Below are positions 1 through 30,746 of a DNA stretch of 30,746 bases, in pieces (position 1 is the stretch's first letter; every line of letters begins with the position of its first letter). Source of the DNA: a virus. The stretch spans positions 1-30,746 of IMG/VR virus record IMGVR_UViG_3300048027_000304; one strand, 5' to 3'. The position numbers were made by a program, and so were the translations under genes. The notes under the pieces were generated by a model, which was not told the origin of the DNA, ran no database searches, and saw only the letters and a program-made list of their open reading frames with translations.

Positions 1-96
1 TAGGCACTTCACATCAAGACGCTCCCCGGAGGGAGGACCCGTAAGCCCTTGACTCTCAACGATTAGCATTAAATCAGTGTTTTGAGTGTTGTTCAT
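1..96 (-). CDS. Small ORF running off the left end and across the genome junction
   Basis: An ATG at 96, five bases after the stop of the nuclease-like gene, opens a frame that is still open at base 1 (32 codons). The visible peptide includes the run LTGPPSGERLDVKCL. If the two window ends are joined at their 11-bp repeat, the frame continues for APFF and stops at TAG (30723-30721), giving 36 residues. No function is recognised. The clean read-through is independent support that the ends are contiguous in circular or concatemeric DNA. It also means that cleavage at the repeat would cut inside this gene. The gene is very small, so coding status is uncertain. Confidence 0.45.
   Translation of the reverse strand, partial: MNNTQNTDLMLIVESQGLTGPPSGERLDVKCL
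2..12. repeat. Left copy of 11-bp terminal direct repeat (candidate cos end)
   Basis: AGGCACTTCAC occurs here, one base in from the left end, and again as the last 11 bases of the window (30736-30746). The length matches a filled-in cohesive overhang of a lambda-type phage. The right copy lies next to the methylase-terminase operon, the usual place for cos. A real physical end and an assembly overlap cannot be told apart from sequence alone, but 11 bp is short for an assembler overlap. Confidence 0.65.
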
Positions 97-100
97 TTGA

Positions 101-493
101 TTAAGTAAAAGCGTAAGCCATTGCTTGATTTACGCAGTCCCTTACAGTGTATCCCTTATCTTTTAAGCTTAACCATTGGCCTTGCCAGCGTATCTCTAAG
201 GCTTTGCTTGCTGCCCCGTTAACTATATCAGTGTGAGCTGTGTTGTGCTGACCAATGACAGCCAGTGACACCTTACCGCTTTGGTGTAAGGCATCGACAA
301 CCCTTTCCAGTGCTGTCCTTTGCCCGTAGCCAATTGGTGGAGCGTTCTCGTTCTTAAACTCAAAGAAGACAAAGAGCTTATTCTTTATCTCAAGGAAGCC
401 ATCAACATCAGTCGGGCTAAGATTGCCGTAGTTAATGCCTGTCAGGTCAACTAGTTGCGCGGCTCGTTCTGGGTGTTCTAGCGGTCTAATCAT
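101..493 (-). CDS. Small PD-(D/E)XK nuclease-like protein
   Basis: This 130-residue protein contains the run TDVDGFLEIKNKLFVFFEFK, which places an Asp followed by a Glu-x-Lys pair on adjacent predicted strands, as in PD-(D/E)XK nucleases of the archaeal-resolvase/VRR-NUC type. The later run GQRTALERVVDAL looks like the helix that follows the core. It probably cuts or binds phage or host DNA, but the substrate cannot be read from sequence. The start MIRPLEHPERA at 493 was chosen because its ATG overlaps the TGA of the preceding regulator gene (ATGA). A longer version from 520 would overlap that gene by 31 bp. It is the last complete gene of the leftmost transcription unit. A catalytically dead DNA-binding version is possible. 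Confidence 0.6.
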   Translation of the reverse strand: MIRPLEHPERAAQLVDLTGINYGNLSPTDVDGFLEIKNKLFVFFEFKNENAPPIGYGQRTALERVVDALHQSGKVSLAVIGQHNTAHTDIVNGAASKALEIRWQGQWLSLKDKGYTVRDCVNQAMAYAFT

Positions 494-681
494 ATTTTGT
501 GAATTGTCTGAGCAATCCATTTGGAGCGGCTTAAATCACCCCGGATTGCGTCCAGCTTCTCCCATACCGCTGGCGGTAAGTTGATGCTGCTAGTCTTAAC
601 AGTGCGGCCCTTGCCGCTGCCCTTGGGCCTTCCGGCCCCCGCTCGTTTTCCTCCGTGTTGTTTGTTCATCTTTTTAGTCAT
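490..681 (-). CDS. Ribbon-helix-helix-type regulator with AT-hook-like N-terminus
   Basis: This protein of about 63 residues has two recognisable parts. The N-terminus is basic and Gly-rich (GGKRAGAGRPKGSGKGR), with a GRP core like an AT-hook that binds the minor groove. It is followed by a strand-helix-helix pattern beginning KTSSINLPPAVWEKLDAI, which resembles CopG/Arc ribbon-helix-helix proteins. The gene overlaps the preceding gene by 8 bp and the next by 4 bp, so the three form one unit behind the promoter at 1014-1041. An internal ATG at 669 is an alternative start. The longer frame from 783 would lie inside the preceding gene and is unlikely. It is a candidate repressor for the TTGA-N6-TCAA sites in the nearby promoters, but that link is inference. 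Confidence 0.6.
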   Translation of the reverse strand: MTKKMNKQHGGKRAGAGRPKGSGKGRTVKTSSINLPPAVWEKLDAIRGDLSRSKWIAQTIHKI

Positions 682-1003
682 TTGCAGAATTTTGCTTAAT
701 CCAGTTTTTAAATTCGTTATGAAACCGCGCTGGAACTTTTGAGCCGCCATCAAAATATTCTGGCAGACAATTACGCCAAGCATATGCGACTTGCTCGTTT
801 ACAATTCCTTCAAACTCATTCCATTCATGGCGAACCAATACGAGCCGTGTGTCATTAACACTCGGGCTTATTTTTTCTTCATGTGTCGCGCAATTTTTTA
901 GCGTGTCAGAAAAATCATGGTCTACAATGTCATTTGTTCCAAAGCCATCAAAGTAATTTTTTAATGTTTCTCTGTTCCAAAAATATTCAATTTTGTTTTT
1001 CAT
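674..1003 (-). CDS. Hypothetical early protein (109 aa)
   Basis: No family is recognised. The protein is acidic and aromatic-rich and begins MKNKIEYFWNRETLK. The start at 1003 was chosen over an upstream in-frame ATG at 1063 for two reasons. The upstream codons run through the promoter at 1014-1041 and a run of A. The GATATGAAAAAC start context is also identical to that of the gene starting at 2341. With this start the predicted 5' untranslated region is only a few bases. The gene is first in a unit with the ribbon-helix-helix and nuclease-like genes. Its position at the genome end, behind its own strong promoter, suggests an early host-takeover role, but no function can be read from the sequence. 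Confidence 0.6.
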   Translation of the reverse strand: MKNKIEYFWNRETLKNYFDGFGTNDIVDHDFSDTLKNCATHEEKISPSVNDTRLVLVRHEWNEFEGIVNEQVAYAWRNCLPEYFDGGSKVPARFHNEFKNWIKQNSAND

Positions 1004-1013
1004 ATCGGTGTGA

Positions 1014-1041
1014 ATATGACCTATTTCTTGATTTGGGTCAA
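1014..1041 (-). promoter_or_regulatory. Early promoter with TTGA-N6-TCAA palindrome
   Basis: Reading the minus strand, TTGACC (1041-1036) is followed after 16 bp by TCATAT (1019-1014), or after 17 bp by CATATT. The -35 box is part of the palindrome TTGA-N6-TCAA (1028-1041), shared with the promoters at 1766-1793 and 2352-2379. The start codon at 1003 lies 10 nt from the -10 box, so the transcript would be almost leaderless. The -10 match is the weakest of the set; the shared spacer bases AAATCAA are the main support. Confidence 0.6.
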
Positions 1042-1063
1042 TATCTTTTTTGCTTTTTTGCAC

Positions 1064-1088
1064 AAAAAAACCGGGGTTTTACCCCCGG
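1064..1088 (-). terminator. Intrinsic terminator
   Basis: On the minus strand, a CCGGGG/CCCCGG stem with a short A-rich loop (1071-1088) is followed at once by seven T (1070-1064). This is a textbook Rho-independent terminator placed just after the gene at 1105-1512. It isolates that gene from the next promoter at 1014-1041. Confidence 0.9.
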
Positions 1089-1104
1089 CATTGATTTGAT
1101 TGGC

Positions 1105-1512
1105 TTAAAAATTGAAGTCGTGTCGCTTGCGCCATCCAAGTGCAAGTTTTTGGTGTCCACTCAAAGTCATATTTTTAGGAGTCCAGCAATACCTTCCCCG
1201 CCACTTGCGAAGCGTGTAAACGTGGATTCTTCCATTTTTATCTTCTTCGATGTTCCATTTTAATTTGTCTTGATTGGTGCAGTGACCAGCAAACCCGCCA
1301 GCAATAAACTCAGGGCGTTCACCGGCAGCAAGCTCTGCTTTGTCTTCCCTTACCCAGACTTCTGCACCGTTGCGCTTGGTGTTGATTACAGTGCCGGGGT
1401 TAATGTCTGACCAGCCAAACATTGAAACCTTGTCGCCAATGCTGAAGATGTCATATGGATAGCTTGCGTCTTGTTGGCGGTTGCCAATTTGATTTTGTGT
1501 CATTGTTTTCAT
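1105..1512 (-). CDS. Conserved phage protein of unknown function (GDKV / GGFAGHC / LGWRKR family)
   Basis: This 135-residue protein has the run IFSIGDKVSMFGWSDINPGT, then GGFAGHCTNQ, then a C-terminal basic part ending LGWRKRHDFNF. From memory, this layout (SH3-like beta start, a central GGFAGHC motif, and a C-terminal LGxR...DxxF) is widespread in environmental phages as an uncharacterised small protein. No catalytic residues are evident, and the fold looks mainly beta. The ATG at 1512 follows the leader AACTAAAAAACGAT and a hairpin at 1530-1548, a module repeated before the gene starting at 10112. An ATG four codons downstream is a possible alternative start. The gene ends at a strong terminator. 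Confidence 0.7.
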   Translation of the reverse strand: MKTMTQNQIGNRQQDASYPYDIFSIGDKVSMFGWSDINPGTVINTKRNGAEVWVREDKAELAAGERPEFIAGGFAGHCTNQDKLKWNIEEDKNGRIHVYTLRKWRGRYCWTPKNMTLSGHQKLALGWRKRHDFNF

Positions 1513-1548
1513 ATCGTTTTTTAGTTAGTGGCAGATTAAGGCTCTGCC
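1510..1548 (-). promoter_or_regulatory. Leader with hairpin and ACTAAAAAACGATATG start context
   Basis: Upstream of the ATG at 1512 the minus strand carries AACTAAAAAACGATATG preceded by a GGCAGA/TCTGCC stem with a 7-nt loop (1530-1548). The same arrangement, with a different stem sequence, precedes the gene starting at 10112 (10110-10147). No T run follows the stem, so it is not a terminator. A role in mRNA stability or translation initiation is inferred. Confidence 0.45.
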
Positions 1549-1561
1549 GGGCCTGAGCTTA

Positions 1562-1759
1562 TTAAGCAAAAGGGTCAATTCCAAGTTGCTCAAGTTTGGC
1601 GTGTAATTCTTGTGCAGCTTCTAATGCTCTATCATATTCCGATGTTGATGCTGTTGCGTATTCTTTAAGGTAAAGTCCCCCGTTGTTTTCGATTTGAGTG
1701 ACCTTTGCGTCTGCTGCTTTAAATTGTGCAATCAAGTTGTTCATGTCGTTCGTTGTCAT
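1562..1759 (-). CDS. Small hypothetical early protein (65 aa)
   Basis: The predicted peptide begins MTTNDMNNLIAQFKAADAKV and looks helical. It has a central NGG turn and a second helix rich in Ala, Glu and Leu near the C-terminus, consistent with a small two-helix protein that might dimerise. No family is recognised. The ATG at 1759 was chosen because it lies only six bases downstream of the -10 box TATTCT (1771-1766), so the mRNA probably starts at or next to the ATG. The upstream in-frame ATG at 1777 would lie inside the promoter. The next gene (1512) follows after about 50 bp and probably shares this transcript. Confidence 0.65.
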   Translation of the reverse strand: MTTNDMNNLIAQFKAADAKVTQIENNGGLYLKEYATASTSEYDRALEAAQELHAKLEQLGIDPFA

Positions 1760-1765
1760 GTGCGT

Positions 1766-1793
1766 AGAATACCCCAATTTTGATTTGCGTCAA
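1766..1793 (-). promoter_or_regulatory. Early promoter with TTGA-N6-TCAA palindrome, predicted leaderless
   Basis: On the minus strand TTGACG (1793-1788), a 16-bp spacer and TATTCT (1771-1766) form a sigma-70-like promoter. The palindrome TTGA-N6-TCAA covers 1780-1793. The ATG at 1759 lies six bases after the -10 box, which puts the expected transcription start at the start codon. This site is part of a 61-bp direct repeat with 2355-2415. Confidence 0.75.
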
Positions 1794-1829
1794 CCTCTAA
1801 AATGCAGAAAAGGTGATTTTTATTTGATG
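1769..1829. repeat. 61-bp promoter-region direct repeat, copy 1
   Basis: This copy aligns without gaps to 2355-2415, with 49 identical positions of 61 by hand count. It covers the -10 box, spacer, -35 box and about 35 bp upstream, including the shared block AAAATGC[A/G]... and GGTGATTTTT (plus strand). Conservation beyond the core hexamers suggests a regulatory or UP-like upstream region, or a recent duplication. Confidence 0.75.
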
Positions 1830-2341
1830 TGAACTTTTACTGAAAACCAATCCCCGGTCGGCTCTGCTTCTGCTTGGCGTTCGATGATAGTGCCGTAATC
1901 ACCAAGGCGGTATGCCCCGCCGTTGATTTGAATAAAATCAGCTTGGTCTCTGTGCCGCTCGGCAAGCTCCCTAATGTCGGAAATTTTGCAGTAACTTGTG
2001 CCGTGGTAGGCTGGTGTGCCGTTTAGATACTCACCATCTTTAATAACTGCAACTTGCCAGTCAGTGAAGTAATTGCCATCAGCTTGCTTTTTAGCTTCAG
2101 CAATCGCGTCTTGTAAATCTTGAGCCGTTGCATTGTCAATGTGAACCTCAGTTGAGGAAAGCTCGTTGGCTAATTCTTCAACTTGTTTGATAAGGTTTTG
2201 AAGGTGAGCATCAATGCGCTTCTGGCTTGTCACCCAAGGGTCAGAGCATAGCGTAATGCTTACAGTGTGATTTCCGTTTGTAGCACTAAGCTCTAACCAT
2301 TCTCCAATTTTGCTGACGTGCGTTGTCGTTTTGTTTTTCAT
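1820..2341 (-). CDS. Hypothetical early protein (173 aa)
   Basis: No family is recognised. The N-terminal third (from MKNKTTTHVSKIGEWLELSA) looks like a beta-rich segment, followed by a helical, possibly coiled-coil stretch of about residues 45-95 rich in Gln, Glu and Ala. A mixed C-terminal part contains AYRLGDYGTIIERQAEAE. The start at 2341 was chosen over the ATG at 2386 because the latter lies upstream of the -35 element. The start context GATATGAAAAAC is the same as at 1003. Early-region position and its own promoter suggest a host-interaction role; that is inference only. Confidence 0.65.
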   Translation of the reverse strand: MKNKTTTHVSKIGEWLELSATNGNHTVSITLCSDPWVTSQKRIDAHLQNLIKQVEELANELSSTEVHIDNATAQDLQDAIAEAKKQADGNYFTDWQVAVIKDGEYLNGTPAYHGTSYCKISDIRELAERHRDQADFIQINGGAYRLGDYGTIIERQAEAEPTGDWFSVKVHIK

Positions 2342-2351
2342 ATCTGCACAT

Positions 2352-2379
2352 AAATTACCACAATCTTGATTAAGGTCAA
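2352..2379 (-). promoter_or_regulatory. Early promoter with TTGA-N6-TCAA palindrome
   Basis: On the minus strand TTGACC (2379-2374), a 16-bp spacer and TAATTT (2357-2352) precede the ATG at 2341 by only 10 nt. The palindrome TTGA-N6-TCAA lies at 2366-2379. The surrounding 61 bp (2355-2415) match 1769-1829 without gaps at 49 of 61 positions by hand alignment. Confidence 0.7.
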
Positions 2380-2415
2380 CCCCCAAAATGCAAAAAAGGT
2401 GATTTTTCTGTTATG
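2355..2415. repeat. 61-bp promoter-region direct repeat, copy 2
   Basis: Partner of 1769-1829. It overlaps the promoter of the gene starting at 2341 and extends up to the edge of the tandem 9-bp repeats at 2420-2455. Confidence 0.75.
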
Positions 2416-2419
2416 CCAT

Positions 2420-2455
2420 ATAAATGATATAAATAATATAAATGACATAAATGAT
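2420..2455. repeat. Four tandem 9-bp AT-rich repeats (iteron-like, candidate origin)
   Basis: The plus strand shows four head-to-tail copies of ATAAATRAY: ATAAATGAT, ATAAATAAT, ATAAATGAC and ATAAATGAT. They sit in the largest gene-free gap of the left half (2387-2552), between a promoter and a hairpin at 2470-2496. Tandem AT-rich iterons next to a stem are typical of initiator-binding or unwinding regions, so a replication origin or operator array is plausible. A plus-strand frame through it would just encode repeated Ile-Asn-Asp and is probably not a gene. Confidence 0.6.
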
Positions 2456-2469
2456 ATATCAGAAGAAAA

Positions 2470-2496
2470 GGGACAGTGCAGGCGTTGTGGTGTCCC
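2470..2496. other. Inverted repeat next to the iterons
   Basis: GGGACA (2470-2475) and TGTCCC (2491-2496) are perfect inverted repeats around a 15-nt GT-rich loop. No T run follows on either strand, so it does not look like a terminator. It may belong to the neighbouring iteron region or encode a structured RNA. Confidence 0.4.
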
Positions 2497-2509
2497 CCTA
2501 TGTTGGCAC

Positions 2510-2538
2510 AAAAAAAGAGCGGAGCAATTAAGCCCCGC
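2510..2538 (-). terminator. Intrinsic terminator
   Basis: The minus strand has a seven-base-pair stem GCGGGGC/GCTCCGC (one G-U pair, 2538-2519) with a six-base loop, followed by TC and seven T ending at 2510. It lies just after the gene at 2553-2945 and separates it from the iteron gap. Confidence 0.85.
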
Positions 2539-2552
2539 CCTTGTCGATTAAT

Positions 2553-2945
2553 TTAGCTAAGTTTTACGCCACTTGAAATAGCTTCTTCTCGCTCTTCTTC
2601 TGTAAGAACATCACCTTTGTGCAATGCTTTTAGAAGGCTTCCAGCAGCCCGGACGTAATTACCATGATGGCCGCCGCGAATTCCAAAAGGGTGAACATAA
2701 TACAATGCCCGATTAATAAATTCGTACATGCTGCGATTTCGCTCACTTTCAATCCAATAGGATTTACTATTTTCCTTAATTATTTTAGGTGGATGAGTTT
2801 CACACTCATGTGAATCATTATAAAATCTTTGAGGAATTCTTACTGTCTTGGGTTTTTCTTGTGTTCTCATATCAATATATTTTTTGAAAGTTAAACTTGA
2901 ATCTGGGCTGTCAAAGAACGGTTGTCGCATTGGCTTAAAGCTCAA
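2553..2945 (-). CDS. Hypothetical early protein (up to 130 aa)
   Basis: No family is recognised. The protein is basic in its middle (EKPKTVRIPQRFYND) and has a helical part with NRALYYVHPFGIRGGHHGNY followed by a charged C-terminus. The start is uncertain. A TTG at 2945 lies 12 nt after the -10 box of the promoter at 2958-2985, matching the near-leaderless geometry of its neighbours. An ATG at 2930 gives a 125-residue product, and an ATG at 2870 in the GATATG context seen elsewhere gives 105 residues. It forms a monocistronic unit with its own promoter and terminator, consistent with an early gene. Confidence 0.6.
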   Translation of the reverse strand: MSFKPMRQPFFDSPDSSLTFKKYIDMRTQEKPKTVRIPQRFYNDSHECETHPPKIIKENSKSYWIESERNRSMYEFINRALYYVHPFGIRGGHHGNYVRAAGSLLKALHKGDVLTEEEREEAISSGVKLS

Positions 2946-2957
2946 TTGCTTAGACGC

Positions 2958-2985
2958 AGTTTACAAAACCCATGATTAATGTCAA
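2958..2985 (-). promoter_or_regulatory. Early promoter, fourth member of the set
   Basis: On the minus strand TTGACA (2985-2980), a perfect -35 box, is followed after 16 bp by TAAACT (2963-2958). The spacer carries the shared AATCA. The palindrome is imperfect here (TTGA-N6-TCAT). It serves the gene at 2553-2945. Confidence 0.7.
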
Positions 2986-3003
2986 CACCTTTTTTTAAAG
3001 GGC

Positions 3004-3038
3004 AAAAAAACGGGGCAGGGAATTTCTCCCCCACCCCG
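3004..3038 (-). terminator. Intrinsic terminator ending the replication operon
   Basis: The minus strand has CGGGG (3038-3034) pairing with CCCCG (3015-3011), extended inward by G/C pairs, followed by seven T (3010-3004). It lies about 20 bp after the stop of the SSB-like gene and closes the operon that begins near 10280. Confidence 0.85.
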
Positions 3039-3059
3039 TGAATACACACACTAAAAATC

Positions 3060-3344
3060 TTAAAATGGGATTTCGTCCCCATCATCGATGTCGGCAGCTA
3101 CTTGCTCCCCGGTTGGTCGCTGACCAGCCCACTTGCCATTCCCTAGAATAGCCCCTTTGATGCCTTGCTTGCGCTCTTCTTGGCTAACGTCCTGCACAAT
3201 CATGCCGTCATTGCCGTATTCGTCAGGTTCGTCCTTAAGCAATACAGCAGCATTTAGGTAGACTCCTTTTTTGCCTTTGTAGAGCTTGGCCTTATCAATG
3301 TTGCTGACGTTTAAAGACAGCCTTAGTATTCCTCCCTTGTTCAT
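3060..3344 (-). CDS. Single-stranded DNA-binding protein (SSB-like)
   Basis: This protein of about 94 residues ends ADIDDGDEIPF. This is the acidic tail plus aromatic tip (DDxIPF-like) that SSB proteins use to recruit partner enzymes. The body (LRLSLNVSNIDKAKLYKG, then VYLNAAVLLKDEPDEYGNDG) fits a short OB-fold beta barrel of the kind seen in phage SSBs. It presumably coats unwound DNA and hands it to the helicase, exonuclease and annealing protein in the same operon. The start at 3344 follows an A-rich leader. A GTG at 3386 overlapping the previous stop (GTGA) would add 14 Lys/Asn/Thr-rich residues and is an alternative. It is the last gene of the replication operon, followed by a strong terminator. 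Confidence 0.75.
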   Translation of the reverse strand: MNKGGILRLSLNVSNIDKAKLYKGKKGVYLNAAVLLKDEPDEYGNDGMIVQDVSQEERKQGIKGAILGNGKWAGQRPTGEQVAADIDDGDEIPF

Positions 3345-3382
3345 TTTGTTTTTTTTATTTTGGGTTGTTTTTTTTGGTTCTA

Positions 3383-3661
3383 TCACTCAGCACATTCGAT
3401 GCGCCAAGCGATGAGATTGGTGTAATGTTTGCCGTCTTTGCCACGGTTGCCTTTTATGTCGTAAAAGACTTTAACGAAGTCACCCGGCTGGTAGACGCTG
3501 GTGATGTCGGCCTTTTCATTGTGTAGCTCGAAGACAAGCTCTTGAGAATAAGCTCCGGGAGTTTCAATTACAAAGCGGGATTTGCGGAAGCCATTTTCAT
3601 ATACTTCTTCCGGTTGAATTTCAAGAATCTCTCCAAGCTTCGTGTCTGGCTTGCGTTTCAT
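3383..3661 (-). CDS. DUF3127-like OB-fold protein, probable ssDNA-binding
   Basis: This 92-residue protein matches the DUF3127 pattern from memory: KLGEILEIQPEE at the start, FRKSRFVIETPGAY, a central PGDFVKVFYDIKGN, and the ending HYTNLIAWRIE. Members are short OB folds related to single-stranded DNA-binding proteins and are common in Bacteroidota and their phages. It lies between the helicase and the SSB-like gene, so the phage carries two adjacent OB-fold proteins, which may work as a pair or on different substrates. The ATG at 3661 follows ACAACGAA and a 45-bp spacer after the helicase gene. It lacks the acidic C-terminal tip of its neighbour. Confidence 0.65.
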   Translation of the reverse strand: MKRKPDTKLGEILEIQPEEVYENGFRKSRFVIETPGAYSQELVFELHNEKADITSVYQPGDFVKVFYDIKGNRGKDGKHYTNLIAWRIECAE

Positions 3662-3706
3662 TTCGTTGTGATTGTTAGGTTTTTAAATGTTTTAGCAAGT
3701 GTTTTT

Positions 3707-5008
3707 TTACGACTCGCGAAAGTAGATTTTGTCTGCATCTCTAATTATTGGGAAATTCATTCCTGAGCGTCCAGTGTGCCTGTCTTTCTTTACGTTTATG
3801 TCTGTAACACAAAGATAATTATCAGATTTTTCGTTCATATCTTGAACCAAGGAAAGCACATAGTCAGCATCTTCATTGATGGATGTGGCATATTTTAAAT
3901 GCCCTTCCTTGTTTTGTTGGGACAGCACGAAAATGAGCAAATCTAGCTCCTTGGCGATACCTTGCAGAGCGTGTGAAATCTGAGTCAATTCCTGCTCCTT
4001 GCTGGTTGCATCAGCAACTTGGATTAGTTGCAAATAGTCGATTCCGATTACCCTAACGCCGTGGCGTTTATGCGCTCGCCGTATCATCGTAATGATTTGG
4101 CCGATTCGCGGTGAGACTGGCTCTTCAAAATGCAAAGGCATGGCTTTAATGGCCCTGTAAGCCTTTCTGAAGGCGTTTAGCTCTTCTTTGGATACAGTTC
4201 GCCTATTTTGCTTCCGGGCGTATGAGAGCGGGTCTGAGAGCAATTCAGACGGCAGTCTGCCATATGTCCCTATGAACCGCTGCATGATTTGCTGGGCAGT
4301 CATTTCGCAGCTTATCATCAGGCAAGGTGTCCCGGTGCTGGCGATGTCGGTCAGGAACTGTCCGGCAAGCAATGTCTTACCGCTCCCGGGGAATCCAGCA
4401 ATCACGCAATACCGTGGCGTTTTAAATCCCCGCAAAGCCGCCGAGAGCGTGGACAGTGAGACTTCAAAACCATTCGGCTGGGTCTTACCATCTACCAAAG
4501 CAGCAAATTCATCCGCAACCGCTTTGAGCAATGCCGCCCGGTCTTTGGTTGTTTCAGTGTCGGTTGCTGACTCGGCTACTTCTGTCATGGGTTGCCCGGT
4601 TGCATCAATGAATCCAGTCTTGTCGTTCATGTCGGCTGCTCGCTCTGCAAGGTTCTCGGCTGCATCAATTGCCAGCCGTCTGCTGTGACAATCCCGCATG
4701 GTTTCAATGCTCTGCCCAAAATGGCTAATGCTTGGCGCATTTACTAAAATTTGAGCAATATCAGCCACGCCGTCAGTTCCGTTAATCATGCCGCGCTGCT
4801 TGAGTGCTTCAACGGTCAAGGACAAGTCTCCTTGAACATCAGCCGGGAGCTTGTTGCTCGTTGCAAATTCGTAGAGTCGGCGGTAGTGCTGCGAGTAGAA
4901 CCATTCTGGTTGAATGGGCTTGTCATCCCATCCGGGCAGCTTCTGCATCACCACGCTGAGAACATATTTTTCAGCTTCTAAGGCTGTCGGTTTTTGAATT
5001 TGATTCAT
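3707..5008 (-). CDS. dnaB: DnaB-like replicative helicase
   Basis: This 433-residue protein has the DnaB layout. A short N-terminal helical domain starts with ALEAEKYVLSVVM. A RecA-type ATPase follows, with Walker A GFPGSGKT near residues 205-212, Walker B VIGIDYLQLI near 320-329, and the SQQN sensor segment near 363-366. The C-terminal KKDRHTGRSGMNFPI region matches the arginine-finger and DNA-loop area of the family. It would form the hexameric helicase that unwinds the phage fork. It overlaps the upstream initiator-like gene by 4 bp (ATGA), which suggests coupled synthesis of initiator and helicase. No phage polymerase or separate primase was seen, so host enzymes probably complete the replisome. 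Confidence 0.93.
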   Translation of the reverse strand: MNQIQKPTALEAEKYVLSVVMQKLPGWDDKPIQPEWFYSQHYRRLYEFATSNKLPADVQGDLSLTVEALKQRGMINGTDGVADIAQILVNAPSISHFGQSIETMRDCHSRRLAIDAAENLAERAADMNDKTGFIDATGQPMTEVAESATDTETTKDRAALLKAVADEFAALVDGKTQPNGFEVSLSTLSAALRGFKTPRYCVIAGFPGSGKTLLAGQFLTDIASTGTPCLMISCEMTAQQIMQRFIGTYGRLPSELLSDPLSYARKQNRRTVSKEELNAFRKAYRAIKAMPLHFEEPVSPRIGQIITMIRRAHKRHGVRVIGIDYLQLIQVADATSKEQELTQISHALQGIAKELDLLIFVLSQQNKEGHLKYATSINEDADYVLSLVQDMNEKSDNYLCVTDINVKKDRHTGRSGMNFPIIRDADKIYFRES

Positions 5009-5835
5009 AACATTTCTTTGGTGAAAACTCTTTTCTTTGTTTCTTTTGGCTTTGCTAATAACCGAGCTTTATCCAAATCACTGTCCCAATTATTGAGAAG
5101 AGCATAAACACTTGTTCGGTGATATTCATAGGGCTGTTTTCTAAAAGCATCCATTTCCTTAACTTCCTCTTTGCTTGGTGCAAGTTGACGAAGGGCTGAC
5201 GCTTCCAAAACCGACCAAAGCGTTTGGTCTTTTCTCCCAAACCACTTCCCGATAAACTGCATTTGTGAGTTGGTTCGCAAAACTCTTATTTTTCTTTGAT
5301 TAGTCTTGGGCTTGTTTAACGCACCTTTTGGAAAAACAGAATCCCAACTATCCACCGAAGGTGGAGGCTTCTTAGTTTTCTTTTCTTTATCTTTATCTTT
5401 ATCTTTACTCTTTCCTTTCTTTTCGTTTTCGTCTTGCTTTTCCGAGTCGCTAACCACATGGCTAACCAGTTGGTTTTCCTCTTTGGTTTTATCAGGGTTT
5501 TCCTTTGGTTTTTCTTTTTTAGGACGGCCACCAAGCTTTCCTGCTTCACGTTTTGCTTTCACTGCTTTTTCAGAATCAACAGGGTAATATGCAATTACTA
5601 AATCATCACCTTCAAAACCATAAAGAGGGCTGATGGTTTTAACTTCTTCTTCAGTCACTCCGGCAAGCTGTTGCCATTGCCTGTTTTTCCAAGATTTGCA
5701 GCCTTTAATTACACCGCTATTCTCTTGTGTCGCACACCAACCCAGCAACGCAATCCATGTGGCTCGCTCTACTGGCTCGGCTCCAATAAACTCAACACCG
5801 CGCAAAATGTCGGTGTGGATGTTCAAATAATTCAT
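5005..5835 (-). CDS. Replication initiator / helicase-loader-like protein
   Basis: This 276-residue protein resembles phage replication O-type or DnaD-like proteins. Its N-terminal part (residues about 1-90, including TWIALLGWCATQENSGVIKG and LAGVTEEEVKTIS) looks like a winged-helix DNA-binding domain. Residues about 100-175 are a very charged Lys/Glu/Asp linker, including KDKDKDKEKKTKK encoded by a hexanucleotide repeat. The C-terminal part contains QMQFIGKWFGRKDQTLWSVLEASALRQL and a YALLNNW segment. Position directly before the helicase, with overlapping ATGA codons, supports an initiator or loader role. Family assignment is by pattern and neighbourhood only. The iterons at 2420-2455 are a possible binding target, by inference. 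Confidence 0.6.
   Translation of the reverse strand: MNYLNIHTDILRGVEFIGAEPVERATWIALLGWCATQENSGVIKGCKSWKNRQWQQLAGVTEEEVKTISPLYGFEGDDLVIAYYPVDSEKAVKAKREAGKLGGRPKKEKPKENPDKTKEENQLVSHVVSDSEKQDENEKKGKSKDKDKDKEKKTKKPPPSVDSWDSVFPKGALNKPKTNQRKIRVLRTNSQMQFIGKWFGRKDQTLWSVLEASALRQLAPSKEEVKEMDAFRKQPYEYHRTSVYALLNNWDSDLDKARLLAKPKETKKRVFTKEML
5385..5408. repeat. Hexanucleotide repeat (CTTTAT x3 + CTTTAC) inside the initiator gene
   Basis: Four tandem 6-bp units encode the KDKDKDKE stretch on the minus strand. Slippage here would keep the reading frame and only change linker length. It is probably a simple-sequence expansion in a disordered linker. Confidence 0.7.
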
Positions 5836-5841
5836 TCGTTT

Positions 5842-5928
5842 TCAGTCTTTTTTTTGGGTTTCGTGTCGTTGCTCTGTGAGCCTATAAAGGTCTCTTGTCG
5901 TTTTGTCTATTTTCATTTCGTTTGTCAT
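5842..5928 (-). CDS. Possible 28-residue protein between phosphoesterase and initiator genes
   Basis: A short frame starts at 5928, five bases after the phosphoesterase stop, and ends at 5842, six bases before the initiator ATG. It begins MTNEMKIDKTTRDLYRLTEQ and is charged and helical. It fills an otherwise unexplained 98-bp gap in an operon that has almost no non-coding DNA. No family is recognised, and chance cannot be excluded. Confidence 0.4.
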   Translation of the reverse strand: MTNEMKIDKTTRDLYRLTEQRHETQKKD

Positions 5929-5933
5929 AAAAA

Positions 5934-7070
5934 TTATCCATCGCACCGCTCACACATCCAGCCCCGGGTATAATGGTGGTAAAGATTTACCCCGCATTTG
6001 CAGACTTTCTGCTCGCTATCAACGTAATGCGTCAGCCGGGCAACTTGCCCGTTGTCGTAGCTGTGAATGAATGCTTCCACCGCCTTCGGGCTTCGATAGC
6101 CCTTCTTTGCGTGCCATGCGTCACTTGCTGACGGGCTGCGAAGATATTCAGCAGTCACTCCGATAAAATCTTGCCCAGCCATGAATTTAGCGGTTTGTTT
6201 GTGGTGAATGTGATGCAGATAGATATAGCGGTGAACGCTATTGCTCCACATATCTGGGCGCTCTGTCGCCATCAGCAAAGGAGTGTCGGCAAGTTTGGCA
6301 CCATCGCCGTGGCTAAAACTTAAAAGGTTTTTGCCGTAGCTCGTATACTTTCGGTGTGCTATTGAGACATCAAAGGTGATGTTTTTAGATTTACGGAAAT
6401 ATGCCTTAATTGTTTGAGCAAGCATAAAGCCGCTCATAAAGTCGTGATTTGACGGTGCAAAAATAATTTCAACATCGGCCAGCGGTAAGCACTTCTCAAT
6501 TGCCCTTATATACATATCCCGGGCCGCTAGGAAGGCGTCATGCCATTTCCCATCCATGTCTTGGCTTGTCCCCCCGCTTGTAACTGGAGAGCTTGATGAG
6601 TCGATATGAAGGCAGTCGTTGCCAATCACAAAAATGATTTTATCTAAAGGAAACCCGGCAGCCTTTTGAATCAGTGAATCAATCCCAGAGTCAACTATGC
6701 TCACGGCTTTCTTTACATCGTAACTCTCACCAGCTTCGTGGTTGACTGCCAGTTTGCCAACATGGATGTCCGAAGGGTCAAGGATTAAGCAGTGCGGGTT
6801 TTTAATTTTGCTGCGCTTAATCTTTCGGAACTTCGGCGAGTATCTTTGAACGTCTTTAATAATAGGGTCAAAGACATCTTCAAGCTGCAACCCGTCAGTC
6901 TTGCTGAAAATTGAGAACTTTTCGGATTTATACCAAAAGTGTTTGACGTTTGAGAGCGGCAACCCGGCTTCATCGCATTGGTTTACAAGCTCGCTTGCCA
7001 CGCCCTTTTTACGGAGCTGCCTTATGAGAGCATATTCGTCTTCGCTTAATCTAAGTCTTGGAACACTCAT
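5934..7070 (-). CDS. Metallophosphoesterase with N-terminal HTH and C-terminal zinc ribbon
   Basis: This 378-residue protein carries the calcineurin-like metallophosphoesterase motifs in order: DIH (101-103), GND (150-152), NHD (208-210), HGDG (254-257) and a His-rich HHIHH (286-290). The N-terminal 60 residues look like a helix-turn-helix (LSEDEYALIRQLRKKGVASE). The C-terminus has a Cys-rich ribbon (CKCG...CERC), probably binding zinc. This arrangement is common in phages, where the enzyme is thought to act as a nuclease or DNA-processing phosphoesterase. Its location among exonuclease, annealing and resolvase genes agrees with a recombination role. The ATG at 7070 overlaps the previous stop by 4 bp. 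Substrate is unknown. Confidence 0.8.
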   Translation of the reverse strand: MSVPRLRLSEDEYALIRQLRKKGVASELVNQCDEAGLPLSNVKHFWYKSEKFSIFSKTDGLQLEDVFDPIIKDVQRYSPKFRKIKRSKIKNPHCLILDPSDIHVGKLAVNHEAGESYDVKKAVSIVDSGIDSLIQKAAGFPLDKIIFVIGNDCLHIDSSSSPVTSGGTSQDMDGKWHDAFLAARDMYIRAIEKCLPLADVEIIFAPSNHDFMSGFMLAQTIKAYFRKSKNITFDVSIAHRKYTSYGKNLLSFSHGDGAKLADTPLLMATERPDMWSNSVHRYIYLHHIHHKQTAKFMAGQDFIGVTAEYLRSPSASDAWHAKKGYRSPKAVEAFIHSYDNGQVARLTHYVDSEQKVCKCGVNLYHHYTRGWMCERCDG

Positions 7071-7357
7071 TCTTTAAGTCTTTTTTGGGTTCGCTCCCAT
7101 GCCGGGAAAAATACTTCATCCATGCAGCGCACAACGGCTTCCTGCTCATAGTTTTCACACCAGCCAACGCCGGAAACCAGCAATGATGCTTCAAGCATTT
7201 CATGGCGTAGGGTTGTCTCTAGCGTCCAGCCAGTGATTTCTTTGCTCAAAACTATCACCCGGTCGTCATGGCGGTATTGGCCATAACAATCATCAAGCTC
7301 GGCACGTTTGATTTTAATTCGTTGCCCTGCAATTAGGACGCTTTGCGGGAATGGCAT
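7067..7357 (-). CDS. Small metallopeptidase-like protein with altered HExxH motif
   Basis: The 96-residue protein has a zinc-peptidase-like layout: a beta-rich N-terminus (VLIAGQRIKIKRAELDDCYGQY), a segment DRVIVLSKE, then the helix TLRHEMLEASLLVSG and a downstream helix YEQEAVVRCMDEVFFPAW. ImmA/IrrE-like and related phage proteins share this order with HExxH in the first helix. Here the motif reads HEMLE, so the second His is replaced by Glu. It may be a divergent active site or a non-catalytic relative. It overlaps both neighbours in the recombination operon. Function is uncertain; an anti-repressor or host-protein cleavage role is only a suggestion. Confidence 0.55.
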   Translation of the reverse strand: MPFPQSVLIAGQRIKIKRAELDDCYGQYRHDDRVIVLSKEITGWTLETTLRHEMLEASLLVSGVGWCENYEQEAVVRCMDEVFFPAWERTQKRLKE

Positions 7358-7581
7358 TTTGAAAATTGGTAATATTTTAAGCGCGGCTCATACACCACGT
7401 TGATTTGCCGGGCAAGTTCTAGAAAGTTTTCATCCGGCAAAGCGTGTTTTCGGCATTTGCACTCTGCAAAGGTCACACCCGGCTCATACTGTAGTTGCGG
7501 CTGGCATTTGCATTTAGGACAATGTGAGACAAGCCACTGAGCTTGGTTGAGTTCGTCGTGATGTTTGGTTAGTGCGCTCAT
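7333..7581 (-). CDS. Small zinc-ribbon protein
   Basis: This 82-residue protein has a CPKCKC motif near residues 21-26 and a second Cys pair (CKC) near residues 41-43, with a beta-like linker QPQLQYEPGVTFAE between them. Together these form a plausible rubredoxin-type zinc knuckle. A helical C-terminal tail follows. Such small proteins often bind nucleic acid or act as partners of the adjacent enzyme. Its ATG overlaps the stop of the RuvC-like gene (ATGA), and its end overlaps the next gene by 25 bp. No specific function is recognised. Confidence 0.6.
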   Translation of the reverse strand: MSALTKHHDELNQAQWLVSHCPKCKCQPQLQYEPGVTFAECKCRKHALPDENFLELARQINVVYEPRLKYYQFSKCHSRKAS

Positions 7582-8060
7582 GCTCGTTGCCAGTGGTGTC
7601 TCGCAATTAGGTATGCGTCAATTATGCCATCGTGTGGCTTCTTGGCTCTTTCGCTTCCCAGCCAGTTCTCATCAGGGCAGAGCTTACTGGCTTCACGCAA
7701 AGCAAAAGCTTTGGTTTCACCTTTTGGCACCTTGCCAAGCATGGCCTTTTGCCACTCTCTCACTTGCACCCTTACGACTTGCTGCACTCGACTTTCTGCC
7801 ATTCCTACAAGTTTGCCAAATGATAGAGCCATAGAGCGCACTGCTGCACTGCTCTTCGCGTGCGGCAATGGCTCTTCAATGGCTAAAACATAAGGCGAAT
7901 GAAGGTCACACAGCCAACGGTAGACGGCTAGTGAATCAACTTCACGCTTTTTGCCTACTTTTTTGGTTGGCATTTTAATGCGGTCAATCAAATCACCGTT
8001 GTGGCAGCTAATAGCCGCCAAGCCGCCGTCTAGCCCGTTGTCTATGCCGACAATTATCAT
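7578..8060 (-). CDS. RuvC-like Holliday junction resolvase
   Basis: The 160-residue protein begins MIIVGIDNGLDGGLA, with the first catalytic Asp at position 7 on a beta strand. It has AIEEPLPH (Glu 62/63) in the middle and KPHDGIIDAYLIARH near the end (Asp 144 and Asp 148). This four-acid RNase-H-fold pattern and the length match RuvC-family resolvases. It would resolve branched recombination or replication intermediates before packaging. It sits directly downstream of the annealing protein, exonuclease and winged-helix genes, with ATGA overlaps at both ends. Confidence 0.85.
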   Translation of the reverse strand: MIIVGIDNGLDGGLAAISCHNGDLIDRIKMPTKKVGKKREVDSLAVYRWLCDLHSPYVLAIEEPLPHAKSSAAVRSMALSFGKLVGMAESRVQQVVRVQVREWQKAMLGKVPKGETKAFALREASKLCPDENWLGSERAKKPHDGIIDAYLIARHHWQRA

Positions 8061-8374
8061 TTTAACTTGTGAGCTAGTGCAAGCCCGTCAGGTGTTGGGT
8101 GATAGGTTAGGAAGCCACCATTAACGGTTGATTGCACTCGCTTGTGCTTGATTAACCCCAAAGCGGTGCAGCGTTTAATCGTTGCCCTTACCGTTTCATT
8201 TTCAACTTTGCAAACATCGGCCAACTCAGCGGTTGAGATGCCGGGTTGAATGCAGACTGTTATAATGATTCGGGCTTGGCGTAGTGTTCTAATTCCGTGC
8301 TGCTCAAGTAGTGTAAAGTTGAGCAACGTCCGAAAGCGAACGTCTTGCTGGAATGGGTTAAACATCGTCTTCAT
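8057..8374 (-). CDS. Winged-helix (MarR-like) DNA-binding protein
   Basis: This 105-residue protein has a clear winged helix: RIIITVCIQPGISTAELADV as helix 2 and turn, KVENETVRATIKRCTALGLI as the recognition helix, and a wing ending GGFLTYHPTPDGLALAHKLK. MarR-type regulators share this order. It may regulate the replication operon or act as an accessory DNA-binding factor. The ATG at 8374 overlaps the exonuclease gene by 17 bp; an ATG at 8365 is an alternative. It lies between exonuclease and resolvase genes and is translationally coupled to both. Confidence 0.75.
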   Translation of the reverse strand: MKTMFNPFQQDVRFRTLLNFTLLEQHGIRTLRQARIIITVCIQPGISTAELADVCKVENETVRATIKRCTALGLIKHKRVQSTVNGGFLTYHPTPDGLALAHKLK

Positions 8375-9206
8375 CTTGCATTGATGCCCAAACCGGGCGG
8401 TTTAAGATTGGTGTTTCATTCTCAGCCAACATCGGCCAGTGGTCTTCTTGAGCGGCGTGTTTGAGTTTGCCAAGTAACCTTAGCGCAGTCTTTAGCCCTG
8501 CCGCAATCTCATCCCGGTGAAGCTCTGTAACGCAAACTTCATAAGGTGGGTTGCTCGACTGCCAAACGATTTTAAAACGCTGCCGGGTGTCTTCCGGGTG
8601 TGTTGAGTTCCAAAGTGCTAAATACAGCCCGGCTTGAACGTGGTAACCAAAATTTGCAATCGCCTTGCTAAAGCCTTCAAGCGTAAAGTCCATACCTGTT
8701 GTCTTTAAATCAACAAGGTAATCTTTGCCGACCGGGGCAAGGTCAACAAGACCTTTGAACTGAACACCGCTAATCTTTGCGCCAATGATTACTTGCTTTA
8801 GACTGCCATCAAATATCTCAGCACTTTGCACGTTGGTCTGCATTAGCATCTCTGATGCCTTAACGCCTTCATCAAACTGGGCTTGAGTGATTATAGTCTT
8901 TCCAACTGCAAGCTGTTCATCACGCCACTCCTTGGCTTCCTTTGTTCGGTAGCTTGAAAAGGGTGAGATTCTTATCTCTTCTTCAACCAGCTCTGGGGTG
9001 GTCGTTAGGCAATCAACTAAGCTGCCCCACTGCATGGCAGGAGTCGGTGAAAACTCCCGGGGGTGAAATCGCCATTTAAACAGGCTGCTGCTGTTAAGCT
9101 CCCACAACACTGATTTGCTTAGATAGCTTTCCGGGGCAAATATGTCAGCCCGGTTGCATTTGAGCAGCGTGTGATAGTCGGCACTGCTTACTTCGTGAAT
9201 CTTCAT
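8358..9206 (-). CDS. PD-(D/E)XK exonuclease (RecB/RecE-like, DUF3799 type)
   Basis: This 282-residue protein has the RecB-type nuclease core: KGLVDLAP (Asp about 155), YLVDLKTT (Asp 166, Lys 168), and a QxxxY motif in VQAGLYL (Gln 191, Tyr 195). The N-terminal half holds the usual WGSLVDCL helix and DNA-entry region. Such proteins resect double-stranded ends, leaving single strands for a partner annealing protein. The partner is the ERF-type gene immediately upstream, which overlaps by 4 bp, so the two form a typical two-gene phage recombination pair. Substrate polarity cannot be read from sequence. Confidence 0.88.
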   Translation of the reverse strand: MKIHEVSSADYHTLLKCNRADIFAPESYLSKSVLWELNSSSLFKWRFHPREFSPTPAMQWGSLVDCLTTTPELVEEEIRISPFSSYRTKEAKEWRDEQLAVGKTIITQAQFDEGVKASEMLMQTNVQSAEIFDGSLKQVIIGAKISGVQFKGLVDLAPVGKDYLVDLKTTGMDFTLEGFSKAIANFGYHVQAGLYLALWNSTHPEDTRQRFKIVWQSSNPPYEVCVTELHRDEIAAGLKTALRLLGKLKHAAQEDHWPMLAENETPILNRPVWASMQDEDDV

Positions 9207-9784
9207 TTGAGCGGTTCGATTGTGTTTTGAATCTTGCTTTCAAGCACTGTTTTTGATTTCACGAAATCAATTTTCGGAATGTCTTTAATGGCATCAACTC
9301 CGAGCCACTTTAAAAACTTATCTTTATCTGAGCCTGTCTGAGTCAGTAATGCTTCCAGCTTCTTAGCTTGGGCTGCTGTAATTGTCTGCACGGTGTGCCG
9401 TGCTTGATGGCTGTCGCTGTCTTCACTAGCGTCAAGGCATAGAAGCCCGGCTAGAGCATACTTGCGAGCGTAGGAACTAGCAGAGCCGCTGATTTGCTCC
9501 ATGCTCATGCCTTTACGACTAGAGTCTAGTTCGGCATACCCTGTTGATGATAAAGCAGTATCGCCGTCTGAGATGGTCGCTGTTGCTTTTACGAACAGTC
9601 TGCCGTCAACGTCATGCAAGTCGTCGCTGATGTTTAAGAGCAGCTTGTGCTTTTCAAGCAATGGCTTGGCCGCTTGGGTAATGTCTTCAACATTGCGGTA
9701 GTTAAATTTGGCAAAAGAATTCTTTCGCCCTTTTGGTGTTTTAAGTTCAGCAATCAATGCGATTGCGTTTTTTGGTGTTTTCAT
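9203..9784 (-). CDS. ERF-family single-strand annealing protein
   Basis: The 193-residue protein shows the ERF pattern: YRNVEDITQAAKPLLEKHKL near residues 28-47, a beta segment with DGDTALSSTGYAEL, and the signature SGSASSYARKYALAGLLCLD followed by ASEDSDSH. ERF proteins form rings that anneal complementary single strands and promote phage recombination. The C-terminal third is a separate small helical domain (KKLEALLTQTGSDKDKFLKW), common in this family. It partners the downstream exonuclease and overlaps the upstream 50-residue membrane-peptide gene by 4 bp. Confidence 0.9.
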   Translation of the reverse strand: MKTPKNAIALIAELKTPKGRKNSFAKFNYRNVEDITQAAKPLLEKHKLLLNISDDLHDVDGRLFVKATATISDGDTALSSTGYAELDSSRKGMSMEQISGSASSYARKYALAGLLCLDASEDSDSHQARHTVQTITAAQAKKLEALLTQTGSDKDKFLKWLGVDAIKDIPKIDFVKSKTVLESKIQNTIEPLK

Positions 9785-9933
9785 TGGTTTTTTCTGTTTT
9801 GTTTCTTGTCAGCTTGCTGTTTTAGCTTGCTTAAATATCTCTGATTGCTGCGCTTCATGTTGAGTGCAACAACCAAAACGGTAAGTGGAGCCATTAAAAG
9901 AATGGCAATAATTGTAAGTAGTGGGTGATTCAT
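9781..9933 (-). CDS. 50-residue single-span membrane peptide
   Basis: A short frame encodes MNHPLLTIIAILLMAPLTVL, a strongly hydrophobic N-terminal segment of about 22 residues. A very basic tail follows (KLKQQADKKQNRKNQ). Its TGA overlaps the ATG of the annealing-protein gene (ATGA), and its ATG overlaps the stop of the preceding gene (TAATG). These two couplings strongly support a real gene despite its size. It probably sits in the inner membrane with its basic tail in the cytoplasm. A membrane tether or host-physiology role is possible; no family is recognised. Confidence 0.7.
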   Translation of the reverse strand: MNHPLLTIIAILLMAPLTVLVVALNMKRSNQRYLSKLKQQADKKQNRKNQ

Positions 9934-10112
9934 TACAAAGTCTTTAAGATTATTTTGTTTTGCTCATCAAGGCTCAGTGCCTTGTCTACATCAGCAAACC
10001 AAGAGTATGCGGTAAGCCACTTTCTGACACTTGCTAAATTAAAGGCACCCCTTTCATCAATAATGTCTTGGGTGATTTCTTGTAAGGTTTCTTTTGCGAA
10101 TTGTTTTTTCAT
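9933..10112 (-). CDS. Hypothetical 59-residue protein
   Basis: The peptide begins MKKQFAKETLQEITQDIIDE and continues with ASVRKWLTAYSWFADVDKAL. It is helical and charged, without hydrophobic spans. The ATG at 10112 has the repeated leader ACTAAAAAAACGATATG and an upstream hairpin (10132-10147), matching the start of the gene at 1512. The stop overlaps the ATG of the membrane peptide (TAATG). No family is recognised. Its position suggests it belongs to the replication and recombination operon. Confidence 0.65.
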   Translation of the reverse strand: MKKQFAKETLQEITQDIIDERGAFNLASVRKWLTAYSWFADVDKALSLDEQNKIILKTL

Positions 10113-10147
10113 ATCGTTTTTTTAGTTGGTTGCCCGTCTTTCCGGGC
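10110..10147 (-). promoter_or_regulatory. Leader with hairpin and ACTAAAAAAACGATATG start context
   Basis: The minus strand has the stem GCCCG/CGGGC (10147-10132) with a six-base loop, then CAACTAAAAAAACGAT and the ATG at 10112. The last 17 or so bases before the ATG are nearly identical to those before the gene starting at 1512. The stem sequence differs between the two, so structure rather than sequence seems conserved. No T run follows, so it is not a terminator. Confidence 0.45.
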
Positions 10148-10199
10148 TGTCAGGTGTAGATTTAGGACGCACCACGGTCCGGTAGTAGGCTGCCAGCCG

Positions 10200-10280
10200 T
10201 TAAACTTGTCCGCCTGCCCATGCTAAAAGAATCATAATTGCAACATAAAGGGCGGCTTGGATAATCTCTTTAATATTCAT
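10200..10280 (-). CDS. Possible 26-residue membrane peptide
   Basis: The short frame begins MNIKEIIQAALYVAIMILLA and is almost entirely hydrophobic after the first five residues, so it would form a single membrane span. Its start context, CACGGCGATATGAA, closely resembles the one before 1003. It also lies 9 nt from a candidate -10 box (10290-10295), the same geometry as the early genes. It would be the first gene of the replication operon. Very short length keeps confidence low. Confidence 0.45.
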   Translation of the reverse strand: MNIKEIIQAALYVAIMILLAWAGGQV

Positions 10281-10289
10281 ATCGCCGTG

Positions 10290-10317
10290 ACTATTTCACA
10301 AATGCCACGGGAGTAAA
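10290..10317 (-). promoter_or_regulatory. Candidate promoter of the replication operon
   Basis: On the minus strand TTTACT (10317-10312), a 16-bp spacer and AATAGT (10295-10290) precede an ATG at 10280 by 9 nt. Each box matches the sigma-70 consensus at four of six positions. The 16-bp spacer and near-leaderless spacing match the left-end promoters, but the TTGA-N6-TCAA palindrome is absent. It sits right after the late-operon terminator, where a new promoter is expected. Confidence 0.45.
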
Positions 10318-10349
10318 AGACTTTTTTTATCCACCCAAGCGATTTTCTT

Positions 10350-10373
10350 TAAAATCCCTTATTTTATAAGGGT
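10350..10373 (-). terminator. Intrinsic terminator ending the late operon
   Basis: CCCTTA (10356-10361) and TAAGGG (10367-10372) form a six-base-pair stem with a five-base loop, one base after the amidase stop codon. On the minus strand the stem is followed by ATTTT. The T run is short, so it may be a moderate terminator. It marks the end of the structural and lysis transcript. Confidence 0.6.
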
Positions 10374-10991
10374 TTAAGCAGCAAAATAATTCTTGAGAGC
10401 GTCAGCATAAACGTCTGCAAGAGCTTCCTGATTGCCATCAAATAGCACCCATTCACCGGGATTGCTGCCAAAGAACGGCTCGCAGATGATGGCAGTTGGC
10501 TCTGTCTTCACTAGGAATTTGTAACCACGCTCACCAACCCGCACCATCTTTGCGCCCCGATTGTTTTGTGCAGGAATTGCTGCTTCATGCTGGTTGGCAA
10601 ATGCCTTGGCCAACTTCTCTCCGCTTTTACTGCCGTGGTAAAATAGATACTCAAAACCCTTCGCTGACGTGCTTGTGTAGCTGTTAAAGTGAAGCTCAAG
10701 CGCCACATCAAATCCCCAAGTGCGCTCTCGCACCCAGTCCATGCTCTTGCCGTAGGTCTTAAATGGGTAGTCATTAATTACTTCGGATGCTATCCCGCGC
10801 TCCTTAAGTTTCTCATTTAAAAAGATGGCAACAGCATTGTTGTATTCCCACTCACTAACTCCACCCACACTTCTAGCTCCGCTATCGTTGATTCGGCTGT
10901 GGCCTACGCATATGGCAACCTTCCTGACTGGCTCGGGCTTTGGCTCACGCTTGAAAAACAAGGCCAGCAGTTTTTGGAGAAAAGATTTCAT
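10374..10991 (-). CDS. N-acetylmuramoyl-L-alanine amidase (Amidase_3 endolysin)
   Basis: This 205-residue protein has the Amidase_3 zinc-site pattern: GHS (His 31), Glu 47 in VSEWEYN, His 101 in ALELHFNS, and Glu 171 in IICEPFF. It would cut the bond between muramic acid and the peptide stem, degrading the wall at the end of infection. The N-terminus MKSFLQKLLALFFKR is hydrophobic then basic. It could be a weak membrane anchor or a signal-anchor-release element, although it is shorter than usual. The ATG overlaps the stop of the lipoprotein gene (ATGA). It is the last gene of the late operon. Confidence 0.92.
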   Translation of the reverse strand: MKSFLQKLLALFFKREPKPEPVRKVAICVGHSRINDSGARSVGGVSEWEYNNAVAIFLNEKLKERGIASEVINDYPFKTYGKSMDWVRERTWGFDVALELHFNSYTSTSAKGFEYLFYHGSKSGEKLAKAFANQHEAAIPAQNNRGAKMVRVGERGYKFLVKTEPTAIICEPFFGSNPGEWVLFDGNQEALADVYADALKNYFAA

Positions 10992-11218
10992 TTGCCGATT
11001 ATTATGGCGCGTCGATAGGAGTAGTCACTATGAAACTTCTGACCGCGCCCGGGAAGTATGCCTTCTTGGAATTGATAAAACTGGCCGTCAATCAGAGTCA
11101 CTGTCGGCGGGTCGTAGAGTGCGCTCTCGTTTAAGCCTTTTAGTGAGTCGTTCAAGGCGCAACTTGGCAGCAGCACTGCCGTCAGCAGCAAGCTCATCAA
11201 TTGCGTCCTCAAGCTCAT
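10988..11218 (-). CDS. Outer-membrane lipoprotein, o-spanin (Rz1) candidate
   Basis: This 76-residue protein has a lipoprotein signal: a basic start (MSLRTQ), a hydrophobic core (LMSLLLTAVLL) and a lipobox ending PSC, with the acylated Cys at about residue 20. The mature part is short, with Pro/Gly-rich stretches such as YDPPTVTLIDGQFYQFQEGI. It starts inside the preceding gene in a different frame (overlap 11088-11218), as Rz1 does inside Rz. It stops on the ATG of the amidase. A role in outer-membrane disruption is therefore likely and implies a Gram-negative host. Confidence 0.65.
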   Translation of the reverse strand: MSLRTQLMSLLLTAVLLPSCALNDSLKGLNESALYDPPTVTLIDGQFYQFQEGILPGRGQKFHSDYSYRRAIIIGK

Positions 11219-11291
11219 ATATGTAATTCCGTTGCTTCCATTCTAAATGAGCAACAAAGGCTCTCAGAGCGGCTGTAAGCAGCTTTATCAC
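11088..11291 (-). CDS. Small helical protein overlapping the lipoprotein gene, i-spanin-like
   Basis: The 67-residue peptide begins MIKLLTAALRAFVAHLEW and continues as a charged, coiled-coil-like helix (ELEDAIDELAADG, then KLRLERLTKRLKRERTLR). It starts with GTG overlapping the preceding TGA (GTGA). It shares 131 bp with the lipoprotein gene in another frame. The layout recalls i-spanin/o-spanin pairs. However, the N-terminal hydrophobic segment is short and interrupted by Lys, Arg and His, so a membrane span is doubtful. It could instead be a soluble lysis-accessory protein. Confidence 0.5.
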   Translation of the reverse strand: MIKLLTAALRAFVAHLEWKQRNYIYELEDAIDELAADGSAAAKLRLERLTKRLKRERTLRPADSDSD

Positions 11292-11464
11292 TTCTTGGCG
11301 TTAAAGACGTTCAACGCCAGCCAGTCAATTAGCTTGTAAGCCTTGCCGATGATGGTGTCATCTTTTGGGGTGGGTGTCAGTGCAGCGATTGCGGAAGCGG
11401 CTGCGATGACGGCGGTGACGACTCCGAAGAGTTGCTCTTTGTTTTCAATTATATAATCAATCAT
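11288..11464 (-). CDS. 58-residue membrane peptide with PTPKDD motif, holin candidate
   Basis: The predicted peptide begins MIDYIIENKEQLFGVVTAVI, continues with an Ala/Ile-rich hydrophobic stretch to LTPTPKDDTIIGKAYKLIDW, and ends LALNVFNAKK. From memory, this is a recurrent small phage protein with a first span, a TPTPKDD turn and an amphipathic second helix, often found beside lysis genes. The ATG overlaps the upstream stop (ATGA) and the TGA overlaps the next start (GTGA). It lies directly before the spanin-like pair and amidase, so a holin or holin-partner role is plausible but unproven. Confidence 0.7.
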   Translation of the reverse strand: MIDYIIENKEQLFGVVTAVIAAASAIAALTPTPKDDTIIGKAYKLIDWLALNVFNAKK

Positions 11465-11643
11465 TTTTTGCGGTTCTTAAATTTCTGCCAAGTGTTTGCC
11501 AAGGAAAGGATTCCGATAATTAAACCAATGATTGCCGACACAAATCCAATGGCCATCTCAAAATGGTTAAAATAAGCAGAGATGGCTGACCAGCTTGATG
11601 CGAGCATTCCAGTGATTGGGTGTGTTAGTAGATGGTTGTCCAT
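11461..11643 (-). CDS. Single-span membrane protein, holin or antiholin candidate
   Basis: The 60-residue peptide has a polar N-terminal half (MDNHLLTHPITGMLASSWSA). One strong membrane span of about 22 residues follows (MAIGFVSAIIGLIIGILSLA), then a basic tail ending KFKNRKK, which suggests N-out/C-in topology. It overlaps the preceding stop by one base (TAATG) and the next start by four (ATGA). With the following membrane peptide it forms a pair, as holin/antiholin systems often do. The assignment rests on size, topology and position only. Confidence 0.6.
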   Translation of the reverse strand: MDNHLLTHPITGMLASSWSAISAYFNHFEMAIGFVSAIIGLIIGILSLANTWQKFKNRKK

Positions 11644-11984
11644 TACTCAAGTTCGTTTTGTGGCTCTGGTTTAATTGCTAAAAACTCCAACTGCGTCAAC
11701 TCCTGCACTCCATCAACGCCGTCGAGAAGCGCGTCATCGTTAGCGGTGAATCTCCAGCAGTCGATGGCAATGAGTCGTCCACTACCATCAGTAGCTTCTG
11801 CCAGGTTAGCAACAGGTGGAAGTCCGGTGAGCGTAGTGCCTTGCTTGTTCGGATAGCCCCTGTCTGAGTCTACGGCTGCAACAAGTCCCGTGTAGAGTTC
11901 GTCGGGCTGCACTACGTAATAACGAAACCCAGTGTCAGCTCGGGATTGCTCAATGTCTGTAAGTGGTTCTTGTTCGTCTTCCAT
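11643..11984 (-). CDS. Hypothetical acidic protein, probable tail-fibre-associated
   Basis: No family is recognised in this 113-residue protein. It is acidic at both ends (MEDEQEPLTD and IKPEPQNELE). The middle looks beta-rich (FRYYVVQPDELYTG, then RLIAIDCWRFTANDDALL). It lies between the large LamG-type adhesin and the lysis cassette, coupled to both sides by TAATG overlaps. Tail-fibre chaperones and cap proteins often occupy this place, so an accessory adhesion role is possible. Confidence 0.6.
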   Translation of the reverse strand: MEDEQEPLTDIEQSRADTGFRYYVVQPDELYTGLVAAVDSDRGYPNKQGTTLTGLPPVANLAEATDGSGRLIAIDCWRFTANDDALLDGVDGVQELTQLEFLAIKPEPQNELE

Positions 11985-12217
11985 TAGTCAGTTAGTTCTA
12001 GTTCAGTCCATTCCGAAGTAGCCATTAAGCTCAAAGTTTCGCTCCGGTTTAATTGCTCTTTTCCACTTAAACAACTAGGGGTGTCGCCTTCAAATTTAAC
12101 GAGTGCTTGAGTGCCGTCTAATGAACGCCTTAGCGTATCAGGAGAGTCTTGCAATACCGCATTGAAATCAATGTCGTCAATTTCTGTGGTGTTAATAATG
12201 ACGTAAGTTCTTTCCAT
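11984..12217 (-). CDS. Hypothetical small protein after the adhesin gene
   Basis: This 77-residue acidic protein begins MERTYVIINTTEIDDIDFNA and contains a predicted strand-helix-strand pattern with a central RRSLDGTQALVKFEGDTP. Similar short acidic proteins often follow phage adhesins and may act as small accessory or assembly factors. No family or catalytic motif is recognised. It starts one base after the adhesin stop and ends in a TAATG overlap with the next gene. Confidence 0.6.
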   Translation of the reverse strand: MERTYVIINTTEIDDIDFNAVLQDSPDTLRRSLDGTQALVKFEGDTPSCLSGKEQLNRSETLSLMATSEWTELELTD

Positions 12218-12218
12218 A

Positions 12219-14246
12219 TTATGGGGTGGTTGTTTGGAATGTTGGTCCGTTGATTAGTGTGCCGTTGTAGCTGTTCACTGAATTATCGGTGACTGCTGAA
12301 CCGGTTCCGCTGTCGTTGTCTCCCATACGCCACCAAGCCACCAGATTATTGGCTGAACTGTAAAGCTCAGGCTGGCCGCTAAGGTCAACGGGTTTACCGT
12401 CATTATAAATTGATTTCACTTCGTTTGCGGTCAGAGCAGAATCCCAAATCGCAACCTCATCGATGTTTCCATTGAAGAATCTTTGAGCCGCATTAGCTCG
12501 CCTTCCGATTGTAGCAAACGAGAAATTAGTTCCAGCAGAATAGGCGTTGCTTGTCGTTGTCTCCAGCACACCATCAACATAAATCTTTTGTGTCGTCGCC
12601 GTGACAACTGCAACTGCGTGATGCCAATTTCCATCATTAACCGTTGATGTTCCATATTGGTCGTCGTCCACAAAATCAGACCAACCGACCTTGTTCGTAA
12701 TTACCGATAGAATACTATCATCTCCTCCACCACCACTTGAGATGTAGCTTATTAATGTTCCTTCGCTACCTGGGCCGCCGTAGGATGCTGTTGTCTTGAA
12801 CCAAGCCGATAGCGTGTGAGTGTTACCAAGGACCGGAAGCGTCATTGACATATAGTCATCAGTCCCATCGAAGGCAACGCTGTAATCGTTTTGGATTGGA
12901 GTTGGCAAATCATAAACTTGAGTTTTTGCTCGGATGTATTCACGAACGTCGTCAGCTTGGGCGTCGGTGATGGTCGCTGGGAAGAGTGCGAGGTATTCTA
13001 GGTCGATTGCGGCGTTGAAACCACCAGTGGTAAAAGCAGAAATTTTAAACTCTTCAGAACTAAGAACGCCGGAAAACGTGCCAGTTCCATTGTCTTTATC
13101 GGCATTGTTTACCATGCTAAATTGTGACGAATTCTTAAAAGAACTTTCAAACAGCACATCACCCAAAGAGTCATCGAAGAGACCGGGGGCAGGGAAAAGT
13201 GTGTTTCCGTTATAATTGCTTCTGTAACCGTTGGTTAATGCGTTCCTGTAAACTGCAAATCCACCCGCTGCATTATCCGCTGCCCCTGTGGAGTTCATGC
13301 TAAAAATTCGTCCGTGACTTTCTCCACCATCACCAAGCACACTAAAGGCAGCAAACATGTAACCACCAGTTACCGTCTGGTTTAACAAGCCGTCCATGAA
13401 GTCGTTAACACCATCGAACCGCAACACAGGCTTCTTGATAATCGTGGCTGGGTCATTCCCTGACTGGTTGATTGTTACCACTTGGCCAGTCGCGCATTTG
13501 AACTTGGTGTCCCCGTGGCGCACGTTGGTGGCCGTGAAGTCAACGTCGAGGACTGGTGTGCCTGATGCTGTGCCGTTGTCCCAAATGACTGCGCGAGATA
13601 TTTTACCTCTTAGCGTGTCTGCGGTAAGTTGAGAACCAAGGTAAATAGGGCAACCCGCATTATATAACGGGCCAGATACAACAGGCTCTGTATACAGAAG
13701 GCTATAACCTGACCCAGTGTCTACCCAATATTGAAGACTAGTGCCATTTCGCGTAACACGAATCCCAACTGTATCTGTGGGAACTGCCAATGCGCTTTGA
13801 TATACCAACTGAGTGGAAATATCAGCAGCGGTATAAAGGTAAACCCTCACCTTCCCTTGCGGGTTGACAATTATAATAAACGAGCGGTTTGACGTGTTTT
13901 CATATTGAGCTATTAATGTAATGTTAGACAACGGGCGCACAGACCCTGCATCAAGTCCCTCAAACTGAAACGCGAAGTCATCAAGCGAGCCGATTGGGTC
14001 AGGAACGCTCGCATAGTTCCCAGTAACACCAGACAGATACAGATAGCCTTTCCCATTAGCGTCCAGCGGCAACGCTTTAGGCTGGTTTAGGGCTGTCCCT
14101 TGTTTCGCATCGCCGCCCTTTTGTGAACCGCGAGCCAAGTTGCGAAGAACCGGAACTGGCTCAAGGAAGTCAGCGGTCGTCAGGGCTTCTGCTAGAACGT
14201 CACCAGATGTCGCGCTGGAAGTCAGTGTGGATAGATTGAGTGCCAT
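12219..14246 (-). CDS. Large adhesin with three concanavalin/LamG-like modules
   Basis: At 675 residues this is the largest tail-region protein. The N-terminal 60 residues look like a virion-attachment segment. Three beta-sandwich modules follow. Module 1 (about 65-230) contains FAFQFEGLDAGSVRP and IRVTRNGTSLQYWVDTGSGY. Module 2 (about 270-440) starts VLRFDGVNDFMDG. Module 3 (about 455-610) starts YSVAFDGTDDYMSM and contains DGNWHHAVAVVT and GNIDEVAIWDSALT, the classic LamG_3/pentraxin-like signature. The ending NNLVAWWRMGD...YNGTLING is also typical. Such proteins bind surface polysaccharides and are probably the main receptor-binding or virion-decorating protein. Confidence 0.82.
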   Translation of the reverse strand: MALNLSTLTSSATSGDVLAEALTTADFLEPVPVLRNLARGSQKGGDAKQGTALNQPKALPLDANGKGYLYLSGVTGNYASVPDPIGSLDDFAFQFEGLDAGSVRPLSNITLIAQYENTSNRSFIIIVNPQGKVRVYLYTAADISTQLVYQSALAVPTDTVGIRVTRNGTSLQYWVDTGSGYSLLYTEPVVSGPLYNAGCPIYLGSQLTADTLRGKISRAVIWDNGTASGTPVLDVDFTATNVRHGDTKFKCATGQVVTINQSGNDPATIIKKPVLRFDGVNDFMDGLLNQTVTGGYMFAAFSVLGDGGESHGRIFSMNSTGAADNAAGGFAVYRNALTNGYRSNYNGNTLFPAPGLFDDSLGDVLFESSFKNSSQFSMVNNADKDNGTGTFSGVLSSEEFKISAFTTGGFNAAIDLEYLALFPATITDAQADDVREYIRAKTQVYDLPTPIQNDYSVAFDGTDDYMSMTLPVLGNTHTLSAWFKTTASYGGPGSEGTLISYISSGGGGDDSILSVITNKVGWSDFVDDDQYGTSTVNDGNWHHAVAVVTATTQKIYVDGVLETTTSNAYSAGTNFSFATIGRRANAAQRFFNGNIDEVAIWDSALTANEVKSIYNDGKPVDLSGQPELYSSANNLVAWWRMGDNDSGTGSAVTDNSVNSYNGTLINGPTFQTTTP

Positions 14247-14249
14247 GAG

Positions 14250-15518
14250 TTAGAGATTGTCTGAGTGATAAGGCCAGTAGATGAGGCGTTTGATGTGGCC
14301 GTTGAGTTTCTGGGCGTTACCGTCATCCTGACGCCCGCCAATCGCTATCCCCGTAGAAGTTGGTAAAGTCGGCGACGCCACGTTAACCTCATTACCACCA
14401 TTGACTGAGACTTTAGAACCATTATTTTTTAACGTCACAGCAAGTCTATAAATTTGATTATTTGGAAGAGTTATACTTGTGGGCGCTTGTCCCGTTCCTC
14501 CTTGGGTTACGGAGACAAAGTTACCCTCTACCGGAATTCGATTAGATGTCGTGCCGTCTCCAATAGTGAAATTATAGATTGAACCTGCGTCTTGCTTCTG
14601 TGCTTCCAAATAAATCGTCCCCTCGCTCTGGTTGTAAAAGTCCGTGAAGGCACTGCCAGTTATCACAAGGTCGTCAGCGTTGCGCGTTCTTGCTGCGGCG
14701 TCACCGCCTGATGTGGGTATGTAGGACGTGGCTATGCCTGTCTCTAGCTGTGCGCCCCATATGTAGACTTCTTCGCCTGTGCTAAAACTGCTAAAGCCAC
14801 CAAAAGAAATACCGGTCGCCGCATTTGCGTCAGCGGTAGACGTTAAAGTAAATCTTTGCCACTCATCAGTCACAGTGATGTTTTTATACCGTCCCCCCTC
14901 GCCTTCGTTTTGAGGGAATCCCGGAGAACCCAATGCTATAGCTGTTTCAAGCGAACCGCTTATTGTCTTTAAATAAAAACTAACAGAGTATGTCGTGCCA
15001 GAAGCGACCGTAAAGGTGTTTTGTAAACTGCTGTCAGTAGCATTAGCTTCTAACTTTGAAGCGTTCATTGAACCATCAGGAGCAGAAAACCCGCTTGAAA
15101 GTGTTACGTTGTTTTTACTCCAAGCTGATTGACTAAAGTCTTCGCTGTAAGGTAACAAGTTCGTCGCACTCGGCTCCACCAGAATCATCGGCACTCCATC
15201 AACGTGGTCAACGCGCACCGTGTTCGCTGGGGCTGACGCTATGTTACCGTTGAAATCTGTGAACGTGGCGGTTCCTGCCCTTGTAGCCGTAATAACATCA
15301 AGCGTGTCTTGCTTGCTTGGGTCTAGGTCTAGCGTTGGGTTCTCCAACGTGCCTATCATTGAAGATTGGGCATCAAAGAGAAGGTAAGGGTCAAGGTCGT
15401 TCGGATGGAACGATTTAACACCTTTATCAAATAGACCAGCACTAGAAAACAGGCCGGAAGCTGCTTGCAATCCGGCCCGTCCAGTTCCAATCCCAGCTTT
15501 GGCACTTTGAATCTTCAT
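14250..15518 (-). CDS. Tail fibre / receptor-binding protein with carbohydrate-binding-like domain
   Basis: The 422-residue protein has the recurrent phage signature TRAGTATFTDFNG then GVPMILVEPSATNLLPYSED followed by FSQSAWSK. This introduces a carbohydrate-binding (CBM_4_9-like) sandwich at about residues 120-265. The C-terminal part (about 285-420) has a concanavalin-like pattern (GTIYLEAQ, YRLAVTLKNNGSKVSVNG, GHIKRLIYWPYH). The N-terminal 70 residues, Gly/Ala-rich then FHPNDLDPYLLFDAQSSM, probably attach it to the virion. It likely binds host glycans together with the next, larger adhesin. It overlaps the preceding gene by 4 bp. Confidence 0.78.
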   Translation of the reverse strand: MKIQSAKAGIGTGRAGLQAASGLFSSAGLFDKGVKSFHPNDLDPYLLFDAQSSMIGTLENPTLDLDPSKQDTLDVITATRAGTATFTDFNGNIASAPANTVRVDHVDGVPMILVEPSATNLLPYSEDFSQSAWSKNNVTLSSGFSAPDGSMNASKLEANATDSSLQNTFTVASGTTYSVSFYLKTISGSLETAIALGSPGFPQNEGEGGRYKNITVTDEWQRFTLTSTADANAATGISFGGFSSFSTGEEVYIWGAQLETGIATSYIPTSGGDAAARTRNADDLVITGSAFTDFYNQSEGTIYLEAQKQDAGSIYNFTIGDGTTSNRIPVEGNFVSVTQGGTGQAPTSITLPNNQIYRLAVTLKNNGSKVSVNGGNEVNVASPTLPTSTGIAIGGRQDDGNAQKLNGHIKRLIYWPYHSDNL

Positions 15519-15760
15519 TTCTCAAGAACCATCTCAGTTCCAGCCGCTGAAGGGGTCACTCTGATTTTGTCGCCGTTTGAGTAGGTCACAAGAAACTTTT
15601 CCGTTCCAGCAGTAACCGGGCTACCGTCAACAGCTAACCATGCTCCCGCTGCTGTGTAGCGTTCAACCGTAAGGTCACCGCTTGCAGCAGAAATGTAGTG
15701 TGTCCTGCCGCGCTCAATCGGGTATTCGACCGGGGTGGTGTTTGCGAATGTAACAGTCAT
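15515..15760 (-). CDS. Small beta-rich virion-associated protein
   Basis: The 81-residue protein looks entirely beta (MTVTFANTTPVEYPIERGRT, then GDLTVERYTAAGAWLAVDGS). It resembles a small Ig-like or jelly-roll decoration domain. No family is recognised. It lies between two adhesin-type genes, overlaps the next gene by 4 bp, and follows a 34-bp gap containing a TTTGAC element 25 nt upstream of its ATG. It is probably a tail-tip or fibre component. Confidence 0.6.
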   Translation of the reverse strand: MTVTFANTTPVEYPIERGRTHYISAASGDLTVERYTAAGAWLAVDGSPVTAGTEKFLVTYSNGDKIRVTPSAAGTEMVLEK

Positions 15761-15794
15761 AATTCTAAATTTCTTTTTGTGTCAAATTAAAGGT

Positions 15795-16148
15795 TTAGCC
15801 GATGCGCCAGTTGGTGCCGTCAGAGAAAACGGGTGTAAAATTACTACCGCCACCAACGACAACGTGGTTGTGGTGATTTCCAAGTCCATTGGTTGAATCA
15901 CTTACAAATGCTCGCTTTCCTTGAGCGCTTGCAGCGGGAAGGTTTGCCACGGTGTAAACGGCTTGCTGGATGATTCCTGTGACGTTTAAAAGCCCGCTGA
16001 CGTCGAGATTGAGCAAATCAATGTCGCCTGTCCCATCGCTCCCGGTCGCGCTTGTAATCTCATTGAGAGTGCCACCGCCACGGTTAATAATTACAGATGA
16101 AGCTGCACCTGCCCGGGTCGTTGTGATTACTATGGTGGCAACGCTCAT
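15795..16148 (-). CDS. Tail-fibre-like protein with YTVANLP / SDGTNWRIG C-terminal domain
   Basis: This 117-residue protein has a repetitive, Thr/Gly-rich beta N-terminus that may trimerise (including DIDLLNLDVSGLLNVTGI). Its C-terminal module reads YTVANLPAASAQGKRAFVSD and ends PVFSDGTNWRIG. The C-terminal module is a widespread short phage domain found at the tips of fibres and in small decoration proteins. A role as a short tail fibre or as the connector for the adjacent adhesins is likely. It starts in a TAATG overlap with the preceding gene. Confidence 0.7.
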   Translation of the reverse strand: MSVATIVITTTRAGAASSVIINRGGGTLNEITSATGSDGTGDIDLLNLDVSGLLNVTGIIQQAVYTVANLPAASAQGKRAFVSDSTNGLGNHHNHVVVGGGSNFTPVFSDGTNWRIG

Positions 16149-16477
16149 TAGGTGTTTGGGCTGTTACGGTTTGCGAGAATTAAGCGAACCGGGCTTGTCC
16201 AATAGTCATGCCCGTCAGCATCGGTCAACCTGATGTCGTAGTAGTAAGTGCCATAACAAAATTCTGCGTTGCCCGTGTCGATAGTTGTAGTGGCTACCCC
16301 GGCGGCAATTGTCATGGTTGGATTTAGAACAATATCCCCGCCAATGTGGTCTTCAGTGATACGGCAAGCCGCGCTCCATGTGCCGTCTAAGGTGATAGGG
16401 TTGCCGCCTGTGTCTTGGGCAGAAACGCTTATATCGTAGGTCTCGCCCCAGACTATTTCGTCAGTTGTAATTGCCAT
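16148..16477 (-). CDS. Ig-like tail-tip/baseplate protein
   Basis: The 109-residue protein fits a single beta-sandwich: WGETYDISVSAQDTGGNPIT, LDGTWSAACRITEDH, and a closing pair YYDIRLTDADGHDYW and SPVRLILANR. This order resembles the N-terminal domain of BppU-type baseplate proteins and related Ig-like phage proteins. It is the first gene after the tape measure and probably belongs to the tail tip. Its ATG lies 39 nt after a TTTTGAC element. No larger distal-tail or tail-lysin gene was recognised here. Confidence 0.65.
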   Translation of the reverse strand: MAITTDEIVWGETYDISVSAQDTGGNPITLDGTWSAACRITEDHIGGDIVLNPTMTIAAGVATTTIDTGNAEFCYGTYYYDIRLTDADGHDYWTSPVRLILANRNSPNT

Positions 16478-16522
16478 GAGTTAAGTGCTTGCTGGGCGTC
16501 TTTAAGGTTTTGTCAAAAGCGG

Positions 16523-18016
16523 TTATTGGGAAACAGGTTGCTTTGATAGTTGCGCTTGCTCTCGGAAAGCATCAACTAGCTCTTTGTTTAAAACAACTAG
16601 CTGCCGCTGTAAGTCGGTTTGTGTTTTTTGTAGGTTTAACTCACCAGATACACCGCCACCGCCACCTATGGCTTGCATGGATGATACAGCGGTAATTGAT
16701 GAGCGAGTCATTGCAGCATTCAAACTTGATTGTATTTCACCAACTTGCCCCATTGTGCGGTCAATACCTTCTTGAGCTTTCTCAAGAGCCAATTGCTTTT
16801 CTTTTTCTTGCCTTTGCTTTTCAAGTAATTCTAGCCGCTCTCTTTCTGCATGAATGGCAGCTTTTGCCCTTTCATCATGCTCTTTTTGCATTCGTGCTTG
16901 TTCTTCTCTGAATTTCTTTTCTGCTTCCCATGCTTTATCTGCTTCTTCACCAAATTCCTTTTCAATCCTTTCTTCCTCCGACATTTCTGCGGGTTTTTCC
17001 GGTTTAAGAAAATCAGGTATTTCAGTTAAAGGTGAATCTTTTTTTTCTACAGTTTCGGGAAACAAATCACCAAGCAAACCTAAAACTTTTAACCCCGGAA
17101 CAAGGTTGAGTAAGGTTTCTAGTTGTTCGCTTGAGTCTGCAACAACAGATGCAAGTGAGCCAAATCCATCAACTGCATATTGTATGTGTTGACCAAACGT
17201 CTGGATGTGTTTTGAAATATTTTCAAAATCTAAATCATTCATTGCCGTTACAGCATCTTGAATTACAGGAAGAAATGCCTTGCCGACAGAAACGGTTAAT
17301 TCTTCAAATCGAGCTTTTAAGATTTTCTTTTGTCCAGCTAATCCGTCGGAAGTTCTAGCAAAATCTCCTTGTGCATCTTTGGTCTGTTCAAGAATCAAGC
17401 TATAGGCGGCTAAAGCTTTGGTTGCTGGACTTAATGCACCCACTCCATCATAAAGCCCTTTAGATAAAGCTTCAGCTTTTAAAGTAGCTTCATTTAAAAT
17501 AACAGAATATCTAAGAATTGGCTCTGACGAGCCGCGCAATGCTGCTGTAATAGCATTAATTGCATCTTCAGTTGTTGTGTTGTGGAAACTTCCTAAATCT
17601 GCCGCCAGTTGCGTCATTGATTTAGACATATTGGCAGCTTCCTGCTGCCCCATGCCTATCGTTTTAAATAGGTTGCCAAATGTTCCGGTGGCAGTCATTG
17701 CAGCAGTTTCAGAAAGCCCCATTGATTCAACAGCATTTTGTGCAAAAGCACGAATATCATCAGATGCTTGTCCGAAAATTACTTGGCTTTTTGAAACTTC
17801 TTCATTCAAGTCTGAAGCCGCTGTTACGGCGGTGCTTATCATTTGCGGTATGTCTCTTACAGCACTAGATAAGCCATCAAGAAGCTTGTGGCCTACCCGC
17901 TCTTTAAATCCTTTGGCAATAGACTTAGCGATGCTCTGAGTCTTCTTTTCAAAAGACTTTAACTCTTTTGCAGCCTTTCTTGAGTCTGCTCCTATGCTTA
18001 CCTGTACGCCAGCCAT
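16523..18016 (-). CDS. Tail tape measure protein
   Basis: This 497-residue protein starts MAGVQVSIGADSRKAAKELK, and its N-terminal two thirds (KSQVIFGQASDDIRAFAQNA, LGSFHNTTTEDAINAITAAL, LNEATLKAEALSKGLYDGVG) match the typical TMP helical repeat region. The segment about residues 345-430 is a long charged coiled coil. It ends with a Gly-rich linker and a final helix. TMPs set tail length at roughly 0.15 nm per residue, which would predict a tail of about 75 nm. It lies directly after the G/GT chaperone genes, whose products normally bind it. The ATG is 15 bases after the frameshift-product stop. Confidence 0.9.
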   Translation of the reverse strand: MAGVQVSIGADSRKAAKELKSFEKKTQSIAKSIAKGFKERVGHKLLDGLSSAVRDIPQMISTAVTAASDLNEEVSKSQVIFGQASDDIRAFAQNAVESMGLSETAAMTATGTFGNLFKTIGMGQQEAANMSKSMTQLAADLGSFHNTTTEDAINAITAALRGSSEPILRYSVILNEATLKAEALSKGLYDGVGALSPATKALAAYSLILEQTKDAQGDFARTSDGLAGQKKILKARFEELTVSVGKAFLPVIQDAVTAMNDLDFENISKHIQTFGQHIQYAVDGFGSLASVVADSSEQLETLLNLVPGLKVLGLLGDLFPETVEKKDSPLTEIPDFLKPEKPAEMSEEERIEKEFGEEADKAWEAEKKFREEQARMQKEHDERAKAAIHAERERLELLEKQRQEKEKQLALEKAQEGIDRTMGQVGEIQSSLNAAMTRSSITAVSSMQAIGGGGGVSGELNLQKTQTDLQRQLVVLNKELVDAFREQAQLSKQPVSQ

Positions 18017-18031
18017 AATTTTCTTTTAAAG

Positions 18032-18666
18032 TCAAAGTTGACTTTCTTCAGCCTGTAACCTTTCAATTTCACGGTCTAACTGCCAATCAGTGTAACCGCC
18101 ATTTTTTGGCTCCATTCCACTAGCCCATGCCGCACAAGCCGAAAACGAAAACACCTGTTTTAAAGGTAGTTCGTGAATTACGTAGTTTGGCTTCCACTTA
18201 TATTCCCGACAAACCGCCGAAATGCCGCTAAGAATCCACCCGAATGAGTTTTTTTTTGAGCGTTGGATGTTTTGGATTCCATCTCAACTACGTTAGTCAT
18301 CGCACCGTAGTAGTGGAAAATTATATCTTGGGCGAAATCTTTATATTTGCTTGCAGGAATTGCTGACAAAAAAGAATAAAGCTTTTCTTCAAACTTATCA
18401 GTTCTAATTAATTCATGCAGCAGCTCTGACGACCTTGTAAAAACAAATAAAGCAATCCCTAAATCCGTAGCAGTCCACCCTTCATTTTTATTTTTAATGA
18501 GTGGGTGGTCTAGGTTTTCAAGAATCAAACAATGCCCGTAAGTAACTTCAACAAGGTCAAACTCACCAATCTTTTTACCCCTTGGCAGAAAAGCATCTAA
18601 AACTTCTTCGGGAGTTCTCCCTTGTGTGTTTTCGATTGCTTGCTGTAGCTGCTCAAGGCTCGCCAT
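18032..18666 (-). CDS. Tail assembly chaperone GT-like product made by -1 frameshift
   Basis: The zero frame is read to base 18250 (139 codons). A one-base slip back on the run of nine A then continues in the -1 frame as NSFGWILSGISAVCREYKWK and later YVIHELPLKQVFSFSACAAW, ending at TGA 18034-18032. The total is about 211 residues. The added T-like part (72 residues) has no stops and fills what is otherwise a 160-bp gap before the tape measure. In lambda-like phages the GT form links the tape measure to the tube protein. Frame and stop positions were traced by hand. Expression ratio is unknown. Confidence 0.75.
18178..18666 (-). CDS. Tail assembly chaperone G-like (zero-frame product)
   Basis: The 162-residue protein sits between the tail tube and tape measure genes, where tail assembly chaperones are found. 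It is helical, beginning MASLEQLQQAIENTQGRTPE and containing WTATDLGIALFVFTRSSELL. The start overlaps the tube stop (TAATG). Near the end, at codon 138-139, the minus strand has nine consecutive A, and the alternative frame after this point is open for 72 more codons. This product is therefore the shorter G-type partner of a G/GT pair. The zero-frame tail (about 23 residues after the slip site) continues to TAA at 18178. Confidence 0.78.
   Translation of the reverse strand: MASLEQLQQAIENTQGRTPEEVLDAFLPRGKKIGEFDLVEVTYGHCLILENLDHPLIKNKNEGWTATDLGIALFVFTRSSELLHELIRTDKFEEKLYSFLSAIPASKYKDFAQDIIFHYYGAMTNVVEMESKTSNAQKKTHSGGFLAAFRRFVGNISGSQTT
18249..18257 (-). promoter_or_regulatory. Slippery site for -1 frameshift
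   Basis: Nine A on the minus strand, read in zero frame as CAA-AAA-AAA-ACT, contain the heptamer A-AAA-AAA in the correct phase for tandem -1 slippage. After slipping, the next codon is AAC. The site lies near the end of the G-like frame and at the start of the open -1 frame. Confidence 0.75.
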
Positions 18667-19049
18667 TAGCTGAAGCTTGGGTAATGTGTAACCGTGAAGC
18701 TTACGGTTGCTGTATTTGTGCCAGCATGAGCAATACTTGCTGACTCAACGAAAGCTTCTCCGGTGTTTAAATCAACACCATCAATTGCAGCGGCAAATGT
18801 TACTGCTGTTCCTTTGGCTGGTAAATCTGGAGATGAAGCAGTCACTAAGCTTGAAAACGTGACAGTGTTTTTTGCACCGTGGTCAACTCTGGCAACCATA
18901 TCACCGTCTTCATCTGCAATTTCGGAGACATTACCGTCAGTTGAAATTTCAAAGTCTTGAACGATTCCAGCAACAAGCGAGTCTGCTACTGTTTTCCCTG
19001 CTGCTGGGATGCCCCAAGATACGGTTGCGCCGTTAATTGTAACTGCCAT
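18666..19049 (-). CDS. Major tail tube protein
   Basis: The 127-residue beta-rich protein (MAVTINGATVSWGIPAAGKT, VQDFEISTDGNVSEIADEDG, ASIAHAGTNTATVSFTVTHY) has the pattern of small tail tube proteins, including the ...DFEIS...D...G hairpin signature common to many Siphoviridae-type tubes. It is placed after the tail terminator and before the G/GT chaperones, the canonical location. The ATG lies 19 nt after a TTTTGAC element. It would stack as hexameric rings along the tape measure. Confidence 0.75.
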   Translation of the reverse strand: MAVTINGATVSWGIPAAGKTVADSLVAGIVQDFEISTDGNVSEIADEDGDMVARVDHGAKNTVTFSSLVTASSPDLPAKGTAVTFAAAIDGVDLNTGEAFVESASIAHAGTNTATVSFTVTHYPSFS

Positions 19050-19070
19050 GATAATTTTCTGTTGTCAAAA

Positions 19071-19475
19071 TTAAGCCGGGCCAGCAATAAGCCTGTAAGT
19101 TTGGAAGTGCGTCCACTTAGTTTCTTCCCTTCCTGCTTCAATCATTTGTGGGTGCCACACTGATGCTTGAAAGCCCCCAGAATTTAAATAAGCAGTGACA
19201 TCATTATAATCTGCAAGCTCATCAAACAATTCAGAAGCGTCAGTTTCAGCCGTTTCGATTGTTACATCATCAGCATCATGGAACACTGCAACAATTACGT
19301 TAAAATCCCAAACGTAAGCTTGATTTGCTCCCATGTCTTCAGCGGAGCCAATGCGCACAACTGCACAAGGTGGCGTTAAATCACCATCATCTTCTTCAGT
19401 TAAGATTGTAATGTTTCCATCATACTGGGTTTGTAAATAGCTTTGCAGCCTTCTAATTATGTTTGACCTAATCAT
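19071..19475 (-). CDS. Tail terminator protein (gpU-like)
   Basis: This 134-residue protein starts MIRSNIIRRLQSYLQTQYDG and has alternating strands and helices with DLTPPCAVVRIGSAEDMGAN, then VWDFNVIVAVFHDADD and a C-terminal WTHFQTYRLIAGP. This matches phage tail terminator (gpU-like) proteins, which cap the tube and join it to the head. It lies directly before the tube gene and overlaps the gp10-like gene by 4 bp. The assignment is by pattern and position. Confidence 0.65.
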   Translation of the reverse strand: MIRSNIIRRLQSYLQTQYDGNITILTEEDDGDLTPPCAVVRIGSAEDMGANQAYVWDFNVIVAVFHDADDVTIETAETDASELFDELADYNDVTAYLNSGGFQASVWHPQMIEAGREETKWTHFQTYRLIAGPA

Positions 19476-20251
19476 CTTGTGCGCATTTTTTGGTTAATTT
19501 TAGCGGCTTTTCTATCTAGCATGGCTTGCAGTGCTTTCTCCAAGCCTGCTTCCCTTCGATAAATTGCTCTCTGCATTCTAGAATTCATGTTTTTGGGAAA
19601 ATAAGGCATTTTGTTTGAGACGGTAATAGCTAAACCATGTCTAGTTTTTCGTTCTACTTTGTCACCCGGTTTTCTTCCGTGTCTTCTAATCCAAGCAGGA
19701 ACTGCTCTCCTTGCTGTCTTTAATTCTTCAGCAGCTTTAAGCCATCCAGCACTAAGCATTCCGACTTCTTTGATTTGTTGCTTAATAAATTCACGTCTTA
19801 TTGACGCTTTTGTTAAAGCCATGTTTTGACCAATGCTTCCAGTTCTAACTCTACCCGTTTGTGGAGAACGAGCTTTTCTGTGAACTCTTTCAAGGTCAGC
19901 AACAGATTCGGCATATTCGCCAATCTTTTTTGCTCCCCTACCAGTTCCCCAACGAAAGCCGTTTTCAATCATTCCCCAGACTTTTTCTGGCTTTAACCTA
20001 GTTGTGGGGAAAAGTCTGCTTATATCTGCTTTGATTGTAGCTTCACCAAGCTTTTTAGCACTGTTAGCAACCCCACCCCTGTCAGTAAGGTTCTGCCCTT
20101 TTGCCTTTCCGGGTGGAGTCATCGCAATCAAATGACCGACAATAATAGCCGTTTGCTTTTTTATTATTTCATCAGTCTCTTTTCTGCTTTCTTTGGCAAA
20201 TTGAGCCATAAGAACATTAAGACGACTTGTGTCTATGTCGGCGGTGAACAT
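19472..20251 (-). CDS. gp10-like head-tail/tail-completion protein
   Basis: The 259-residue protein is strongly basic. It starts MFTADIDTSRLNVLMAQFAK and contains KQTAIIVGHLIAMTPPGKAK, a segment typical of HK97 gp10-like and minor-tail-Z-like proteins that join the connector and tail terminator. The C-terminal half (WLKAAEELKTARRAVPAWI, then NKMPYFPKNMNSRMQRAIYR) also fits this group. It is longer than HK97 gp10 (about 150), so it carries an extra basic middle region. It precedes the tail terminator as expected and overlaps it by 4 bp. Confidence 0.65.
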   Translation of the reverse strand: MFTADIDTSRLNVLMAQFAKESRKETDEIIKKQTAIIVGHLIAMTPPGKAKGQNLTDRGGVANSAKKLGEATIKADISRLFPTTRLKPEKVWGMIENGFRWGTGRGAKKIGEYAESVADLERVHRKARSPQTGRVRTGSIGQNMALTKASIRREFIKQQIKEVGMLSAGWLKAAEELKTARRAVPAWIRRHGRKPGDKVERKTRHGLAITVSNKMPYFPKNMNSRMQRAIYRREAGLEKALQAMLDRKAAKINQKMRTR

Positions 20252-20255
20252 TTTA

Positions 20256-21269
20256 CTAGCCAGAACCGCAGCCCGGCACTTGAATTGTTAAATTGGTATT
20301 TGGCTCGGTAATAAGGCCATCGCTCCACTGCAAAGTAGTTATTTCAGTTCCATCACACTGCTCAAACCTAATTGAGCCGTTTACGCCATTTCCTTCAATT
20401 GTAACAATGCCAGCACCGTCATCACTTACGTTTACTTGTGGGCTGCTTGCTTTTTCAGCAATAGCGGAAAACTTGATTGAATCGTTTACATCAGCCATTT
20501 CAGTTCCAACCGCATCAACAATAACTTTGCCGTAAGTTCTTCCAGAAGGTGCGTTTTGTTTTAAGGTTCTAAAAAGATACCTATCTTCAACGCCATCCCA
20601 ATCTTTGTGAATGAATCTTTCCCCGCCAACATTTTTAAAAGACGGTAGCCTTGTGTGTTCAATATCACTTTGCTGATGCACAATGATTTTTGGCAACCCA
20701 TTATCAATGGTTAACTTGAAAAGCTTAACATTATAATTGCCATCAGCTCCATGTGTACTGCTATCTGCTTCTCCAGATGGTGGTTGGTGATGCACACTAT
20801 TCGGAACGCTAGACGCAACCATTATTGTTGGCCTGTCGTTTGCTCCTGTTTTTATAAAACCTTCTTCATCAGTTTTGTAATGAACATAAACAAACTCATT
20901 ATTTGCAAGAGCTATTTCAGTTCTTGGCCGAACTGACATTGCATTTCCGTTGCCATAATAAACTTCGTGAAAATCAATGGCATCAATAGAAGAGCCTGTG
21001 CCTGTTTTTCGTTGAATCACCCATCCTTCTTGAATCTCAACAGCATAGGTGTTGCTTGTTGTTTGCCGCAAACTCAAAACAGAAAACGGTGGGGCTTGTG
21101 ATTGCCTTATGTCTCTCGGCTGTTTAGCTGAGATAATACTGCCGCTGCTTGTACTGTTCTCAATCTTAATGCCTTTGCCAGCGTTAAGCTGCTTGCCCTT
21201 AAGATACTCACCAAGCTGTTTCCACTTGAAATCTGAATATGCACCTTGAAAGATTTGGTGTAAGTCCAT
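20256..21269 (-). CDS. Unrecognised virion-type protein (337 aa)
   Basis: The protein begins MDLHQIFQGAYSDFKWKQLG. It then has a beta-rich body with GIKIENSTSSGSIISAKQ, WVIQRKTGTGSSIDAIDF and a His/Ser-rich loop, and ends with Gly-rich strands (VNVSDDGAGIVTIEGNGVNG). The segment GKGIKI... and the repeated strand pattern look like a fibre or collar protein. The ATG at 21269 overlaps the previous stop (TAATG); the longer frame from 21317 would overlap that gene by 49 bp and is rejected. It lies between the head-tail joining block and the gp10-like gene, which is unusual for lambda-like order. It may be a neck or whisker protein. Confidence 0.6.
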   Translation of the reverse strand: MDLHQIFQGAYSDFKWKQLGEYLKGKQLNAGKGIKIENSTSSGSIISAKQPRDIRQSQAPPFSVLSLRQTTSNTYAVEIQEGWVIQRKTGTGSSIDAIDFHEVYYGNGNAMSVRPRTEIALANNEFVYVHYKTDEEGFIKTGANDRPTIMVASSVPNSVHHQPPSGEADSSTHGADGNYNVKLFKLTIDNGLPKIIVHQQSDIEHTRLPSFKNVGGERFIHKDWDGVEDRYLFRTLKQNAPSGRTYGKVIVDAVGTEMADVNDSIKFSAIAEKASSPQVNVSDDGAGIVTIEGNGVNGSIRFEQCDGTEITTLQWSDGLITEPNTNLTIQVPGCGSG

Positions 21270-21967
21270 TATGAATAAATGTCTGCGTCCCAGCCGTTTC
21301 TTCCAGATAACTTCCAAGTGCTGGTGACTTGGTATATATGGCCCCTACGAACATATGTTTCCCCCCATGCTAACCAATCACGGCCTGATAAAGTTGGCGG
21401 TGAGCCTGCTGGAGATTCAATTGTTCCAACGTCACGGATACCTGTCGGCCTAGTTGTTTGAAATTTAGTTTCACGCCACTCACAACCGGGAGCTAGATAT
21501 GATTCAATTCCAGCTTTTTCGTTAGCTGTTCCTTTAAAAGCAAACTCCTTCCAAATAGCATTGTTTTTGTTTGAATTAAAACCAGTATCAGGGTCAACAA
21601 AAATTGAACCGTTTTGAGGATTAGACGGAGTTCCTGCAAAAGTGGCAAAGTCTGGATGTGTTTGAATTGGCTCCTGACTAAGTGAAGTTGTTAGTTCATA
21701 GGTTGGTGATGGTGAGCTAACCAAAAAACCTTCAAAAACATAGTTTACAGTCCACCAACCCGGCTTGCCACGCTGTCCTGTTCTACGAGTAAGCAACATT
21801 GTCGAGAAGTCTGGGTGAGCAGCAAAATCCGCAAGCATATGTTGCGGAAATAAGTTGTTAGGAATCTCAACCGTCATTTCAATAGAATCAACTCCAAACC
21901 TGTCGGTTTCAAACCGCTCGGAAATCTGATTTACAACCGTAGTTGCACCATTTGTGCTGTAAGCCAT
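21269..21967 (-). CDS. Unrecognised virion-type protein (232 aa)
   Basis: The protein begins MAYSTNGATTVVNQISERFE and is a mixed alpha/beta protein rich in aromatic residues near its C-terminus (GRDWLAWGETYVRRGHIYQV, then SGRNGWDADIYS). No family is recognised. The ATG at 21967 was chosen over a TTG at 21988. It leaves a 41-bp intergenic region shared with the oppositely oriented cassette. It ends in a TAATG overlap with the next gene, so the two probably act together. Position in the head-tail section suggests a neck or tail component. Confidence 0.6.
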   Translation of the reverse strand: MAYSTNGATTVVNQISERFETDRFGVDSIEMTVEIPNNLFPQHMLADFAAHPDFSTMLLTRRTGQRGKPGWWTVNYVFEGFLVSSPSPTYELTTSLSQEPIQTHPDFATFAGTPSNPQNGSIFVDPDTGFNSNKNNAIWKEFAFKGTANEKAGIESYLAPGCEWRETKFQTTRPTGIRDVGTIESPAGSPPTLSGRDWLAWGETYVRRGHIYQVTSTWKLSGRNGWDADIYS

Positions 21968-21973
21968 TAAAAT

Positions 21974-22002
21974 TTGCCAAGCTGTCAATTTTTGTGTAAT
22001 TT
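21974..22002 (+). promoter_or_regulatory. Candidate near-leaderless promoter of the plus-strand cassette
   Basis: TTGCCA (21974-21979), a 17-bp spacer and TAATTT (21997-22002) lie in the 41-bp divergent gap. The ATG at 22009 is only six bases after the -10 box, as at 1759. The -35 matches at five of six positions, the -10 at three. It is the only room for a promoter outside neighbouring genes. Confidence 0.45.
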
Positions 22003-22008
22003 TGTTTC

Positions 22009-22380
22009 ATGCAACAATTTTATTGGGAAAACGGCGAGCGAGTCCCGGCATACGACCCACGAGAAGAAGAGACGGTGACGAATTCTATTGAGTCACCCGT
22101 GCTTGTAATGATGAGACGTTTGCTTGGGTTTTTAAAAGCATCGCCACACCCTGATTTAACAATTGATTGCCTTTGCCTTATTTCTGGTCTCTGCTACGAA
22201 GGGAAAAGCATGGCTGAGATAGCACGAGAGCATAAGGTGAGCAGAGCTACCGTTTCCCGCCGCTGTGTTGACCTGTGTGAAGCTTTTGGGATTGAGCCGA
22301 CTAGAGCCATGCGAAGCCGCAAAGGGCGTGAGAACTGCCGAAATGCACGATTTAAGAACGTAGAAAATACAATTAAATGA
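22009..22380 (+). CDS. Helix-turn-helix regulator, first gene of reversed cassette
   Basis: The 123-residue protein is one of only two well-supported genes on the plus strand. Its clearest feature is a helix-turn-helix near residues 66-90: KSMAEIAREHKVSRATVSRR, like a sigma region-4 or resolvase-type motif, followed by a basic C-terminus (RAMRSRKGRENCRNARF). The N-terminus is acidic (DPREEETVTN). It probably binds DNA and regulates transcription. Its stop overlaps the ATG of the next gene (ATGA). The cassette stands against the direction of the late operon, so its mRNA would be antisense to the late transcript. Confidence 0.75.
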   Translation: MQQFYWENGERVPAYDPREEETVTNSIESPVLVMMRRLLGFLKASPHPDLTIDCLCLISGLCYEGKSMAEIAREHKVSRATVSRRCVDLCEAFGIEPTRAMRSRKGRENCRNARFKNVENTIK

Positions 22381-22991
22381 CAACTGAATTAACACAAAAC
22401 GGGCCGGGTCAAGTCGGCATGACATTTCAAGCAGAGCTTCCCTTTGAAGAGTGGCGGGAAATCGGGCAAAGGTTTGGAGAAGCTACGAAGCGATTTAGCT
22501 GGGCTTTGGGTGATTGGCTTGTTTACGGCGGCACCAACTTTAAAAAGCGCATTTCTTCAGAGATGTTTGAAGAAGCCGAAAAGACGACTGGAGTCGATAG
22601 GGCATCATTATTGGCCTTGGCTACTGTCTGCCGGAGAATACCTATGGATAAGCGAATTGCTCACCTTAGTTTTGAGCATCACCAAGCAGTTGCATCAATT
22701 GCTAATGAAGAGTCACGTTTTTGCTGGCTTCAATTCCTTGCTGGAAAAGAATCACAGCCGTCAAAAAAGATTCTAAAGCTTTCAATTTCTTGCTCACCTA
22801 AAGAGCCAAGGTTAATAACAAAAGAAGAGTATGAAGGGAGAAAGCGCAAGTTCGGCTCTGATAACTACATTGTGCATCTTACCCGGTTGCTTTCCGTTTT
22901 AAGAAAGACACTGCCAGCGATGGACGAAGACGAACGTGCAGCACTACGGGCTGACACAAAAGATTTAAAGCGGTTGCTTGAGCTTCTTTAA
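22377..22991 (+). CDS. LmbU-like DNA-binding protein
   Basis: This 204-residue protein closely follows the LmbU pattern from actinobacterial regulators. A helix leads to RFSWALGDWLVYGGTNFKKR. Next comes EEAEKTTGVDRASLLALATV, then CRRIPMDKRIAHLSFEHHQA with the hallmark LSFxHHxxVA motif, followed by SRFCWLQFLAGKESQPSKKI. LmbU proteins are helix-turn-helix transcription regulators with ParB/KorB-like folds. The C-terminal 60 residues are charged and helical. Its TAA shares bases with the convergent stop at 22988. Function in this phage, perhaps a partner of the preceding HTH protein, is inferred. No ParA partner is present. Confidence 0.72.
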   Translation: MTTELTQNGPGQVGMTFQAELPFEEWREIGQRFGEATKRFSWALGDWLVYGGTNFKKRISSEMFEEAEKTTGVDRASLLALATVCRRIPMDKRIAHLSFEHHQAVASIANEESRFCWLQFLAGKESQPSKKILKLSISCSPKEPRLITKEEYEGRKRKFGSDNYIVHLTRLLSVLRKTLPAMDEDERAALRADTKDLKRLLELL

Positions 22992-23302
22992 CGCTTGGCT
23001 GGGCGGCAGCTTATTTCACCAACCAATGCGCCGGGTTGTGTTCCCACTCTTGAAACTCTGAAGTTTCTTGAGCGGAATGACACGGGCTTTCCAAGGCTTG
23101 GAATCTGGCTAAGGTCAGAAAGTAAGACTTTTACTTCAATGTCACCTTCGTCAGCAAAGCCGCCTTCCATAAGTTCCCGGGCAAACTGCGACTCTGACAC
23201 GATTGCCGTTACAGTCTGGCCGTCAATGGTAATGCTTACACCGTAGTCAGCCCGGTGCTGCACAAAAGCATCTTTGATGCTGTTAGCTATCGCTGTCTGC
23301 AT
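22988..23302 (-). CDS. Head-tail joining protein (gpFII-like)
   Basis: This 104-residue protein contains DGQTVTAIVSESQFARELME, GFADEGDIEVKVLLSDLSQI and FRSRNFRVSRVGTQPGALVG. This beta-barrel pattern is typical of lambda gpFII-like head-tail joining proteins. It follows the capsid and small Lys/Ala-rich genes, as expected. The ATG at 23302 overlaps the preceding gene by 20 bp. Its stop overlaps the convergent stop of the LmbU-like gene by three bases. Confidence 0.75.
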   Translation of the reverse strand: MQTAIANSIKDAFVQHRADYGVSITIDGQTVTAIVSESQFARELMEGGFADEGDIEVKVLLSDLSQIPSLGKPVSFRSRNFRVSRVGTQPGALVGEISCRPAKR

Positions 23303-23513
23303 CTACCTTTTTGGCTGCTTTCTTTGCTGCTTTTTTGGCAACTTTCTTTTTTGGCTCGGCTTTTGGCTTTGGCTCTGCTTTTGGTGCGATAATTGCTCTG
23401 CCACTAACAAGCAATTGAGCGGCTGCACCATTTTCTACATTTTCAAGAATTGCTCCTGCTTCGACAGGCTCACCTTTAACAAAGCAAGCTTCGATGATTT
23501 CAAGATTCTTCAT
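23283..23513 (-). CDS. Small Lys/Ala-rich protein after the capsid gene
   Basis: The 76-residue protein starts MKNLEIIEACFVKGEPVEAG and has an N-terminal beta module (ILENVENGAAAQLLVSGRAI) of the kind found in small head proteins next to the capsid gene. A long disordered, basic tail follows (KPKAEPKKKVAKKAAKKAAK), ending in an acidic tip. The tail may bind DNA or RNA. The ATG at 23513 has the Shine-Dalgarno-like GGGAAAG at a good distance, and is preferred to the TTG at 23525. It lies downstream of an intrinsic terminator, so its transcription may be partly attenuated. Confidence 0.7.
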   Translation of the reverse strand: MKNLEIIEACFVKGEPVEAGAILENVENGAAAQLLVSGRAIIAPKAEPKPKAEPKKKVAKKAAKKAAKKVDADSDS

Positions 23514-23530
23514 GTTCTTTCCCAAAAGTC

Positions 23531-23565
23531 AAAAAAGGACGGTAAGGATTAACCCTACCGTCCTT
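23531..23565 (-). terminator. Intrinsic terminator directly after the major capsid gene
   Basis: AAGGACGGTA (23535-23544) and TACCGTCCTT (23556-23565) are a perfect 10-bp inverted repeat, with further G/C pairing inside the loop. On the minus strand the stem runs into six T (23536-23531). It lies between the capsid gene stop (23591) and the next gene (23513). With no promoter seen after it, it probably reduces rather than abolishes downstream late transcription. Confidence 0.85.
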
Positions 23566-23590
23566 GCGATTGTTATTGCGCTCTGGTTAA

Positions 23591-25477
23591 TTATGCACCC
23601 AGTGCGTCAAGCATTGCTGCGAACGACTTAGGACGGCGAACACCACCATCATAGTAGGTGTTAGCAACCAAGGTGTGCAAGCCAGTCTTGGCGTTAGCAC
23701 TGTCGCGGAGAAGCTCAAGGTTGAGCCCGCCCCAGTAGCCAATCACATAGTCAGCGAAGTTACCGAAGAAGATAGCAGATGACAAAGATTGGTTACCTTT
23801 TGTTAATGTGCGGCTAACTGCGTTAGTGAACTCAGCGCGGTATCCGTTAATGGTGTTCGGGCTTCCATCGGAGATGATGAAGTTGCCTTCAACTCCAGAA
23901 GTCTGCTTGCTGGTCTGCTTGAGTTTCGCACGGATTTGGCCGTTTGTAACATAAGCAAGTCCACCTTGCAGAGCGTTCTGAGCGTCAACCTTCTCTTCAA
24001 GAGAAACGATGTTAGCATAGTTAGGAGCAGCTCCGTTGGTTGCACCAACAACTGAACCAATTCCAGAAGCTCCGGCAACGCCGTTTGCTTCGTTGGTTCC
24101 ACCACCGTGGAAGAATGCCTTTTCTTGAGTCTCAAGCATCTGAGCAGTCAGGTGTCCGCGAAGCATTGCTTCAATTGCGGAAGATGACTGAGCTAAAAGC
24201 TGGTCACTGATGTCAATGAATGCAGGAAGTCGCTTAGGAGTAAGGCTCAACTGTGAAGTGGTTGGGCTAACTTCGTCGGCTGCTACATTCTCGGCTTTTT
24301 TAGCGGCTGCTGTTCCGGCTGCAAGAATCGGAATGTCAAGGTTGCCAGAGAGTCCGGTAAGAACAGTAGCACCAAGCTGATTCATTACTGATGAAGCAAA
24401 GAAGTCATCAAGAAGACCAGCTTTATCAGTTGCGATTGTGTTACCGCCTTGGTTGGCAGTTCCTGCGGTCATGTCACGCTTGTTGACGTAGAACGAAGGA
24501 AGCATGATGCCACGAGACTGACCGATGCCAGCGTTCTTAGCTTCACGAATTCCTTCTTCAACAATCTCACGCTCGGCACCGTCCAGCTTTGCACCAGAGT
24601 AGTGAGCGCGAAGAGCGGTTCCAAGGTCGAAACGGCCAAGGTCACGCTTTTCAGACTTGGAAAGGTCGGCTGGGACAAACTCAGCTTTCTTTTCGCAAAC
24701 TTTGTCGAATGCAGCCTGACGGAAATCGTCAGCAGATACGCCTTCAGCAACAGCTTTGCTTACATCAAGGCTGATGCCGCGCTCTTTAGCTTGCTCGGCT
24801 ACTGCTTGGATGTTTGCGATGCGGCTGCGCTCGGCAGAAACAGCACTGTGACGCTCTGCGTTGATGTCAACACGGGGAGCTTCGTTGATAACCTCCACGG
24901 AGCGTTGCTCAGGAGCCGATGGGATGTCTTTATTTTCGGACATATTTTCAGTTTTTAAATTTTGGTTTTCCGTTGTTTTGTTTTCCATTCCCCTGCCAAC
25001 TCCCACGGAGTCGTCGGCTGGAATGCTCACCAAGCTGAGTTCATATGGCTCCCAATCAGTTGCCCGGATAGACTCCCGTCCCCCGTCCATCTTTTCAGAA
25101 TCCATTTCGTGGATTCGATAGCCGACAGAAACCAATCGCCGAATGCCATCTTTCACGTCTTGGAAAATCTCTTCGGCTCTTGCCGATTTTGAAAACTTAA
25201 CGACTGCACGTCCTTTTTTGTCGTCGTCAATCCATGCCCGCTCTACAACACCAATCTGGTCGTTGCGGTTGTGTTCCATCAGGAATGCCCCGCCGTTGTT
25301 TAGACGGTCAAGGCGAACGCTTTTAGAGCGATGGTCTAGCACTTCAGTGCCATATCCGCGCTCAACTTCGGCTTCAGAAGAAAACGCAATTTCAATCGTG
25401 CGGTCGTCTTCGTTGATAGCCCGTTGATTTAACTCAAACGAGCGGTGTGACAGTTCTTCAACCTTCTTCTGGCTCAT
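23591..25477 (-). CDS. Fused prohead protease and HK97-fold major capsid protein
   Basis: This 628-residue protein joins two functions. Residues about 1-165 are a prohead serine protease (S78/U35-like): LMEHNRNDQIGVVERAWI carries the catalytic His (about 69), and WEPYELSLVSIPADDS carries the Ser (148 or 151). Residues about 165-340 are a charged scaffold-like delta region. Residues about 345-628 are the HK97-type capsid domain (TDKAGLLDDFFASSVMNQLG, then SLTPKRLPAFIDISDQLLAQ and a final VRRPKSFAAMLDAL). The protein would self-assemble, then be cut to mature coat. The ATG at 25477 was preferred to a TTG at 25498; both overlap the portal gene. Confidence 0.9.
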   Translation of the reverse strand: MSQKKVEELSHRSFELNQRAINEDDRTIEIAFSSEAEVERGYGTEVLDHRSKSVRLDRLNNGGAFLMEHNRNDQIGVVERAWIDDDKKGRAVVKFSKSARAEEIFQDVKDGIRRLVSVGYRIHEMDSEKMDGGRESIRATDWEPYELSLVSIPADDSVGVGRGMENKTTENQNLKTENMSENKDIPSAPEQRSVEVINEAPRVDINAERHSAVSAERSRIANIQAVAEQAKERGISLDVSKAVAEGVSADDFRQAAFDKVCEKKAEFVPADLSKSEKRDLGRFDLGTALRAHYSGAKLDGAEREIVEEGIREAKNAGIGQSRGIMLPSFYVNKRDMTAGTANQGGNTIATDKAGLLDDFFASSVMNQLGATVLTGLSGNLDIPILAAGTAAAKKAENVAADEVSPTTSQLSLTPKRLPAFIDISDQLLAQSSSAIEAMLRGHLTAQMLETQEKAFFHGGGTNEANGVAGASGIGSVVGATNGAAPNYANIVSLEEKVDAQNALQGGLAYVTNGQIRAKLKQTSKQTSGVEGNFIISDGSPNTINGYRAEFTNAVSRTLTKGNQSLSSAIFFGNFADYVIGYWGGLNLELLRDSANAKTGLHTLVANTYYDGGVRRPKSFAAMLDALGA

Positions 25478-26897
25478 CGACAATCTCAGAATTGTCAATT
25501 TGGTCAGGGTCTAATTTCAAGCCATAGCTTGCAGCAAGTTCTTCATCTTCTTTAACCTTCGCAAGCACGTCATAGATGTCATCCCCAGCTTCGGCAATGA
25601 TGTCGCGAAGTGGTTTGATGCGGTTACGCATAGCAAGAACAGCGGCTTCCATGTCTTTTTTGGGGTCAACCCAAGCCCAGCGGCGGCCCCGGAATTCTGG
25701 AGCGTTGAACTTGAAAAACTTGTCGAATGGTAAACCAAGGCGGCCAGAAAGAAGCTCAACTTCAAGCCAAGCTTCAAACACTGGTTCCAGAACGTGGTCA
25801 ATCATCATGCGCTGCACGGCTTTCCAGACTTCGCGCTCTTCAATTAGCCCGGCTCTGATGCTTGAGTAGTTTACTCCTTCCAAGTCATTACTAAGAGCGT
25901 TGTAACTAATGCCAAGAGAAGTAGCGACTCCACGAAGGCAAGATTTGACGAAATCTCCATAACCAGAATTTGGGTGGTTGGTGTCCCAGCTTTTGAAATC
26001 AACGCCAGCAGGAAGTTCTTCGATTGTGCCGGGTGATGAATCAACAGGCAGATTGCCGTCATCATCAATCTCACCTGTCCAGCCGTCCGGTGTGGCTTTA
26101 GTGAAAAAACCCATCTTTGCGGCCCCGGTTCTAGCTGCAACAAGTTCGGCTTCTGCATAGCCGTCTAACATCTTGAGCCTGTTCATTGAACTAACAAGCC
26201 AAGGAATGCCACGGCTTTGCTCTGGTCTCTCAGTCTTAAACGGGTGAATGATTTCTTCGGCTGGCACTCTGATGCGACGCTTGAAATCAGCGTTGAATTG
26301 AGAATCTCCGGGGTGGTTGCCAAGCAAGTGGTAAGCAACTGGTCGGCGGTATGAATCAAACTCAACACCAAACCGGATTTCGTTACCGTTTTCAGCCCGG
26401 GCGTTGTAACTATCATCAAGCAAGTCGGCTTCAAGAATCTGCAAGCATAACCCGGTATTTTTCTTAATCATACGAATAAGAACTTCACCATCACGGGCAA
26501 TGCAGCGAAGGATTAAGCGTTGAACGTCAACCCATGAGTGCCGTCCTGTGACTTCGCAGTTGCCGACTTTGCTCCATTGCTTCCAAGCTCTCTCAATAAT
26601 ATTGTTTGCGATTTCGTCAAGCTGTCCACTCGGCTCTTTTGCTCTTACCTGTAAAGATACACCCTTTTCGCCGAGCGTGTTGTTTTCTAGACTACGCAAA
26701 AAACCTTTTACCCATTCATTGTTGCGTTCTAAGTCACGCGAGCGGTCACGAAGAATTGGAAGCTGCCCTTTAAGCTCACCATCTTGCGACAGGCAAGCAG
26801 TAATCCAGTCGAGCGTCAGACGGCTTGACTGGGTTGCGTTAAATCTGCGAACGGCTGTTTTGGGCGATGAGAATTTGCGCTTTAGATATTGAATCAT
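25458..26897 (-). CDS. Portal protein (lambda gpB-like)
   Basis: The 479-residue protein starts MIQYLKRKFSSPKTAVRRFN and has features of lambda-family portals: LRDRSRDLERNNEWVKGFLR, WKQWSKVGNCEVTGRHSWVD, RLILRCIARDGEVLIRMIKK, and RVPAEEIIHPFKTERPEQSR. It forms the dodecameric DNA channel at one head vertex. The ATG at 26897 overlaps the gpW-like stop by 4 bp (ATGA). The longer frame starting at 26969 would run through the gpW-like gene and is rejected. It overlaps the capsid gene by 20 bp. Confidence 0.93.
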   Translation of the reverse strand: MIQYLKRKFSSPKTAVRRFNATQSSRLTLDWITACLSQDGELKGQLPILRDRSRDLERNNEWVKGFLRSLENNTLGEKGVSLQVRAKEPSGQLDEIANNIIERAWKQWSKVGNCEVTGRHSWVDVQRLILRCIARDGEVLIRMIKKNTGLCLQILEADLLDDSYNARAENGNEIRFGVEFDSYRRPVAYHLLGNHPGDSQFNADFKRRIRVPAEEIIHPFKTERPEQSRGIPWLVSSMNRLKMLDGYAEAELVAARTGAAKMGFFTKATPDGWTGEIDDDGNLPVDSSPGTIEELPAGVDFKSWDTNHPNSGYGDFVKSCLRGVATSLGISYNALSNDLEGVNYSSIRAGLIEEREVWKAVQRMMIDHVLEPVFEAWLEVELLSGRLGLPFDKFFKFNAPEFRGRRWAWVDPKKDMEAAVLAMRNRIKPLRDIIAEAGDDIYDVLAKVKEDEELAASYGLKLDPDQIDNSEIVDEPEEG

Positions 26898-27136
26898 CTG
26901 AATTGAATTTTCAAAGTTTTTCGGTGACGGTTGACTGATGCCTTTAATGTTTCCGCTTCTTGTCTCCAACGGTCACGGCTCTTTTCCAAATCAGCGATGC
27001 TTGCGAGTGTCAAAGATTGGTCGCCAAAACTTGTAGCACTAGCCGTCTTTTCATAAAGAGTTCCAAGAGTAGCTTCTATCTTGGTAATCATCGCCAACGC
27101 TGATGTCAGCTTTTCTTCGTCAGTTTTGTCGGCCAT
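26894..27136 (-). CDS. gpW-like head completion protein
   Basis: The 80-residue helical protein lies between large terminase and portal, as gpW does in lambda. It contains TSFGDQSLTLASIADLEKSR followed by DRWRQEAETLKASVNRHRKT, resembling the gpW pattern of a beta-hairpin segment followed by a long basic helix. It would help stabilise packaged DNA at the connector. The ATG lies 20 nt downstream of a TTTGAC element that is part of a TTGA-N6-TCAA palindrome. Confidence 0.7.
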   Translation of the reverse strand: MADKTDEEKLTSALAMITKIEATLGTLYEKTASATSFGDQSLTLASIADLEKSRDRWRQEAETLKASVNRHRKTLKIQFR

Positions 27137-27142
27137 TGAATT

Positions 27143-27156
27143 TTGACTAATGTCAA
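27143..27156. promoter_or_regulatory. Palindrome TTGA-N6-TCAA between terminase and gpW-like genes
   Basis: TTGACTAATGTCAA matches the palindromic core of the left-end promoters. On the minus strand it contains TTGACA, but no -10 box follows at 16-17 bp, so it is not an obvious promoter. It may be an additional binding site of the same regulator, or chance. Confidence 0.4.
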
Positions 27157-27159
27157 ACT

Positions 27160-28983
27160 CTACCAGTCATTCACCCAGCCACCTTTCTTTTTGCGGGCAT
27201 TCTTTTTTGGTTTTGCGGCTTTTTTCTTTGGCGGGTCTTGAATGCTTTGCTTGAGCTTGTCCCAGTTCACTCGCATCAATGACAGCGCGGCGGTTGCATA
27301 GACTCGGATGTCCAAAGCTTCGTTTCTTGCTTTGCTTGGGTTCTCAAAACGTGTGTAAGGCACACCATTTTTGTAGCGCGTTACCTTTGTTTCACTGACA
27401 AGCTGCCGAAACCAATCTTCTGGGCGGTCATTTGGGAAGTGCATAAAGCCACTACCCTTTTCGCCAAGCGAAAGTCTGGAGTAAGTCAATTCCTTAGCCG
27501 TGTCAGTTCCAACGCTAAAAAGCGCGGCTCTCTCTGCCCCCCTTCTTGTCGGCCTTCCAACTAACGGCACACCCGGGCCTCCCATTCCTTTGCAAGCGTA
27601 GACTCTCCGGCCTTCTCGCGGCTTTGTAAATGAGTAAACGGCTTTTGTTTTGTGTCCTGAGTCAATAAACGTGCAAGTGATTGGCAGCTCCACCCCGCTT
27701 GGGTGTGTAAACTTCTTTTGCAGTATCTCATCAAGCGCGGCCTGTGTGTCTGGTGAGTTGAAATCACCCATGACGTTGTAATGGTCAATGCTCCAGCTCT
27801 CTTCTCCTTCACCCCAGCCGACAATCTCGACCTCAAAGCGGTCTCCTTGAATGTCAACGCCAGCGGTAAGGATAAGCGCATCTTTCGGGAAATCACCCCA
27901 ATCTTCCCGGCGTTGCATTAACGGCTCCCATGCTACACTTTCGCCTTCATCTTCCCAAGTTTCAGCTAAAAACGTGTTTATCCACGTCCTAAGCGTCTCT
28001 TTTCCTGATTTTTTGGCTCTAATATTGTCGGCAGCCATCTGGTGCAGTCGCGATTTATAACCCTTTTTGTGCCGAAAAAGTGATGCAATTCCGGGCAAAT
28101 GATAGCCCCGGCTTGTGCGTTCCGGGTAGGTTGCCACCCATTTCCCTGCTTTGACCATCTCAATCCGCTGCTCATCAGTCAGCTTTGCCTTGCAACCTTC
28201 ACATTGCAGCCATGCGTCACTGCCGTCTTCTGCTTTCCATTGGACATTGACCCATTTTAAGCTTTGAGAGTAGCCGCATTCTGGGCAATCAACGTAAAAT
28301 CTTCGCTGGTCGCTTGCTTCAAACTCACTCTCGACTCTGCTCCGGCCTTTTACGGTCGGCGTTGATGTCATTACGATAACAGCGTTCCAGAATGTTTCTG
28401 TTCGTCTTATAGCCAAGCTTGACGGGTCACCTTCGCTTCCTGCTGTGACTGGGTAGCGGTCAACTTCGTCCAATAAAACAACCCGCCTTGGACGTGACGC
28501 CAAGCCAGCCGGGGCATTAGCTCCAGCAATCGCCAAGTTTCCACCCGGAAAGGTTTTGTGCAGAATTGTGTTGCCACTAGTTCGCGATTTTACGTCTGCA
28601 ATCTTGTCCTTAATTCTAGGCGTGTCCCGGCACATCGGTGCAAGTCGTTCTTTGCTCCACGCTTCACCCATCTCAATCGTCGGCTGTACCATCAGCATCG
28701 GTGACGGCTCGACATCGACAAAATATCCAATCATGTTGTTTAGAACTTCAGTCTTTCCTAATTGCGCCCCCACCATCAGCACAGTCCCAGTTGCTTCCGG
28801 GTCATTGATTGAGTCCATCCATTCGCGAGCATATGGCGTTAGGTCAGAAGAATACTTTCCCGGCTGCCCTGATGACTCAGGCGAGAGAAAACGGTACTTA
28901 TCAGCCCACTCTGAGACTGTTACTCTTGGCGGCGGTTCACAAACCGAAAGCCATGATTGAATGATTTTCTCAACCTTGCTCAC
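27160..28983 (-). CDS. terL: Terminase large subunit (lambda GpA type)
   Basis: This 607-residue packaging motor has Walker A VGAQLGKT (71-78), Walker B RRVVLLDEVDRYP (Asp about 172), a four-Cys zinc knuckle (C233, C236, C261, C264), and a nuclease domain beginning ILTAGVDIQGDRFEVEI (Asp about 377). It is typical of the GpA family, which cuts at cos. It starts with GTG at 28983, preceded by AAAGGA, and overlaps the small subunit gene by 14 bp. The C-terminus is very basic (PKKKAAKPKKNARKKKGGW), perhaps for portal or DNA contact. GpA-type packaging agrees with the cohesive-end-like terminal repeat. Confidence 0.96.
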   Translation of the reverse strand: MSKVEKIIQSWLSVCEPPPRVTVSEWADKYRFLSPESSGQPGKYSSDLTPYAREWMDSINDPEATGTVLMVGAQLGKTEVLNNMIGYFVDVEPSPMLMVQPTIEMGEAWSKERLAPMCRDTPRIKDKIADVKSRTSGNTILHKTFPGGNLAIAGANAPAGLASRPRRVVLLDEVDRYPVTAGSEGDPSSLAIRRTETFWNAVIVMTSTPTVKGRSRVESEFEASDQRRFYVDCPECGYSQSLKWVNVQWKAEDGSDAWLQCEGCKAKLTDEQRIEMVKAGKWVATYPERTSRGYHLPGIASLFRHKKGYKSRLHQMAADNIRAKKSGKETLRTWINTFLAETWEDEGESVAWEPLMQRREDWGDFPKDALILTAGVDIQGDRFEVEIVGWGEGEESWSIDHYNVMGDFNSPDTQAALDEILQKKFTHPSGVELPITCTFIDSGHKTKAVYSFTKPREGRRVYACKGMGGPGVPLVGRPTRRGAERAALFSVGTDTAKELTYSRLSLGEKGSGFMHFPNDRPEDWFRQLVSETKVTRYKNGVPYTRFENPSKARNEALDIRVYATAALSLMRVNWDKLKQSIQDPPKKKAAKPKKNARKKKGGWVNDW

Positions 28984-29449
28984 TCAATCCTTTTATTTTG
29001 ATTTTTAAACCTGATAGGTTTTTTAAACATTTATCTTTTGCTTCATCGGTCACTGCATCATTTAGAATTACGTTTTTTATTGCTGCCATGATTTCTTGAC
29101 CAGCCCTTTCCACATCTTCGACAGGAATAAGTTCACCCCGGGTTCTAGCATTGGCAAGTTCTAGCTTATCGGCTTCTTCCTTGGTTCGTCGCAGTTGCTG
29201 CTTTTTGATTTCAGTCGGGTCAGCTGTGTCACTATCCCATTGATTCACTTTTCGTTCTTGCAGATAAGCAATGTAAGCCCGGACACTAGGCCAAAGGTCA
29301 TAGCGTCCCCGTCCTGACTTTTGAATAATGCCGTCAGCAGCTAATTGCTGGACACGAACAGAAGTAAGATTGAACAGCTTTGCAAGTGTCGAAACTGGAA
29401 CAGTTGGTGATTTCCCGTTGTCTTTTGCAATATTATCCTTCTTGGGCAT
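28970..29449 (-). CDS. terS: Terminase small subunit (Nu1-like)
   Basis: The 159-residue protein has an N-terminal winged helix-turn-helix (VPVSTLAKLFNLTSVRVQQL, then AADGIIQKSGRGRYDLWPSV), as in lambda gpNu1. A helical oligomerisation part follows (TEIKKQQLRRTKEEADKLEL). It would bind cos and recruit the large subunit. It overlaps the methylase gene by 17 bp and the large subunit by 14 bp. Position next to GpA supports the call. Confidence 0.88.
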   Translation of the reverse strand: MPKKDNIAKDNGKSPTVPVSTLAKLFNLTSVRVQQLAADGIIQKSGRGRYDLWPSVRAYIAYLQERKVNQWDSDTADPTEIKKQQLRRTKEEADKLELANARTRGELIPVEDVERAGQEIMAAIKNVILNDAVTDEAKDKCLKNLSGLKIKIKGLSEQG

Positions 29450-30683
29450 CTTTCATGTCGTTGTAAAGTTTGCCACTTTCTTCATGGGTAGCGTTTTGGC
29501 CAGTAAAGTCCTGCCAGCGTTTAATGATAACATCGCAATATTTTGGGTCTAATTCCATCATTCGACACTCTCGGCTGGTCTTTTCACACGCAATAAGCGT
29601 AGAGCCAGAGCCACCAAACAAATCAACAATAACGCGCTTTTCTTGCATTGAATAATAATCAAAAAACCAAGTTATCAAATCAACAGGTTTTTGAGTGGGG
29701 TGAACTCTTTTCTTGTCATGTTCTTTTTCTAATCCAAAAATTCCAGCCCATTTGATTCTTGCAAGCATTCTTTTGTGCCGAGCTTTAGACCAACAAAGCT
29801 CAAATGTAGAACCAAACATTTTATCAGCTGATTCATCGCCCCTTTTATCCCATACAACCCAAGAACCATTGTTTCTTTCTGGAATCAAATCTGAATAATA
29901 ATCCGCACCCCATAAAAAAATCTCTTTGCAGTAGTCAAACACTGCAAAAATTGTATGGATAAAATCAGGATTAAAATCATCGTGGTCACCAATGACATTG
30001 TTGTATTTTTTCCCACCTGTAGAACCTTTGAATTTGCTTTTCATATCAGAATAGTCAGCGTCTAAAAACATACCATAAGGCGGGTCTGTAAAAACCATGT
30101 CGGCTTTTTGGCTGTTCATTAGCTTTTCAACTGAGTTGGTGCTAGTGCTATCCCCGCACATCAAACGATGCCGCCCCAATAGCCACACATCGCCTTCTAC
30201 TGTCACCGGATTTTCTTCTGGTTCTGGAGCTTCGTCTTCGTCAGTTAATCCTTCAACTTCTTCTTGATTGAGAAGCCCAGCAATCTCTTCTTCACTAAAA
30301 CCTGTCAGACCAAGGTCAAACTCTTCTTCATTTAGCTCTGTCAGCTCTATCGCAAGCAGCTCTTCATCCCATCCAGCATTAAGTGCCAGCTTGTTGTCAG
30401 CAATGATGTAAGCCTTTTTTTGAGCATCGGTAAGATGCCCCAAACGGATGCAAGGCACTTTGCTGATGCCGAGCTTCTTAGCGGCCATTACTCGGCCATG
30501 CCCGGCAATGATGTCATTGTCAGTTCCAATGAGAACCGGGTTGGTGAATCCAAACTCTTGAATGCTGCCAGCTATTTGAATCACTTGCTCTTCTGAGTGT
30601 GTGCGGCTGTTCCTTGCATATGGTATCAGCTTGCTAACTTCTAAGCTCTCAAGCTCTTTGGGTTGTTTGGGTTTCTTATTCAT
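29433..30683 (-). CDS. ParB-domain DNA methyltransferase (beta class)
   Basis: The 416-residue protein has an N-terminal ParB-like domain (residues about 15-100, with SIQEFGFTNPVLI and the ADNDIIAGHGRVMAAKKLG core). An acidic linker follows. The methyltransferase has motif IV DPPYG (200-204), HPTQKP (328-333) and motif I DLFGGSGST (about 354-362). This order, IV before I, marks a beta-class N6-adenine or N4-cytosine enzyme. No restriction partner was found, so it is probably an orphan methylase that may protect phage DNA or mark it for packaging. It lies between the cos-like end and terminase. The ATG at 30683 was preferred to a TTG at 30695. Confidence 0.93.
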   Translation of the reverse strand: MNKKPKQPKELESLEVSKLIPYARNSRTHSEEQVIQIAGSIQEFGFTNPVLIGTDNDIIAGHGRVMAAKKLGISKVPCIRLGHLTDAQKKAYIIADNKLALNAGWDEELLAIELTELNEEEFDLGLTGFSEEEIAGLLNQEEVEGLTDEDEAPEPEENPVTVEGDVWLLGRHRLMCGDSTSTNSVEKLMNSQKADMVFTDPPYGMFLDADYSDMKSKFKGSTGGKKYNNVIGDHDDFNPDFIHTIFAVFDYCKEIFLWGADYYSDLIPERNNGSWVVWDKRGDESADKMFGSTFELCWSKARHKRMLARIKWAGIFGLEKEHDKKRVHPTQKPVDLITWFFDYYSMQEKRVIVDLFGGSGSTLIACEKTSRECRMMELDPKYCDVIIKRWQDFTGQNATHEESGKLYNDMKDAQEG

Positions 30684-30693
30684 CTGCAAAAAC

Positions 30694-30722
30694 AAAGTAG
30701 CATTTGAAAAAAGTTTTGACTA
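30694..30722 (-). promoter_or_regulatory. Possible late-operon promoter
   Basis: On the minus strand TAGTCA (30722-30717), a 17-bp spacer and TACTTT (30699-30694) with a TGn extension lie 10 nt before the methylase ATG. The -35 match is poor (three of six). Spacing to the start codon matches the near-leaderless set. It is the only candidate between the genome end and the late operon. Confidence 0.3.
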
Positions 30723-30735
30723 GAAAAATGGCGCG

Positions 30736-30746
30736 AGGCACTTCAC
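30736..30746. repeat. Right copy of 11-bp terminal direct repeat (candidate cos end)
   Basis: AGGCACTTCAC, identical to positions 2-12. It lies about 50 bp upstream of the methylase-terminase operon. The minus frame through it continues the left-end ORF to a TAG at 30723-30721. Confidence 0.65.

Follow-up and report, generated by a model that had tools for sequence, protein, structure and literature searches.

Organization of the G/T region

The window, by which we mean the entire stretch of DNA analysed, is a linear virus contig of 30,746 bases, in which no tRNA genes were found. Its packaging and head module lies on the minus strand and is lambda-like, and it is followed by small tail genes, the G-like gene, the tape measure gene and the genes of further tail proteins (Table 1). 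The phage is best explained as an uncultured lambda-like siphovirus. The tail proteins encoded further downstream carry concanavalin/laminin-G-like domains, and the 675-aa protein is probably the receptor-binding part. In the same region, the DNA of positions 15114-15411 (minus strand), inside the ORF at 14250-15518, is ~81% identical to a hypothetical protein gene of MedDCM-OCT-S45-C18 (AP013544.1), an uncultured marine phage of the Autographiviridae, which is a phage type quite different from that of the window. This patch looks like an exchanged tail or receptor-binding module.

Table 1. Features of the window discussed in the text. All are on the minus strand.
Feature	Position	Strand	Remarks
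Terminase large subunit (GpA)	28983-27160	-	Lambda-like module
Portal, lambda-family	26969-25458	-	
Protease-capsid, apparent fusion in one ORF	23591-25498	-	Peptidase_S78, residues 71-165; Phage_capsid, residues 360-629
Probable tail tube protein	18666-19049	-	Assigned by position; stop codon TAA overlaps the ATG of G
G-like ORF	18178-18666	-	162 aa, 0-frame product; homologues in relatives 39-78% identical
Putative slip site	18249-18257	-	CAA AAA AAA ACT, heptamer A_AAA_AAA; invariant in 19/19 contigs
Overlap (rest of G in the 0 frame past the slip site)	18178-18248	-	About 22 codons in the window
T region, -1 frame	18032-18250	-	72 codons plus TGA; predicted to be read only as a G-T fusion (211 aa)
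Tape measure protein	16523-18016	-	497 aa, directly downstream of T; PHROG 1535 (tail length tape measure), E = 1.5e-27
Tail ORF	12219-14246	-	675 aa; C-terminal concanavalin/laminin-G-like domain PF13385, E = 4e-23

An earlier note on this DNA had proposed that a programmed -1 frameshift generates a pair of tail chaperones from this locus. Re-reading of the sequence confirmed exactly the run of nine A's, its phase, its coordinates and the 72-codon -1 frame on which that proposal was built. The run (18257-18249, minus strand) is preceded by a C at position 18258 and followed by another C at 18248, and in the ORF starting at the ATG at 18666 it is read in the phase CAA AAA AAA ACT. Near the end of G, an overlapping -1 ORF can thus be entered at a slippery site: slippage by -1 at A AAA AAA gives access to 72 sense codons from position 18250 (NSFGW...ESQL) up to the TGA at 18034-18032 (minus strand), and the predicted GT fusion contains the junction peptide ...AQKKNSFGWILSG.... 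Beyond a core that extends to about residue 130, G has a variable linker, and the residues at the slip site are QKKT.

The tape measure ORF starts at position 18016, 15 bases past the TGA of T. Without T, a gap of 161 bases (18177-18017) would separate G from the tape measure gene, as the earlier note had stated. Close to its beginning, the T region offers no start codon that could be used, in line with the suggestion that ATG-based gene callers miss it. The same note placed the pair between the tube and the tape measure genes. For the tape measure protein, this was borne out by the match to PHROG 1535; the tube protein is a candidate assigned by its position, without homology. The product of ORF 18666-19049 matched no family in Pfam or PHROGs, and a comparison with a tube-like ORF of the uncultured relative L002 gave no support for its identity; it is probably the tail tube protein.

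Nine-A runs are common at the composition of the window: dinucleotide-shuffled sequences contained on average 4.9 of them, and the window itself contains one. A run of nine A's is therefore not rare in itself, and the case for a frameshift must rest on conservation.

Conservation of the nine-A run and the T frame

Relatives were sought among the IMG/VR viral contigs with the T peptide and then with a T profile, as well as with a tape measure profile. G alone as a query retrieved no relatives from the viral contigs, so that all relatives were recovered with the T and tape measure queries. T homologues were found in 17 other contigs; they are about 56-86% identical over the length of T, and the similarity begins right at the slip site. 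One further contig, L055, was fetched by the tape measure protein alone, so that neither T nor the slip site played a part in its selection; it has the same slip site. In all 19 contigs, window included, the site is TCAAAAAAAAAC in identical phase, and T starts right there. Some of the 19 contigs are near-identical, leaving about ten or eleven clearly distinct sequences. A scan for A/T runs in 18 stretches of 6-31 kb each, which left out the separately inspected L055, showed that the nine-A run is the sole A/T run of at least nine in each of them.

The earlier note had named stops in the -1 frame of relatives as a possible objection. None came to light, since the T frame is open in all 19 contigs. 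The 0-frame tail of G varies in length: counted from the slip point it has 6, 23 or 29 codons, and counted after the slip site 5-28 codons in relatives. T is also the better conserved of the two parts: between the window and its distant relatives, identity is 55-65% for T versus 39-52% for G, and for the nearest relative these values are 88% versus 78%. A product of the +1 frame was considered and rejected; this frame closes after 6-47 codons and is not conserved.

The two bases in front of the nine A's, TC (18259-18258, minus strand), are invariant in all relatives. The T is a synonymous third codon position (GCT, ACT, GGT), and the heptamer needs neither of the two bases.

Selection acts on both frames

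For pairs of sequences that align without gaps, we analysed the codon positions at which substitutions occur. Ahead of the run, the changes fall mainly on third positions of the 0 frame; once past it, they fall mainly on those of the -1 frame. Between the window and L013, the substitutions are distributed 50:18:7 upstream of the run, 2:1:5 in the overlap and 8:2:14 after the overlap; for L016 and L021 the corresponding distributions are 60:21:8, 4:1:10 and 9:6:23. The third-position pattern of the -1 frame holds right after the run, even where the 0 frame is still open. Contigs L017-L022 have a stop codon in the -1 frame 12 bases before T, and another in the 0 frame six codons past the site. 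These stops on both sides confine the frame change to about 33 bases around the nine A's. The switch in substitution phase and the presence of the site in 19/19 contigs indicate that the slip site and the -1 frame are kept by selection in the relatives; judged by these sequence patterns, the -1 frame is real coding sequence.

Similarity searches and structure predictions for G and T

Neither G nor T gave a convincing match to Pfam or PHROGs, a match to solved structures, or a real relative among named phages. A search of genome contigs with the T profile gave no match and hence no clue to a host or a prophage. The predicted structure of G is of moderate quality (pLDDT 69, pTM 0.62), and a fold search with this model returned no significant match; the matches in BFVD were weak, the best ones being two unnamed phage proteins (E = 0.22), with a "tail assembly chaperone" at E = 7. 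The model of T is poor and of low confidence. Low sequence similarity is usual across the class of G/GT proteins (PMC5009743), and we infer the chaperone role of the present pair from its position and architecture.

A probable lambda-type G/GT gene with a putative ribosomal frameshift

Taken together, we consider it highly likely that this is a tail-assembly chaperone gene of the lambda G/GT type, in which ribosomes slip by -1 on A_AAA_AAA. The lambda-type reading of the earlier note is supported by the position of the gene, the -1 direction, the slip site, the conserved T frame and the switch in substitution phase, and is further backed by the lack of a conserved alternative start and by relatives with the same arrangement. 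According to the review by Atkins et al., -1 frameshifting in G/GT genes is conserved in a wide range of long-tailed phages, even though their sequence similarity is low (PMC5009743). The locus very probably joins this known class with a protein family that goes undetected in current databases. Automated annotation misses such a G/GT family entirely, because there is no convincing profile for G or T and T lacks a start codon.

In this model, most ribosomes would stay in the 0 frame and synthesize G (162 aa). A fraction of them would move back by one base at the heptamer A_AAA_AAA, where tRNA-Lys would shift its pairing from one AAA to another, and would then read 72 more codons in the -1 frame to produce GT (211 aa). 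Following the example of lambda, the G portion may attach to the tape measure protein and the T portion may bring in tail tube subunits, and the efficiency of slippage would set the G:GT ratio. In lambda, the two products are made in a 30:1 ratio (PMC5009743), and for an HK97-like chaperone cluster 6-7% frameshifting was measured (Antonov et al., PMC3711429). Tested cassettes with 7, 9 and 11 A's gave 10, 40 and 63% frameshifting, respectively (PMC3711429). Going by the values for nine versus seven A's, the G:GT ratio of the window may be lower than that of lambda.

The same two proteins would also arise if it were RNA polymerase that slips, such that a share of the mRNAs acquires an extra A in the nine-A run and is translated conventionally. 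We regard this as unlikely, but several observations point towards it. Runs of nine A or T slip efficiently during transcription in E. coli, and dnaX of Thermus uses a nine-A/T run (PMC5009743). The run at the frame change is exactly nine A's in 19/19 contigs, and is the sole such A/T run in each stretch scanned, which fits the A/T run of at least nine that is a feature of genes with transcriptional slippage. The upstream TC and the first A of the run are kept, though the heptamer requires none of them, and the two Lys codons of the run are AAA without exception, yet AAA accounts for only 34-74% of the Lys codons in these phages. Moreover, no conserved stimulator of ribosomal slippage was seen: no downstream RNA structure is conserved, with z-scores scattering around zero (the lowest being -2.4, for L014), the RNAalifold covariation term downstream of the slip site is nil, and there is no upstream Shine-Dalgarno sequence consistent across the scanned stretches.

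Against this, all nine A's are already fixed by the heptamer together with a Q conserved in the 0 frame and an N conserved in the -1 frame, so that no base singles out polymerase slippage and the Lys codon usage gives only mild support. Longer A runs also raise frameshifting in the tested cassettes (PMC3711429). We consider ribosomal -1 slippage on A_AAA_AAA the most likely agent for two reasons: this gene is known to work by that route, and the site of the more distant relatives, C_CCA_AAA, is one for tandem slippage and not long enough for slippage by the polymerase. A mixed situation, in which the present clade makes G/GT wholly or partly by polymerase slippage and the distant relatives by ribosomal slippage at C_CCA_AAA, is likewise improbable. 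If true, it would mean that the mode of recoding has changed within a single tail module. With a strict nine-A site, about ten distinct sequences and no conserved stimulatory structure, the clade offers a clean case for the question of polymerase slippage in phage chaperone genes.

Far less probable is that T is a separate protein started within the -1 frame, by reinitiation or from a leaderless start, and not fused to G. In its favour are the conservation of the -1 ORF and the existence of phage genes that start at a GTG or ATG inside overlaps; conservation, however, sets in with the very first codon past the slip site (NxFGW), where there is no start codon. The first in-frame candidates in the window, GTG at codon 33 and ATG at codon 46, both lie within the conserved part, and the -1 frame of L017-L022 is open for no more than 12 bases ahead of T. 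Finally, homopolymers invite errors and the window comes from a metagenome, but a frame break caused by faulty sequencing of the run, an objection raised in the earlier note, by faulty assembly or by decay of the gene can practically be dismissed, given the identical run in 19/19 contigs with varied flanks and G identities down to 39%, the maintenance of both the 0-frame and the -1-frame stops, and the different selection across the site.

Comparison with known systems

The dnaX gene of Thermus thermophilus also has a nine-A run giving -1-frame products (PMC5009743). It is a bacterial DNA polymerase gene; for the window, RNA polymerase slippage is a candidate reading.

Microbacterium phage Isperia (gp20/gp21) and Arthrobacter phage Joann (gp16/gp17) each have an annotated, joined two-piece tail assembly chaperone with the T frame in the same -1 direction, next to a tape measure protein homologous to that of the window. 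Neither chaperone was matched by G or T of the window as query. Isperia has CCCAAAAG in the chaperone overlap, and that of Joann contains no standard heptamer.

The uncultured relatives L002 and L003 encode tape measure proteins that are 50-52% identical to that of the window over the matched part; they too have a -1 T frame, and their substitutions switch phase at the slip site when the two are compared with each other. Unlike the window, they have a C_CCA_AAA slip site (L002:4204, L003:4176), a shorter T of about 48 codons with another sequence that is conserved between the two, and one extra gene between T and the tape measure gene. The annotated phage Isperia would likewise change frame at C_CCA_AAA.

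The slip site of lambda is G_GGA_AAG, which differs from A_AAA_AAA within nine A's in the window. In addition, G of the window continues past the site in the 0 frame for about 22 codons, and neither G nor T matches the named chaperone profiles. Nevertheless, the window shares with lambda a gene located before the tape measure gene, a -1 frameshift near the end of G, predicted in the window, and a T without a start codon, in a genome that also has a lambda-like terminase and portal.
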